DNA of 48,036 nucleotides, from NCBI GenBank assembly GCA_013178155.1, contig JABLXH010000031.1:1-48036 (forward strand), in the 5' to 3' direction. Below are positions 1 through 48,036 of this stretch, one piece after another (position 1 is the first letter of the stretch; each line of letters begins with the position of its first letter). The notes under the pieces were generated by a model. The model worked only from the letters and a program-made list of their open reading frames with translations, did not search any database and was not told where the DNA came from. The translations under genes were made by a program, and so were the position numbers. Source of the stretch: Armatimonadota bacterium (GTDB lineage Bacteria > Armatimonadota > Zipacnadia > Zipacnadales > UBA11051).

Positions 1-368
1 TGAAGTTCATGGGGCAACTCGGCCTATCTCGCTCATTACTCAGGAGCCTGGTCGGCCTCTACCTCCACGGCAGGCTCGGTCGCATCTTCCTCGGTGGCCT
101 TCTCGTCCTTCTTCTCCTTTGCCAGTCTGACCGAGACCAACAGGATGACCGCCGCCACGCCCACAGTGACGCCCAGCATGGTGAGCAAGGCGCGCACCTT
201 GTTGTTGAGGATGGCGTTCAGGGCAACCTGCATGCTCTCAATGAAGTTCATGGGGCAACTCGGCCTATCTCGCTCATTACTCAGGAGCCTGGTCGGCCTC
301 TACCTCCACGGCAGGCTCGGTCGCATCTTCCTCGGTGGCCTTCTCGTCCTTCTTCTCCTTTGCCAGTC
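1..368. repeat. Exact 127-bp direct repeat at the window edge (1-127 = 242-368)
   Basis: Bases 1-127 are identical to bases 242-368 (offset 241). Identity breaks at 128 versus 369, with a few further scattered matches. The repeated segment carries, on the minus strand, the last 30 or so codons of the MacA-like gene, the short intergenic gap and the first codons of the MacB-like gene. The repeat stops because the window starts. The length of 127 equals a common largest k-mer size of de Bruijn assemblers, so a contig-end loop is the simplest explanation. A true 241-bp tandem duplication is the alternative: an intact macB would then begin again at base 10 and run off the left edge. Confidence 0.9.
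36..251 (-). CDS. MacB/FtsX-type ABC permease, N-terminus only, joined to a repeated MacA tail
   Basis: The first 40 or so codons from ATG 251 encode a typical MacB permease start: a short amphipathic segment (MNFIESMQVALNAILNNK), then VRALLTMLGVTVGVAAVILL, the first membrane helix. From about base 127 leftward the frame switches into the last 30 residues of the upstream MacA-like protein and stops at 36-38. The 71-residue product is therefore a chimera made by the 127-bp repeat at the window edge. It begins 25 bases after the MacA-like stop, so it would be the permease of the same tripartite exporter, moving substrate or signalling across the inner membrane. If the repeat is an assembly artefact, the real gene is truncated here; if real, a complete copy should start at base 10. 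Function of the N-terminus is fairly sure; the chimeric end is probably not biological. Confidence 0.6.
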   Translation of the reverse strand: MNFIESMQVALNAILNNKVRALLTMLGVTVGVAAVILLVSVRLAKEKKDEKATEEDATEPAVEVEADQAPE

Positions 369-2214
369 GGACCGGCTTGCCGTCACGCAGGCCCTTGGCT
401 TCGAGAGAGGTGATGACGCTCTCTCCGAGAGTGAGACCCTTCGTGATCTCGGTTCGTTCAATGCCCTCGACGCCCTTGGTCACTTCCTTCTTCTTGGCCC
501 TGCCGTTCTGCATTATGTAGACGTAGAACTTGCCGTCCTTATCCTCAAAGATCGCAAAAGAGGGTACGGATAGCGCCTGTTTCTTGGAGCGCGTGACGAT
601 GTCAACCTCCACGGACATGCCGCTGTGAAGCGCACTGGTGTCGCCCTCGACGGCAAGCTTGACCGCGAAGGTCCGCACGTCGCCCTGGGTCAGCCGGACC
701 GAGGGTGATATCTGGTGCACCCGGCCCCGCACCTCGCGCCCCTCGCCCAGAAAGACGATCGCGGCCTGCCCCAGTCGCACGTCATGCACGTCCGCCTCGT
801 CAACGTTGCACTCGATCCATACGCGGTCTGTGGCCGTGATCACCAGCATGGCAATCTCTGCGCTGGGCAGCGCGATGCCGCCGCCCTGCACATACTCGCC
901 CCGCTTGGCGTTCACGCGGGTGACCACGCCGCTGATGGGGGCGGTGATGATCGTGTAGCCGGCGCGTTCGGCAGCCATTTGCAGCGCCGCCTCGGCCCGG
1001 CGCAGATCGGCCGAGGCAATGGCCAGGTCAAGTTGCCGCTGCCGGACAGACACGCCGTCGGCCTCCGCGCGACGGGTGGAAGCACGGGACTGGGAGACCG
1101 TAGCCGCGGCGACGCGCAGGTCCTCCGGGGTGGTCTGCTGCTCCGTGAGGCGCAGGGCAGCGCGGGCGGACTCCAGTCGGGATACCGCCGCCGTGCGCCT
1201 TGCTTCGGCCGCCGCCAGGTCCTCGGGCGTGGTGCGGTGACGGAGGAGTTCGAGGTCGGCCCGGGCGCGCCGGACTGCCTCCTCTGACCGGCGCACTGCA
1301 GCGCGAGCCTGCTCCAGCTCTTGGGGACGGTAGGGCTCTTTCACCAGCGCCAGGCGCTGTTCGGCGGTCTGCATCGCCGCCTGCGCTGCCTCGTGAGCGG
1401 CCTCGTCGGCCTGCAGTTGGTTGCGTGACACGAAGCCCTTGGCGGCCAGGGCCCTCTGGGACGCCAGCGTTGTCGCGCGGTACTCCAGTTGCGCCCTGGC
1501 GTCTCGCACGGCCGCCTCGGCCTGGGCCACTTCCTCGGGACGCGGGCCAGCCAGCAGCAGCTCCAGGTGGGCCTGGTTCGACTGCAAGTCCGCCTCTGCC
1601 TGGCGCAACGCCGCTTCGGCAGCCACGATCTCCTCGGGGCGGGCGCCGCGTCTGGTCGTCGCCAGACTGGCCTCGGCCTCCTTGAGGTCCTGTTCCGCCT
1701 GCCGGACGGCCTGGCGAGCACGCTCGATCTCCTCCGCCCGGGCCCCGCGCAGCGCAGTCTGGTATCGCGCCTCCGCCTGCTCCAGCGCCGCCTGGGCCTC
1801 CGTCATGGTCGCGGCGGTCCGCTTGGGGGCTACCGCGGCCTCTGCGGCGGCCTGTGCCACGCGGGCCCGTGCCGCCGCGGCGGTCTCCCGGGCCTGCCGC
1901 AGGTCCGCGTCTACCGACCGGGCGTCCAGATAGGCGATGACCTGACCGGCAGAGACCCGGTCACCTTCCTGTACCAATAGGCGCACCAGTTCGCCGCCGA
2001 TCTTGGGGATGACCTTGACCTCGTCGGGCTTGACCACGCCTGCTGGCTGCCCGGCCACGGGGACTGCACTGACCACCTCGTTGATATCCGCACGGGTCAC
2101 TGCTTCCACCTCGACCTCCACCACGCGTGCCCGGAGATAGCGGAGAGGGATGAAGACCGCCAAGGCAGTGACCACCACCAGCACGGCGCAGCCGATCTTG
2201 AGTCGACGTGACAT
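277..2214 (-). CDS. MacA/HlyD-family periplasmic adaptor with an extended repeat-built hairpin
   Basis: A 645-residue adaptor of a tripartite efflux or secretion system, anchored by one N-terminal helix (residues 8-25) and otherwise periplasmic. The biotinyl-lipoyl half-motif lies near 65-97 (VKVIPKIGGELVRLLVQEGD), a very long Ala/Arg/Glu-rich coiled coil spans about 100-418, the second lipoyl half follows at 419-450 (ITAPISGVVTRVNAKRGEYV), and beta-barrel and membrane-proximal domains follow to about 613. The tail is highly charged (KEKKDEKATEED). At 645 residues it is far longer than the usual 370-400 of MacA because the hairpin carries 33-residue repeats, three on each arm (PEE/PED-type turns at 160, 193, 226 and 297, 330, 363). 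It lies 25 bases upstream of the permease start; the matching ATPase gene is 1 kb upstream on the same strand. The family call is secure; the substrate is unknown. Confidence 0.9.
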   Translation of the reverse strand: MSRRLKIGCAVLVVVTALAVFIPLRYLRARVVEVEVEAVTRADINEVVSAVPVAGQPAGVVKPDEVKVIPKIGGELVRLLVQEGDRVSAGQVIAYLDARSVDADLRQARETAAAARARVAQAAAEAAVAPKRTAATMTEAQAALEQAEARYQTALRGARAEEIERARQAVRQAEQDLKEAEASLATTRRGARPEEIVAAEAALRQAEADLQSNQAHLELLLAGPRPEEVAQAEAAVRDARAQLEYRATTLASQRALAAKGFVSRNQLQADEAAHEAAQAAMQTAEQRLALVKEPYRPQELEQARAAVRRSEEAVRRARADLELLRHRTTPEDLAAAEARRTAAVSRLESARAALRLTEQQTTPEDLRVAAATVSQSRASTRRAEADGVSVRQRQLDLAIASADLRRAEAALQMAAERAGYTIITAPISGVVTRVNAKRGEYVQGGGIALPSAEIAMLVITATDRVWIECNVDEADVHDVRLGQAAIVFLGEGREVRGRVHQISPSVRLTQGDVRTFAVKLAVEGDTSALHSGMSVEVDIVTRSKKQALSVPSFAIFEDKDGKFYVYIMQNGRAKKKEVTKGVEGIERTEITKGLTLGESVITSLEAKGLRDGKPVRLAKEKKDEKATEEDATEPAVEVEADQAPE

Positions 2215-2338
2215 GAAAAACCACCCTATGAGGTGTATAGGACAGGGCCCGTGCTCTTGAAGGTCCCCGCATTGCCATTCTACAAACTAGCAGCGTCGCA
2301 ACCGTCGCGGTTGCCAACTCCTCCAGGAGCGTGTTGCC

Positions 2339-3418
2339 ATGGGCACACCTGACGTCAGCTACTTCCGGCCCCGGGGTGCGGTAGACCTCTTTCGCAGCGG
2401 TGTCAATGAGTGCCTCCGAGCCGGCGGCGCAGCCTGGGTCGCGGCCTTCGGGATTCTGGTGGCACCGACTGTCATTGCCGTCGCCGGCCAGGCGGCCCTC
2501 GCCCAGACCGGAGCCATGGAGCTCATGCAGGCCCTGCAGAAGGGCGAGATGCGACCCGAGAACCTTGATCCCGGGGAGATGTTTGGGGCCATTGCCCTGA
2601 TCGTTGGGGTCGGGGCAGTGACCGGAATCATCTCCATGCTGGCGCATTATGCCGGGGGCGTTGCCGTCGCACGCATCTGGGCCGAGCGGGCCCTGGGCCG
2701 CTCCCTGTCGGCTGTGGAGGCCTGGGACTTCGTTCTCGGACGCGCCGCAAAGATAGTCAGCGGGGCGCTGGTGATGCTGCTGGTCCTGGCCGGCGCAGCT
2801 ATTATCGGCCAGATTCCCGGCGGTATCATCGCCGCGATCATCGGTATGTCCTCGGGCCCGATGCAGCCAGGTGTCAGTCCCCCACTTATCATGCGCCTGG
2901 TCCCGATGTTCACCCTGGTACCGGCCATTCTGGCTGTCACCGTCTACCTCGTGGCCATGACGGCGGTGACGGCCGTCGAGAATCTGGGCGGCTTCCCCGC
3001 GCTGGGACGCAGCTTCCGCCTTGCCGGCGGGCAGTTCTGGCATGTCCTGGGCGCTATTGTCCTGGCCGGCCTGGCCTTCACCGCGCCGAGCATGGCGGTC
3101 GGCGCACTGGCCCAGACGGAGTTCGCTGGCGGCCTGCGGGAGAGCCTGGGGGCCATGGCAGGCACTCTGGTCATCGCCGGCGGCAGCTCCCTGCTGTCGC
3201 TCCTGCTGTCGCCTTTTCTGATGTCTGTTCAGGCGGGTCTCTACTTCGACCTTCGCTCGCGCCTCCGCGATGAGCGCTTCACAGCCTACGAGCTGGCACT
3301 GGACGCGGGCGTTGAGTTGCCCGACGGCGTCGTCCCACCTGCGGAGGAGACCGCCTGGGCGCCACCGCCTTCGGCCTCTTCGGACGTGTCGCTGCCGCCC
3401 CCGCCCAGCGCTTCGTGA
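2339..3418 (+). CDS. Multi-pass membrane protein, GPDPase-membrane-domain-like
   Basis: A 359-residue integral membrane protein with about six hydrophobic segments (roughly residues 30-55, 85-110, 150-190, 195-220, 235-265 and 280-305). The stretch near the C-terminus, VQAGLYFDLRSRLRDERF, resembles the conserved end of the glycerophosphoryl diester phosphodiesterase membrane domain and related DUF families (LYyDLR-type motif), whose role is poorly known. A Pro/Ser-rich tail of about 30 residues ends the protein. AGGAG lies nine bases before ATG 2339. The gene sits on the strand opposite to the exporter genes on both sides, is divergent from the MacA-like gene (124-bp gap), and its last 133 bases overlap the end of the ATPase gene antisense. 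It may take part in the exporter or simply be lodged inside it. Topology is clear; function is not. Confidence 0.75.
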   Translation: MGTPDVSYFRPRGAVDLFRSGVNECLRAGGAAWVAAFGILVAPTVIAVAGQAALAQTGAMELMQALQKGEMRPENLDPGEMFGAIALIVGVGAVTGIISMLAHYAGGVAVARIWAERALGRSLSAVEAWDFVLGRAAKIVSGALVMLLVLAGAAIIGQIPGGIIAAIIGMSSGPMQPGVSPPLIMRLVPMFTLVPAILAVTVYLVAMTAVTAVENLGGFPALGRSFRLAGGQFWHVLGAIVLAGLAFTAPSMAVGALAQTEFAGGLRESLGAMAGTLVIAGGSSLLSLLLSPFLMSVQAGLYFDLRSRLRDERFTAYELALDAGVELPDGVVPPAEETAWAPPPSASSDVSLPPPPSAS

Positions 3419-4101
3419 GGCAGGGCATAGCGAGCCGGCCCGTCACTGACAATGCGCCCGTCCCGCACGCGTACGATTCGGCGAGCGCAGTCGGCGATGT
3501 CCTGGTCGTGGGTCACCAGGACAATGGTGACCCCTTCCTCGTTGAGCTGTCGGAAGAGCTGCATGATCTCGATACTGGTGCGGGAGTCCAGGTTGCCGGT
3601 AGGCTCATCGGCCAGGACGATGGCCGGCTCGGTAACCAGGGCCCGGGCAACGGCCACGCGCTGCTGCTGCCCGCCGGACAGCTCCGAGGGGCGGTGGTCC
3701 ATACGGTCTGCCATGCCCACCCGCGCCAGGGCCCGCTCCGCCCGCTCGCGGCGATTGCGGGCGCCCTGGTACATCAGCGGCAGCAACACATTCGCCAGCG
3801 CAGGGGTGCGCGGCAGCAGATTGTAGGTCTGGAAGACAAACCCTATCTTGCGGCTGCGGATGGCGGCGAGGGCGTCGTTATCCAGGTCGGCGACAGACTG
3901 CCCCTCCAGCAGGTACGTCCCCCGCGTCGGGCGGTCCAGGCAGCCCAGGATGTTCATGATAGTTGACTTGCCAGAGCCCGACGGCCCCATCACCGCCACC
4001 ATCTCCCCCGGCTCGATCTGAAGGTCCACGCCGGCAAGCGCATGCACGCGCTGCTTGCCCATCTGGTAGACCTTGTGGATGTCCCGCATCTCGATGAGCA
4101 T
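3286..4101 (-). CDS. MacB/LolD-type ABC transporter ATPase
   Basis: A 271-residue ATP-binding subunit that would power a MacAB-type exporter at the inner membrane. It has all the canonical elements: Walker A GPSGSGKST (39-47), Q-loop Gln in FVFQTYNLLPR (about 91), signature LSGGQQQR (141-148), Walker B IVLADEPTGNLDS (161-173) and the switch His in VTHD (198). Family members end near residue 225. This one carries about 45 extra Gly/Ser/Thr-rich residues, encoded antisense to the end of the convergent membrane-protein gene. It lies on the same strand as the MacA-like and MacB-like genes and upstream of them, but is separated by the oppositely oriented gene, so co-transcription would require reading through that gene. 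No strong ribosome site is visible before ATG 4101. The ATPase call is certain; pairing with MacA/MacB is by position and family. Confidence 0.93.
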   Translation of the reverse strand: MLIEMRDIHKVYQMGKQRVHALAGVDLQIEPGEMVAVMGPSGSGKSTIMNILGCLDRPTRGTYLLEGQSVADLDNDALAAIRSRKIGFVFQTYNLLPRTPALANVLLPLMYQGARNRRERAERALARVGMADRMDHRPSELSGGQQQRVAVARALVTEPAIVLADEPTGNLDSRTSIEIMQLFRQLNEEGVTIVLVTHDQDIADCARRIVRVRDGRIVSDGPARYALPHEALGGGGSDTSEEAEGGGAQAVSSAGGTTPSGNSTPASSASS

Positions 4102-4197
4102 GACTATCCTGTCCCGGTGCTCCCCGGGCCATGCCCCGGGCCTTCGGTCAGTGACGTCCCGCTCTGGGGGCGCCGTCTGAGGACTGTCCCCAGGGCC

Positions 4198-4222
4198 ACG
4201 GCAGCCTAACGGAAGCTGCCGT
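4198..4222 (-). terminator. Stem-loop across the stop codon of the URO-D gene
   Basis: A perfect 8-bp stem (4198-4205 with 4215-4222) encloses a 9-nt loop that contains the TAG stop codon of the methyltransferase gene on the minus strand. No U-tract follows, so it may be a weak terminator or an mRNA-end stabiliser rather than a classical intrinsic terminator. The following 100 bases to the ATPase gene also hold a CCCGGG palindrome pair. Confidence 0.4.
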
Positions 4223-5267
4223 AGTGAGCGGCCAACTCCATCACCCGCGTGTACTGCCGGAAGCTGACATCGTCGGGCACTGAATGGTCGGAATGAAAGA
4301 TGTACCCGCCGCCGGCCTTCGCCACCGGCACCTTGGATGCGATCTCCTGCTCGATGACCTTCGGGTCCGGGTGGGCCATGGCGCGGACGTCAATACCGCC
4401 CATCAGTGCCAGACGGTCGCCATACTGCTGTTTCAGGGCCAACAGGTCGTTTCCCGCTTTGACTTCCAGCGGCTGCAGACAGTCAAAGCCCGCTTCGATG
4501 AAGAGCGGGACGAACTCGGTAACATAGCCACAACTGTGCAGGATCATGGGCTTGCCGTGGGCCTTGAACACGTCGCAGACCAGCTTGTGGGCCGGCATGA
4601 GCAGCTCGCGGTAGGCCGCCGGCGAGAAGAAGCCCTTGTGTTTGTAGCCCAGGTCATCGAAGATCCAGCCCGCGTCCACATCCAGCCCCCGGCCCAGCAC
4701 CTCCTCGGCAATAGCCGCGCAGACTTGCGCATCGGTCATGAACATATCCCTGACCCAGTCGGGGTCCTCGACCATCGCCATGAGGCAGCGCTCGGGACCG
4801 ACCATGTTGCAGGTCTTGGTGAAGCCAGGGCCCCAGCTCAGATAGGTGAAAAGGCCCTTGGCGCGGGCTGCCTCGAGCCCCGTCCGGGCGCCCTCCCAGT
4901 CCACCCGCCGGTCGTTGTAGACCATCAATGGCTTCACCTCTTCCCACTTCTCGCGGGTGGTAATCGCGAAGTCCAGCAACTCCGGGGTGGTGGTGCGGCC
5001 CTTCCAGTTCTTCATCGTCGCCCCATCGGCGCCGGTGGCGATGGTGTAATCGTCGCAGTCCTCAAGCACCCGCGTCTCCATCTGCAGCGAGCTGTCGCCG
5101 CCGAAGCCCCAGAGCTCAAAACCGAAGTGCTCCGCCGCGGACACGCCCTCGGGCATGCCCTCGCTGTGCCAGCGCGCCTCCGTGGTGCCCCACGGGAAGT
5201 CCGACCACGGTACGCGGTCAGCCTCCTTGTGCTGCAGGGCCAAGAGCACACGTTCCTGCGATGTCAT
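4206..5267 (-). CDS. Uroporphyrinogen-decarboxylase-family (MtaA/MtbA-type) methyltransferase
   Basis: A 353-residue cytosolic protein of the URO-D superfamily, the branch that includes cobalamin-dependent methyltransferases rather than haem enzymes. Near the N-terminus are TSQERVLLALQHKEADRVPW (start typical of the family) and a central DDLGYKHKGFFSP segment (205-215). A zinc-type His-x-Cys is in MILHSCG (H244, C246), as in MtaA/MtbA/CmuA-like enzymes, and the C-terminus has GGYIFHSDHSVPDDV. In characterised relatives the zinc activates a thiol or other acceptor for methyl transfer from a corrinoid protein; the acceptor and donor here are unknown. GAGGAG lies seven bases before ATG 5267 and decides this start over an in-frame ATG at 5348. 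It begins 19 bases after the cation-efflux gene, which itself follows the secreted DUF6067-like gene, so all three are probably one operon. Confidence 0.85.
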   Translation of the reverse strand: MTSQERVLLALQHKEADRVPWSDFPWGTTEARWHSEGMPEGVSAAEHFGFELWGFGGDSSLQMETRVLEDCDDYTIATGADGATMKNWKGRTTTPELLDFAITTREKWEEVKPLMVYNDRRVDWEGARTGLEAARAKGLFTYLSWGPGFTKTCNMVGPERCLMAMVEDPDWVRDMFMTDAQVCAAIAEEVLGRGLDVDAGWIFDDLGYKHKGFFSPAAYRELLMPAHKLVCDVFKAHGKPMILHSCGYVTEFVPLFIEAGFDCLQPLEVKAGNDLLALKQQYGDRLALMGGIDVRAMAHPDPKVIEQEIASKVPVAKAGGGYIFHSDHSVPDDVSFRQYTRVMELAAHYGSFR

Positions 5268-5286
5268 CGCCGTCTCCTCGCGGGTT

Positions 5287-5961
5287 TCAGTTGGGAGTGG
5301 ACTCGCTATTCGCGCTGTCTTCTGCCTCCCCCTCTGCGCTACCGCCACAGGCGCAGTGACCCTCCGTCAAGAGCTCGTGGCCTTCACGGAACAGGAAGGC
5401 CGCGATGACCAGACCGGTGACCGGGTCGGCCCACCACCAGCCCAGGGTCCAGTTCAGTCCCAGCCCAACGAGGAGGGATACCGAGAGCCACAGGCAGACC
5501 ATAGTCTCGACACTATCGGCGACCAGACTGCGGCTGCCGAGTGCCTCTCCCAGCCGACGCTTGTACCGGGCCAGGAAGTACATGGTGGCGATGGACACAG
5601 CCGCCAGGACGATACCTCCGAGGCTGGGTGCCGGAGCCTCACGCCGCCAGAGCTTCTCACCGGACTCGTAGGCGATGTAGAGTCCAAGGATCACAAACGT
5701 CCAGCCCACGAGCTTCACGGCGCGGGCCTCACGCCGCTCGATCTCCGCTTCCGACAGCCGTTCGGCCCGGGCAAAGCGCCACACCATGACTCCCCCGGAA
5801 AGCGCCTCAACGAAGCTGTCCAGCGCGAAGCCGATCAGTGCTGGACTACGGGCCATCGCGCCCAGGGCGATGGAGATCAACCCCTCCAGCACGTTGTAAG
5901 TGACCGTGACCACTGCGGCCGTCAGCGCTCTGCGTGCAAGGTTGGTCTCCACCGAAGCCAT
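5287..5961 (-). CDS. Cation diffusion facilitator-like metal transporter
   Basis: A 224-residue membrane protein with about five or six helices. Two CDF-type half-sites are visible: GFALDSFVEALSGGVMVWRF (second helix, about residues 44-63) and SLVADSVETMVCLWLSVSLL (fifth helix), followed by WWADPVTGLVIAAFLFREG. The classical HxxxD of bacterial zinc exporters is replaced by acidic residues, as in TMEM163-like members, so metal specificity cannot be read off. The cytoplasmic beta-domain is missing; the tail is short and contains CACGG, a possible metal site. GGAGGAGG lies close before ATG 5961. It is wedged between the DUF6067-like gene (18-bp gap) and the URO-D methyltransferase (19-bp gap), so it may control a metal, plausibly zinc, needed by one of them. 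Transporter fold is likely; substrate is inferred. Confidence 0.8.
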   Translation of the reverse strand: MASVETNLARRALTAAVVTVTYNVLEGLISIALGAMARSPALIGFALDSFVEALSGGVMVWRFARAERLSEAEIERREARAVKLVGWTFVILGLYIAYESGEKLWRREAPAPSLGGIVLAAVSIATMYFLARYKRRLGEALGSRSLVADSVETMVCLWLSVSLLVGLGLNWTLGWWWADPVTGLVIAAFLFREGHELLTEGHCACGGSAEGEAEDSANSESTPN

Positions 5962-5979
5962 CGCCTCCTCCGTCTGTCG

Positions 5980-8900
5980 CTACGGGGCCGGTACCACCCG
6001 CAGCAGCCGGTACCGCCAGCTTGCCAGCGGGAAGCTCACTCCTCCGTCGTCGAAGGCGATAGCCTCCGCCGTGAGGGCGTCCTTGACGGTGACACGGCGC
6101 AGGCCGAAACGCTCCAGGTCTAGCTTCAGGTCCACCTCAGCATCGCCGTCCCCCAGGTTGCTGACCACTACCAGCAGCCCTTTGGCCGGAAGCTGCCAGG
6201 CCGTGGCGTAGACTCCCTCAGGGCTCACCCGCAGGTAGTCCCCGTTGTCCCAGTACGGGTACATCCTGCCCTGCTCAAACGGGAACTCATCATAGGCCTT
6301 CCACAGCGCCGAGACCTGGGCCAGCATCTCCTCGTTGCTGGGGCGGATCAGCACGCCGTGCAGGAGCGTGTAGGCGAGGACATCACGCGCGTAGTAAGGC
6401 TGGCCGTCATAGACCAGGAATTCACTGGGCACCCCCCATTGCCGTCCCATGAACTCGGTGCGGAAGGAATCCATGGGCAGGAAGTCCAGGGTCCTGGCTG
6501 GCGGCTTGATGACGTCTATCTGCTCGCCACCCCAGGTGCTGGTGCCAAAGCCCAGGGTCGGGATGACCATGACCGTCGAGTTGTGGATATTGAGCTGGCC
6601 CTCCGGGTTTCGCTGCCGGGTGAGCACGTAGAGGCGCTTCATGAAGTCGCGGGTGGCGAAGATGTCCCAGGTCGGTCGCCGCTTGCCGTCAGGCGCCACG
6701 TACCCGCAGCCGTGGCTCTCGTTGTCACAGGCCATAGGCCACTCGGGCCCGTCAAGATACCAGCCCCCGTGGCCGAACTCGTCTATCAGCTTGCCCAGAT
6801 GGTGCAGGCAGAAGTCCTTGTACGGGCTGTTCCAGCACGCGATGTAGGCCGACTGTTTCGGGAACCGTCGGTACGCCCCGCCCCGCGGTGTCTGCAGGAA
6901 CTCGTCCGACCGCAGTTCCCACTCGGGGCAGTTGTCAGCGAACTGGCGCGACATGTACAGCAGCAGGCTGACGCCCTGCTGCTTGCAGGCGTCCACCAGG
7001 CTCCGCATCTTGGGCCGGTTCTCGTCGGTGATATAGGGATGCGACTGGTAGGGCGACCAGTGCTCATGGAAGCAGATGGTCCGGACTCCCAGGTCCGCCA
7101 ACCACTGTAGCTGAGTACGGGCCAGACCCACTTCCCAGGTCACCGCCCGCCCGAACTTCCCGGGGCCGAAGCTCACTCCCGGTCCCGGTTTGCCCGGGGT
7201 CTGGGCATTGGGTTCGCCGTATCCCTCGAAGTGGTCCAGCAGCAGCGTCTCGGCATCTGGCTCGTATTCGCCCGGGGTGGGCTGCGGCGGCCGGGCCCGG
7301 CTCAGGATGCGCACCTCGTCTATGGTCGCCAGCGGCATGGCGCCCCCGATCTCTACCACCGCGTCCGCCAGGTCCTGCGGGATGAACCCCGTGTTGGGCG
7401 CTTCCGCCACAAGCCGCCCGTTGACATAGATGCGGACGGTGTCGCTCCAGGTCAGGGCCAGGTGGTACCACTGCCCGGGCTCCCAGTCAAAGGGCGCGCC
7501 GGGGTTCATCAACACCTGACCGTTCCGGCGCGACCACGCCACAGGGCCCTGCACCAGCTCGTTCCAGTACAGGCCGCAGTTGCTCCCGCTACCCATGCTC
7601 GTCCCCCACTTGACGGTGAAGATGCTGCGGTTAGCCGTAGCACTGCGCTGCGCCATCGGCAGACCCCTTTCCAGGTTGGCAAAGCCGGGGCGGTACCAGC
7701 ACTCGAAGGTGCCCTCCTCGCGCCGCAGCACTCGGGAGGCCTCGTAGGTGATCACACCACCCAGTGACGCCGGCTGGGTCTCAATGCCATAGTTTCCGTG
7801 GTGGGTGATGCGGTAATCCCAGACCGTCTTCTCCGGCTGCTTGCAGGGCGTGGCCTCGAAGCCGAAGGTGTAACGCAGGGGCTCACCAAGCCGCTGTTCG
7901 TCCCGTATGAGCCGGCACTTGAGAACGACCACCTCGCCCCGGCGCTCGATGCGTAGCATGTCCTTGGTGTCCAATGGGAACCAGTTCTGATCACTCTCGC
8001 AGAACCAGGAGAAGCCCCGGTCCTCGTCACCTAGCCAGATGAAAGGCTTGAAGCCGTGGGTCCAGCCCTCCGGTGGCAGGAAGGCGCTGTTGGCGACCGA
8101 ACCCCAGGCGCCGGGGAAGTGGTATAGGTACCTGGCGTGCTGCGCCTTCAGAGGGATCTCCAGCGTCAACTCCTGGACAGTGGCTGCGCCAGAGGTGGGG
8201 GAGAGCTCCAGGTCGCAGCGGATCATGCCGTCATACTCGATGGTGGTGGTCCCTGCCAACTCCAGGGCGTCACTGGTCTGAGTGCCTGTGAGCACCACGG
8301 CAGCCGGGCGTCGGCTCGTGAAGCGCACAGGCGAGCCCCGCCACGCAAGCAGCCTGCCATTGACCCGGCCGGTCAGTTGCACCGGCCCCGCCAGCACCGA
8401 GGCATCCCGGGTTATGACCTCCGTCGGCAGCGGTGAACCGGCGAACCGATAGGAACGTCCCCAGGGCTTCACGCTGTCGCCCTGGACCTGCAGGGGCGTC
8501 CACGGAGCCGGCACAGCGTCCGTAAGGCCCTCCTTGGTGCCGAGCCACTCTGGCCGCAAGGGGTCAGCCAACGTGCGCTCGGCGGTAAAGGCCTTCCCCG
8601 ACTGGTTGTTGCGGGCGGTCACACGGACCTGAAAGGTGCCGGCGAGCAGCTCATCGGCCGGGAGCGTCACTCGCGCAGGGCCGCCGTCAGCGGGCGGCTC
8701 GATGGTGCGCTCCACGACGGCCTGCCCATCCGCCACGACCTGGAGTCCGACAGTGCTGTCGGGCCAGGGAAAGGTGCCGGGCTGCAGGGCCACCGTTGTC
8801 GCCAACTCCTGGCGATGGAGGTAGGCGCTCACCTGGAGCTCCACCGGCGGCCCGACCGCAAGAGCGACGCGCTGCACCAGCAGCGTCTGTCCGTCAGCGC

Positions 8901-9798
8901 GTGCCCTCAGCTCCAGCTGGTACCGACCGGCCCGCGTAAAGCCCTGCTCCTGCGGGAGATCCAGTGAAGTCACATAGTACTGGGACACCGCTGAACCGCT
9001 GTCAGGCTGCTGCGTCACCGTTCGCGGCCGACCATCCACAGTGAGTTCCACTTTCGCGTCTTTGGCATTGAGCACCGCGGCTGTGGCGGTATTGCCGTCT
9101 AGATCGAGGCCGCACCAGCCGGCGGCCGGACCGTCAGTGTAGGTCACGTGTGCGAACCGCGCCGCGTCATGCAGGTTGGCCGAGATGGGACTGAGGGTGA
9201 GAATCCCGCCAAGGCTGGAGGCGTTGATGGCCACGTTCAGGCCATCCCTGTCAGCCGGCTGTGGCGCACCGCCGCCCATGGCCTCCCAGGGGATGAGCAG
9301 TTCGCACGCCCACTGTCCCGGCTCGTTGGTGGCTGCCGCGTGCCAGGAAGCGTTATAGGCCTTGTCGCCCGCCAGGCTGTCAAACTCGGTGCCCAGAGCA
9401 TTGACCACGAACTGGTAATGCCGCTCGTGTCTGTGGCCGCGGTCCACGTGCAGTTCCACCGAGTCATCGGCCCAGACCGTGCCGTCGAAGTCCGTGGCCT
9501 GCGCCCGTGCCTTCTGCCCCGGTGGCAGCGGGATACGGGCCGCCAGGAGCAGCCCTCGCTCATGCCAGCCCAGCCAGGCTTCGGGCTGGGTGGCACTCAA
9601 GGTCTCATCGCCCAGCATCGTGAACCCGCCGACAGGGGCTGCCCTCTCCCATTCGCCGTCGCTGATGCGTCCGTCCAGGTCTGGCAGGGCCACCAGCCGA
9701 GGGATGGTCAGTTGCGTCCAGTCTACATCGGCCAAGGGGCCGGCAAGAGCCACGCTCACCGCCCACAGTGCTGTCAGGGAGAGAGTCAGGCGGCGCAT
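5980..9798 (-). CDS. Secreted multidomain glycoside-hydrolase-like protein (DUF6067-type)
   Basis: A 1272-residue exported protein. A signal peptide (MRRLTLSLTALWAVSVALA) is followed by a CBM9/DOMON-like beta-sandwich (about 40-220; LDGRISDGEWERAAP, DDSVELHVDR), further beta-rich domains, a LamG-type concanavalin domain (about 680-860; FECWYRPGF, WYHLALTWSDTVRIYVNGR, IDEVRILSRA), a TIM-barrel-like region (about 890-1170) with the acidic pair in GGWYLDGPEW (D1016, E1019), and a small C-terminal beta domain. This is the organisation of the DUF6067 glycoside-hydrolase-like group; the substrate is unknown and catalysis is inferred from the barrel. ATG 9798 is preceded by GAGGTG and starts the signal peptide; an upstream in-frame ATG at 9978 would add 60 residues of non-secretory sequence. 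It follows the aminotransferase gene by 88 bases and is followed closely by the CDF and URO-D genes. Confidence 0.82.
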   Translation of the reverse strand: MRRLTLSLTALWAVSVALAGPLADVDWTQLTIPRLVALPDLDGRISDGEWERAAPVGGFTMLGDETLSATQPEAWLGWHERGLLLAARIPLPPGQKARAQATDFDGTVWADDSVELHVDRGHRHERHYQFVVNALGTEFDSLAGDKAYNASWHAAATNEPGQWACELLIPWEAMGGGAPQPADRDGLNVAINASSLGGILTLSPISANLHDAARFAHVTYTDGPAAGWCGLDLDGNTATAAVLNAKDAKVELTVDGRPRTVTQQPDSGSAVSQYYVTSLDLPQEQGFTRAGRYQLELRARADGQTLLVQRVALAVGPPVELQVSAYLHRQELATTVALQPGTFPWPDSTVGLQVVADGQAVVERTIEPPADGGPARVTLPADELLAGTFQVRVTARNNQSGKAFTAERTLADPLRPEWLGTKEGLTDAVPAPWTPLQVQGDSVKPWGRSYRFAGSPLPTEVITRDASVLAGPVQLTGRVNGRLLAWRGSPVRFTSRRPAAVVLTGTQTSDALELAGTTTIEYDGMIRCDLELSPTSGAATVQELTLEIPLKAQHARYLYHFPGAWGSVANSAFLPPEGWTHGFKPFIWLGDEDRGFSWFCESDQNWFPLDTKDMLRIERRGEVVVLKCRLIRDEQRLGEPLRYTFGFEATPCKQPEKTVWDYRITHHGNYGIETQPASLGGVITYEASRVLRREEGTFECWYRPGFANLERGLPMAQRSATANRSIFTVKWGTSMGSGSNCGLYWNELVQGPVAWSRRNGQVLMNPGAPFDWEPGQWYHLALTWSDTVRIYVNGRLVAEAPNTGFIPQDLADAVVEIGGAMPLATIDEVRILSRARPPQPTPGEYEPDAETLLLDHFEGYGEPNAQTPGKPGPGVSFGPGKFGRAVTWEVGLARTQLQWLADLGVRTICFHEHWSPYQSHPYITDENRPKMRSLVDACKQQGVSLLLYMSRQFADNCPEWELRSDEFLQTPRGGAYRRFPKQSAYIACWNSPYKDFCLHHLGKLIDEFGHGGWYLDGPEWPMACDNESHGCGYVAPDGKRRPTWDIFATRDFMKRLYVLTRQRNPEGQLNIHNSTVMVIPTLGFGTSTWGGEQIDVIKPPARTLDFLPMDSFRTEFMGRQWGVPSEFLVYDGQPYYARDVLAYTLLHGVLIRPSNEEMLAQVSALWKAYDEFPFEQGRMYPYWDNGDYLRVSPEGVYATAWQLPAKGLLVVVSNLGDGDAEVDLKLDLERFGLRRVTVKDALTAEAIAFDDGGVSFPLASWRYRLLRVVPAP

Positions 9799-9886
9799 AT
9801 CAACACCTCGCTCGGTACGGGAAGCAGGGCAGGCGACGCCGGCCCCCGACGTCGCCTGCAAGACTATCGCCGCGGTAGGACCGGGT

Positions 9887-11266
9887 CTACAGCCACGGCT
9901 TCCCCTTGGGGTCCGGCGTGCAGTAGGCGTCCAGGACCTTGGTGATGGCCTGCGCCACGTGCTTGCAGTCTGCGGCATTGAACCACTGGTTCAAGCCGAC
10001 GCTGATGTTGCGGTCGAACAAGTCGTCGGCCACCGGGCACTGGCCACGCTTGTACTCGACCTTGCCGCCCGCCTTCAGGTACCGCGGACAGCCGAAGGGG
10101 CAGTCGTCAAGCGGGCCGCCCTGCCTCAGGACGAGCGGGAACATGTCGTGATAGATGTGCCAGTCAGGGGGGGCTTTGGGCCCGCGCATCCCACAACCCA
10201 CACCCTCGGCGTTCAGCGCAGCCACGATCTTCTCCCCCAGTTCGAAGCTCTCCGGGAAGAAGCGCAGCGTGTAGCCGATCTCGCCGTCCGGATCATTAAG
10301 GGTCTGCGGGCGGATCTCCCTGTAGGTCTTCAACTGCTTAAGGATGCGCATCTTCACATTGTGGAAGCGCTTGACGAGTGCTGGCATCTTCTTGAGCTGC
10401 ACCGCGTCCATGGCAGCTTCCAGTTCGGACATGCGGTAGTTGGTGCCGACGAACAGCTCGCCAGGGTAACGCTCCTCGGCGAAGCGGCTGGGGCGCCACA
10501 GGCCGCCGCCCTCTGCCAGGTTGATGGCGGCCTCGTACATCCTCTGGTCGTTGGTGACGACCATCCCCCCTTCACCACCGCCAACAATCTTGTAGGCCGA
10601 GATGGAGAAGATGCCCAGGTCGCCCCAGGTGCCCACGTATTTGCCCTTGACCTTGCCCCCGCAGGACTGAGCGCAGTCTTCGACGACCGTGAGCTTGTGC
10701 TTCCTGGCCACCTTCATGATGGCGTCCATCTTGGCCACGCTGCCCATGACATGGGTCGGGCAGATGCAGACCGTGCGCTTGTTGATGAGCGCCTCGATCT
10801 TGGTGGGGTCCATGTGCAGCGACTCGTCCACATCGCAGAAGACGGGTATGCCCTTGGCCATGACCACGGCGGCGGCCGTGGCGTAGAAGCCGATGGCGCT
10901 ACAGATAACCTCTTTGCCGGGGCCGACCCCGGCAGCCACGAAGGCTGCGTGCAACGCGGCTGTGCCTGAGCTGATGGGAAGCGCGTATTTCACCCCAAAG
11001 ATCTTGCGTCCCACTTTGGCAAAGGCGTCGTTGGCGGTCTCTTTGAGGCCGGAGTAGTAGTTGGCCATGAAGGGGCCGGCGCCGAAGTCCTCGTCCCTGA
11101 TGACGCTGTTGATGCGATCCAGCGTCTCCTGGGGCAACCCGAAGCGCGCGGCCACGGCCATGAACTCTTCCCGGCCGATCTTTGGCTGGCCCTTGCCTTC
11201 GATCTTGGTGACGGCTTTCATGCCGCCCTGGAGTGCAAGTTTTTGGACAGTGCGTTCGTTAGGCAT
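9887..11266 (-). CDS. DegT/DnrJ/EryC1/StrS-family PLP aminotransferase
   Basis: A 459-residue fold-type I aminotransferase of the sugar-aminotransferase group, which transaminates keto-sugars for surface glycans or antibiotics and in some branches acts as a dehydratase. Visible elements: SSGTAALHAAFVAAGV for phosphate binding (about 99-114), VVEDCAQSCGG with the Asp that contacts the pyridine nitrogen (D197), and SISAYKIVGGGEGG with the Schiff-base Lys (K226). It is longer than the usual 370-400, with an N-terminal extension of about 50 residues (KIGREEFMAVAARFG) and a C-terminal part with several Cys. GGGAGG lies close before ATG 11266. It heads a minus-strand run and diverges from a membrane protein gene. 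There are no nucleotide-sugar genes beside it, so the substrate is open; the family is secure. Confidence 0.88.
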   Translation of the reverse strand: MPNERTVQKLALQGGMKAVTKIEGKGQPKIGREEFMAVAARFGLPQETLDRINSVIRDEDFGAGPFMANYYSGLKETANDAFAKVGRKIFGVKYALPISSGTAALHAAFVAAGVGPGKEVICSAIGFYATAAAVVMAKGIPVFCDVDESLHMDPTKIEALINKRTVCICPTHVMGSVAKMDAIMKVARKHKLTVVEDCAQSCGGKVKGKYVGTWGDLGIFSISAYKIVGGGEGGMVVTNDQRMYEAAINLAEGGGLWRPSRFAEERYPGELFVGTNYRMSELEAAMDAVQLKKMPALVKRFHNVKMRILKQLKTYREIRPQTLNDPDGEIGYTLRFFPESFELGEKIVAALNAEGVGCGMRGPKAPPDWHIYHDMFPLVLRQGGPLDDCPFGCPRYLKAGGKVEYKRGQCPVADDLFDRNISVGLNQWFNAADCKHVAQAITKVLDAYCTPDPKGKPWL

Positions 11267-11411
11267 CCTGGCCTCCCTCTTCCTGCTGCGCCGCCGCGGG
11301 CGGCAGGAGCGTGTTCACCGGGAGCGGCAACCACACCTCCCGACAGACGTCCCTTGTAGACGAAGTCATGGGACCGTTAAGGCAGCTAGCAGTGCGAGGG
11401 AAGGAGAGCTG

Positions 11412-13460
11412 ATGGCGAGCGGCGAAGCATTGCTGGTCGTCCACCAAGACCCTAGCGCCCCGACGAGACCGACCGTGAGCACTGCGGCTGCCACGCGTAG
11501 CGACGCCACCACAGAGACACTGCAGCCGCTGCGGGGCTACGCAGTGGCGCTCGGCGGTCTCATCGCCATTGTCGGCATCTATGCCGCCGTCCAGGGCCAG
11601 ATGGTGGGCCGCACCGCGGCGGACCTGCCCTGGACCGTGCTCTTTGCCCTCGCGGCGCTCATGCCCCTGCTCTCCCGTCTGCGTTTCACCAGGCGCGACG
11701 CCATCGTCGTCTTCATGTTCCTGCTGGTGGCCTTCAACTGCATTGACTCCGTCAACCGTTTCCTGCCCACCATTACGACGCTTCCCTACTTCGCGACCCC
11801 CGAGAACAGCTACCAGGAGATGTGGGACCGCCATATCCCCCGCTGGTTCGCCCCGACGGACACCGAGGCCATCCGGCAGTTCTGGGAAGGCAGCTACGAA
11901 ACCCGCCCGAGCCTGCGACCGTGGCTGGCGCCCATGGGGCGGTGGCTCGGGTTCTTCATGGTTATGTGGGCGACGCTGTTCTGCGTGGTGGCGCTGCTGC
12001 GCCGGCACTGGGTCGAAGACGAGCGCCTGGGCTTCCCGCTGGTGACGGTCCCGCTGTACATCATGTCCGCCGGCACCGGCCGGATGCAGCCACGGCGCTC
12101 CATCTTGTCAGAGCCGCTGGTCTGGCTGGGTTTCGGCGTCGCCTCGGCGCACTTCCTGAGCATCATGATGCATGGTCTGAACCCCGGGTTCCCTACCCTC
12201 GGCCGCTACACCGACATCGGGCGGCTTTTCACCGAGCGCCCCTGGAACGCTCTCCAGCCCCTGTGGTTTGTCTATCGCCCTCTCTACACCGGGTTGGGTT
12301 ACTTTGCCCCCCAGGACCTGTGCTTCTCCATGTGGTTCTTCTTTCTGGTCTGGGTGGAAAGCATCAAGGTCGGCTATGCCGCCCTGGGTATCCCGCTGCG
12401 CGACTGGCTACCCTATACGCACCAGCAGACGGCGGGGTCCTTCTTTGCCCTGGCGTTGCTCCTCGGCTGGACCGGCCGGGGCTATCTGCGTCGTTTGTGG
12501 GAAGCCGTCCTGGTTGGCACGCCCCTGGCGGGCGAGAGCGACCACCATCCGTGGGCTGACCCCCTTCGGCCGCGGCTGGCGGCCATCGGTGCGGCGGTGG
12601 GCTTCGCCGTCCTCTGCGGCTGGTACATCGCTGCGGGCCTCAGCGTCTGGGTCGCCGTGCTGTTCTTCGCCATGATCTTCCTGTTCGCGGTTATCTTCAC
12701 CCGCGGTCGGGCCGAGACAGGCGTCTATGCCTACTACCTGACACCCTTTCTGCAGGCCAGCCAGCAAATGACCTCCTGGCTCGGCTCTCGACCGCTAATG
12801 CCGGGCGGCAGCCCCACCAACCTGGTGCTGCTGACCCAGTTGGTGTACCTGCACTTCGGCTTCTTCCCTGAGAACATGACCTTCCAGATTGAGAGCCTGA
12901 AGCTGGGCGAGGAGTGTCGCCTGCGAACCTCGCAGGTAAGCTGGCTGGTCATCATCGCCATGCTGGTGGGGCTGATCACCGCCTTCGGCACCTACCTGAC
13001 CACCGCCCTGGAGGTGGGGGCTCTAGCCATTGGGGGGCGTGACGTGCAGGGCGGCTGGTGGGCGTCGGAGGTGCGTGGGCGGTACAACGAGGTGGATCAG
13101 GTGATGAAGGGCAACCCGATGATGCCCGACTGGAACCGCAATGGTTACACGCTGGTCGGGTTCGTGCTCTCGCTGCTGCTGGCAGGCGTGCGACGCGTCT
13201 TCCCGCGGTCACCCCTCAACCCGCTGGGGTACGCACTGACGGTGCACTACGGGGTCATCCTCTGGGGGCCGTTCTTTGTGACCTGGCTGGCCAAGGCCAT
13301 CATCCTGCGCCTCGGCGGCGGACGGCTCTACCACCGGTTGACCCCCTTCTTTGTGGGGCTGGTGATCGGGGAGCTTTTCTCGGTAGGGGTGGTTTGGAAC
13401 GTCTTCGCCGCTTTCACCAACGAGGAGTGGCGCACCCTAGCGGCGCCGGTCCAGGGATAG
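11412..13460 (+). CDS. Polytopic membrane protein, DUF6785/DUF6784 type
   Basis: A 682-residue integral membrane protein with about 14 hydrophobic helices. The N-terminal half has the DUF6785-like pattern (FNCIDSVNRFLP, MWDRHIPRWFAP, AIRQFWEG) and the C-terminal half the DUF6784-like pattern (GGWWASEVRGRY, NPMMPDWNRNGY, HYGVILWGPFFVTWLAKA). Both domains are of unknown function; a transporter is plausible from topology only. AAGGAGAG lies just before ATG 11412; a longer upstream frame has no such site and would place a soluble low-quality segment before the first helix. It diverges from the aminotransferase gene (145-bp gap) and its stop is only 9 bases from the stop of the convergent peptidase-like gene. 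Such genes recur among secreted GH-like genes in related genomes, which is a context clue rather than proof of role. Confidence 0.8.
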   Translation: MASGEALLVVHQDPSAPTRPTVSTAAATRSDATTETLQPLRGYAVALGGLIAIVGIYAAVQGQMVGRTAADLPWTVLFALAALMPLLSRLRFTRRDAIVVFMFLLVAFNCIDSVNRFLPTITTLPYFATPENSYQEMWDRHIPRWFAPTDTEAIRQFWEGSYETRPSLRPWLAPMGRWLGFFMVMWATLFCVVALLRRHWVEDERLGFPLVTVPLYIMSAGTGRMQPRRSILSEPLVWLGFGVASAHFLSIMMHGLNPGFPTLGRYTDIGRLFTERPWNALQPLWFVYRPLYTGLGYFAPQDLCFSMWFFFLVWVESIKVGYAALGIPLRDWLPYTHQQTAGSFFALALLLGWTGRGYLRRLWEAVLVGTPLAGESDHHPWADPLRPRLAAIGAAVGFAVLCGWYIAAGLSVWVAVLFFAMIFLFAVIFTRGRAETGVYAYYLTPFLQASQQMTSWLGSRPLMPGGSPTNLVLLTQLVYLHFGFFPENMTFQIESLKLGEECRLRTSQVSWLVIIAMLVGLITAFGTYLTTALEVGALAIGGRDVQGGWWASEVRGRYNEVDQVMKGNPMMPDWNRNGYTLVGFVLSLLLAGVRRVFPRSPLNPLGYALTVHYGVILWGPFFVTWLAKAIILRLGGGRLYHRLTPFFVGLVIGELFSVGVVWNVFAAFTNEEWRTLAAPVQG

Positions 13461-13469
13461 CTCGCGCCC

Positions 13470-15386
13470 TCACTTGCCCGGCCCTTCGGCGGCGGGAACC
13501 AGCCTGAGGGTCCAGTCGCCGATGACGTTCCAGAAGTAGGCCCGCTTGCGGCCAATGCCACCCCCGACTTGCTCGATGTCAGTCGCTGCCGACTCGACCT
13601 CAAAGTAGCGGCGCCATGCCTCGCCGAAAGTCTTCCCGGCGCCGAGCTCGGCCGCGAATCCAGTGGGGAAGTCATAGAAAACCTTCGAGCGGCCCACGAG
13701 AGCCAGTCCCTTGGCGTAGAAAAGCAGGGTCTCCGCACCCTGCCAGTACCCGTACTTTGGATCACTATAGGGCAAGCTGGCGGCGCCCTCGGGGGCGGTG
13801 ATCTCGCACCCGGAGTGCAGGAACAGGTTGGCGCTGTCTGGCAACACGCCGTTTTGCCAGAGTGTGCGCAGGATAGCGAAGTCCAGCTTGCCGGTCGGGT
13901 AGAGGCCAGGCACGAGACGGTTGCCCTCACGCCGCCATGACCAGGGCTGGCCGCCGCAGGCCGCCTCCAGGGCCGGTACGTTGGCCGGCTCCACCGCCTT
14001 GAAATTGGCTCCCCAGGGGTCGCTGTGGGCCGCGATGCCGCGCAGCACCGCCGGGCGCCGCAGCCAGTTGACCACCGCCGTCAGGTCGGCAGTCTCCCCC
14101 GTCACGTCGCAGCCGGGCAGGGCGAAGTCCTGCCACTCTGCTCGCGCGGTACGCAACTCGTCCATGAAGCTGCCCAGGCCGTATTCGGCCGAAGCCGGGC
14201 TAAGGTGTTCCGCGAAGGCCCCGTGGCGATAGCGGTGGTTGCGGTCGAAGTACTCCACCAACAGCCGCTGTTCCAGGTCCGGGTCCCGTTCCCAGATGCC
14301 GACCGGGTTCGGGGTCTCGGCTTCGCTGGCGAAGGTCACAATCTGGGGCCTGCCGCTGGCATCCAGGAGCCCCTCGCCGTTGACCCCGCGTACGTCCTGT
14401 TTGGGCCGCAGGGCGATGTGTCGGGCGTCAATCCGCGAGACCAGGATCTGGGGCACCGACATGGGGTTGGCGCGCTTGCGGTCGGCCGGGCTGCACTCGC
14501 CGTCTCTCCGCTCGTCGAGAAGCTTCACGCGCACGCCGTGGCGACCCCAGGGCTGGAGTTCATACTGGCCATCGTTCACCCAGAAGAAGTCCTGGTGAGT
14601 GGTGCTCCCGAGGTCGTAGTGCCATGTGGGTCCTTCAAGGGCCCATTCGCTCTCCGGAGACTTGTCCGGCGGCGGGGTCTTGTTGGGATAGACTGCCCAG
14701 AGGGTCGGCACCTTCTCCGGACCCTCATGGTAGATCCGCTCCCAGTTCCCGTCCAGGTCGGCCAGCATCAGGTCACTGCGATGGGCCACCAGTTCGCCCA
14801 TGGTCACGACCCGCGGCACCGGCCGTCCCCCGAAGTCCTCGCGCTCCGGCTGGCCGTCATGCAGCACCGTGGGCTGCAGTTGCCGCCAGTTGTAGGTGCG
14901 CACGATGGCGCCTTCGGGAAAGCTGCCAACAAAGACCACCCCGGCCAGGTCCGGCGCCTGTCGGCGGACGGCCAGCAGGTACCGGCGGATAGCCAACAGC
15001 GTACGTCCGTCCTGGTGGCGGGGGCCATCGTACACCTGCATCGCTACCACACGCACACGCCATCCCTCGCACGCCAGGTCGCGACTGAAGGTGTACAGAC
15101 AGCCTCGGAGCGCGGTCGAGGGGGCAACATCCGGGCCGGTCATGCCCAGCAGCCGGGGCTCCACGATCACCAGCACGAGGCCACGGCTCGGCCCGGAAGG
15201 CCTACGGTCCATGCCCAGCGAGCGGACCCAGCGCAACTCGATGGTACCGTCGTCATTCAGGTCGTAGCCGCCAAAGCGAGCGTCCAGCGAGGCCGTCGTC
15301 TGGTCGGCAGAGCTGTCACTGGCCACCAGGGCGGCCACGAGCACAGACAGGCAGAGAGCAGGGAAAAGAGATCGCCAGTAGACCAT
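13470..15386 (-). CDS. Secreted gingipain-like (clan CD) cysteine peptidase candidate
   Basis: A 638-residue exported protein: signal peptide at 1-28, then a calcium-loop-like segment (DLNDDGTIE, 42-50). The rest reads like a caspase/gingipain fold: LAGVVFVGSFPEGA (148-160) and VPQILVSRID (311-320) resemble the strand motifs of peptidase family C25, a hydrophobic run leads into His in GIAAHSDPWG (H454), another leads into Cys in LFLHSGCEI (C527), and GKTFGEAWRRYF with the closing WNVIGDWTLRL (619-629) matches the C25 end pattern. The hydrophobic-block-then-His and hydrophobic-block-then-Cys arrangement is the clan CD dyad. No characterised homologue is recognised with certainty and the Trp in GDWT replaces the usual Pro. 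It is last in a minus-strand run after the DUF4139-like gene (92-bp gap). Secretion is sure; peptidase activity is inferred. Confidence 0.6.
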   Translation of the reverse strand: MVYWRSLFPALCLSVLVAALVASDSSADQTTASLDARFGGYDLNDDGTIELRWVRSLGMDRRPSGPSRGLVLVIVEPRLLGMTGPDVAPSTALRGCLYTFSRDLACEGWRVRVVAMQVYDGPRHQDGRTLLAIRRYLLAVRRQAPDLAGVVFVGSFPEGAIVRTYNWRQLQPTVLHDGQPEREDFGGRPVPRVVTMGELVAHRSDLMLADLDGNWERIYHEGPEKVPTLWAVYPNKTPPPDKSPESEWALEGPTWHYDLGSTTHQDFFWVNDGQYELQPWGRHGVRVKLLDERRDGECSPADRKRANPMSVPQILVSRIDARHIALRPKQDVRGVNGEGLLDASGRPQIVTFASEAETPNPVGIWERDPDLEQRLLVEYFDRNHRYRHGAFAEHLSPASAEYGLGSFMDELRTARAEWQDFALPGCDVTGETADLTAVVNWLRRPAVLRGIAAHSDPWGANFKAVEPANVPALEAACGGQPWSWRREGNRLVPGLYPTGKLDFAILRTLWQNGVLPDSANLFLHSGCEITAPEGAASLPYSDPKYGYWQGAETLLFYAKGLALVGRSKVFYDFPTGFAAELGAGKTFGEAWRRYFEVESAATDIEQVGGGIGRKRAYFWNVIGDWTLRLVPAAEGPGK

Positions 15387-15393
15387 GACAGGT

Positions 15394-15417
15394 AGTTCAC
15401 CCGCAGGCGCCTGAACT
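15394..15417 (-). promoter_or_regulatory. Inverted repeat in the leader of the peptidase-like gene
   Basis: AGTTCA (15394-15399) and TGAACT (15412-15417) form a 6-bp dyad with a 12-base GC-rich centre, ending 8 bases before ATG 15386. The only ribosome-site-like bases (GGGTGA on the minus strand) lie inside the dyad, so a hairpin there could limit translation. It could equally be an operator or chance. Confidence 0.3.
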
Positions 15418-15478
15418 CCTCCCCCGACTGATGGCCCGTCGCCCGGCCGGGCCCCAGACCGTGGACAGCGGGCGCAGC

Positions 15479-17245
15479 CTACATCGGCACATAGATCGTG
15501 TACATGTAAGTGAGCTTGCGGGCCTCACCTGGGGCAATGCGCAGGTCCCAGGTCAGTCGCGTCATGGGGTCGAGGCGTGCGGGCGCATCACCGAGCTTGA
15601 CCGCCTTCCCGTCTTCCGTGATCTCCTGCACGCTGCCCCGCAGCTCGCGGGTGGCGATCAGCCTGATCTCAGCCGCCTTATGACTCGTCACAGTCACCTC
15701 GCCCCGCACGGTCACGAGGTCGTAGTCGGTGCCGCTCACCCGCAGCGCCTTCCGCTTGCGGTCGGTCTCCTCCTCGATGCGCTCGGTCAGGATGTCAGGC
15801 GCCATGGTGGTGGTGATGTCCACCTCGCCGCCAATGGGCGTGTACAGCAGCATCGTCTGTGAGATGGGCTGCCAGTCGCGCACGGCCATGGCCGGGGCTG
15901 TGGTCCAGGGCTGCCGGGTGGTGTTGGTGACGCGCAGGGCGTGCCACACCTTGGGCTTTTTGGCTTCCTGGGCCAGGGCGTCGGCATCGGGCGAGCCGGT
16001 GCTGCTTGGCGGGTTGTAAGACGACGACCAGCGGCGCCAGTAGTCCCGGTCATCCAGTTCCTTCCACAGGTAGACGTCCTCGTAAGGCAGAGTCTCTTCG
16101 AAGATGGCGACTCCAGCCCGCGCGCCGCGCTTGAGCGTTACGTTCGGGACCTCGTAGAAGAAGAGTTCATCCACCGACTCCCCGGTGACCGGCATGACCG
16201 GCGCAGGAACCGTCGGCTCAGCTTCCGCGTAGCCGGCCATACCGCCGCCCATCATCCCCGGCATCGCGACCTGGGTCATCATGGCGTTGGAGAGCATGTC
16301 GCGGCGGCGTGGGTCCATCTGGGCCTCGGCGAAGTAGGACGAGAGCCGCGTCCAGGCCACCTGCAGCGATAGAGGAGAGAGGTTGTCCTGCTGGATGAAG
16401 TTGGGGACGCCGACCACCAGGTGCAGTCTGCTGTCATCGAGATCGGCCACGTCATTGATGACGGTGCCCTGAAGCTGCATGCGGAGCTGGTTGTCCGGCA
16501 GGAGCTGCAGCCGGTAGGCCGGGATCCAGCGCAGCCCCTTGGCCAGATAGGCCAGGCCGATGGGGGCCTTGCCGGAGAAGGTCTGGCTGCCCTGCACCAG
16601 GCGAGCACTGAGCACCTGCTTGGGCTTGGCGACCTGAGCCTCGCGGTTCGTCTCGCCATGAATCGTGATGTCCCGCACGATGTTGCGCGGGATGAACTGA
16701 TCGCCGTCTCGAGTGCGGACCACGAGGAAAGCGAGGGTCTGTGGCGGCACATCCGGGCGAGGGGGCACGGCCGCCCAGATCGCCGCGTCATCGGGGCTTA
16801 CGGGAGCCGGTTGGCGACCGTAGTAGTTGGGGTCCGCCCCCATGATCGGCTCCTGGAGCGTGCCGCGCCACACCTGGCCGTTCCCCTGGCCGCGAACGGT
16901 CACCGTGGCGCCGATGTTGGCCTGCACCAGCCCCTCCAGGTTCTCCGCCCGCCGCGACTGCTTGATCTCCTGCACCTCGGCCACCACACGGTCTACGCTT
17001 ACGCCGGTCTGGGGGCTGTAAAGCCACAGGGTGCCCAGCGAGGCCTGGGGCGTCTCGGCGAAGGTGACCCAGCCGTCGCTGGTCTTCGCCTGCCCCTCGG
17101 CCAGGACAAAGCCATAGCCATGCTTGAACACGGCCACGTCCGTGACCCGAACCGCTGTCGGTTCCACCTCGGCCGCCAGGGCCGCCGACAGAGCCAGCGC
17201 TGCCACACCAACGGCCGGCCCGACGCGAAGTCGCGCGCTGTGCAT
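15479..17245 (-). CDS. Secreted DUF4139-like beta-rich protein
   Basis: A 588-residue exported protein with a signal peptide (LRVGPAVGVAALALSAALAA). The N-terminal half starts AVRVTDVAVFKHGYGFVLAEG and the middle contains GLRWIPAYRLQLL, then LQGTVINDVADLDDSRLHLVVGVPNF. This run of motifs (W-x-P-x-Y, V-x-ND-x-x-DL, LVVG-PNF) is typical of DUF4139 domain proteins, which are mostly uncharacterised and probably cell-surface. The C-terminal third repeats beta-sandwich patterns and ends EARKLTYMYTIYVPM. AGGAGG lies seven bases before ATG 17245, choosing it over ATG 17251, where the spacing would be one base, and over an upstream ATG at 17350. A Met/Gly-rich loop (MPGMMGGGMAGYAEAE) is an unusual insertion. 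It lies between a secreted barrel protein (56-bp gap) and the peptidase-like gene. Family-level call only; function unknown. Confidence 0.65.
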   Translation of the reverse strand: MHSARLRVGPAVGVAALALSAALAAEVEPTAVRVTDVAVFKHGYGFVLAEGQAKTSDGWVTFAETPQASLGTLWLYSPQTGVSVDRVVAEVQEIKQSRRAENLEGLVQANIGATVTVRGQGNGQVWRGTLQEPIMGADPNYYGRQPAPVSPDDAAIWAAVPPRPDVPPQTLAFLVVRTRDGDQFIPRNIVRDITIHGETNREAQVAKPKQVLSARLVQGSQTFSGKAPIGLAYLAKGLRWIPAYRLQLLPDNQLRMQLQGTVINDVADLDDSRLHLVVGVPNFIQQDNLSPLSLQVAWTRLSSYFAEAQMDPRRRDMLSNAMMTQVAMPGMMGGGMAGYAEAEPTVPAPVMPVTGESVDELFFYEVPNVTLKRGARAGVAIFEETLPYEDVYLWKELDDRDYWRRWSSSYNPPSSTGSPDADALAQEAKKPKVWHALRVTNTTRQPWTTAPAMAVRDWQPISQTMLLYTPIGGEVDITTTMAPDILTERIEEETDRKRKALRVSGTDYDLVTVRGEVTVTSHKAAEIRLIATRELRGSVQEITEDGKAVKLGDAPARLDPMTRLTWDLRIAPGEARKLTYMYTIYVPM

Positions 17246-17301
17246 GTCCATCCCTCCTTGCCAGCAGCTTAGAGGCGCCTGCGCGGCAGGTTCTTCCCGG
17301 T

Positions 17302-19968
17302 TCAGGGCGTCGCTGGCGCCCGTCGGCCCACGGCAACCGCGACGGTCCACGTGGCCGGAACTGGCACGCGGAGGACCACGGACCCGGCTTCGCTGGCGAC
17401 GGGCACGGCATCACCGGTCAGCAACTCAGTCGCCGTCAGCCCCTCGGTCGGCCGCAGCAGCTCCGGATCGAGCCTGACCTCAGCCACCGTAGGCTCGCTC
17501 GACTGGTTCCGTACGGTCAGAAGCAGGGGCTGCTCACCACCCCCGAAGCGCTCCACCTGCACCCTCTCGTCGGCGCACCGGGCGCGGGTGATGGGCTCCC
17601 ACCCGGCCTCGGTCAGGCGGCGGATAATGGGCACATAGCGCCGCAGGAGACCGACATAGTCATCCGCCGTGGTGTTGTAGTACCCGCCCGGCCAGCAGCC
17701 GTACAGCAGATGGAGGTTGACGTATGGCTCCTCGTAATGGGCCGGGGCGCAGGGCAGGCTGCAGACCGGCTTGCGGAAGGCCATGGTGCGGGCGTACGTG
17801 TTGGTGTTCTGGATGTTCCACTCGTAGCCAAAGATATCGAGCAGTCGCAGCGTCGCCGGCACCGGCGAGATGTTGCCCTGGTTGGCGATGAGGTAGCGGC
17901 CCTTGTCGCGCAGGTAGCGCACCACCTCCCGCTGCAGCTCATAGGTCGCCATGTCCTTGACGATGGCCGGCTTGAGGGTGGCGTCAAAGATCAGTGGCGC
18001 GTCGGCGTAAGCGAAGTGCTCGGGGCGGTAGTCTAAAGCGCCGCCACCGACGTAGAAGTTGTCCCAGCCGAAACCGTCCATCACGGCCCCGCCTTCCGTA
18101 GCGGCCTTCTCCATGAGCGGGATCTGCTTTCTCAGGAAGAACTCCCCGGCCCCGCCCGGGATCTCGGGGTCGGCATTGAAGGGGATGTACTTGGCGGCCA
18201 GGATGCCAAACTCCTGTCTGTCGGCCCGGCCGTAGGGGTTACCGTTGCTGTCGTAGATGAGCGACTTGAGGTAAGCCTGGAAGATCTCGCGCAGGACCCC
18301 ATCTCGGTCCGGTCCGAAGTACTCCGCGTTGTAGGGGAAGTCGTAGGAGACAGGCGGGATCGCCTGATCCGGGTCCGCCAGCAGTCTCACCCGCTCCATG
18401 ATCTCCCTGGGCCCTGCTTCCTCGTAGCCCTCCATGCTCAGGTGCATGTTGGTGAACTCAACATAGGGAAACGTCAGGACCCCCAGGCTGTTGTCCGTCG
18501 CCATGCTTTCCGCGATACTCTTGGAGCCACCGCGCGTATCGGGCCCCCAGTGGTAAGCGAAGCCCAGGTCGCCCAGCTTGTCGTTATCCTTCAACGTCCC
18601 CCAGCAGACCCAGCCGCCCTCTTTGGGCACGCGCTTGACGAAGTACTCCGGGAAGTACCGGTAGTAGCGCTCGGCCGCCGACCGGAATCCCCAGGCAGGG
18701 TCGCAAGGGTACAGATAGAAAGTGAACTCCGCCGTGCGATCCTGCTTGGCGGTCAGGGGGGTCAGGTAGAAGTCCCAGGCGATGTAGAGCAGGCCGAGCT
18801 CCGGGTTGTAGGTGGTCCGCTGAAGACGCGCCGGCTCCAGCGGCACAGCCAGGCTCAGAGCGGCGTCATCGCGGCTGATGCAGGAGAAGGGGTACGGCGA
18901 CACCCGCGGCTTCTGCAGGAGTGATGGGTTGTTGAAGAACTCCCCCCGGCCTCGGGCCAGACGAGAGTGCGCGATGTCGTCCCACCAGCGCCACGAGCCG
19001 CGTTCTACCGGCACAGCGAAGTAGAGCGTGAGCGGGCGCCCTTGCCGGGCCTCATCCCGGACCTTGACGTCACAGCGGAGCCGCTCCCCATCGGCGGCAA
19101 AGCGCGCCTCCAGACGCAGACCGTGCAGGAGGCTCGCGGTCTCCACGAGCTGGTCACCGCGGCGCTCGACGAGGCCCTCCACCGGGATCAGGGTCTCTCC
19201 CTCGCGCCAATCCCGGATCAGGAAACCGGTCAGAACGTTGAGGCGACGGCTGGTGGACGAAAGCGTCGTGTCGCCCTGGCGCAGGCCGGCAACCCGTCCG
19301 GTGCTGTCCAGCCGTAGGGTCAGGCCTTCAGAGGTCTTGAGCTCATGCACAGGCTCGCGCGCCGGCTGACGGGCTGGGACGACGCCAAAGCCATCAAAGG
19401 CGCGCATCGCCGGGTCCAGGCCCACCAGCTCCAGACCGTCCACCAGCCAGGTGTAGCTGTCGCGAAGGGCAGGGTCGGTTTCATACATGTAAATGATAAT
19501 GCCCCGGACGCGGTCGCGGTTGTAATCAATGATGGTGTCCGTGAGCTGGACCCACTCGCCGACCGGGACCGTGTGCACGGTGAACTGCTGTAGCGGCGAG
19601 TCACCGTTGTAGACCACCACGCACATGTTCTTTTGGGTGACCCGGGGGTCGTCGGAAGTCACCTTCACCCAGTACCGCAGATGGCCGAAGGCACTCCAGT
19701 CGGTGGTCTCGGGGTCAAAGGCGCGAGCATACTGCGGATAGCTCTCCTCCCCGGTCTTCGCTGAGTGCAGACGGAAACGCAGACAGCCGCGCCCCTCCTT
19801 GTAGTCAGCGGTCTCCAGCGCCACCTCGCCGGTCCACTTGTGGCCAAGCTCCGGCTGCCCCGGCTGGTAGAGGCCTGGATCCTCCATGTTGTCCACCAGT
19901 CGGATTGTGTCAGCACGGACGACCGCCGCCAGCAGGGACATACTTAGCAAGATCATCGGGCGTGTCAT
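17302..19968 (-). CDS. Secreted barrel protein with an N-terminal carbohydrate-binding-like domain
   Basis: An 888-residue exported protein. A signal peptide (MILLSMSLLAAVVRA) is followed by a CBM11/CIA30-like beta domain (about 25-200; HLRYWVKVTSDDP, GEWVQLTDTIIDYN, YTWLVDGLELVGLD), a large beta-sandwich (about 220-420), a TIM-barrel-like region (about 430-800) and a small C-terminal beta domain. The barrel contains VMDGFGWDNFYVGGG (D631, D636), a plausible acidic active-site strand, and QREVVRYLRDKGRYLIANQG. I do not recognise a CAZy family. GGAGG sits five bases before ATG 19968, which also starts the signal peptide; the open frame continues upstream only into unlikely sequence that would overlap the preceding gene. 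It is in a run with the neighbouring barrel protein (76-bp gap) and the DUF4139-like gene. Glycosidase activity is inferred from fold. Confidence 0.72.
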   Translation of the reverse strand: MTRPMILLSMSLLAAVVRADTIRLVDNMEDPGLYQPGQPELGHKWTGEVALETADYKEGRGCLRFRLHSAKTGEESYPQYARAFDPETTDWSAFGHLRYWVKVTSDDPRVTQKNMCVVVYNGDSPLQQFTVHTVPVGEWVQLTDTIIDYNRDRVRGIIIYMYETDPALRDSYTWLVDGLELVGLDPAMRAFDGFGVVPARQPAREPVHELKTSEGLTLRLDSTGRVAGLRQGDTTLSSTSRRLNVLTGFLIRDWREGETLIPVEGLVERRGDQLVETASLLHGLRLEARFAADGERLRCDVKVRDEARQGRPLTLYFAVPVERGSWRWWDDIAHSRLARGRGEFFNNPSLLQKPRVSPYPFSCISRDDAALSLAVPLEPARLQRTTYNPELGLLYIAWDFYLTPLTAKQDRTAEFTFYLYPCDPAWGFRSAAERYYRYFPEYFVKRVPKEGGWVCWGTLKDNDKLGDLGFAYHWGPDTRGGSKSIAESMATDNSLGVLTFPYVEFTNMHLSMEGYEEAGPREIMERVRLLADPDQAIPPVSYDFPYNAEYFGPDRDGVLREIFQAYLKSLIYDSNGNPYGRADRQEFGILAAKYIPFNADPEIPGGAGEFFLRKQIPLMEKAATEGGAVMDGFGWDNFYVGGGALDYRPEHFAYADAPLIFDATLKPAIVKDMATYELQREVVRYLRDKGRYLIANQGNISPVPATLRLLDIFGYEWNIQNTNTYARTMAFRKPVCSLPCAPAHYEEPYVNLHLLYGCWPGGYYNTTADDYVGLLRRYVPIIRRLTEAGWEPITRARCADERVQVERFGGGEQPLLLTVRNQSSEPTVAEVRLDPELLRPTEGLTATELLTGDAVPVASEAGSVVLRVPVPATWTVAVAVGRRAPATP

Positions 19969-20044
19969 GCTTACCTCCATCGGCAGCGCCAGCAGGAAAC
20001 GGGCTGGTGAGCAGCCGTCACGCGGCGGGCGGTAACCCCGCCGG

Positions 20045-22297
20045 TCAGAATCCCCAGGTCGGGCCATAGCGGCCGCCCACCACGAAATCACCCAGACGCA
20101 GGGCACGCTGGGTGATGGTCGTCGGTGCCCCCAGTTCGGCCCGCCGACGCAGTTCCTCGATGTGCCCGAGGCGCGAGACCACTGACCAGTCGTCGGTCCG
20201 CGTGGTCTTGGCATTGCCGTCCCGGAAGGTTACACCCGTTGCGCCCTCGTCGTAGTACTTCAGCGCTAGCTTCATGATCTGGTCGAGTGATGGCGCGTCC
20301 CAGGCGACGATGGTGGGTCGCCACGGTACGCCCCTTGTCCCGCAGGCCTCGCGGAAGAAGGCCAAGTCGTAGTCCCGGGCCTGTCCTCCGCCGGCGTGCA
20401 GGTAGGGCGAGACGTCGTCCAGCAGGCCCTGGGCCGCCCACCCGCGCACATCCACCCCAAAGCGCAGGTTGTCGGCCTCGTTGGCCATGACGAAGGCGCT
20501 GATCTGCAGCCGTTGCCCGTCGCCCCGCCGCTGCTGTTCAGCGTCCAGCATGGCCCGCACCTCCTGCATGAACTGTGTCATGAGGGCCACGCGGAGTTCC
20601 TGGATGCGAGGGTCGTCCTCGGCCACCTGGCGGGCCTCAGCACCGTACCGCTCGCGGAAAAGCGCACAGAAGGGTTCCTCCCACAAGACATAGGGCGCTC
20701 CCCGCACGTAGATGATGTTGACCCCGTCGGCGCCGAACCTGACCGCCTCGCGCAGGACGTCTATCAGGTGCGCCCGCACCTGCGGCACCGCAAAGCTCAT
20801 CCGCGCCACGGGCGTGCCGTCGCGGTCTACGCAGCGCCACTCGGGATGCTGCTGATAGAAAGGCGAGGTGAAGAACTCCTCATAGGGCGGGCCGTATTCC
20901 CACGCGGCGGTGCGAATGCTGACATGCACCCGCATGCCCAGGGCCTTGCCCGCCTCGATATGCAGCTTGGTCGGGTTGACGCCGGTGCGCAGCATCTCCT
21001 GCATGGCCTGGGAGTAGGTGCGGTCCCCGTTGTCCGGGTAGACCTCCAGCAGTTGCCCGTCGCGAAGTCCCAGCACCGTGCCGACTTCGGAGGGGTAGTT
21101 GACGAAGTCCGCCCCGCCCACCGCCACATGCAACAGGCCGAAGTCGGAGTCAGCGAACTCCTGGACCTCTTCCATGATCTCCTCGGCGGTCGTGGGGCCC
21201 TTCTCATAGATGTAGCTGAAGCCATCAATGGAGGTACACAGGCGCCTGGTGTCGCGCCGCTCTCGATCCGCGCGGATGGTCTGCACTTCCTCATCAGTGA
21301 GGGGCACCAGCTTGACGTAAGCAACCTCAGCGTCCTGCGCCGTGCCCTTGCTCTGCGCGGCCAGCCAGAGCTTCTGTCCGGTGACATCGGCCGCCTTGAA
21401 GAAGACCTCTTCCACGGCCCCTCGCGCCCTGGAGCGGCCCACGTAGGCCAGGTCGTCGCTGAGCTTTACCCGTATCTTCGGGCTCATCAGCCCCAGGTAG
21501 ATGGCATGCCAGCCTGAGACACCCAGATCAATGCTCACCGGTGGTGGGGCGGCCTGCGCCAGCGCCGAGAGGTAACGGCCCCGGTAAGGGCCGATCTCGT
21601 ACTCCAGCACCTTCCACTTGCCCTTCGCCCGCCGGTCAGACAGAGCGGAAGCCGGCTCGGCCCGACTGAGGTCGGTGATGACCACGGGGTTGGCGCCATT
21701 GGCCCAGTCCAGTACGGTCGCGCCACCCATGAAGCCGGCCGGCTGGACCTCGATATCATCGCAGAAGAGCGCTCCCTCGGCGAACTGGGCCGTGACCGTC
21801 ACCCGGAACTCGGCGATGGGCCAGGCAACGCTCGGGGTGACCATGACATTGAACCGCCGCCAGTCGTAGGTGCCGGGCGGGATGTCCGCCCAGACCTGCA
21901 GGCCCTCGGCGTAGGGCCGGTCGCGGTACAATACGTGCACGTACAGCCGGGCATGCTCCGCCTCACCCCGCTCGGGGGCAAACCGTACGCCTGTGGCCTT
22001 GAACCAGCCGCTCACGACGAAGGCCTGGGTCCGCACGCTCTCCTGGTACTGGCGGAGCCACTGCTGCTCCTCCGAGGGGCGCAGCACCAGGCCGACGGCG
22101 CCCGAATGGGCGGCCTCGGCGCTCAGCTCCCAGTTGCGGGGACCGAAGGGCCCCCACTCGGCGGGGGCACCGTCTTCGCCCACCTGCTCGAAGCCACCGT
22201 TGCGCACCCCCGCCGGCGGCAGTTCCGCCTGGGCCAGCACCGTGGTGCACAGGCCGAGAGCGACGGCAACGGCGGCTGTCTGGCAGAACTCAAGCAT
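20045..22297 (-). CDS. Secreted barrel protein with a CBM4/9-like domain
   Basis: A 750-residue exported protein: signal peptide (AVAVALGLCTTVLAQA), then a CBM4/9-like beta-sandwich (about 28-210; GVRNGGFEQVGEDGAPAEW, FVVSGWFKATG), a second beta domain (about 215-345), then a TIM-barrel-like region (about 355-735) resembling GHL/GH10-type putative glycosidases (EYGPPYEEFFTSPFYQQHPE, RFGADGVNIIYVRGAPY, YDEGATGVTFRDGN). No unambiguous acid/base pair could be assigned by eye. AGGAGG is five bases before ATG 22297. The gene starts 18 bases after the stop of the URO-D-type methyltransferase, so the two are almost surely co-transcribed. It is followed by the 888-residue barrel protein, and the two enzymes may act on the same substrate. 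Secretion is sure; class is moderately sure. Confidence 0.72.
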   Translation of the reverse strand: MLEFCQTAAVAVALGLCTTVLAQAELPPAGVRNGGFEQVGEDGAPAEWGPFGPRNWELSAEAAHSGAVGLVLRPSEEQQWLRQYQESVRTQAFVVSGWFKATGVRFAPERGEAEHARLYVHVLYRDRPYAEGLQVWADIPPGTYDWRRFNVMVTPSVAWPIAEFRVTVTAQFAEGALFCDDIEVQPAGFMGGATVLDWANGANPVVITDLSRAEPASALSDRRAKGKWKVLEYEIGPYRGRYLSALAQAAPPPVSIDLGVSGWHAIYLGLMSPKIRVKLSDDLAYVGRSRARGAVEEVFFKAADVTGQKLWLAAQSKGTAQDAEVAYVKLVPLTDEEVQTIRADRERRDTRRLCTSIDGFSYIYEKGPTTAEEIMEEVQEFADSDFGLLHVAVGGADFVNYPSEVGTVLGLRDGQLLEVYPDNGDRTYSQAMQEMLRTGVNPTKLHIEAGKALGMRVHVSIRTAAWEYGPPYEEFFTSPFYQQHPEWRCVDRDGTPVARMSFAVPQVRAHLIDVLREAVRFGADGVNIIYVRGAPYVLWEEPFCALFRERYGAEARQVAEDDPRIQELRVALMTQFMQEVRAMLDAEQQRRGDGQRLQISAFVMANEADNLRFGVDVRGWAAQGLLDDVSPYLHAGGGQARDYDLAFFREACGTRGVPWRPTIVAWDAPSLDQIMKLALKYYDEGATGVTFRDGNAKTTRTDDWSVVSRLGHIEELRRRAELGAPTTITQRALRLGDFVVGGRYGPTWGF

Positions 22298-22315
22298 GGC
22301 TGCCTCCTGGCACGG

Positions 22316-23404
22316 TCAAATCGCGTAGCCTTCCACAAACTCCGCCACCGCCCGGACCTTCTCGATGTCGCCGGGCGGCGAGATCTCATCAGAGATACCC
22401 AGAACTACCCGCGGCCCCCACAGGTCGAGGATCTCCCGGGCGAAGTCCACAACCTCCTGCACCGAGTGCTGCGGCATGAAATGGGTGCAGGGGATGCCAT
22501 CCACCAGTATCTGATCCTCGGCCATGGCCGCCCGCATCTCCTGGAGGGTCACGTCGCCCTGCGGCAGTGGGGTCAGAGCCTCGATGCCATCCATGCCGCT
22601 CTCCCTGATGTACGGCAACAGCGGCTTCACCGCCCCGTCCCAGTGGGCATGACAGGCCTTGCCCGCGGCATGGAGTTGGGCCGAGCGCTTCTGGTAATGG
22701 GGCAAGTACCAGCGCTCGAAGATGGCCGGGCTGACGAACTCGCCTGCCACGTTGTCGCCGAAATTGATGATGTCTACGGGACACTGGCAGACCACTTCGT
22801 AGATAGCATCATCGGTCTCATCGAGGGTCTCCAGGAGGTGGGTCATCTCGGCCGGGTAGTCATGGTACAGGTAGTGGAAGCCCTCAAAGCCGGTGTACTG
22901 AATGATGAGACGCTGCACGTTGACGCGTGGGGTATAGAGGGTCGGGGCGGCGCGATCGCCCAGGAGGGCATCCTGGGCCGCGAAGGTCTCGGCGTCCCAG
23001 CGCCAGGTGGTATGCCGCAGCAGGTACTCAAGCACCGGGAAGTCAGCGGCGGTCTTGAGGGGCCATTCGGCATAGTGCCAGCTCAGCGCCCGGTTCTCGG
23101 TAGTCTGCGAGATCTCGCCTACCGGAGTGCGCCAGGTCACCCGCTGCCCGCCAGGCAAGGCTTCTGTGACAACCTCCACGTCACCCGTCTGCTCGGCCAC
23201 CAGGCACTGGTTGAGCATGAAGTAAGCCCGGGGTGAGCAGTTCAGGTCGTCGTAGATGGCCAGATGGTCCAGGTCGCGGTAGCGGGGCGGGAGTGTCCCG
23301 TCGCGGCGGTTGACATGGATCCAGTGCTCCAACCGCGGCTGCCACAGCGAGCGGTCCACAGGTTCGCGGCGGAAGATGGCGGTGTGACGCTGGCGGAAGG
23401 TCAT
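22316..23404 (-). CDS. Uroporphyrinogen-decarboxylase-family protein with an altered zinc motif
   Basis: A 362-residue cytosolic URO-D superfamily protein (RQRHTAIFRREPVDRSLWQP near the start; INFGDNVAGEFVSPAIFERWYLP, 213-235; GISDEISPPGDIEKVRAVAEF at the end). Where the paralogue at 4206-5267 has the zinc-type HSCG, this one has HWDG (H254, D256), so the Cys ligand is replaced by Asp. It could still bind zinc, could use another metal, or could have another role. GAGGTG lies four bases before ATG 23404; an in-frame ATG six codons upstream and longer versions lack a proper site. It leads the minus-strand run that continues, 18 bases on, with the secreted barrel gene. It diverges from the YyaL-like gene (166-bp gap). 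The family is secure; methyltransferase function is inferred. Confidence 0.8.
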   Translation of the reverse strand: MTFRQRHTAIFRREPVDRSLWQPRLEHWIHVNRRDGTLPPRYRDLDHLAIYDDLNCSPRAYFMLNQCLVAEQTGDVEVVTEALPGGQRVTWRTPVGEISQTTENRALSWHYAEWPLKTAADFPVLEYLLRHTTWRWDAETFAAQDALLGDRAAPTLYTPRVNVQRLIIQYTGFEGFHYLYHDYPAEMTHLLETLDETDDAIYEVVCQCPVDIINFGDNVAGEFVSPAIFERWYLPHYQKRSAQLHAAGKACHAHWDGAVKPLLPYIRESGMDGIEALTPLPQGDVTLQEMRAAMAEDQILVDGIPCTHFMPQHSVQEVVDFAREILDLWGPRVVLGISDEISPPGDIEKVRAVAEFVEGYAI

Positions 23405-23570
23405 CTGACACCTCGCGGTCATTTGGGCAGTGCCTCTTCGCCGCACCGAGGAGCGGTTCCTGCGCGGCGGTCCATGGCTCGTCACGTGGGCGGACGGTTG
23501 AGGGGCTTGGGCAAAAGGGAACCACGGGTTGCCGCCCTCGTCTAAGAAGCATAACCAGGGAAGTGATCGC

Positions 23571-25667
23571 ATGGCCCGGTCCGAGTCGCGTCCAACCAAC
23601 CGCCTCATCCACGAGCCCAGCCCCTACCTGCAACAGCACGCCCACAACCCGGTGGACTGGTACCCGTGGAGCGAAGAGGCCTTCGCCCGCGCCAGGGCCG
23701 AGGACAAGCCGGTGTTCCTCTCAATCGGCTATGCGACATGCCATTGGTGTCACGTGATGGAGCGAGAGTCCTTTGAGGACCCGCAGGTCGCGGCCCTGAT
23801 GAACGAGGCCTTCGTCAATGTCAAGGTAGACCGCGAGGAGCGCCCGGACATAGACAGCGTCTACATGACTGTCTGCCAGGCTATGACGGGCAGTGGGGGC
23901 TGGCCTCTGACCATCGTCATGACCCCGGACAAGCAGCCCTTTTATGCGGCCACTTATATTCCGAAGGACAACCGCTTCGGGCGCGTCGGTATGCTGGAGC
24001 TGGTGCCGCGGCTCCGGGAGTTCTGGCGCCAGAGACGTAACGAGGCCCTGGACCTCGGCGAGCGCGTCAGCCAGGCCCTGCAGCAACTGGGGGCCTCACG
24101 GCCAGGCTCCTCGCCTCATGCCGACACGTTGTATGAAGCGTACCGCGACCTGTCGTCCATCTTTGACCACGAACGGGGAGGATTTGGCAAAGCGCCCAAG
24201 TTTCCAGTCCCCCACCACTTACTCTTTCTCCTGCGGTACTGGCACCGGACTGGCGAGCAGCAGGCCCTCGACATGGTGACCCAAACCCTTCAAGCCATGC
24301 GGCGGGGAGGCATCTACGACCATGTGGGCTTCGGTTTCCACCGGTACTCCACGGATGCCGACTGGCTGGTACCGCACTTTGAGAAGATGCTTTACGACCA
24401 GGCCCTGTTGACCCTGGCCTATCTGGAGACCTGTCAGGCAACCGGCGACAGTCAATACGCTGAGGTCGCCCGCGAGCTCATCACCTACGTGCTCCGTGAC
24501 ATGACCTCACCGGACGGCGCCTTCTACTCGGCGGAGGATGCCGACAGCGAGGGCGTAGAGGGCAAGTTCTACGTCTGGACGGTAGATGAGCTGGCGAAGG
24601 TCCTGGGGGCCGAGGGCCTTGCCCTGGCTCGTGTGCTGTGGAGCGTGGCGGACAAAGGCAACTTCGCCGAGGAGGCCTCTGGCCGGCCCACCGGTCACAA
24701 CATCCTGCACCAGACCCAGAGTCTGGCCGAGGTGGCTGAGCGTCTGGGCTGCAGCCAGCAGGACCTCCTTCGACACCGCGAGCGCTTGCGGGAGTTGCTG
24801 CACAGACATCGGCGGGAGCGCATCCGGCCACTGAGAGACGACAAGATCCTGACCGACTGGAACGGACTGATGATCGCGGCTCTTGCCCGGGCCGGCGTCG
24901 TGCTCGGCGAGGCGCAGTACACCCGGGCGGCCGTCACCGCCGCTGAGTTTATTCGCCGGGAGCTGACCCTTGCTGACGGCTACCTGCTGCACCGCTTCCG
25001 CGACGGCCAGGCGGGTCTCAGCGGCTACCTCGACGACTATGCTTTCCTGACCTGGGGGCTGCTGGAGCTCTATGAGGCCACGTTTGAGCCGCGGTGGCTG
25101 GATTGGGCCATGGACCTGACCCAACAGCTCGTGCAGCACTGGTGGGATGAGTCCGGCGGCGGCTTCTTCTTCACGAGCGAGCATGCCGAACCGCTCCTGG
25201 TGCGGTCCAAGGACCTCTACGACGGCGCCATCCCCTCCGGCAACGCCGTGGCCCTAAGCAACCTGCTGCGGCTGGCTCGCCTGACTGGTCGGACCGAACT
25301 GGAGGGGTATGCCGACCGCATGTTGCGGGCTTTCGGGGCACAGGTCCGCAGCAACCCCACTGCCCACACCCATCTTCTGAGTGCGCTGGACTTCGCACTC
25401 GGCCCGACGCGGGAGGTCGTCATCGCCGGCGACCCGGCTTCGGCCAGCGCCCAGCCGCTACTGCGGGCCGCCCGCAGCGGCTACCGGCCACGGCAGGTTC
25501 TCCTCCTCAAGTCCGCCGAGACAGCCGCAGCGTTAGGCCAGTTGGCGCCCTACACCGCTCCGCTGCCCATCGAGGAGCATCAGGCCGTCGCGTATGTCTG
25601 CAACAACGGTGCCTGCGAGTTGCCCACGAGTGACCCCGGGGAACTGACCACGCGCCTGGACCAGTGA
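23571..25667 (+). CDS. YyaL/SPATA20-type thioredoxin-fold protein (DUF255)
   Basis: A 698-residue cytosolic protein of the widespread YyaL/SPATA20 family (usual length about 680-700). The N-terminal thioredoxin-like domain begins [21 protein letters not shown] and has the redox motif CHWCHVM (C57, C60), followed by [11 protein letters not shown] and [11 protein letters not shown]. The remainder is an alpha/alpha toroid of the six-hairpin glycosidase type ([48 protein letters not shown]). The family is conserved from bacteria to humans but has no settled reaction; links to N-acylglucosamine-epimerase-like folds and redox control are suggested from structure. ATG 23571 is preceded by only a weak site (AGGGAAG). 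It diverges from the URO-D gene and ends 86 bases before a glycoside hydrolase gene. Family call is very sure. Confidence 0.93.
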
Positions 25668-25739
25668 GCCTCTACAGCGCAGGTGACGGCGCCCCCGCTG
25701 CCGAAAGACCGCGGGCGGGTGTTACGCTCGCCAACGCGT

Positions 25740-25747
25740 GGAGGTGA
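25740..25747 (+). promoter_or_regulatory. Strong ribosome-binding site deciding a TTG start
   Basis: GGAGGTGA at 25740-25747 is a near-perfect Shine-Dalgarno sequence six bases before TTG 25754. The next in-frame ATG codons (25784 and 25787) would cut into the signal peptide, so the TTG start is preferred. Confidence 0.75.
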
Positions 25748-25753
25748 TCCGTC

Positions 25754-28147
25754 TTGTGGCGTTCTCTCCCCATTGCAGGTGTCATGATGATCTCCCTTGG
25801 CATGGCTTCATCCAGCGGTGCCGCGGCTCTTACCGTCACTTCCGACGCCCCCGGCAACCTGTTCGTAGCCGGTGCAACGCCTGAGTTTCGGGTCAGTGGC
25901 CCCACCGCCGCGGGGCGGTTTGCCCTGACGAGCTACTGGGGTGACCAGGTGGAGGCGGGAGACGTGGCGGTACGGCCCGAGGGCGCTCCACTGTCCCTCA
26001 AGCCTCTTTTGCCTGGACACTACACCCTGTCAGTCACAAGCGGCGAAGAGACCGTTTCGGTGCGCCTTGGCGTGGTCATGGACCACAATGGTGCGCCGCT
26101 GGACGCCGAGGGCCGGGTGGCGGTGGATGCCGCAGCGGCCTGGCTGGTCGGGCCGGACCAGTGGCGACTGCTGGCACGGATGGTGCGGCTGGCCGGGATC
26201 CCCTGGGTACGCGAGCGCTTCTCCTGGGGCGAGGTCTCACGAACACCCGAGAGCCTCGACTGGGGCAAGTACCAGACCGTCGCCGAGGCTTTCCACGCCG
26301 AAGGGGTGCGCGTCTACCAGATCTTCCACGATAGCCCGTGGTGGGCCCGGGAAAAGGGCCGCGAGACTCCGAACGTGGCTGACCTGCGGGATTTCTACCG
26401 CGTGACGAAGGCCGCCGCTGAGCACTTCGCCGAGACTATCCAGGCCTGGGAAGTCTGGAATGAGCCTGACATCGGGTTCTTCCCTGACCTGGCGGACCGC
26501 TTTGCCGGGATCCAGAAGGCCTGCTACCTGGGCCTGAAGGCCGGCAACCCCAATGCGCCAGTCCTGCAGGGCTCCTTCTGTCGGGGGCTCTGTCGGTTCG
26601 ATGAGGCGCTCTTTGAGCAGGGCATCGCGCCGTACTTCGATGTCTTCAACTGGCACATCTACAACACGCCCGAGAGCTATGCGCGAGTGTTGGACGGCTA
26701 CCGGGGCCTGCTCAGGCAGTACGAAGCGGAGTCCCGGCCGATCTGGCTCACGGAAGCAGGGATTCGCCTCGAGGGCACCGAGGGCGACCGAAAGCAGCAC
26801 CTCAACGACGCCGACGAGCGGCGCCAATGCCAGTTCGTGACGCCGTCCGTCGTCAGCTCCCTGGCTGCCGGCACCGATCGCCACTTCTTCTTCGTGTTAC
26901 CCCACTACCTGGAGAATGGTGTCCAGTTTGGCCTGCTGCGCCCGGATCTGACCCCGCTGCCGGGGTTTGTGGCCCTCTCCGCCTGCGCCAACCTCCTCGG
27001 CAACGGGGATTACCTCGGCGAACTCAAACGGCTTCCCGAGGGCGTGAAGGGTCGAGTCTTCCGCACCCCGCGCGGCAACACTGCGGTGCTCTGGGCCGAA
27101 CAACCCACGGAGGTGACGCTTCCCTGTCACAGTGGGGCGCCGATGGCCCGCTTTGACGTCTTCGGCCGCGAAACGCCGCTCCCGGTAGTGGGCGGTCGCG
27201 TCAGCCTGAGTGTGGGGCCGGAGGCGTGCTACGTCACCGGGTTCGGGACTGCACTACCGGGGCCAGTGCGCGGACCGGTGCGCGCTCGCGGTGTACTGCC
27301 CCATAACCGGCCGTCGCCAGTCTTCATCGTGGGCCATGCTGACCTGCCTGTAGACAAGAACCGCAACACCTACCGGGTCAGCGCTAGAGAGTTCATCACA
27401 TACCAGGTTGACGTGTACAATTTCGACGAAAGCGCCACCCACAGCGGTGTCTTGCGGCTCAAACTGCCCAGCGGGTGGACGGCTCCAGGGAACGAGGCCG
27501 AGGTGACGGTAGGCCCGATGGGACGCGAAACCCGTCGCTTCCGGTTCATCGCTCGCGGCACGGACCTGGGCCTGGAGACGGTCCGCGTGGAAGCGGACTT
27601 CCCGGGGCTGGAGGCGGGAGCCGCCGTGGCCGATTTCACTCTCGATGCCGCCAGCCTGATACCGACCGAGGAGCGTGGGCTGTCGCTGGCGGTGGGCGGC
27701 TGGAGGCCGGGCATCAGCGGCAATGGTGTCGCTGAGCACTCGCAGGGGCCGGACGGCGAGTACGTCCTTACGGCGCGCTACCATCAGCCTGGCGACCGCT
27801 GGTGCTACTCGACGCTGGCCTTCGATCCCCCCTCGAGCTTCGCGGGCTACGACGGCGTCAGCTTCGAGGTGAAGGCCTCAGCGAACGACGAGAGCACACG
27901 AATCCGCTTCATGGTGGGGGAACCCAACGGGGCGCGGTACTACACGCCTGACGGCGCTCCGGCAAGGGCCGATTGGCAGCGCGTTGTGTTTCTCTTCCGC
28001 GACCTGCAGTGGGGATCGTTCTCCTCGCCCGACGACAACGGGCGGCTGGACCTGAACCGTGTTTCGCGCATCGAACTGGGGTCCAACACGGCTCGCGATG
28101 AGATGACCCTGGAGTTTCGCCATCTCCGGCTGGTGAAGCTGCAGTGA
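25754..28147 (+). CDS. Secreted clan-A glycoside hydrolase (GH5/GH39-like) with C-terminal binding domain
   Basis: A 797-residue exported enzyme, read from TTG. A signal peptide (about 1-25) and a beta-sandwich (26-108) come before a (beta/alpha)8 barrel (about 125-440). Both catalytic glutamates of clan A are visible: acid/base in WEVWNEPD (E237) and nucleophile in RPIWLTEAG (E334), with the aromatic-His strand FNWHIY (299-303). It would hydrolyse beta-linked glycans with retention; the substrate is unknown. After a barrel-associated beta domain there are an Ig-like domain (about 520-640) and a C-terminal CBM11-like sandwich (about 650-797; DGVSFEVKASAND, WQRVVFLFRDLQW). It lies 86 bases after the YyaL-like gene and ends before a strong hairpin shared with the convergent GDPD gene. 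The family number (GH5, GH39 or related) cannot be fixed by eye. Confidence 0.85.
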   Translation: MWRSLPIAGVMMISLGMASSSGAAALTVTSDAPGNLFVAGATPEFRVSGPTAAGRFALTSYWGDQVEAGDVAVRPEGAPLSLKPLLPGHYTLSVTSGEETVSVRLGVVMDHNGAPLDAEGRVAVDAAAAWLVGPDQWRLLARMVRLAGIPWVRERFSWGEVSRTPESLDWGKYQTVAEAFHAEGVRVYQIFHDSPWWAREKGRETPNVADLRDFYRVTKAAAEHFAETIQAWEVWNEPDIGFFPDLADRFAGIQKACYLGLKAGNPNAPVLQGSFCRGLCRFDEALFEQGIAPYFDVFNWHIYNTPESYARVLDGYRGLLRQYEAESRPIWLTEAGIRLEGTEGDRKQHLNDADERRQCQFVTPSVVSSLAAGTDRHFFFVLPHYLENGVQFGLLRPDLTPLPGFVALSACANLLGNGDYLGELKRLPEGVKGRVFRTPRGNTAVLWAEQPTEVTLPCHSGAPMARFDVFGRETPLPVVGGRVSLSVGPEACYVTGFGTALPGPVRGPVRARGVLPHNRPSPVFIVGHADLPVDKNRNTYRVSAREFITYQVDVYNFDESATHSGVLRLKLPSGWTAPGNEAEVTVGPMGRETRRFRFIARGTDLGLETVRVEADFPGLEAGAAVADFTLDAASLIPTEERGLSLAVGGWRPGISGNGVAEHSQGPDGEYVLTARYHQPGDRWCYSTLAFDPPSSFAGYDGVSFEVKASANDESTRIRFMVGEPNGARYYTPDGAPARADWQRVVFLFRDLQWGSFSSPDDNGRLDLNRVSRIELGSNTARDEMTLEFRHLRLVKLQ

Positions 28148-28168
28148 CAACTGCCGGCCGGAGACGCC

Positions 28169-28208
28169 AGCAGGGCCCGGAGACCTGTTCGCGGTCCCGG
28201 GCCCTGCT
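28169..28208. terminator. Strong hairpin between convergent genes
   Basis: A perfect 12-bp stem (28169-28180 with 28197-28208) continues, after one bulged A, as four more pairs around a 7-nt loop. It lies between the stop of the clan-A hydrolase (28147) and the stop of the convergent GDPD gene (28227). Neither side has a U-tract, so it would be a U-less bidirectional terminator or end-stabiliser. Confidence 0.65.
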
Positions 28209-28226
28209 ACCTCAACCCCCTGCCCC

Positions 28227-29375
28227 CTAGGAGCTTCGGCGCTTGATCACCTCGCGGAGGCGCTCCGGGAAGTTGGTCAGGATGCCCTGCACACCCAGGT
28301 CCAGCATGCGCTCCATGTCAGCCACCTCGTCGGCCCAGAAGACGTTGATCCACATCTGCCTCTCGTGGGCATACCGCACGAAGTCCTCGTCCACCTCGCG
28401 GAGCGAAGGTTGGATGATCCGATAGCCCATGTAGTAGGCGTCATCAATGTACTCCTGGCCGGGTTCGCCGCCATAGGGCAGCCAGCAAAGCCGCAGGTGC
28501 GGGTCCAACTCGCGCAGGCGGTGCAGGCCGTGCCGGGTATGGTGGGTGACGATGGTTCGCTTGCGGGCCTCGTGGCGCTCGATGCAGTCCACCAGCGCCC
28601 GCTCGCAGCGGTCGGTCTCGTTCTCGTGCGCCCGCAAGTGGGCGATCAGCAAAGTGGGGTATGGGATTGCCTCGAAAACCTCGTCAAGGATGGGAATACG
28701 CTCACCGGCGAAGGCGGGGTCAAACCAGTTGCCCGCGTCCAGGGCCCTGATCTGCGCCAGGGTCATGCTGGCGACAGGCCCCGTGCCGTCTGTGCAGCGG
28801 TCCACCGTGGCGTCATGGATGACCACGGGCTGACCATCACGCGTCAGGTGCACATCGAACTCGATGGCCTGTGCTCCCTGCTCCAGCGCCGCCCGGAAGG
28901 AGGCGATGGTGTTCTCTGGCGCTGCCGCCGGCGCTCCCCGGTGCGCGATGATCAGAGCGTGCTTGGGCTCCCGCAGGGGCGGCTCCCGCGGGATGGTGAT
29001 GACTTCCACCTCCTCCAGACTTCTCGGCGCGGTCGCGGTCCTGGTGCTCGCCGTAGATCGTGGGGTGGGCTCCGTGGCCGCCGCTGCTGCCGCCGGCGTC
29101 CCTGCTCCATTGACCGAGACTACGATGGTCCCTGGCGGGCGCGCCAGTGCGGCCTCGGAGGGCAGCCAGTCCTTGCAGTTGAACGAGAGGGCCAGTCGCG
29201 TCGGAGCCTGTGCCTCGTGGACCGGTATGGGCACATCCAGCAGCCGGCACATGGAGTCCTCGGCCCGGTAGTTGACGCAGTCCGCGCAACGGTGGGCGGG
29301 GTGGTAGCAATGCCGACACTCGCGTTGCGTCTCGACCCAGATCTCCTGACCGCACTGCCAGCAAGTCATCCACAT
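28227..29375 (-). CDS. Zinc-ribbon/glycerophosphodiester phosphodiesterase fusion
   Basis: A 382-residue protein without a signal peptide. Residues 1-70 are a Cys-rich module with CWQCG (C5, C8), CRHC (C20, C23), CADC (C30, C33), C43 and C67, probably binding one or two zinc ions. A low-complexity Ala/Thr/Pro/Ser linker (about 92-118) joins it to a glycerophosphodiester phosphodiesterase domain (138-380). The GDPD active-site set is present: AHRGAPAAAPENT (H145, E154), EFDVHLTRDG (E172, D174) and VIHDATVDRC (H187). The usual Glu-x-Lys strand is replaced by LIAHLRAHE, so substrate handling may differ. The family hydrolyses glycerophosphodiesters to glycerol-3-phosphate and an alcohol. AGGAGG is six bases before ATG 29375. 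It diverges from the DNA methyltransferase gene. Both domains are well supported; the reason for the fusion is unknown. Confidence 0.88.
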   Translation of the reverse strand: MWMTCWQCGQEIWVETQRECRHCYHPAHRCADCVNYRAEDSMCRLLDVPIPVHEAQAPTRLALSFNCKDWLPSEAALARPPGTIVVSVNGAGTPAAAAAATEPTPRSTASTRTATAPRSLEEVEVITIPREPPLREPKHALIIAHRGAPAAAPENTIASFRAALEQGAQAIEFDVHLTRDGQPVVIHDATVDRCTDGTGPVASMTLAQIRALDAGNWFDPAFAGERIPILDEVFEAIPYPTLLIAHLRAHENETDRCERALVDCIERHEARKRTIVTHHTRHGLHRLRELDPHLRLCWLPYGGEPGQEYIDDAYYMGYRIIQPSLREVDEDFVRYAHERQMWINVFWADEVADMERMLDLGVQGILTNFPERLREVIKRRSS

Positions 29376-29683
29376 GGTGATCCTCCTGGGCCCTCGATAG
29401 CGGTCGCCGCTGGCGGAGCGGCTGCTCGGGAAGATACGCCATAGTATGTGTTTGACGCCCGGCTTGGAGTTCCTTCAGGGATTTGTAGGGTTTCCAAGCG
29501 ACGCGGGCAGGCTAGCCTGGTGCCCCGGCGCCGAACCGTGCCATGCCCCGCCCATTCCCTGCGGAGCAACCTGGTCTCCCCGTGCTGATCATCGTTCTCG
29601 CGGGCTTCGTTCCCGTGCGCTTGTGTATCCCCGCGGCTGCATGCTACAATCGGTACACCACTCCCCTGCCTTAGGCTGCCGCC
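29376..29683. other. 308-bp divergent intergenic region
   Basis: This is the only stretch over 300 bases without a gene. It separates the GDPD gene (minus) and the DNA methyltransferase gene (plus). It holds the AGGAGG site of the GDPD gene at its left end and a good plus-strand promoter near its right end. I see no tRNA-like cloverleaf, repeat array or plausible small ORF in the middle, which is GC-rich and otherwise featureless. Confidence 0.6.
29621..29650 (+). promoter_or_regulatory. Sigma-70-like promoter for the DNA methyltransferase gene
   Basis: TTGTGT (29621-29626) and TACAAT (29645-29650) are separated by 18 bases, near the housekeeping consensus. Transcription would start about 26 bases before ATG 29684, leaving a short leader with no clear Shine-Dalgarno sequence, so translation may be leader-independent or weak. 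Confidence 0.5.
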
Positions 29684-30619
29684 ATGCCCTCTCAACGCCC
29701 GCGCAACCGCCTCAATGACCTCAGCAATCGCGAGTGGCTGCGCGAGACCAAGAGCTTCTGGGTTTCGCAGGCCGACCAGACCAGCCACTGGACCGCCGAA
29801 GACGTCGAAGACCTCGCTACCTGGCTTCGCGAGAACCGTGGCGCTCAGCGTGCGGAGGCCATGCTGGAGCAGGCGCTGGCCAGTCACATGCTCTCCGTAG
29901 CTCCCCCCCGGGGAGCCCTCAAGGCTCTGCATCCCGCCACCTTCTCCGAGCGCGATGTGGAGCGGCTGATCAGGTTCTTCACCAGAGCCGGGGAGACCGT
30001 GCTAGACCCGTTCCTGGGCAGTGGGTCCACGCTGGTGGCTTGTCGCGCTTGTGGCCGACGAGGCGTTGGCATTGAGCTGGTTCCGCAGTGGGCAGAAGTC
30101 GCCCGTCAGCGCCTCGGCCCTGAGGGCGATGCAGACGACGCCACCGTCTGCGAAGGGGACGCCCTGTCGGTGTTGCGGCAGTGGGAAGCCGACAGCGTTG
30201 ACTTTGTGGTCACCAGCCCGCCGTACTGGTCAATCCTGGGGAAGAAGGGGATGAAGGTCCGGGCCGAGAGGGAAACGCGGGGTTTGCCGACGAAGTACAG
30301 TGAGAGCGAGCACGACCTGGGCAACATCGCTGACTACAGCGAGTTCCTGGAGCGCCTGGCGGAGGTATTCACGGAGTGTGGCCGCGTGCTGCGCCCCGGC
30401 CGTTATATGGCGGTCATTGTCTCGGACTTCCGCCACGGGCCGCAGTTCGTGCTCTACCACGCCGACCTGGCGCGGCACATCGAGGCGGTGGGCCTGCCGC
30501 TAAGAGGCGTGACGGTGCTGCTGCAGGACAGCAAGAACCTGTATCCGTTTGGCCTGGGCCACGCCTTTGTGTCCAACATACACCACCAGTACATTCTGAT
30601 TCACCAGAAGCCAGGATAG
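29684..30619 (+). CDS. Solitary DNA methyltransferase (N4-cytosine/N6-adenine type)
   Basis: A 311-residue amino-methyltransferase that would transfer a methyl group from S-adenosylmethionine to an exocyclic amine in DNA. The AdoMet motif DPFLGSGSTL (108-117) comes first and the catalytic TSPPYW (177-182) follows about 65 residues later, with a short variable region after it (SILGKKGMKVRAERETRG) as possible target-recognition part. That order (I then IV) is the gamma-like arrangement. The S in TSPPYW is more usual for N4-cytosine enzymes, the D/N-PPY form for N6-adenine, so N4-cytosine is slightly favoured. No restriction endonuclease gene is near, so it is probably an orphan regulatory or protective methylase. 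An N-terminal 80-residue region (DLSNREWLRETKSFW) is not recognised. It is followed 48 bases later by the AMMECR1 gene. Confidence 0.85.
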   Translation: MPSQRPRNRLNDLSNREWLRETKSFWVSQADQTSHWTAEDVEDLATWLRENRGAQRAEAMLEQALASHMLSVAPPRGALKALHPATFSERDVERLIRFFTRAGETVLDPFLGSGSTLVACRACGRRGVGIELVPQWAEVARQRLGPEGDADDATVCEGDALSVLRQWEADSVDFVVTSPPYWSILGKKGMKVRAERETRGLPTKYSESEHDLGNIADYSEFLERLAEVFTECGRVLRPGRYMAVIVSDFRHGPQFVLYHADLARHIEAVGLPLRGVTVLLQDSKNLYPFGLGHAFVSNIHHQYILIHQKPG

Positions 30620-30667
30620 GGCGACTGTCGGGGTGCCCCCGCCTGGCTGGCAAAGGACGGACGCCGC

Positions 30668-31222
30668 ATGCTGACAGACCAGCAAAGAAAGCGCCTGTTG
30701 CAGGTGGCACGGCAGTCGCTGCGGGCCGCTGTGGGATCGGGGCAGCCGCCAGACTTGCGGACCGATGACCCCGACCTGAGGCGCGTCCAGGGGGCCTTCG
30801 TAACCCTGCGGAAGCACGGTGATCTGCGAGGCTGCATTGGCCACATCGAGGGGCAGCTACCCCTGATTGAGACGGTGGCCGAGATGGCCGAGGCGGCGGC
30901 GTTGCACGACCCCCGCTTCCCACCGGTCACGGCCCACGAGGAACCCGAACTGGACATCGAGATCTCGGTCATGTCCCCGCTTCGCCCGGTCGGGAATGTC
31001 AGCGATATCGAGGTGGGCAGACACGGTCTGGTGGTCTCCTGTGGCCCGCGCCGCGGGCTGTTGCTGCCGCAGGTTGCCACCGAGTGGGGCTGGGACCGCG
31101 ACACCTTTCTGGCTCACACCTGCCTGAAGGCTGGGCTGCCGACGGATGCGTGGCGACGTCCCGACGTCACCATCGAGTGCTTTGAGGCGGAGGTCTTCGG
31201 CGAGCGAGACGAGAGCGCGTAG
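30668..31222 (+). CDS. AMMECR1-domain protein (AmmeMemoRadiSam system protein A-like)
   Basis: A 184-residue cytosolic protein almost entirely made of an AMMECR1 domain. The invariant LRGCIG motif is at 53-58, followed by the HDPRFPPVT segment, the DIEISVMSPL strand and the GLLLPQVATEWGWD region that ends the fold. In many bacteria this domain occurs with a Memo-like protein and a radical SAM protein (the AmmeMemoRadiSam set), but neither partner is in this window. The biochemical role is not established; the conserved Cys suggests chemistry on a thiol or metal. The gene follows the DNA methyltransferase by 48 bases on the same strand and is probably co-transcribed. AAAGGA lies eight or so bases before ATG 30668. 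The domain call is very sure. Confidence 0.93.
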   Translation: MLTDQQRKRLLQVARQSLRAAVGSGQPPDLRTDDPDLRRVQGAFVTLRKHGDLRGCIGHIEGQLPLIETVAEMAEAAALHDPRFPPVTAHEEPELDIEISVMSPLRPVGNVSDIEVGRHGLVVSCGPRRGLLLPQVATEWGWDRDTFLAHTCLKAGLPTDAWRRPDVTIECFEAEVFGERDESA

Positions 31223-31243
31223 TCATGCCCCGTGCCGGCCGGG

Positions 31244-32584
31244 TCAGGCAGGGCTGCGTAGCGCGGCGTCCACTGCCAGCAGGCCAGCCACCAGCTCGTC
31301 GTGGAGGTTGGCAAAGGGCAGGATGCCCAGCATCAGCGGCACCGTGTCTGCCGCATAGCCGCCACGTCGGGCGGCGGTGCGGTCGGGGGCATAGCCCAGC
31401 AGGTCATTGGTGATCCCCATGACGAGGGGTACCGGCGACTGGGCCTTCAGCCGCACCTCGTTCTTGATCGTCTGCATCACCTCAAAGGGGCATCCCAGCA
31501 GGGCCAACGGTCCCAGCCGCAGGCCCTGCAACTCCACCGGCCGGGACAGTGGCTTGCCCTCGTCCATCAACCGCAGAAGCCGTCGGTAGGCCTGGGCGTA
31601 GACCGTCGCCATCCGCACCTGCCCATCCTCGTCGCTGGCCCCCGGAGCTTGCGTGATCGCCTCCTGTTCAGCGAGACGCTCGCGGATCTGCTCGCGCGTC
31701 AAGCCACGCCGGCTGAACTCCACAGGGTGGATCACATAGCTGAGGCAGTCAACGGCCACCGGGCGGCCGGCCCTGATCCCCTCGCGGACGCTGCGAGCGT
31801 AGCGGCCAGCAATGGTGTCCAGCGCGAGCAGAGACTCCTGCTCGGCTTTGTGCACGACGCAGGTGTTCACGTCCCCCTGAGCGCCCTGAAGGAACAGGCC
31901 CACGCTGCCGGGGTGCTCCCGTTCCAGCAGGTTCGTCGCCACCCCGGCGTAGTCGCCATGGATATACCGGCTGGCGGCGCAGCAGACGACGGGATGGCAG
32001 CCGAAATAGCTGGCAAAGCCCAGGAGGCGGCCATCGGCCCACGCCGATAGCACGTGACACGTGGTGTCCGTCAGCTCCGGCCGAAAGGGTCGCCAGTCTT
32101 CCTGCAGCACCTGCTCTAATGGTGGCGCATCACGGTCGTACTCCCGGTTCAGGCCGATGCCCTCACAGGGGACCTCGGCATGGTGCAGGGCCGCCTCCTG
32201 AAGGTTCGCGAGGGCCTGCATTGCAGCGCTGGCAAGGCGGCCGGGCAGCACCTCCATGTATGGGGCGTCCACGTCGCCCCAGCCGTTGAGCGGGAAGGTG
32301 GTCGGGCCGCTGTGGGTGTGCGTGCAGTGCACCACGACGGCCTCGGGCGGCAGACCGGCCTCGCACCGTATCCGTTCGCGTACCCCGGCGGTCACATCCT
32401 GGGATACCCCCGCCAGATCATTGCTGATGATCACGGCACGCCGGTCGCCCACCTCTATTGCCATCGCCCGTGACCAGAGACGGTCCCGCACCCCTACTGA
32501 GTGGCGGTTTAGGTAGGGGCCGAAGCCGCAGAGCTCGACGCCGACGCGAGGGGTTATGTCAGACTTGGCGAAACCCAGGCGCAT
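31244..32584 (-). CDS. Neutral/alkaline ceramidase N-terminal-domain-like hydrolase
   Basis: A 446-residue protein beginning LGFAKSDITP, the hallmark start of the neutral/alkaline non-lysosomal ceramidase domain. The zinc-ligand region CTHTHSGP (H89, H91) and a later FGCHPVVCC segment with another His are present, followed by GDYAGVATNLLE and LFLQGAQGDVNTC, all typical of the family. True ceramidases release a fatty acid from ceramide, but most bacterial proteins with only this domain are uncharacterised, and the C-terminal immunoglobulin-like domain of real neutral ceramidase is missing here. No signal peptide is visible, so it acts in the cytosol unless exported some other way. GGGAGG is six bases before ATG 32584. 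It converges on the AMMECR1 gene (21-bp gap) and diverges from the large GH42-like gene. The family is sure; the substrate is not. Confidence 0.88.
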   Translation of the reverse strand: MRLGFAKSDITPRVGVELCGFGPYLNRHSVGVRDRLWSRAMAIEVGDRRAVIISNDLAGVSQDVTAGVRERIRCEAGLPPEAVVVHCTHTHSGPTTFPLNGWGDVDAPYMEVLPGRLASAAMQALANLQEAALHHAEVPCEGIGLNREYDRDAPPLEQVLQEDWRPFRPELTDTTCHVLSAWADGRLLGFASYFGCHPVVCCAASRYIHGDYAGVATNLLEREHPGSVGLFLQGAQGDVNTCVVHKAEQESLLALDTIAGRYARSVREGIRAGRPVAVDCLSYVIHPVEFSRRGLTREQIRERLAEQEAITQAPGASDEDGQVRMATVYAQAYRRLLRLMDEGKPLSRPVELQGLRLGPLALLGCPFEVMQTIKNEVRLKAQSPVPLVMGITNDLLGYAPDRTAARRGGYAADTVPLMLGILPFANLHDELVAGLLAVDAALRSPA

Positions 32585-32634
32585 CGCAATGCCTCCCGCA
32601 CGTGGTGCCGTCCAGTTCGTTGGTTGGTGGTGAT

Positions 32635-32660
32635 CACCTGCCGCCGAATGCCGGCAGGTG
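32635..32660. promoter_or_regulatory. Perfect 9+9 inverted repeat in a divergent promoter region
   Basis: CACCTGCCG (32635-32643) and CGGCAGGTG (32652-32660) form a perfect 9-bp dyad with an 8-base spacer. It lies in the 138-bp gap between the divergently transcribed ceramidase-like and GH42-like genes, about 50 and 63 bases from their starts, as expected for an operator serving both. A transcribed hairpin is the alternative. Confidence 0.45.
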
Positions 32661-32722
32661 TCACGCCGGCCGCAGGGAAAACGTGCAGGGAATAGGTGCT
32701 GCTAGCCTGCGGAGGAAACGTC

Positions 32723-35700
32723 ATGTTGCACGCACCCGTTGCCTTCCTCGTCCTTGTGGTCCTGACGTCCACCATGGCCCTGGGAGCGCCGCCCCTTTAC
32801 GATGACCGCTTCTTCGAGCCAGTTCCGGAGGTGGTGACGCCCTGCCTCACCTGGGCCAAGCCCTATCTGCCCGGACCGCCGAAGGTCCTCTTCATCACGC
32901 ATCGTAACGCCATGCGCGAGATCATCGAGCTGCGCCAGCGCCTGGAGATGGACTACGAGGTCTTCGCCTACGATGGGCCCAACAGCTTCGGTGAGACCGG
33001 CATCGGCGTGGACGCCAGTTGGCGGCTGATCCGCGGCAACTCCTTCGATGAACAAGGCGAACGCCTCCGCCGCAAACTGAAGCAACGCTACGACGTGATC
33101 GTCCTCGGGGGGGTCTACTGGGACGCGATGCCGATTGACTGTCGCTATGAGATATTGAAGCAGGTCAAGGCGGGCACCGGCCTCGTCGGTTCCGTGGCCG
33201 GGGGCCGGGACGAGTACCTGAACACCATCATGCAGACCGCTGCTTTCGCCTGGAACTGGGCTGTGTGGACTGGCGCCGCTCAGGGCATTCCCGACTTCCT
33301 CGGCGAAGGCGAGTTCAGCGGCTCAGTAGACTACTCCGGCGGGCACACCGGTGACGCCGCGGTCAGGATCAACTGCACCAAGGCCGTAATGGGCAGCCGC
33401 GAGGCACCGCGGGCGGGGTACCACCCGGGGACGATCAAGCTGGAGCCTGGGGCCGAATATGTACTGTCATGCTGGACCCGTACCGAGGGGCTCACGAGCG
33501 ATGGGGTTGTGCTCAGCCCCTATCCGCAGAGGCCCGAGTTGCGCATCGGGCCCAGTGACGACTGGCGCTACTCCGAAGTCAGGTTCCGGGCCGAGGGCGA
33601 CAACCCCACGACTGGCGTATACTTGCTGCTTTACCAACCAGGCACCGTCTGGTTTGATGACGTGAAACTGGTGAGGGCCGGCACTGACGAGAACCTGCTT
33701 CCGAACCCCAGCTTCGAATACCCCGGCGCTGCGCCGGAGGCGCTGGCGGATGGCGTGCCCTGGAAGTCCCTGGCGCCTTTCTCCCAACACGAGAGCGCCC
33801 AGGCCTTCCTGCGGTCAGCCTTCCAGACCACGCAGTTTGGGGAGGGGCGGGTGGGACTCACCAGCTACGGCGTCCCGCTGCACCAGATGCTGACCCCCGG
33901 CCCGTCGGGTCGGCTGCAAGACTGCCGCCTGGACTACGACTACTACCTGGCGGCGGCGATCCGGTTGGTCCTGTGGGGAGCAAAGAAGGAACCCCAGGTT
34001 CGCGTCACCGCACCGCAGCCCATGATAACCACCGACCGCACGGGGCTGGCCGGCGATCTGCCGCTGTTTCGCGTGGAGATGACGCAAGCCCTGATGCGTG
34101 ACTTCACCACCAAGCTGGTCATCCGTGACCGGCGCGGCCGGGTGTGGCACGAGGCGCAGGGACGCCTGCAGCCCGCCGTAGTCCTGGAGGTCGGGGCGCG
34201 AGGCGCTCGTGTTCCACGGGGCGAGTTTCTGGCAGACCTGTGGATTAAGTCCGGCAACCGGATCGCCGGCTTTGGCTCCGTGGGCCTGACCGTCACTGGA
34301 CCCGTCGGTCTGGCGGAGCTGAAGCTGCGCTCGCAACGGGTGCGGCAGGGCGAAACGCTGTCTGGCACGGCCATCTGCGACGGTGTGGTGACCGGCACGC
34401 GCCTCCGTCTCACGGTCACCGACTTCTACGGTCGCAAGGTGGCGGTGCGGGAGACGCCGGTCAGCAGCGCCTCGACCGCCTTCTCTGTGCCCATGCCGCC
34501 GATGCTGTCTATCACCGGGCGCGTGACGGCGGAGCTGCTCAAGGGCGCCGAAGTGCTTGATGCCCGCAGCGAGGAGTTCTCGGTGACGGACCGCTATGCC
34601 GATCGGCACGATGTCCAGTTCGTCATGTGGATGGACTACCCGGAGGACTTCATCGGCCCGATGATGGCCGAGGAGTTCACGCGCAACGGCATTGACGCCC
34701 AGTACGGCTCCAACCTCGGCTACGCCCCCTATGCCAACCAGTGGTGGCTGCCCTACTCCACGCGGTTCACCGACGCCAAGACCGACTGGTACCAGGAGAA
34801 GCCTACCCGACAGCCCGGTGACCTCGTGCGCGACCCGTGTCTGACCGACCCGGCCTTCCGGCAGAAGACCCGCGAGGAGCTGACCGCCAAGGCCAGGGCC
34901 GGGCTGGAGTTCTCGACCTCTGACTTCACCCTCGGCGACGAGAACATGTTCGTGGCCGGCGACTGGGACTTGTGCTTCTCCGACACGTGCAACGCGGACT
35001 TCCGGCGCTGGGCGCAGGAGACCTACGGCAGCCTCGGGGCGCTCAACGCCTCCTGGGGCAGCAGCTTCACCGATTGGGAGCAGGTCAAGCCCCGCACCTT
35101 TGACGAGTGCAAGGCGGACGGCAACTACGTGCCCTGGGTGGATCACCGGCTGCATATGGAAAGCGTCTGGGCCGACATCCACGCCTTCAGCCGAGAGGTC
35201 ATCCGGGAGACGGTGCCTCAGGCGCGGGTGGGCTATGAAGGCTCCGATACCCACGTGGGCAGCTACTATGCCGCAGACTACTGGAAGCTCGCCAAGGCGA
35301 TGGACCTGAACAACATCTACTACCGCGACTTCCTGACCCTGGCCTGGAAGGACTTCGTGACACCCGAGACACTGCTGGGCGCGGGCTGGTTCGGGGGGTA
35401 CGCCAGCAACCGCAACGAGCCCTTCATGCGCTGGTTCCCCTGGCGCGCCCTGTTCAAGGGCTCCAACAGCTTCTGGGTGTGGGCCGGCTACGGCCACCCC
35501 GGGGCGGTCATGGCCTATGACGTCTCGCTGTACCCCTTCTTCCAGAGCGCTTGCGAGGAGATCCGCGAGATCAAGGTGGGGCCCGGCAAGCTGCTCATGG
35601 GCGCGCAGCGGCAGCATGATGGCATCGCTCTGCTCTGGTCGCCCTCCAGTGTCCACATGGCCACCGCCACCCCGGGTTTCCCCGACATGGATGGGACGCT

Positions 35701-36865
35701 GCAGAGTCTCGTCCAACTCCTGCACGACGTCGGCCTCGAAGCGCGGGTACTGTCCTATGAGCAGTTGGCCCAGGGCCAGCTCACCAACGACGAGTTCCGC
35801 GTGCTGGTGCTGCCGGCCGCGCAGGCGCTCTCGGACGCCGAGGTCGCAGCGATCCGGCGCTTCGCCGAGGCCGGTGGCACGGTCCTGGCTGACCTGCGAC
35901 CTGGAGTGACCAACGAGCATGGCAAGCCGCGGGACGGCGGTGCGCTCGATGACCTGTTCGGCGTACGGCAGGGCGCAGTGTTCACGAAGGTGGTGGACAA
36001 GTTCACGGCCACGTCCGGTGCCACGCGTCTGTTGCTGGGCGACGGAGAGGTCACCGCGGACGGCTCACTGACCGTCACGACGGGCGCCGCCGCCGGGCAG
36101 GTCGGTGACGCCCCGGCCTGGATATCGCGACCGGTGGGGGAGAGGGGGAAAGCGGTGCTCCTGAACTTCTCCCTGCGCGGGTACACGGCCCACGGCGCCC
36201 AGGCAGGGACCGATTTTGCCGGCTGGAACGAAGGGGCAGCCTACCGTTCTTTCATGGCACGTCTCATGGCGACGAGTGGCGTCGTGCCGCCGATTACCGC
36301 GAAGCCCGACGCTCCGCTGGTAGAGGTCTCGCGCTTCCGCCAGGGGGAGGCTGAGTACGTGGGCATTGTGCAGGGGCTGCCGCGGGACCCTTTGGTCTAC
36401 ACCAACCGGGAGGTGCCGCCGCCCGGCCCGCGACCCGTGACGATCAGCTTTGGCCGGCGGGCCCATCTTTACAACATTCGGTCGGGAGAGTACCTGGGGC
36501 TAACGGAGACCTTGCGCACCGATCTGACGCCCGGCATCGCGCACCTGTATGCCCTCCTGCCCTACCGCGTGACGGCAGTCAGTGGGTGGACGCCACGGGC
36601 GGTGCGTGCCGGCGAGGCGCTTGACTACGCCTTCCGGGTCCAGGGAACGGCGTCCCCCGAACAGCATGTGCTACGGTTGCGCGTTTTCGGCCCTGATGGC
36701 AAGGAGCGCCCTTACTACGCCCGCAACCTCCGTACCGGGCGTGGGGGCCGGGTCGAAGGCACGCTTCACCTGGCGGTGGATGACCCGCCGGGGGTCTGGA
36801 AGCTCATGGCCCGGGACGTCGCCACCGGGGTGCAGGGCACCGTGATAGCCGTGGTGGAAGGATGA
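32723..36865 (+). CDS. Secreted GH42-like multidomain glycosidase
   Basis: A 1380-residue exported protein. A signal peptide (VAFLVLVVLTSTMALGA) is followed by a Rossmann-like domain (about 50-170; PPKVLFITHRNAMRE, YDVIVLGGVYWDA), a CBM4/9-like sandwich (about 195-330), further beta domains, a TIM barrel (about 625-960) and a GATase-like beta-galactosidase trimerisation domain (about 1000-1080; FRVLVLPAAQALSDAEVAAI, RRFAEAGGTVLAD). The GH42 acid/base is likely Glu in FTLGDENMF (E740); a second acidic strand is VGYEGSDTH (E839). Retaining beta-galactosidase-type cleavage is plausible, but the GH42 match is remote. GGAGGAAA is four bases before ATG 32723, which also begins the signal peptide. 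The MttB-family gene follows on the same strand. Secretion and barrel are sure; specificity is unknown. Confidence 0.8.
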   Translation: MLHAPVAFLVLVVLTSTMALGAPPLYDDRFFEPVPEVVTPCLTWAKPYLPGPPKVLFITHRNAMREIIELRQRLEMDYEVFAYDGPNSFGETGIGVDASWRLIRGNSFDEQGERLRRKLKQRYDVIVLGGVYWDAMPIDCRYEILKQVKAGTGLVGSVAGGRDEYLNTIMQTAAFAWNWAVWTGAAQGIPDFLGEGEFSGSVDYSGGHTGDAAVRINCTKAVMGSREAPRAGYHPGTIKLEPGAEYVLSCWTRTEGLTSDGVVLSPYPQRPELRIGPSDDWRYSEVRFRAEGDNPTTGVYLLLYQPGTVWFDDVKLVRAGTDENLLPNPSFEYPGAAPEALADGVPWKSLAPFSQHESAQAFLRSAFQTTQFGEGRVGLTSYGVPLHQMLTPGPSGRLQDCRLDYDYYLAAAIRLVLWGAKKEPQVRVTAPQPMITTDRTGLAGDLPLFRVEMTQALMRDFTTKLVIRDRRGRVWHEAQGRLQPAVVLEVGARGARVPRGEFLADLWIKSGNRIAGFGSVGLTVTGPVGLAELKLRSQRVRQGETLSGTAICDGVVTGTRLRLTVTDFYGRKVAVRETPVSSASTAFSVPMPPMLSITGRVTAELLKGAEVLDARSEEFSVTDRYADRHDVQFVMWMDYPEDFIGPMMAEEFTRNGIDAQYGSNLGYAPYANQWWLPYSTRFTDAKTDWYQEKPTRQPGDLVRDPCLTDPAFRQKTREELTAKARAGLEFSTSDFTLGDENMFVAGDWDLCFSDTCNADFRRWAQETYGSLGALNASWGSSFTDWEQVKPRTFDECKADGNYVPWVDHRLHMESVWADIHAFSREVIRETVPQARVGYEGSDTHVGSYYAADYWKLAKAMDLNNIYYRDFLTLAWKDFVTPETLLGAGWFGGYASNRNEPFMRWFPWRALFKGSNSFWVWAGYGHPGAVMAYDVSLYPFFQSACEEIREIKVGPGKLLMGAQRQHDGIALLWSPSSVHMATATPGFPDMDGTLQSLVQLLHDVGLEARVLSYEQLAQGQLTNDEFRVLVLPAAQALSDAEVAAIRRFAEAGGTVLADLRPGVTNEHGKPRDGGALDDLFGVRQGAVFTKVVDKFTATSGATRLLLGDGEVTADGSLTVTTGAAAGQVGDAPAWISRPVGERGKAVLLNFSLRGYTAHGAQAGTDFAGWNEGAAYRSFMARLMATSGVVPPITAKPDAPLVEVSRFRQGEAEYVGIVQGLPRDPLVYTNREVPPPGPRPVTISFGRRAHLYNIRSGEYLGLTETLRTDLTPGIAHLYALLPYRVTAVSGWTPRAVRAGEALDYAFRVQGTASPEQHVLRLRVFGPDGKERPYYARNLRTGRGGRVEGTLHLAVDDPPGVWKLMARDVATGVQGTVIAVVEG

Positions 36866-36918
36866 TCCCAGCCAACGCTGCCCCCAGTGCTTGCCACTGG
36901 CCTTTCCGGAGGTGGGAA

Positions 36919-38346
36919 ATGCAGACGTGGTTGCTGAGCCCTGACCAGATCACCCGTGTCCACGAGGCCTCGCTACGCCTGCTGAGTGAGATCGGCGTCG
37001 AGCTGCCCCACCCCGAACTGCTGGGCCGTTTCGCCGACGCCGGGGCGCAGGCGGACACCGCCACCCACCGGGTGCGCATCCCCGCCGAACTGGTGGAGCG
37101 TTGCCTGCAGTCCTGCGGCAAACAGTTCACGCTCCACGGCCGCGATCTGGGGCGTCAGGCCGTCTTCGGCGCAGGGCAGCGGAACTACAACAGCATCTTC
37201 GGCGAGGCCAGTTGGGTGGACGAGCTGGGCGGGCAGCGGCGCTATGCACGACTGGCTGACGTGGACACCGCCGCACGCCTGGGTGATGCGCTGGAACACA
37301 TCAACATCGTCGGCGCGATGACTGATCCACATGAAGTGCCGGTGCCAGTGCGGTCGCTGCAGGTGCTGCTGCGGCTGCTGCGGCATACCACCAAGCCGGT
37401 GGGCTTCTGGTTCCACGACCGGGCGGCGACGCGCTTCGTGGTGGAGATGCTGACCGCGCTGCGCGGGAGTGAAGACGCGGCGCGCCAGTACCCGCTGACC
37501 TTCCCGCTGCTGGAGCCCATCAGCCCTCTGCGGTTCCCCTTCAACGGCCTGGACCTGCTCTTTGAGGTGGGGCGGCTGAACATGCCGGTCGCCATTGGAC
37601 CCATGGCACAGATGGGCCTCTCAGCCCCCTGCACCATCGCTGGCACCCTCGCCCATGAGAACGCGGAGGTCTTGGCCGGCATCTGCGCCACGCAGCTCGT
37701 GCAGCCGGGCCTGCCGGTCTGTTACGGCGGCATCTGCCATGCCTTTGACATGCGCACCACGCAGATGATCTTCTCCGGCCCGGAGCAGGCCATCTTCGGG
37801 GTGGCCATGACGCAGATGGGCAAGCACTACGGCCTGCCCGTCTACATCAACGTCGGCCTGACCGACAGCAAGCGCGTGGACGGCCAGGCAGGACTGGAAT
37901 GCGGTGTCTCGCTGGTGTTGGGGGCGGCGGCGGGAGCCGACATCTTCGGCCACATGGGTATCAGCGGTGTGGACCAGGCCACGTCCCTGGACATCCTGGT
38001 CTTCCAGGACGAGGTGATCGGCTTCGTCGAGAGTGTGCTGCGGGAACTGGACTTCAGCGAAGAGGCTCTGGGCTTTGACGCCAGCCTCGAGGCCGGGCCG
38101 GGCGGCAACTTCCTGCCGCTGGCGCATACGGCCGAGCACTTCCGGCGCGAGCTCTGGCAGCCGCGGGTGCTTGACCGCGAGTACTACGAAGCCTGGCGGG
38201 AAACCGGCGCGCGGGACACTGAACAGCGCTGCCGTGAGCGCCGTGAGCAACTGCTGACGACCCACGAGGTCTCGTCTCTGCCGGAGGACCTGGACCGGAC
38301 GCTCGGTGAGATCATCGCGGCCGCGGAACGGGAGCTGCTCAGGTGA
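36919..38346 (+). CDS. MttB-family (trimethylamine/betaine-type) corrinoid methyltransferase
   Basis: A 475-residue cytosolic protein of the MttB superfamily, whose members transfer a methyl group from a quaternary or tertiary amine to a corrinoid protein. The central region has the family pattern LAHENAEVLAGICATQL, YGGICHAFDMRTTQMIFSG, GKHYGLPVYINVGLTDSK and FGHMGISGVDQATSLD. No in-frame amber codon occurs, so this is a non-pyrrolysine member like the glycine-betaine and carnitine branch; the substrate is not readable. GGAGGTG lies four bases before ATG 36919 and favours it over an ATG at 36862 that overlaps the preceding stop by four bases. It lies 53 bases after the GH42-like gene and 114 bases before another secreted barrel gene. 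No corrinoid-binding partner is in the window. Family call is sure. Confidence 0.9.
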   Translation: MQTWLLSPDQITRVHEASLRLLSEIGVELPHPELLGRFADAGAQADTATHRVRIPAELVERCLQSCGKQFTLHGRDLGRQAVFGAGQRNYNSIFGEASWVDELGGQRRYARLADVDTAARLGDALEHINIVGAMTDPHEVPVPVRSLQVLLRLLRHTTKPVGFWFHDRAATRFVVEMLTALRGSEDAARQYPLTFPLLEPISPLRFPFNGLDLLFEVGRLNMPVAIGPMAQMGLSAPCTIAGTLAHENAEVLAGICATQLVQPGLPVCYGGICHAFDMRTTQMIFSGPEQAIFGVAMTQMGKHYGLPVYINVGLTDSKRVDGQAGLECGVSLVLGAAAGADIFGHMGISGVDQATSLDILVFQDEVIGFVESVLRELDFSEEALGFDASLEAGPGGNFLPLAHTAEHFRRELWQPRVLDREYYEAWRETGARDTEQRCRERREQLLTTHEVSSLPEDLDRTLGEIIAAAERELLR

Positions 38347-38362
38347 GCGGTGGCAACCAGCG

Positions 38363-38428
38363 CGGGCTGATGGAGCCCGAAGAGGCTGCCGCCGGAAGCT
38401 GACAATGGCGGCGCGTTTGGCGCCGCTA
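38363..38428. other. Two small hairpins after the MttB-family gene
   Basis: In the 114-bp gap between stop 38346 and ATG 38461, a 6-bp stem (38363-38368 with 38374-38379) is followed by a 7-bp GC stem (38408-38414 with 38420-38426) that can extend by two weaker pairs. Neither has a U-tract. They could weakly separate transcription of the two genes or be chance in GC-rich DNA. Confidence 0.3.
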
Positions 38429-38460
38429 TGCTCAACCGCCATCCCACGGGAGGCTTCGCC

Positions 38461-40122
38461 ATGCTCTCACGTCTGAATCTGCTACTGGTGGCTGGTGTCG
38501 TCGTCCTCGCACCTGTTCTCGCAGATGGCGCCCGTCCCTTCCGCGTCGGTCCTGACAAGAAGCTGATCGAGTGGGGTTGGGATGAGCCTAACACCGCCTT
38601 CATGCGTGAGAACGCCGAGCGCATGGACCGTGTCGGCTTTGACGGCGTTATCTTCCATGCCGAGCCGGTGGTTGACGGCCAGCCGGTGAACTTTGCCTGG
38701 TCCTGCTGGAGCAGCCGGCGGTTTGAGTACGAGCAGTTCGCGCAGGTTGTGGCCGACCTGCAGGCCTGCCGGTTTCAGCGCATGACCGACAACTTCCTGC
38801 GGTTCAACGTTTGCCCCGGCGATGTGGACTGGTTCGACGATGAGGCCTTTGCAGTCGTCGCGCACAACGCCGCCGTAGGGGCCAGAGTCGCCCGTGAGGG
38901 CGGCTGCAAGGGCTTCATGTTCGACATTGAGATGTACGGTGAACCGCTCTGGACCTACGAGAAGCTGAAGCACCGGGAGACGAAGTCCTTCGCCGAGTAC
39001 GAGGCCATCGTCACGCAGCGAGGGCGGGAGTTCATGCGCGCGGTGAACGCTGAGTACCCGGACATCACCATGATGATGACCTTCGGCTATGGCATCAGCG
39101 GTGTCGGCACCGACCGCTCTAAGGTCGGCTACGGCCTGCTCAAGAACTTCCTCGACGGCATGTACGAGGTCGCAGCACCCCGGACAACCATCGTGGACGG
39201 CTATGAGGGCGCCTACTCCTTCCGCCGCCACCAGCAGTTCCGGGAAGCGTACAAGACCACACGGGAGAAGATGGCCTCGTTCTGCAGCGTACCGGACAGG
39301 TATCGCAAGCACCTGCGGGTTGGCTTCGGCATCTGGATGGACATGGATTTCCGGCGCTACGGGTGGGACCTGCGTGACTTCGAGCGCAACTACTTCACCC
39401 CGGATGAGTTCGCCTACTCCGTCTTCTGCGGCCTGAGTGTCTGCGACCGGTACGTGTGGGTCTATACGGAGAAACCGCTGTGGTGGACCCACACCCGGGT
39501 CCCCACCGCCTACCGCCTGGCGCTGCGCCGGGCGCGCGGACCCATGGCGATCGAGGACGAAAGGTACGGACGGCGCAACATCAAGGGGATGCCGCCGGAA
39601 GCCGCGCCCCGGGCTGCCGCCCAGCCGGGGTACAGTGATGAGGACACCTTCGGCGACGTGGCGGGAAAGTGGGACTTCTTGGCCGATCTGCCGCGGGTCT
39701 GGAAGTTTCGCACTGACCCCAGGGGCGAAGGCATGGCCGCGAAATGGTATGCCCCCGACACCGACACCAGCGAGTGGCGCGACCTGGAGATCGCGAAGTT
39801 CTGGGACGAGCAGGGAGTACAGCATATCGGCCAGGCGTGGTACCGGATCACCTGGGAGACGCCGCAGTTTGCAGTCCCGCCCGGCGGCAGGGCCGTGCTT
39901 TGGTTCGGCGCGGTGGATGAGACCGCCAAGGTGTGGGTGAACGGCAAACTGGCGGGCGGGCATGACGAGGGCGCCGATTTCGGCTGGGATAAGCGTTTCG
40001 CCGTGGATGTGACGGGAAAGCTGTTGCCGGGCCAGACCAACGTGGTGGCGGTACAGGTGGGGAACGCGGGGTTAGCTGGTGGCATCTGGAAGAACGTCAA
40101 GCTGGCCGTCAGCAAGCCCTGA
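38461..40122 (+). CDS. Secreted putative glycosidase with a galactose-binding-like C-terminal domain
   Basis: A 553-residue exported protein: signal peptide (LNLLLVAGVVVLAPVLA), a TIM-barrel-like region (about 30-370) that starts KLIEWGWDEPNTAFMRENAE and includes GFMFDIEMYGE (acidic residues on a strand end) and MMMTFGYGISG, then a beta-sandwich (about 410-553) like the sugar-binding domain of GH2 enzymes (WKFRTDPRGEGMAAKWYAPD, AWYRITWETPQF, VWVNGKLAGG). I do not recognise a catalogued family; the barrel suggests glycoside hydrolysis. GGGAGG is six bases before ATG 38461. It follows the MttB-family and GH42-like genes on the same strand and ends 7 bases before the stop of the convergent sulfatase gene. 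Secretion is sure; enzymatic role is inferred. Confidence 0.72.
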   Translation: MLSRLNLLLVAGVVVLAPVLADGARPFRVGPDKKLIEWGWDEPNTAFMRENAERMDRVGFDGVIFHAEPVVDGQPVNFAWSCWSSRRFEYEQFAQVVADLQACRFQRMTDNFLRFNVCPGDVDWFDDEAFAVVAHNAAVGARVAREGGCKGFMFDIEMYGEPLWTYEKLKHRETKSFAEYEAIVTQRGREFMRAVNAEYPDITMMMTFGYGISGVGTDRSKVGYGLLKNFLDGMYEVAAPRTTIVDGYEGAYSFRRHQQFREAYKTTREKMASFCSVPDRYRKHLRVGFGIWMDMDFRRYGWDLRDFERNYFTPDEFAYSVFCGLSVCDRYVWVYTEKPLWWTHTRVPTAYRLALRRARGPMAIEDERYGRRNIKGMPPEAAPRAAAQPGYSDEDTFGDVAGKWDFLADLPRVWKFRTDPRGEGMAAKWYAPDTDTSEWRDLEIAKFWDEQGVQHIGQAWYRITWETPQFAVPPGGRAVLWFGAVDETAKVWVNGKLAGGHDEGADFGWDKRFAVDVTGKLLPGQTNVVAVQVGNAGLAGGIWKNVKLAVSKP

Positions 40123-40129
40123 CAGCTCG

Positions 40130-41452
40130 TCAGCCGTTGTCCCAGCTCTCCCTCTCCCACCGGTCCAGCAAGGCCTGGGACACGGGCGCGTCGCCATATA
40201 ACAGGAAGTCGTTGGTCTCGCGCATCCAGTCATCCACCCGCTGGCGAACCTCCGCAGCTACGGCGGCGCAGCGGGGGTCGTCAATGAGGTTGCGCTGCTC
40301 AAGAGGGTCCTCCACCAGGTCGTAGAGCTCCTCTGCCGGCCTGCGCGTGGCGTAGAAGTCCCGCTTGACCTGCTCATCGCGGCACTCGCGCCAGATGTCC
40401 AGCGGGATGAAGACCAGTGGCCGCTCGCCGAAGTTGCGGATGTACTTGTGCCGCACGGTGCGGATGGCGCGCATGGGGTTGTACTGGTCGTGCCAGGTCA
40501 TCTCGGCGAAGATGCTGTCGCGGGGCTCATAGGGATCGCCTGACCACAGAGGCAGGAAGCTGCGGCCGTCGAGCGTGTCCGGAGCCTCCATGCCTGCCAA
40601 CTCCAGCAGCGTCGGGCAGAGGTCGCAGTTGGTCAGCAGTTCGCTCTGCGTCCGGCCGCCCTCGACGTGGCCGGGCCAATGGGCCAGGAACGCTGTCTTC
40701 AGGCCCGGGTCGTAGCAGGTCCCCTTGGCCCGCGGCATGGCCAGTCCGTGGTCCGTGGTGAAGATGAGCAGCGTGCTCTCGGCCAGGCCCGTCCGCGCCA
40801 GGGCCTCACGCACTCTCCCCATGCACTCGTCCACCCGGTAGACCAGGCCATTCAGAGCCGCGATGTCCTCGCGAATTCCCGGGCGGTCGGGAAGCCAGGG
40901 CAACGGGGTCACGGTGGCCGGGTCGTCCCGCTGATAGCCGTCGGCATAGTAGGGCCGGTGGGGCTCAGACCAGCCGCTGCTAAGGTAGAATGGCTCGCTG
41001 GTGGCCGCTGCCGCCCGGTCTTCCAGGAATCGCGCGATGCGTTGGGCGCAGGTCCGGGCGTCGCCGGCACCCGTGTCTGTGTACTGGTAGCCAAGTCGTC
41101 GCGCTTCCGGGTGCTCGTGCTGGATGCCGATCAGGTGCGTCTGATACCCCGCGGCATTCAGGTACATGGGCAGAGTGACCTCCTGCCCGCCGAGTTGCCA
41201 GCCCAGGTGGGCCAGGCCGATGAGACCGTTGCGATGGGGATAACGGCCTGTCACCATGCTGCCCCGGCTGGGGGAACAGGAGGCGGCGGTACAGCAGTAG
41301 TTGGTGAAAACCACGCCTTCGGCTGCCATGGCGTCGAGGTTCGGGGTCTGCAGCCCGGCCCCGTAGCAGCCCAGGTGCTGGCCCAGGTCGTGAACGATCA
41401 CCATGAGGATGTTGGGGCGCGAGCCGGCCAGGCGTGAGGAACTCACAGGCAT
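40130..41452 (-). CDS. Sulfatase (formylglycine-dependent, heparan-sulfatase-like)
   Basis: A 440-residue type-I sulfatase that would hydrolyse sulfate esters or sulfamates. The sequence CSPSRGSMVTGRYPHRNGL carries the Cys (C59) that maturing enzymes convert to formylglycine, followed by the expected Pro-x-Arg. The metal-binding start is NILMVIVHDLGQHLGCYG: the usual Asp-Asp is His-Asp (H21, D22), a variant common in one bacterial subgroup. The later TTDHGLAMPRAKG supplies the other metal and active-site residues. No obvious signal peptide is present, which is odd for a glycan sulfatase. A GTG at 41455 is an equally possible start; neither has a clear ribosome site. It converges on the barrel protein gene (7-bp gap) and diverges from the repeat protein gene. 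No maturase gene is in the window. The family call is very sure. Confidence 0.92.
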   Translation of the reverse strand: MPVSSSRLAGSRPNILMVIVHDLGQHLGCYGAGLQTPNLDAMAAEGVVFTNYCCTAASCSPSRGSMVTGRYPHRNGLIGLAHLGWQLGGQEVTLPMYLNAAGYQTHLIGIQHEHPEARRLGYQYTDTGAGDARTCAQRIARFLEDRAAAATSEPFYLSSGWSEPHRPYYADGYQRDDPATVTPLPWLPDRPGIREDIAALNGLVYRVDECMGRVREALARTGLAESTLLIFTTDHGLAMPRAKGTCYDPGLKTAFLAHWPGHVEGGRTQSELLTNCDLCPTLLELAGMEAPDTLDGRSFLPLWSGDPYEPRDSIFAEMTWHDQYNPMRAIRTVRHKYIRNFGERPLVFIPLDIWRECRDEQVKRDFYATRRPAEELYDLVEDPLEQRNLIDDPRCAAVAAEVRQRVDDWMRETNDFLLYGDAPVSQALLDRWERESWDNG

Positions 41453-41605
41453 CACCAGTTGTCGGAGTCTGTGAACAAACCCTGACGGCAGTGTTCGTGA
41501 AACTCGGTGTTCGCCACTTCGCCACGGAGCCCCAGGCGGCCTGCGGGCAGGGGAAGGGCCAGGCAGGCGGGAACTCTCTTCTCCTCTGAGATTGGGGTGA
41601 CCACC

Positions 41606-42487
41606 ATGGGCAAGGTGCTACTCCCGGACAAGCAGCCCGGCGTGCTGCCGCGGCGCATATCACCCCTGCTGATTGCCGCCGCCGTCCTGGGGTCCGCCGT
41701 ACTGGCGCTGGGCGGCTTCCTGCTGGTGCGCGCGATGCGCGGGCCCCAGGCCCCTCTGCCCTTGGCGACCTCCGCCCAGCTCCCGCCGCTGCCCGATGGA
41801 CCGGCGCTGCCGCAGGCCGGTCAGCAGCAGCTCCCGGGTGGCCAAGCGCTCCCAAAACTCGACCAGCAGGCTCCTCCTGCTGGTCAGCCACTCCCGAGCA
41901 CTGCCCAGCAACCTCCGCCCGCGGGGCCGCCGCTGCCCAACACGGCGCAACAGCCGCAACAGGCGCAGCAGCCGCTTACGGCCGTCAACCCGCCGTCGCC
42001 GGCAGCCGGCCCGCCCCTCCCGGCGGTGGACCAGCAACCCCCGGCGCCGAGCCCGCCGCTGCCCCAGGCCACCCCGCCCGCTAGGGCTCCGCAGTACACC
42101 GGCACCATCACCTGGCGCTGGGCCATCTATCCGGTGGACCCGCAAGTCCTCGGTATCCTCCTGGGAGACAAGGTTGCCGGGAACCAGTTTGTGGCCCTGG
42201 GCGTGGATGTGTGGAACCAGAGCAACGCGAGGATCGAGGTCAAGTCGGGCGACTTTCGGCTTGTGGTAGACGGCCGGTCCTATCCGACAGATGTCTGGTC
42301 CACCGGGAGCGCCTCGATTGTCGAGGGGCTGCCCGTAATGTCGCCCGAGGCGGTGGAACTGCTGCCCGGTGGGAGTCTCTCCGGCACCACGAGCTACATG
42401 ATCCCGGCCCGCTATCAGCGGCTGCTGCCGGAGTGGCGCGTCCAGGTCCCCCCGGGCGTCAAGGTCGTGCGGATAGATCCGCAGTAG
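41606..42487 (+). CDS. Membrane-anchored proline-rich repeat protein with a C-terminal DUF4352-like domain
   Basis: A 293-residue protein. A short cytosolic N-terminus (LPDKQPGVLPRRI) is followed by a single membrane helix (about 19-42; LLIAAAVLGSAVLALGGFLL) and then a Pro/Gln-rich stretch made of seven 14-residue repeats (65-162). A folded domain (about 167-293) contains QFVALGVDVWNQSNARIEV and DFRLVVDGRSYPTDV, which looks like the DUF4352/telokin-like beta-sandwich of bacterial surface lipoproteins. The repeats would act as a stiff spacer that holds the domain away from the membrane. GGGGTGA precedes ATG 41606; a longer upstream frame lacks a site and signal. It diverges from the sulfatase gene. 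The binding partner is unknown; the topology is clear. Confidence 0.75.
   Translation: MGKVLLPDKQPGVLPRRISPLLIAAAVLGSAVLALGGFLLVRAMRGPQAPLPLATSAQLPPLPDGPALPQAGQQQLPGGQALPKLDQQAPPAGQPLPSTAQQPPPAGPPLPNTAQQPQQAQQPLTAVNPPSPAAGPPLPAVDQQPPAPSPPLPQATPPARAPQYTGTITWRWAIYPVDPQVLGILLGDKVAGNQFVALGVDVWNQSNARIEVKSGDFRLVVDGRSYPTDVWSTGSASIVEGLPVMSPEAVELLPGGSLSGTTSYMIPARYQRLLPEWRVQVPPGVKVVRIDPQ
41798..42091 (+). repeat. Seven 42-bp in-frame repeats (14-residue Pro/Gln units)
   Basis: Seven consecutive 14-codon units encode variants of GQPLPSTAQQPPPA, keeping P-L-P at positions 3-5 and a QQ-x-P core at 9-12. Others include GPALPQAGQQQLPG and GPPLPNTAQQPQQA. An eighth degenerate unit precedes them. Units differ at the DNA level, so the array is old enough to have diverged. 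Confidence 0.85.
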
Positions 42488-42701
42488 GCACTACGTTCAG
42501 ACAGACGGCTAACACCCAGAGTCGGCCATCTGCCGCACCGGAACAAAGAGGGACGACGGCGGAAACGACCGCCAACCGGTGGCAGCGTCTTATGCCGGGC
42601 CATGAGCCTGCGAGCGGCACTTTGGCTCTGTGACGGAGAAGACTTTCGCCGTCTGCCCGCACGGCGACGGGGTCTAAGAGCACCATGATGGGGAGGATCG
42701 C

Positions 42702-45700
42702 ATGAAGCTCCTTGCCGTTTCCGCCATGCTGGCTCTGAGCCCGCTCTGCCTGGCCCAGGGCCAGACGCTTACGCTCCACGCCTGCGACGACCTGCAGGGC
42801 ATCACCCCGCAGGTCAGCGCCAACCTGCCCGAGACGAAGCTGGAGATCGTTAACGATCCGGCCCAGGTGGTGGAGGGCACCGGTTGTCTGCATGCCGCCT
42901 CTGTATCGCCCGCCGGTGCTGAGGGCAACACCTACCTGAGTGTGGTCTTCACCACGCCCCCCACCGACACCACGGGGAAGGCCCTGGTCCTGGAAGCCTG
43001 GTCATCCACCCCCGACAAGAGTCTGGCCTTCTATGTGCGGGGCTATGACGCTCAGGGCACGTGTGTGCTGAGCTGGCTGAGTTGGGCCGGGTTGCTTAGT
43101 GCCAAGCCCAGGACCTTCACGCTGGTGCCGGGGATGCTCAACGACGGCATGGCCTGGGAGCCGGGAATGGTCAGGAGCGCCGACCGCACCGCGGTGGTCA
43201 AGTGGGAGGTCTATACGGGCACCCACGACCACGGGGTCGCCTATGACTTGTATCTCGACCACCTGCGTCTGGAGCCCAACACGATGAGAAGCTTCCTGGA
43301 CATCACCGAAGCCCACGAACTGACGCCGGACACCGTCCTGGTGGCCGAGGGTCGGCCCGCGGGGGTTATCCTGACTCCGGCCACGCCCGAGTGGGCGGCG
43401 GCAGGCCATGACCTGGCAGGCGCCATTGAGCAGGCCACCGGCGCCCGGCTGGAAGTCCGTGCGGGCGACGCCGTGAGCAACGAGGACCTGGCCAGCACCC
43501 ATGCCGTGCTACTGGGCAATGTCGCCAACAACCGCGCCTTCCTTTATCCCTACACGCACGATCAGACCTATGCCGACGGCGTGTTCCCCGGGGCGGGAGG
43601 CTACGAGCTGCGGACCGCCCAGGACCCCTTCGGCACTGGACACAACCTGATCACCATCGGGGCCAGTGACCTCACCGGCCTGCGAGCAGGCGTCGAGGCT
43701 CTCTCCGCAAACGTCAAGCCGGGTGCCACGCTCACCCTGCCCCGGCTGTGTGAGGTGAAGCTGGGAGGAGAGGCCGAACGGCTCTGGGGTTCGCTGTTCA
43801 CTCAGGACCTGGGTGAGGCGTGGGTCAAGGGCCAGCAGGACGCCGCTGAGAAGACCCTGGCGGAAGGCGGTCACACGGGTCTCTTCAGCCAGATGGCCAC
43901 CGTGGGTGAGAACTACGCCCTCACTGGCCGCGCGCCCTATGCCGAGATGTTTGTCTGGCTCGCGAAACGTGCCTACGCCCACTACCAGACAAACCCAGGC
44001 ACCTTCGGTGGGCCCTGGGGCATGGATGCCGACTTCCCCTCCCACCGCGTCGTGCCCGCCTGGGACGTGGTGGAGGAGTGCCCGTCGCTGACCGCCGCCG
44101 ACCGGCTCGAGGTTAGCCGCATTCTCTTTCAGTACATCACCGAGGCCGCGCTCCCGGAGGCATCCGGCGCTGCCGGCGCCGCCCAGGCCGGGCGGCTGGT
44201 TTCCAACCATGGCACCTTCGCTGCCCTCGGCGCTTTCTGCGCAGGCGAGTTCTTCGCCAAACACTACGACGCGGCCGAGGGCAAACAGTGGATGACACTG
44301 GGTGACCAGACCTTCTCCGCCCTGGCCACGGGATCCAAGGTGCACGAAGACTGCAACGGCTACCAGTGGCTGACGCAGTACCACATCATCCGGTATGCCC
44401 TGACCAAGCCTGACCTGACCTACTTTGAGAACGGCAACGCGCGACGGGCGGCCGATTTTGCCATCCTGACCATGAACAACCTGGGGTACCAGGTACCCTA
44501 CGGCGACACCGGCGCCTGGATCTGCTGGTTCTCCGAGTTGCCGGTGCTACGGGCCTGTGAGTGGTTCTATCGTGACGGGCGCTACCAATGGGCCATCAAC
44601 AAGAAGCTGGCGCTGGGCCAGCGTCTGGCCCTGGGCCAGCTCGACCCGCAGGGACCGACTACCGCCCCCGACGACCTCATCGGCGCCAGGGCCTGGGCTC
44701 TGGACGCGAAGTACTTCGGCGAGGCCGGGGAGGGTGCACCCCCGGTCGAGGCCACCGTGGACAAGGTGGCCTTCCGTGACAGCTTTGACCCACAGGGACA
44801 GTATCTGCTGCTCGATGGCCTCAGCAATGGTGGCCATCGCCACATGGACGGCAACTCGGTGCTGCAGTGGACCGAGCGTGAGCGCGTCTGGCTGGCCGAC
44901 GCCGACTACATCAAGTCCCTGCCCAAATATCACAATGGGGTGCTGATCCTGAAGGACGGCCAGTCCGCGAGCATCCCGGACTACTGCGAGCTGGAGCGCT
45001 TCGCCGACTTGCCGGGTCTGGCTGCCAGCATCACCACCCTCCGCAACTATGCCGGAGTGGACTGGCGACGGCATGTCTTCTGGCTCAAGGGACAGGCTTT
45101 CGTCATCGCCGACCAGATGGTGGCCCGCGAGGCGGGTGACTACAGCTTCCGCGCGGTATGGCAGACCGTAGGCGAGGTAGAGGTCAACGACAATGGGCTC
45201 GACATCAACCAGAAAGGGCAGCACGCCCGGTTCGCGATGACGCCTGATGCCCGCTGCCTGCTGAACGATGACCCCCAGACCGGTGCCAACTGGTCAACCT
45301 ATCCCCATGCCGAAGACCCCGTCGTCCGTGTCTTTCAGGGGGTGTTCAACCAGCGTCTGCAGCCAGGCCAGCGCTTCACCCTTTTCACCGTGCTGCATGC
45401 CTCCGGCGAGCAGCCTTCGCCGGTGCGGGTGACCCGCGTCAACAGCAACCGGGCCGTGGTCACGGGGCTGGGCGAACCGTTCATGGTGAGCCTTCCCGAT
45501 GACGACGGACGCATGCAGATGGCTGAGGAGGTGGAGGTGCAGGCGAGCGCTGTGGTCGCCACACCGCAGAAGGGCTACCTGGTCGGCCTGAGCCAGCTCC
45601 CGGGCGAACTCGCCTTCCCGCTGCCCGCTGACGGCGTTGACGTCGAGCTGGACATCGGTCTCGGTTCGGCCTTTGTGAAGCTGCCCGGTCCCACGCGCAC

Positions 45701-47483
45701 GACCCCCGCGGCCGAGGGCATGAACATCAACATCGGCGCCGCCTACAGCGCTGCCGACGTGCGCGACTTCATCGCCATGGCCCAGCAGACCGCCGCGCCC
45801 GCAGTGGCGACCGGTCCAGTAGCGCCCGAGGCGCCGGCACTGAAGGAGCTTTGGTCATATCGCGACCGTCTGGCCGCATACCTGCTGACCAACAATGGCG
45901 GGGTCTTTGAAGCCGTAGATGCGGGCCTCAAGCTAACCTGTAGCCCGCAGCCCCTCGCCGAGAACGTCTTCGGCAGCGGCAACACCAACACGCTGGACAA
46001 CCTGGTGGACGGCCAGTTCCTGACCACCGACGGTGGTGTCATGTGGGACACGGACCAGGAGGTAACGATTGACCTCACTTTCGACAACGAGTATCAGGTC
46101 AGCCGACTGGACCTCAAGGCCTGGTTTGCCACCAGCTCCAGCAAGAACAAGCTCTACCAGTTGGGACGGCTGCGCGTGCTGGCCTCCAGCGATGGCTTCC
46201 AGGCCGACAGCCGGGTGCTGGTGGACAGCACGGACGCTGAGACCCACGGCAACTGGGGGGCACCGGGCCACGCTCCGCATCTCTACAGCTTTAGCGACTT
46301 GCAGGCCACCGCTCGTGCCCTGCGCCTGATCCTGACCCCGCGCCCGGGCACCGGTATCTACCTGAGCGAACTCCAGGTCTGGGGGACCCGGCCGGGGCTG
46401 GAGATAGACGTGGCTGCCCGCCTCCGGGAGGGTCTGCCGGTGCACACGTTCACCTGCCTGGCGGCCGCGGACCTGACCGGCGACGGACAGGACGAAGTGC
46501 TGGCCGGCAGCACCAACGGCGCCCTGTACTGCTTCACCGGCGCGGGCGACCTGCTGTGGAAGTACGAAGGTGGGGCTCGCGTCAACTGCGTCGGCGTGGT
46601 GGATTTCCGGGGCGACGGACGGCCAAGCGTGGTGGTCGGAGTACATGATGCACGGCTTGTCGCCCTCAACGCCGCCGGGGAGGAGTTGTGGACCTTCCGT
46701 CCGCCGTACTATAAGCGGGCCGGACACCCGCGTACCGTGTTCCCCGCCGATCTGGCCGGTGATGGCAGGCAAGTGGCAGTCGTTGGGGCGGAGAACTGGC
46801 ACTACTACGCCGTGGACGCCGACGGGCAGATGATCTGGAAGTACGAGAGCGTACACGGCTCCACGGCTGGCACGGCGGCAGACCTTGACGGCGACCGGAA
46901 AGACGAAGTCGTGGCCGGGACCGAGTATTACTGGTGGCACGTCATCAACAGCGACGGCACGCGGAGGTTTGGCTACAGCACCCGGGGCGGCCCTTGCGCC
47001 AACGCCGTGGCCGCAGGGGACCTGGACGGCGATGGGCAGCGTGAGGTTCTCTTCGGCGGGGCCGACACCCTCATCCATGTCCTGGGGGCCGACGGCGCTC
47101 TGCGCTGGACCTTCAACACCGGTGACGAGGTGCAGGCACTGCAGTGTGCCGATGTCAACGGTGACGGCAAAGACGAAGTCCTGGCAGCCTCGCTCTCCTT
47201 CAACGTGTACTGCCTGGACGGTTCAGGCAGGCCCCTGTGGCGGCAGGACCTCGGCGATCAGGTCCGCTGTCTGACGGCCATGCAGTCGGCTGGACAGTGG
47301 TTGGTGGCTGCCGGCTGCGACAGCAACCACATCGTCGTAATGGACGGCAAGACCGGGGTCCCGGTCGCCATGCTGGACACCGGTTCGCGGGTGCTGAAAC
47401 TCTCTGCCGCCACTCTGGCTGGGGGCGCCGGTCTCGTGGCGGCGACGGGTGATGGCAACCTGCGGGCGCTATCGCTTCCGTGA
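42702..47483 (+). CDS. Heparinase-II/III-like polysaccharide lyase fused to discoidin-like and propeller domains
   Basis: A 1593-residue exported protein. After a signal peptide (LLAVSAMLALSPLCLAQG) and an N-terminal beta domain, a heparinase-II/III-like alpha/alpha toroid spans about 365-690, with the lyase Asn-His in VSNHGTFAALG (N502, H503) and a Tyr in CNGYQW (Y554). The heparinase-type HRHMDGNS (H712, H714, D716) begins the beta-sandwich that follows. A discoidin/F5-8-C-like domain lies at about 1085-1228 and an FG-GAP/PQQ-like beta-propeller at about 1240-1593. The propeller contains six Asp-x-x-Gly-Asp repeats (D1257, D1301, D1350, D1394, D1440, D1484), which often bind calcium. It would cleave uronic-acid-containing polysaccharides by beta-elimination; the substrate is unknown. 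GGGGAGG precedes ATG 42702, and a classical terminator follows. The lyase call is fairly sure, and the fusion is clear. Confidence 0.85.
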   Translation: MKLLAVSAMLALSPLCLAQGQTLTLHACDDLQGITPQVSANLPETKLEIVNDPAQVVEGTGCLHAASVSPAGAEGNTYLSVVFTTPPTDTTGKALVLEAWSSTPDKSLAFYVRGYDAQGTCVLSWLSWAGLLSAKPRTFTLVPGMLNDGMAWEPGMVRSADRTAVVKWEVYTGTHDHGVAYDLYLDHLRLEPNTMRSFLDITEAHELTPDTVLVAEGRPAGVILTPATPEWAAAGHDLAGAIEQATGARLEVRAGDAVSNEDLASTHAVLLGNVANNRAFLYPYTHDQTYADGVFPGAGGYELRTAQDPFGTGHNLITIGASDLTGLRAGVEALSANVKPGATLTLPRLCEVKLGGEAERLWGSLFTQDLGEAWVKGQQDAAEKTLAEGGHTGLFSQMATVGENYALTGRAPYAEMFVWLAKRAYAHYQTNPGTFGGPWGMDADFPSHRVVPAWDVVEECPSLTAADRLEVSRILFQYITEAALPEASGAAGAAQAGRLVSNHGTFAALGAFCAGEFFAKHYDAAEGKQWMTLGDQTFSALATGSKVHEDCNGYQWLTQYHIIRYALTKPDLTYFENGNARRAADFAILTMNNLGYQVPYGDTGAWICWFSELPVLRACEWFYRDGRYQWAINKKLALGQRLALGQLDPQGPTTAPDDLIGARAWALDAKYFGEAGEGAPPVEATVDKVAFRDSFDPQGQYLLLDGLSNGGHRHMDGNSVLQWTERERVWLADADYIKSLPKYHNGVLILKDGQSASIPDYCELERFADLPGLAASITTLRNYAGVDWRRHVFWLKGQAFVIADQMVAREAGDYSFRAVWQTVGEVEVNDNGLDINQKGQHARFAMTPDARCLLNDDPQTGANWSTYPHAEDPVVRVFQGVFNQRLQPGQRFTLFTVLHASGEQPSPVRVTRVNSNRAVVTGLGEPFMVSLPDDDGRMQMAEEVEVQASAVVATPQKGYLVGLSQLPGELAFPLPADGVDVELDIGLGSAFVKLPGPTRTTPAAEGMNINIGAAYSAADVRDFIAMAQQTAAPAVATGPVAPEAPALKELWSYRDRLAAYLLTNNGGVFEAVDAGLKLTCSPQPLAENVFGSGNTNTLDNLVDGQFLTTDGGVMWDTDQEVTIDLTFDNEYQVSRLDLKAWFATSSSKNKLYQLGRLRVLASSDGFQADSRVLVDSTDAETHGNWGAPGHAPHLYSFSDLQATARALRLILTPRPGTGIYLSELQVWGTRPGLEIDVAARLREGLPVHTFTCLAAADLTGDGQDEVLAGSTNGALYCFTGAGDLLWKYEGGARVNCVGVVDFRGDGRPSVVVGVHDARLVALNAAGEELWTFRPPYYKRAGHPRTVFPADLAGDGRQVAVVGAENWHYYAVDADGQMIWKYESVHGSTAGTAADLDGDRKDEVVAGTEYYWWHVINSDGTRRFGYSTRGGPCANAVAAGDLDGDGQREVLFGGADTLIHVLGADGALRWTFNTGDEVQALQCADVNGDGKDEVLAASLSFNVYCLDGSGRPLWRQDLGDQVRCLTAMQSAGQWLVAAGCDSNHIVVMDGKTGVPVAMLDTGSRVLKLSAATLAGGAGLVAATGDGNLRALSLP

Positions 47484-47506
47484 GTCCGGTAGACCGGGCA
47501 GAGAGT

Positions 47507-47542
47507 GCTATGGGCCGGCTTGGCCGGCCCATAGCGGCTTTT
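47507..47542 (+). terminator. Rho-independent terminator of the lyase gene
   Basis: A perfect 13-bp stem (47507-47519 with 47523-47535) with a 3-nt loop is followed by GGCTTTT. It lies 24 bases after the lyase stop, between it and the convergent alkaline phosphatase gene, and is the clearest intrinsic terminator in the window. Confidence 0.9.
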
Positions 47543-47567
47543 CCCCGGTAGCGTTGGCCGAGCCCAG

Positions 47568-48036
47568 CTACTGCAGCACGGCCTGCATGACCGCAGCGAT
47601 CTCGGTGTTGTCCACGTACGGTCCGCGCACGGGGTCCTGCTGGTCGGCGGCGCGGCGCAGCAGGTGGGCTCCCGCACCGCGGGCAAAGACCGGGACCAGC
47701 GAGTTGGTGTGGCCGCCCGAGTGCCACTCCAACCCCGGAATCTGTCCTTTGCCCTTGCCGACGAGCGGCTTCCATTCAGGCCCGGAACCGGGGCCCGTCA
47801 AACAACCGGTCTCATGATCGGCCGTCACGATCAGCAGCGTCTCATCCCAACTGCTGTGGCGTTCCACCCATCGCACGACCGCGGCGACCGCATCGCCGAA
47901 GTCCATCTGCTCCTCGATCATGCGGCCGGCATAGTTGCTGTGCGCCGCCCAGTCCACGGCGCCTCCCTCCACCATCAGGAAGAGCCCATCGGGATCGGCA
48001 CCCAGCACTCGCAGCGCAGCTTCCGTCACCTGGGCC
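47568..48036 (-). CDS. Alkaline phosphatase, C-terminal part (runs off the window)
   Basis: The last 155 or so residues of an alkaline phosphatase; the 5' part lies beyond base 48036. The frame stays open to the window edge, so the apparent internal start at 48029 is not real. Conserved metal and active-site segments of the PhoA superfamily are in order: LMVEGGAVDWAAHSN (Glu, Asp and His metal ligands), TADHETG (Asp-His), then GGHTNSLVPVFARG (final zinc His). The enzyme releases phosphate from monoesters and is normally periplasmic; whether it has a signal peptide cannot be seen here. It converges on the lyase gene, with the strong terminator between them. Family call is very sure. Confidence 0.93.
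   Translation of the reverse strand, partial: AQVTEAALRVLGADPDGLFLMVEGGAVDWAAHSNYAGRMIEEQMDFGDAVAAVVRWVERHSSWDETLLIVTADHETGCLTGPGSGPEWKPLVGKGKGQIPGLEWHSGGHTNSLVPVFARGAGAHLLRRAADQQDPVRGPYVDNTEIAAVMQAVLQ

Follow-up and report, generated by a model that had tools for sequence, protein, structure and literature searches.

A cysteine-rich module fused to a GDPD-family protein with an altered metal site in the Armatimonadota

The fusion gene and the layout of its product

The window, a stretch of 48,036 nucleotides from an Armatimonadota bacterium, carries a gene in which a cysteine-rich module is joined through a linker to a GDPD phosphodiesterase domain (Table 1). The reading frame runs on the minus strand, from 29375 to 28227, a point on which the first-pass annotation had been silent, and it stands there alone, flanked by plus-strand genes. 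The glycosidase-like neighbour of 797 residues was without a Pfam match at E 0.01, and among six genes scanned around the fusion gene Pfam identified no metal-homeostasis gene. A scan for promoters and terminators around the fusion gene found none, with about none expected by chance.

Table 1. Features of the fusion gene and its surroundings, in window coordinates
Feature	Position	Strand	Basis
Module-GDPD fusion CDS, 382 aa, stop included	28227..29375	-	ORF and five further full-length copies
AGGAGG Shine-Dalgarno-like site, six bases 5' of the ATG	29382..29387	-	read from the sequence
Cys-rich module, residues 1-72	29160..29375	-	8 Cys invariant in 22/22 aligned copies
Ala/Pro/Thr-rich linker, residues 73-137	28965..29159	-	3/65 positions invariant in six copies
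GDPD domain (TIM barrel), residues 145-371	28263..28943	-	PF03009, E 4.9e-43
His145-Arg146 (His17-Arg18 of 2pz0)	28938..28943	-	alignment
Glu172-x-Asp174 (metal ligands Glu44 and Asp46 of 2pz0)	28854..28862	-	alignment; ligand role from the excerpted text of PMC4926365
His187 (His59 of 2pz0)	28815..28817	-	alignment
His246-x-Arg248, replacing Glu119-x-Lys121 of 2pz0	28632..28640	-	invariant in 6/6 fusions
His250-Glu251-Asn252, fusion-typical loop past the swapped strand	28620..28628	-	invariant in 6/6 fusions
His278-His279-Thr280-Arg281-His282, end of the next strand (S151-F152-N153-H154-Y155 of 2pz0)	28530..28544	-	alignment
797-aa ORF on one side of the fusion gene	25754-28147	+	glycosidase-like by eye
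N6/N4 DNA methylase gene, then AMMECR1 gene, on the other side	29684-31222	+	Pfam

The start codon is backed by the Shine-Dalgarno-like site and by Met1, which is kept in all six full-length copies of the fusion in a six-way alignment. Overlapping reading frames are numerous in this region, so that an ordinary GDPD bearing a spurious N-terminal extension had to be considered; however, the ribosome-binding-like site stands at the ATG of the fusion, the five other full-length copies align with the window protein from residue 1 and over nearly the whole length at 46-58% identity, and 22 of the 72 module positions are invariant. On the strength of those copies and of the Shine-Dalgarno-like site we regard such an extension as ruled out, and chance or artefact as an extremely improbable origin of the arrangement. 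Reading the N-terminus (MWMTCWQCG...) by eye gave no sign of a signal peptide, in agreement with the first-pass annotation, which had been made from the sequence of the window and had also described the eight cysteines within the first 67 residues, mostly in CxxC arrangement, and the low-complexity linker behind them.

Both of these descriptions held. The module cysteines are C5, C8, C20, C23, C30, C33, C43 and C67, six of them falling in three CxxC pairs; further cysteines occur past the module at positions 194, 257, 264 and 297. When the fusion protein was shuffled, at least eight cysteines in the first 67 residues were obtained in 16 of 100,000 cases and at least three CxxC pairs in one of 20,000, but the conservation of the cysteines is the stronger evidence that the module is real. 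All eight are invariant in the six fusions, as is Trp13. The distribution of invariant positions over the six sequences (22/72 in the module, 3/65 in the linker and 81/243 in the GDPD part) shows the linker behaving as a tether between two domains that are both constrained.

The GDPD domain scored 148.4 bits against PF03009, far above the gathering cut-off of 23.6 bits, and the NCBIfam search of the fusion protein returned GDPD-type equivalogs only, all below their cut-offs. Its closest solved relative by sequence was 2pz0 (E 1.2e-39). The same structure was the top Foldseek match of the AF2 model, with an E-value of 6.8e-21 and a TM score by target of 0.88, as expected of a TIM barrel. In the AF2 models, whose alignments were built on four fusion records from a named genome collection, 21 of the 25 ten-residue blocks from residue 141 on had a mean pLDDT of at least 75, linker residues 80-136 remained below 50, and the module reached a mean of 54 when modelled alone and less than 50 over most of its length in the full protein.

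Occurrence of the fusion and of its module

A search of 291 Armatimonadota genomes, in which up to six candidates were scored per genome (an earlier round had covered 61 genomes), found the full-length fusion in six: the window genome (G000), G001, G009, G014, G043 and G044. The six fusions come from three families. A scan of the named genome collection with two patterns, which divergent copies may escape, gave four fusion records, all titled Armatimonadetes or Armatimonadia; most likely these are the copies of G014, G009, G044 and G043 again rather than new ones. Run against the 46 genomes searched of the class, a profile of the module matched nine at E ≤0.01: the six fusion genomes, G042 with its stand-alone module, G041 with a copy, and G037, where the match is weak and contains an internal stop. 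Plasmid records contained no match to the window's module, and none of 182 pattern-matching stretches from viral contigs encodes a relative of the fusion; spread of the fusion by plasmids or phages was rejected on these two results. All six fusion genomes also keep a GDPD with the canonical Glu-x-Lys strand (rows L120, L106, L108, L110, L111 and L112 of our GDPD alignment), which makes the fusion an extra, specialised protein. We conclude that this is a real, conserved and rare domain fusion within one bacterial phylum, probably a specialised variant of a known GDPD enzyme family rather than a new kind of machine.

The gene neighbourhoods differ between the families. One gene slot recurs with and without the GDPD part: in G009 (L052:1797-4781) an FtsX-like permease, an ABC ATPase and a peptidase M28 protein come after the fusion, and in G042 (L056:560-3353) the stand-alone module precedes FtsX, an ABC ATPase, a small gene and a homologue of the M28 protein. 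The permeases, ABC ATPases and M28 proteins of the two slots are 55.6, 75.2 and 53.6% identical, respectively, which argues for gain or loss of the GDPD part next to the module at a single position. A piece of a permease gene at a contig end also follows the fusion in G014, while the window homologue of the ABC ATPase (3286-4101) lies 24 kb from the fusion gene, and G043 and G044 have a different neighbourhood in common. The ABC ATPases of the two slots (L052:3822-4781 and L056:1782-2744; 319 and 320 aa) begin with a short CxxC-type stretch of their own, and the window homologue is shorter, at 271 aa. Because the adjoining genes vary between the fusion-bearing families, the neighbours gave no hint of a substrate.

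The module itself is far more common than the fusion. A query made of residues 1-80 of the window protein matched 67 of 201 Armatimonadota genomes at E ≤0.01 and 58 at E ≤0.001, nine of the 67 having matches only between these two values. Among these matches, the 30 that came with loci were classified by context: 15 carry the module C-terminally on ParB-like proteins, nine are short or other frames, and six are the GDPD fusions. The ParB-like assignment is based on strong similarity to one protein with ParB_N and HTH_ParB domains, which is itself encoded at one of the 15 loci (L034); Pfam, run on three of the 15, found both domains in each (L057, which is the L034 protein, L045 and L046). ParB-like proteins with the C-terminal eight-cysteine module occur in several Armatimonadota families (L034, L036-L039, L041-L050 and L057), where the module, we presume, may stand in for the dimerisation domain usual at the ParB C-terminus. 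One stand-alone module gene, of 76 aa, adjoins a RelA/SpoT gene (L059:3443-5883). Small proteins with a similar CxxC..CxxC..CxxC..C..C order are known from other bacterial phyla.

After removal of eight near-copies of one row, 22 of the 30 module copies were aligned. All eight cysteines, together with Arg29, Asp32, Pro58 and Ser64, are invariant in the 22, the window copy included, although this invariance is partly by construction, the copies having been gathered as matches to the window module. No match of any of the 22 copies to a Pfam family reached its cut-off. Weak matches were seen to PF12773 (DZR) in ten copies (best E 0.0017, 18.9 against 27.3 bits), to PF18912 (DZR_2) in nine (best E 0.0021, 18.3 against 27 bits) and to PF13240 (Zn_Ribbon_1) in nine (best E 0.00012, 22.2 against 25 bits); the window copy matched Zn_Ribbon_1 only, at 14.3 against 25 bits, and the L059 copy had no Pfam match at E 0.01. 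With NCBIfam, the scores of 11 copies all fell below cut-off, for the other 11 the per-family best E-values were all 0.00056 or higher, and the window copy was without a match above cut-off. The best match of the module profile among solved structures had an E-value of 0.091. The module is thus a general annex, widespread in the phylum and mostly not on GDPDs. A widespread and already described annex of GDPD proteins is not what was found, six of the 30 loci being GDPD fusions and all 22 copies remaining below the Pfam cut-offs. The first-pass annotation knew of no characterised protein with this arrangement, and we found no description of a module-GDPD fusion in the open-licence literature searched, where the one paper naming both a glycerophosphodiester phosphodiesterase and a zinc ribbon concerns a Microbacterium prophage; nor did that literature, judged by title, offer a description of a ParB C-terminal zinc ribbon or of an Armatimonad ParB module, or anything on an Armatimonad glycerophosphodiesterase with a metal-site histidine.

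The GDPD active site and its relatives

From the alignment of the Glu-x-Lys strand we take the third metal-binding glutamate to be Glu119 in 2pz0. Alignment with this structure confirmed the intact His/Glu/Asp/His set read in the first-pass annotation: His145, Arg146, Glu172, Asp174 and His187 are invariant in the six fusions, and the equivalents of His17, Arg18, Glu44, Asp46 and His59 are present in all 50 aligned GDPD rows, fusions included. According to the excerpted text of PMC4926365, GDPDs share the motif HR..EN..ExD..HD, His17 and His59 are putative catalytic residues, and the divalent metal is coordinated by Glu44, Asp46 and a third glutamate (Glu111 in pfGDPD), as also in ttGDPD, where an alanine mutant of any of the three ligands is inactive; docking places His17, Arg18, His59, the third glutamate and the lysine two residues on at the substrate. 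The window protein has the full motif (H145 R146, E154 N155, E172 D174, H187 D188), with the Asp that follows H187 being Asn in two of the six fusions.

The canonical third glutamate with its lysine is missing, as had been noted from the sequence; beyond that earlier reading, we found that His246-x-Arg248 stands in its place in 6/6 fusions and that the Glu to His exchange is common to a broader set of GDPDs without the module. The replacement is accompanied by further fusion-invariant residues (H250, E251, N252, D255, R256 and H278-H282). With His246 and Arg248 these make 12, and nine of the 12 occur in at most four of the 43 other GDPD rows, the exceptions being H246, R256 and H278, which are common to more rows beyond the fusions. 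Within the HEN loop, His250, Glu251 and Asn252 were met in one, three and one of the 43, and at the end of the next strand residues 279-282 are fusion-typical while His278 is more widely shared. Residues that never vary among the fusions but occur in just 0-4 of the 43 other rows are Arg248, His250, Glu251, Asn252, Asp255, Ala260, His279, Thr280, Arg281, His282, Gly283, Asp312, Tyr315, Tyr335 and Trp342. The fusions keep the replacing residues without exception, and most of these are rare in other rows; this looks like selection on a new residue set rather than decay, and the loss of Glu-x-Lys looks, as far as the alignment tells, like the remodelling of a site. Simple loss of the active site was made less likely by the same invariance.

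A quick, midpoint-rooted tree was calculated from 49 of the 50 aligned rows (the duplicate L092 was dropped), 48 from the phylum plus 2pz0, the rows being best matches and chosen paralogues and hence a non-random sample. A single branch with an SH-aLRT of 99 separates the fusions from the other rows. Glu occupies the third-ligand position in 26 of the 49 rows and His in 21, with Asn and Gln in one each; besides the six fusions, the His rows comprise 15 rows of the phylum without the module (L008-L016, L089, L090, L094, L095, L107 and L109), which have Lys, Tyr or Arg at the lysine position. A group of 26 rows (SH-aLRT 98) encloses the fusions and all 21 His rows. The site is not uniform, since the group also holds three Glu-x-Lys rows, one Gln-x-Tyr row and one Asn-x-Asn row, and at least two Glu/His changes are needed on the tree. 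Outside the phylum, Glu-x-Lys was found in all six GDPDs fetched from 12 listed matches among 574 plasmid-collection records, several of the records behind these outgroup sequences being chromosome-sized.

Interpretation and comparison with known systems

Architecture, conservation, exchanged residues, phylum distribution and the grouping of the fusions as one clade come directly from this analysis; for zinc, metal preference, activity, substrate and the docking role we infer the following. The reading that we favour, to which we give about an even chance, is that the fusion is a GDPD-superfamily phosphodiesterase, cytosolic and probably active, with a rebuilt metal site, docked or dimerised by a structural zinc module. 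An altered metal-dependent phosphodiesterase appears most likely because the histidines and two carboxylates are kept and the third ligand has changed in a conserved manner. The general acid/base histidines (145 and 187) and two metal carboxylates (172 and 174) would be retained, the third metal ligand would pass from Glu to His246 and the substrate-contacting Lys to Arg248, and the two loops nearby, HEN..DR and HHTRHG, would be re-specified. The likely outcome would be a different preferred metal, perhaps a softer transition metal, and a different substrate, probably a small soluble phosphodiester. For the module, the AF2 model was poor, so that two structural zinc sites, one at C5/C8/C20/C23 and the other at C30/C33/C43/C67, are proposed from the cysteine spacing; on its flexible tether the module may dock or dimerise the enzyme. 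Its occurrence on ParB-like proteins, on an enzyme and alone suggests that it serves in this way rather than as a sensor.

The main rival, unlikely in our view but the one with most weight, is a pseudoenzyme in which the barrel has lost metal-dependent hydrolysis through the exchanges Glu119 to His and Lys121 to Arg and now binds a ligand or a partner. Histidine is a competent metal ligand, which speaks against this, and so do the equivalents of the catalytic His, Arg18, Glu44 and Asp46 in every one of the aligned GDPD rows and the strict conservation of the replacing residues across the fusions. The pseudoenzyme is favoured by the Glu-x-Lys of all six other-phylum GDPDs fetched and by the need of ttGDPD for its third metal Glu, as given in the excerpted text of PMC4926365; a histidine there could abolish catalysis instead of altering it. 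The latter point also stands against the altered phosphodiesterase, as does the unevenness of the third-ligand site inside the 26-row group. The module could also bind nucleic acid or the nucleoid and place the phosphodiesterase on DNA or RNA, with a nucleotide-derived substrate. Half of the classified module loci, those on ParB-like proteins, and the weak likeness of the module to zinc ribbons, both double ones and ribosomal or RNA-binding ones, agree with this, but the similarities for which scores were seen all fall below curated cut-offs and a zinc ribbon could equally mediate protein contacts; we consider a nucleic-acid role improbable.

The first-pass annotation had proposed a cytosolic metal sensor attached to a lipid-headgroup enzyme. 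A distinct Cys-rich module on a cytosolic-looking GDPD is indeed what is present, and the eight cysteines with their CxxC pairs and the flexible linker would suit a module that senses metal or redox state and switches the enzyme. The word sensor, however, found no support: the cysteines do not vary to His or Asp in the aligned copies, those on ParB-like and short proteins included, which fits structural zinc sites, the module sits in unrelated contexts as a general annex and not a GDPD-specific one, and the six genes scanned with Pfam around the window gene include none for metal homeostasis. The sensor was therefore demoted to a rival, and a quite improbable one.

A more far-reaching version of the favoured reading, which we hold to be doubtful, is that the Armatimonadota have a GDPD branch whose third metal ligand changed from Glu to His, and that a single lineage of it was later joined to a zinc double-ribbon shared with ParB-like proteins, which would give new metal chemistry and a new substrate. 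If true, the module would position the phosphodiesterase at the partner that ParB-like proteins use, and a nucleotide or another small soluble phosphodiester would be an example of its substrate. In any case the fusion offers a natural test of a GDPD metal site that has been re-liganded (Glu to His, Lys to Arg) with the rest of the catalytic set kept, and it brings to light a module, below the Pfam cut-offs in all 22 scanned copies, that has been shuffled between enzyme, ParB-like and short proteins. We see in it a useful and moderately surprising variant for specialists, which settles no large open question.

Among known proteins, the cytosolic GDPD of Thermoanaerobacter tengcongensis (2pz0, PF03009) shares with the fusion the TIM barrel and the equivalents of His17, Arg18, Glu44, Asp46 and His59, but the fusion differs from it by His-x-Arg in place of Glu119-x-Lys121, by the conserved HEN..DR and HTRHG stretches, and by the N-terminal Cys module with its linker. 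The 'NIHLK'-type GDPDs (L008-L016), the next-best matches after the fusions, have the same Glu to His change at the third ligand, whereas their Lys is kept and the module, HEN..DR and HTRHG are absent from the rows as read. The Pfam families DZR, DZR_2 and Zn_Ribbon_1 resemble the module in their CxxC knuckles and lack the additional invariant C43 and C67 and the R29, D32, P58 and S64 signature. Finally, ParB-like proteins such as L045, L046 and L057 carry a homologous eight-Cys module, which in them is C-terminal to ParB_N and HTH_ParB, whereas in the fusion it is N-terminal on an enzyme.
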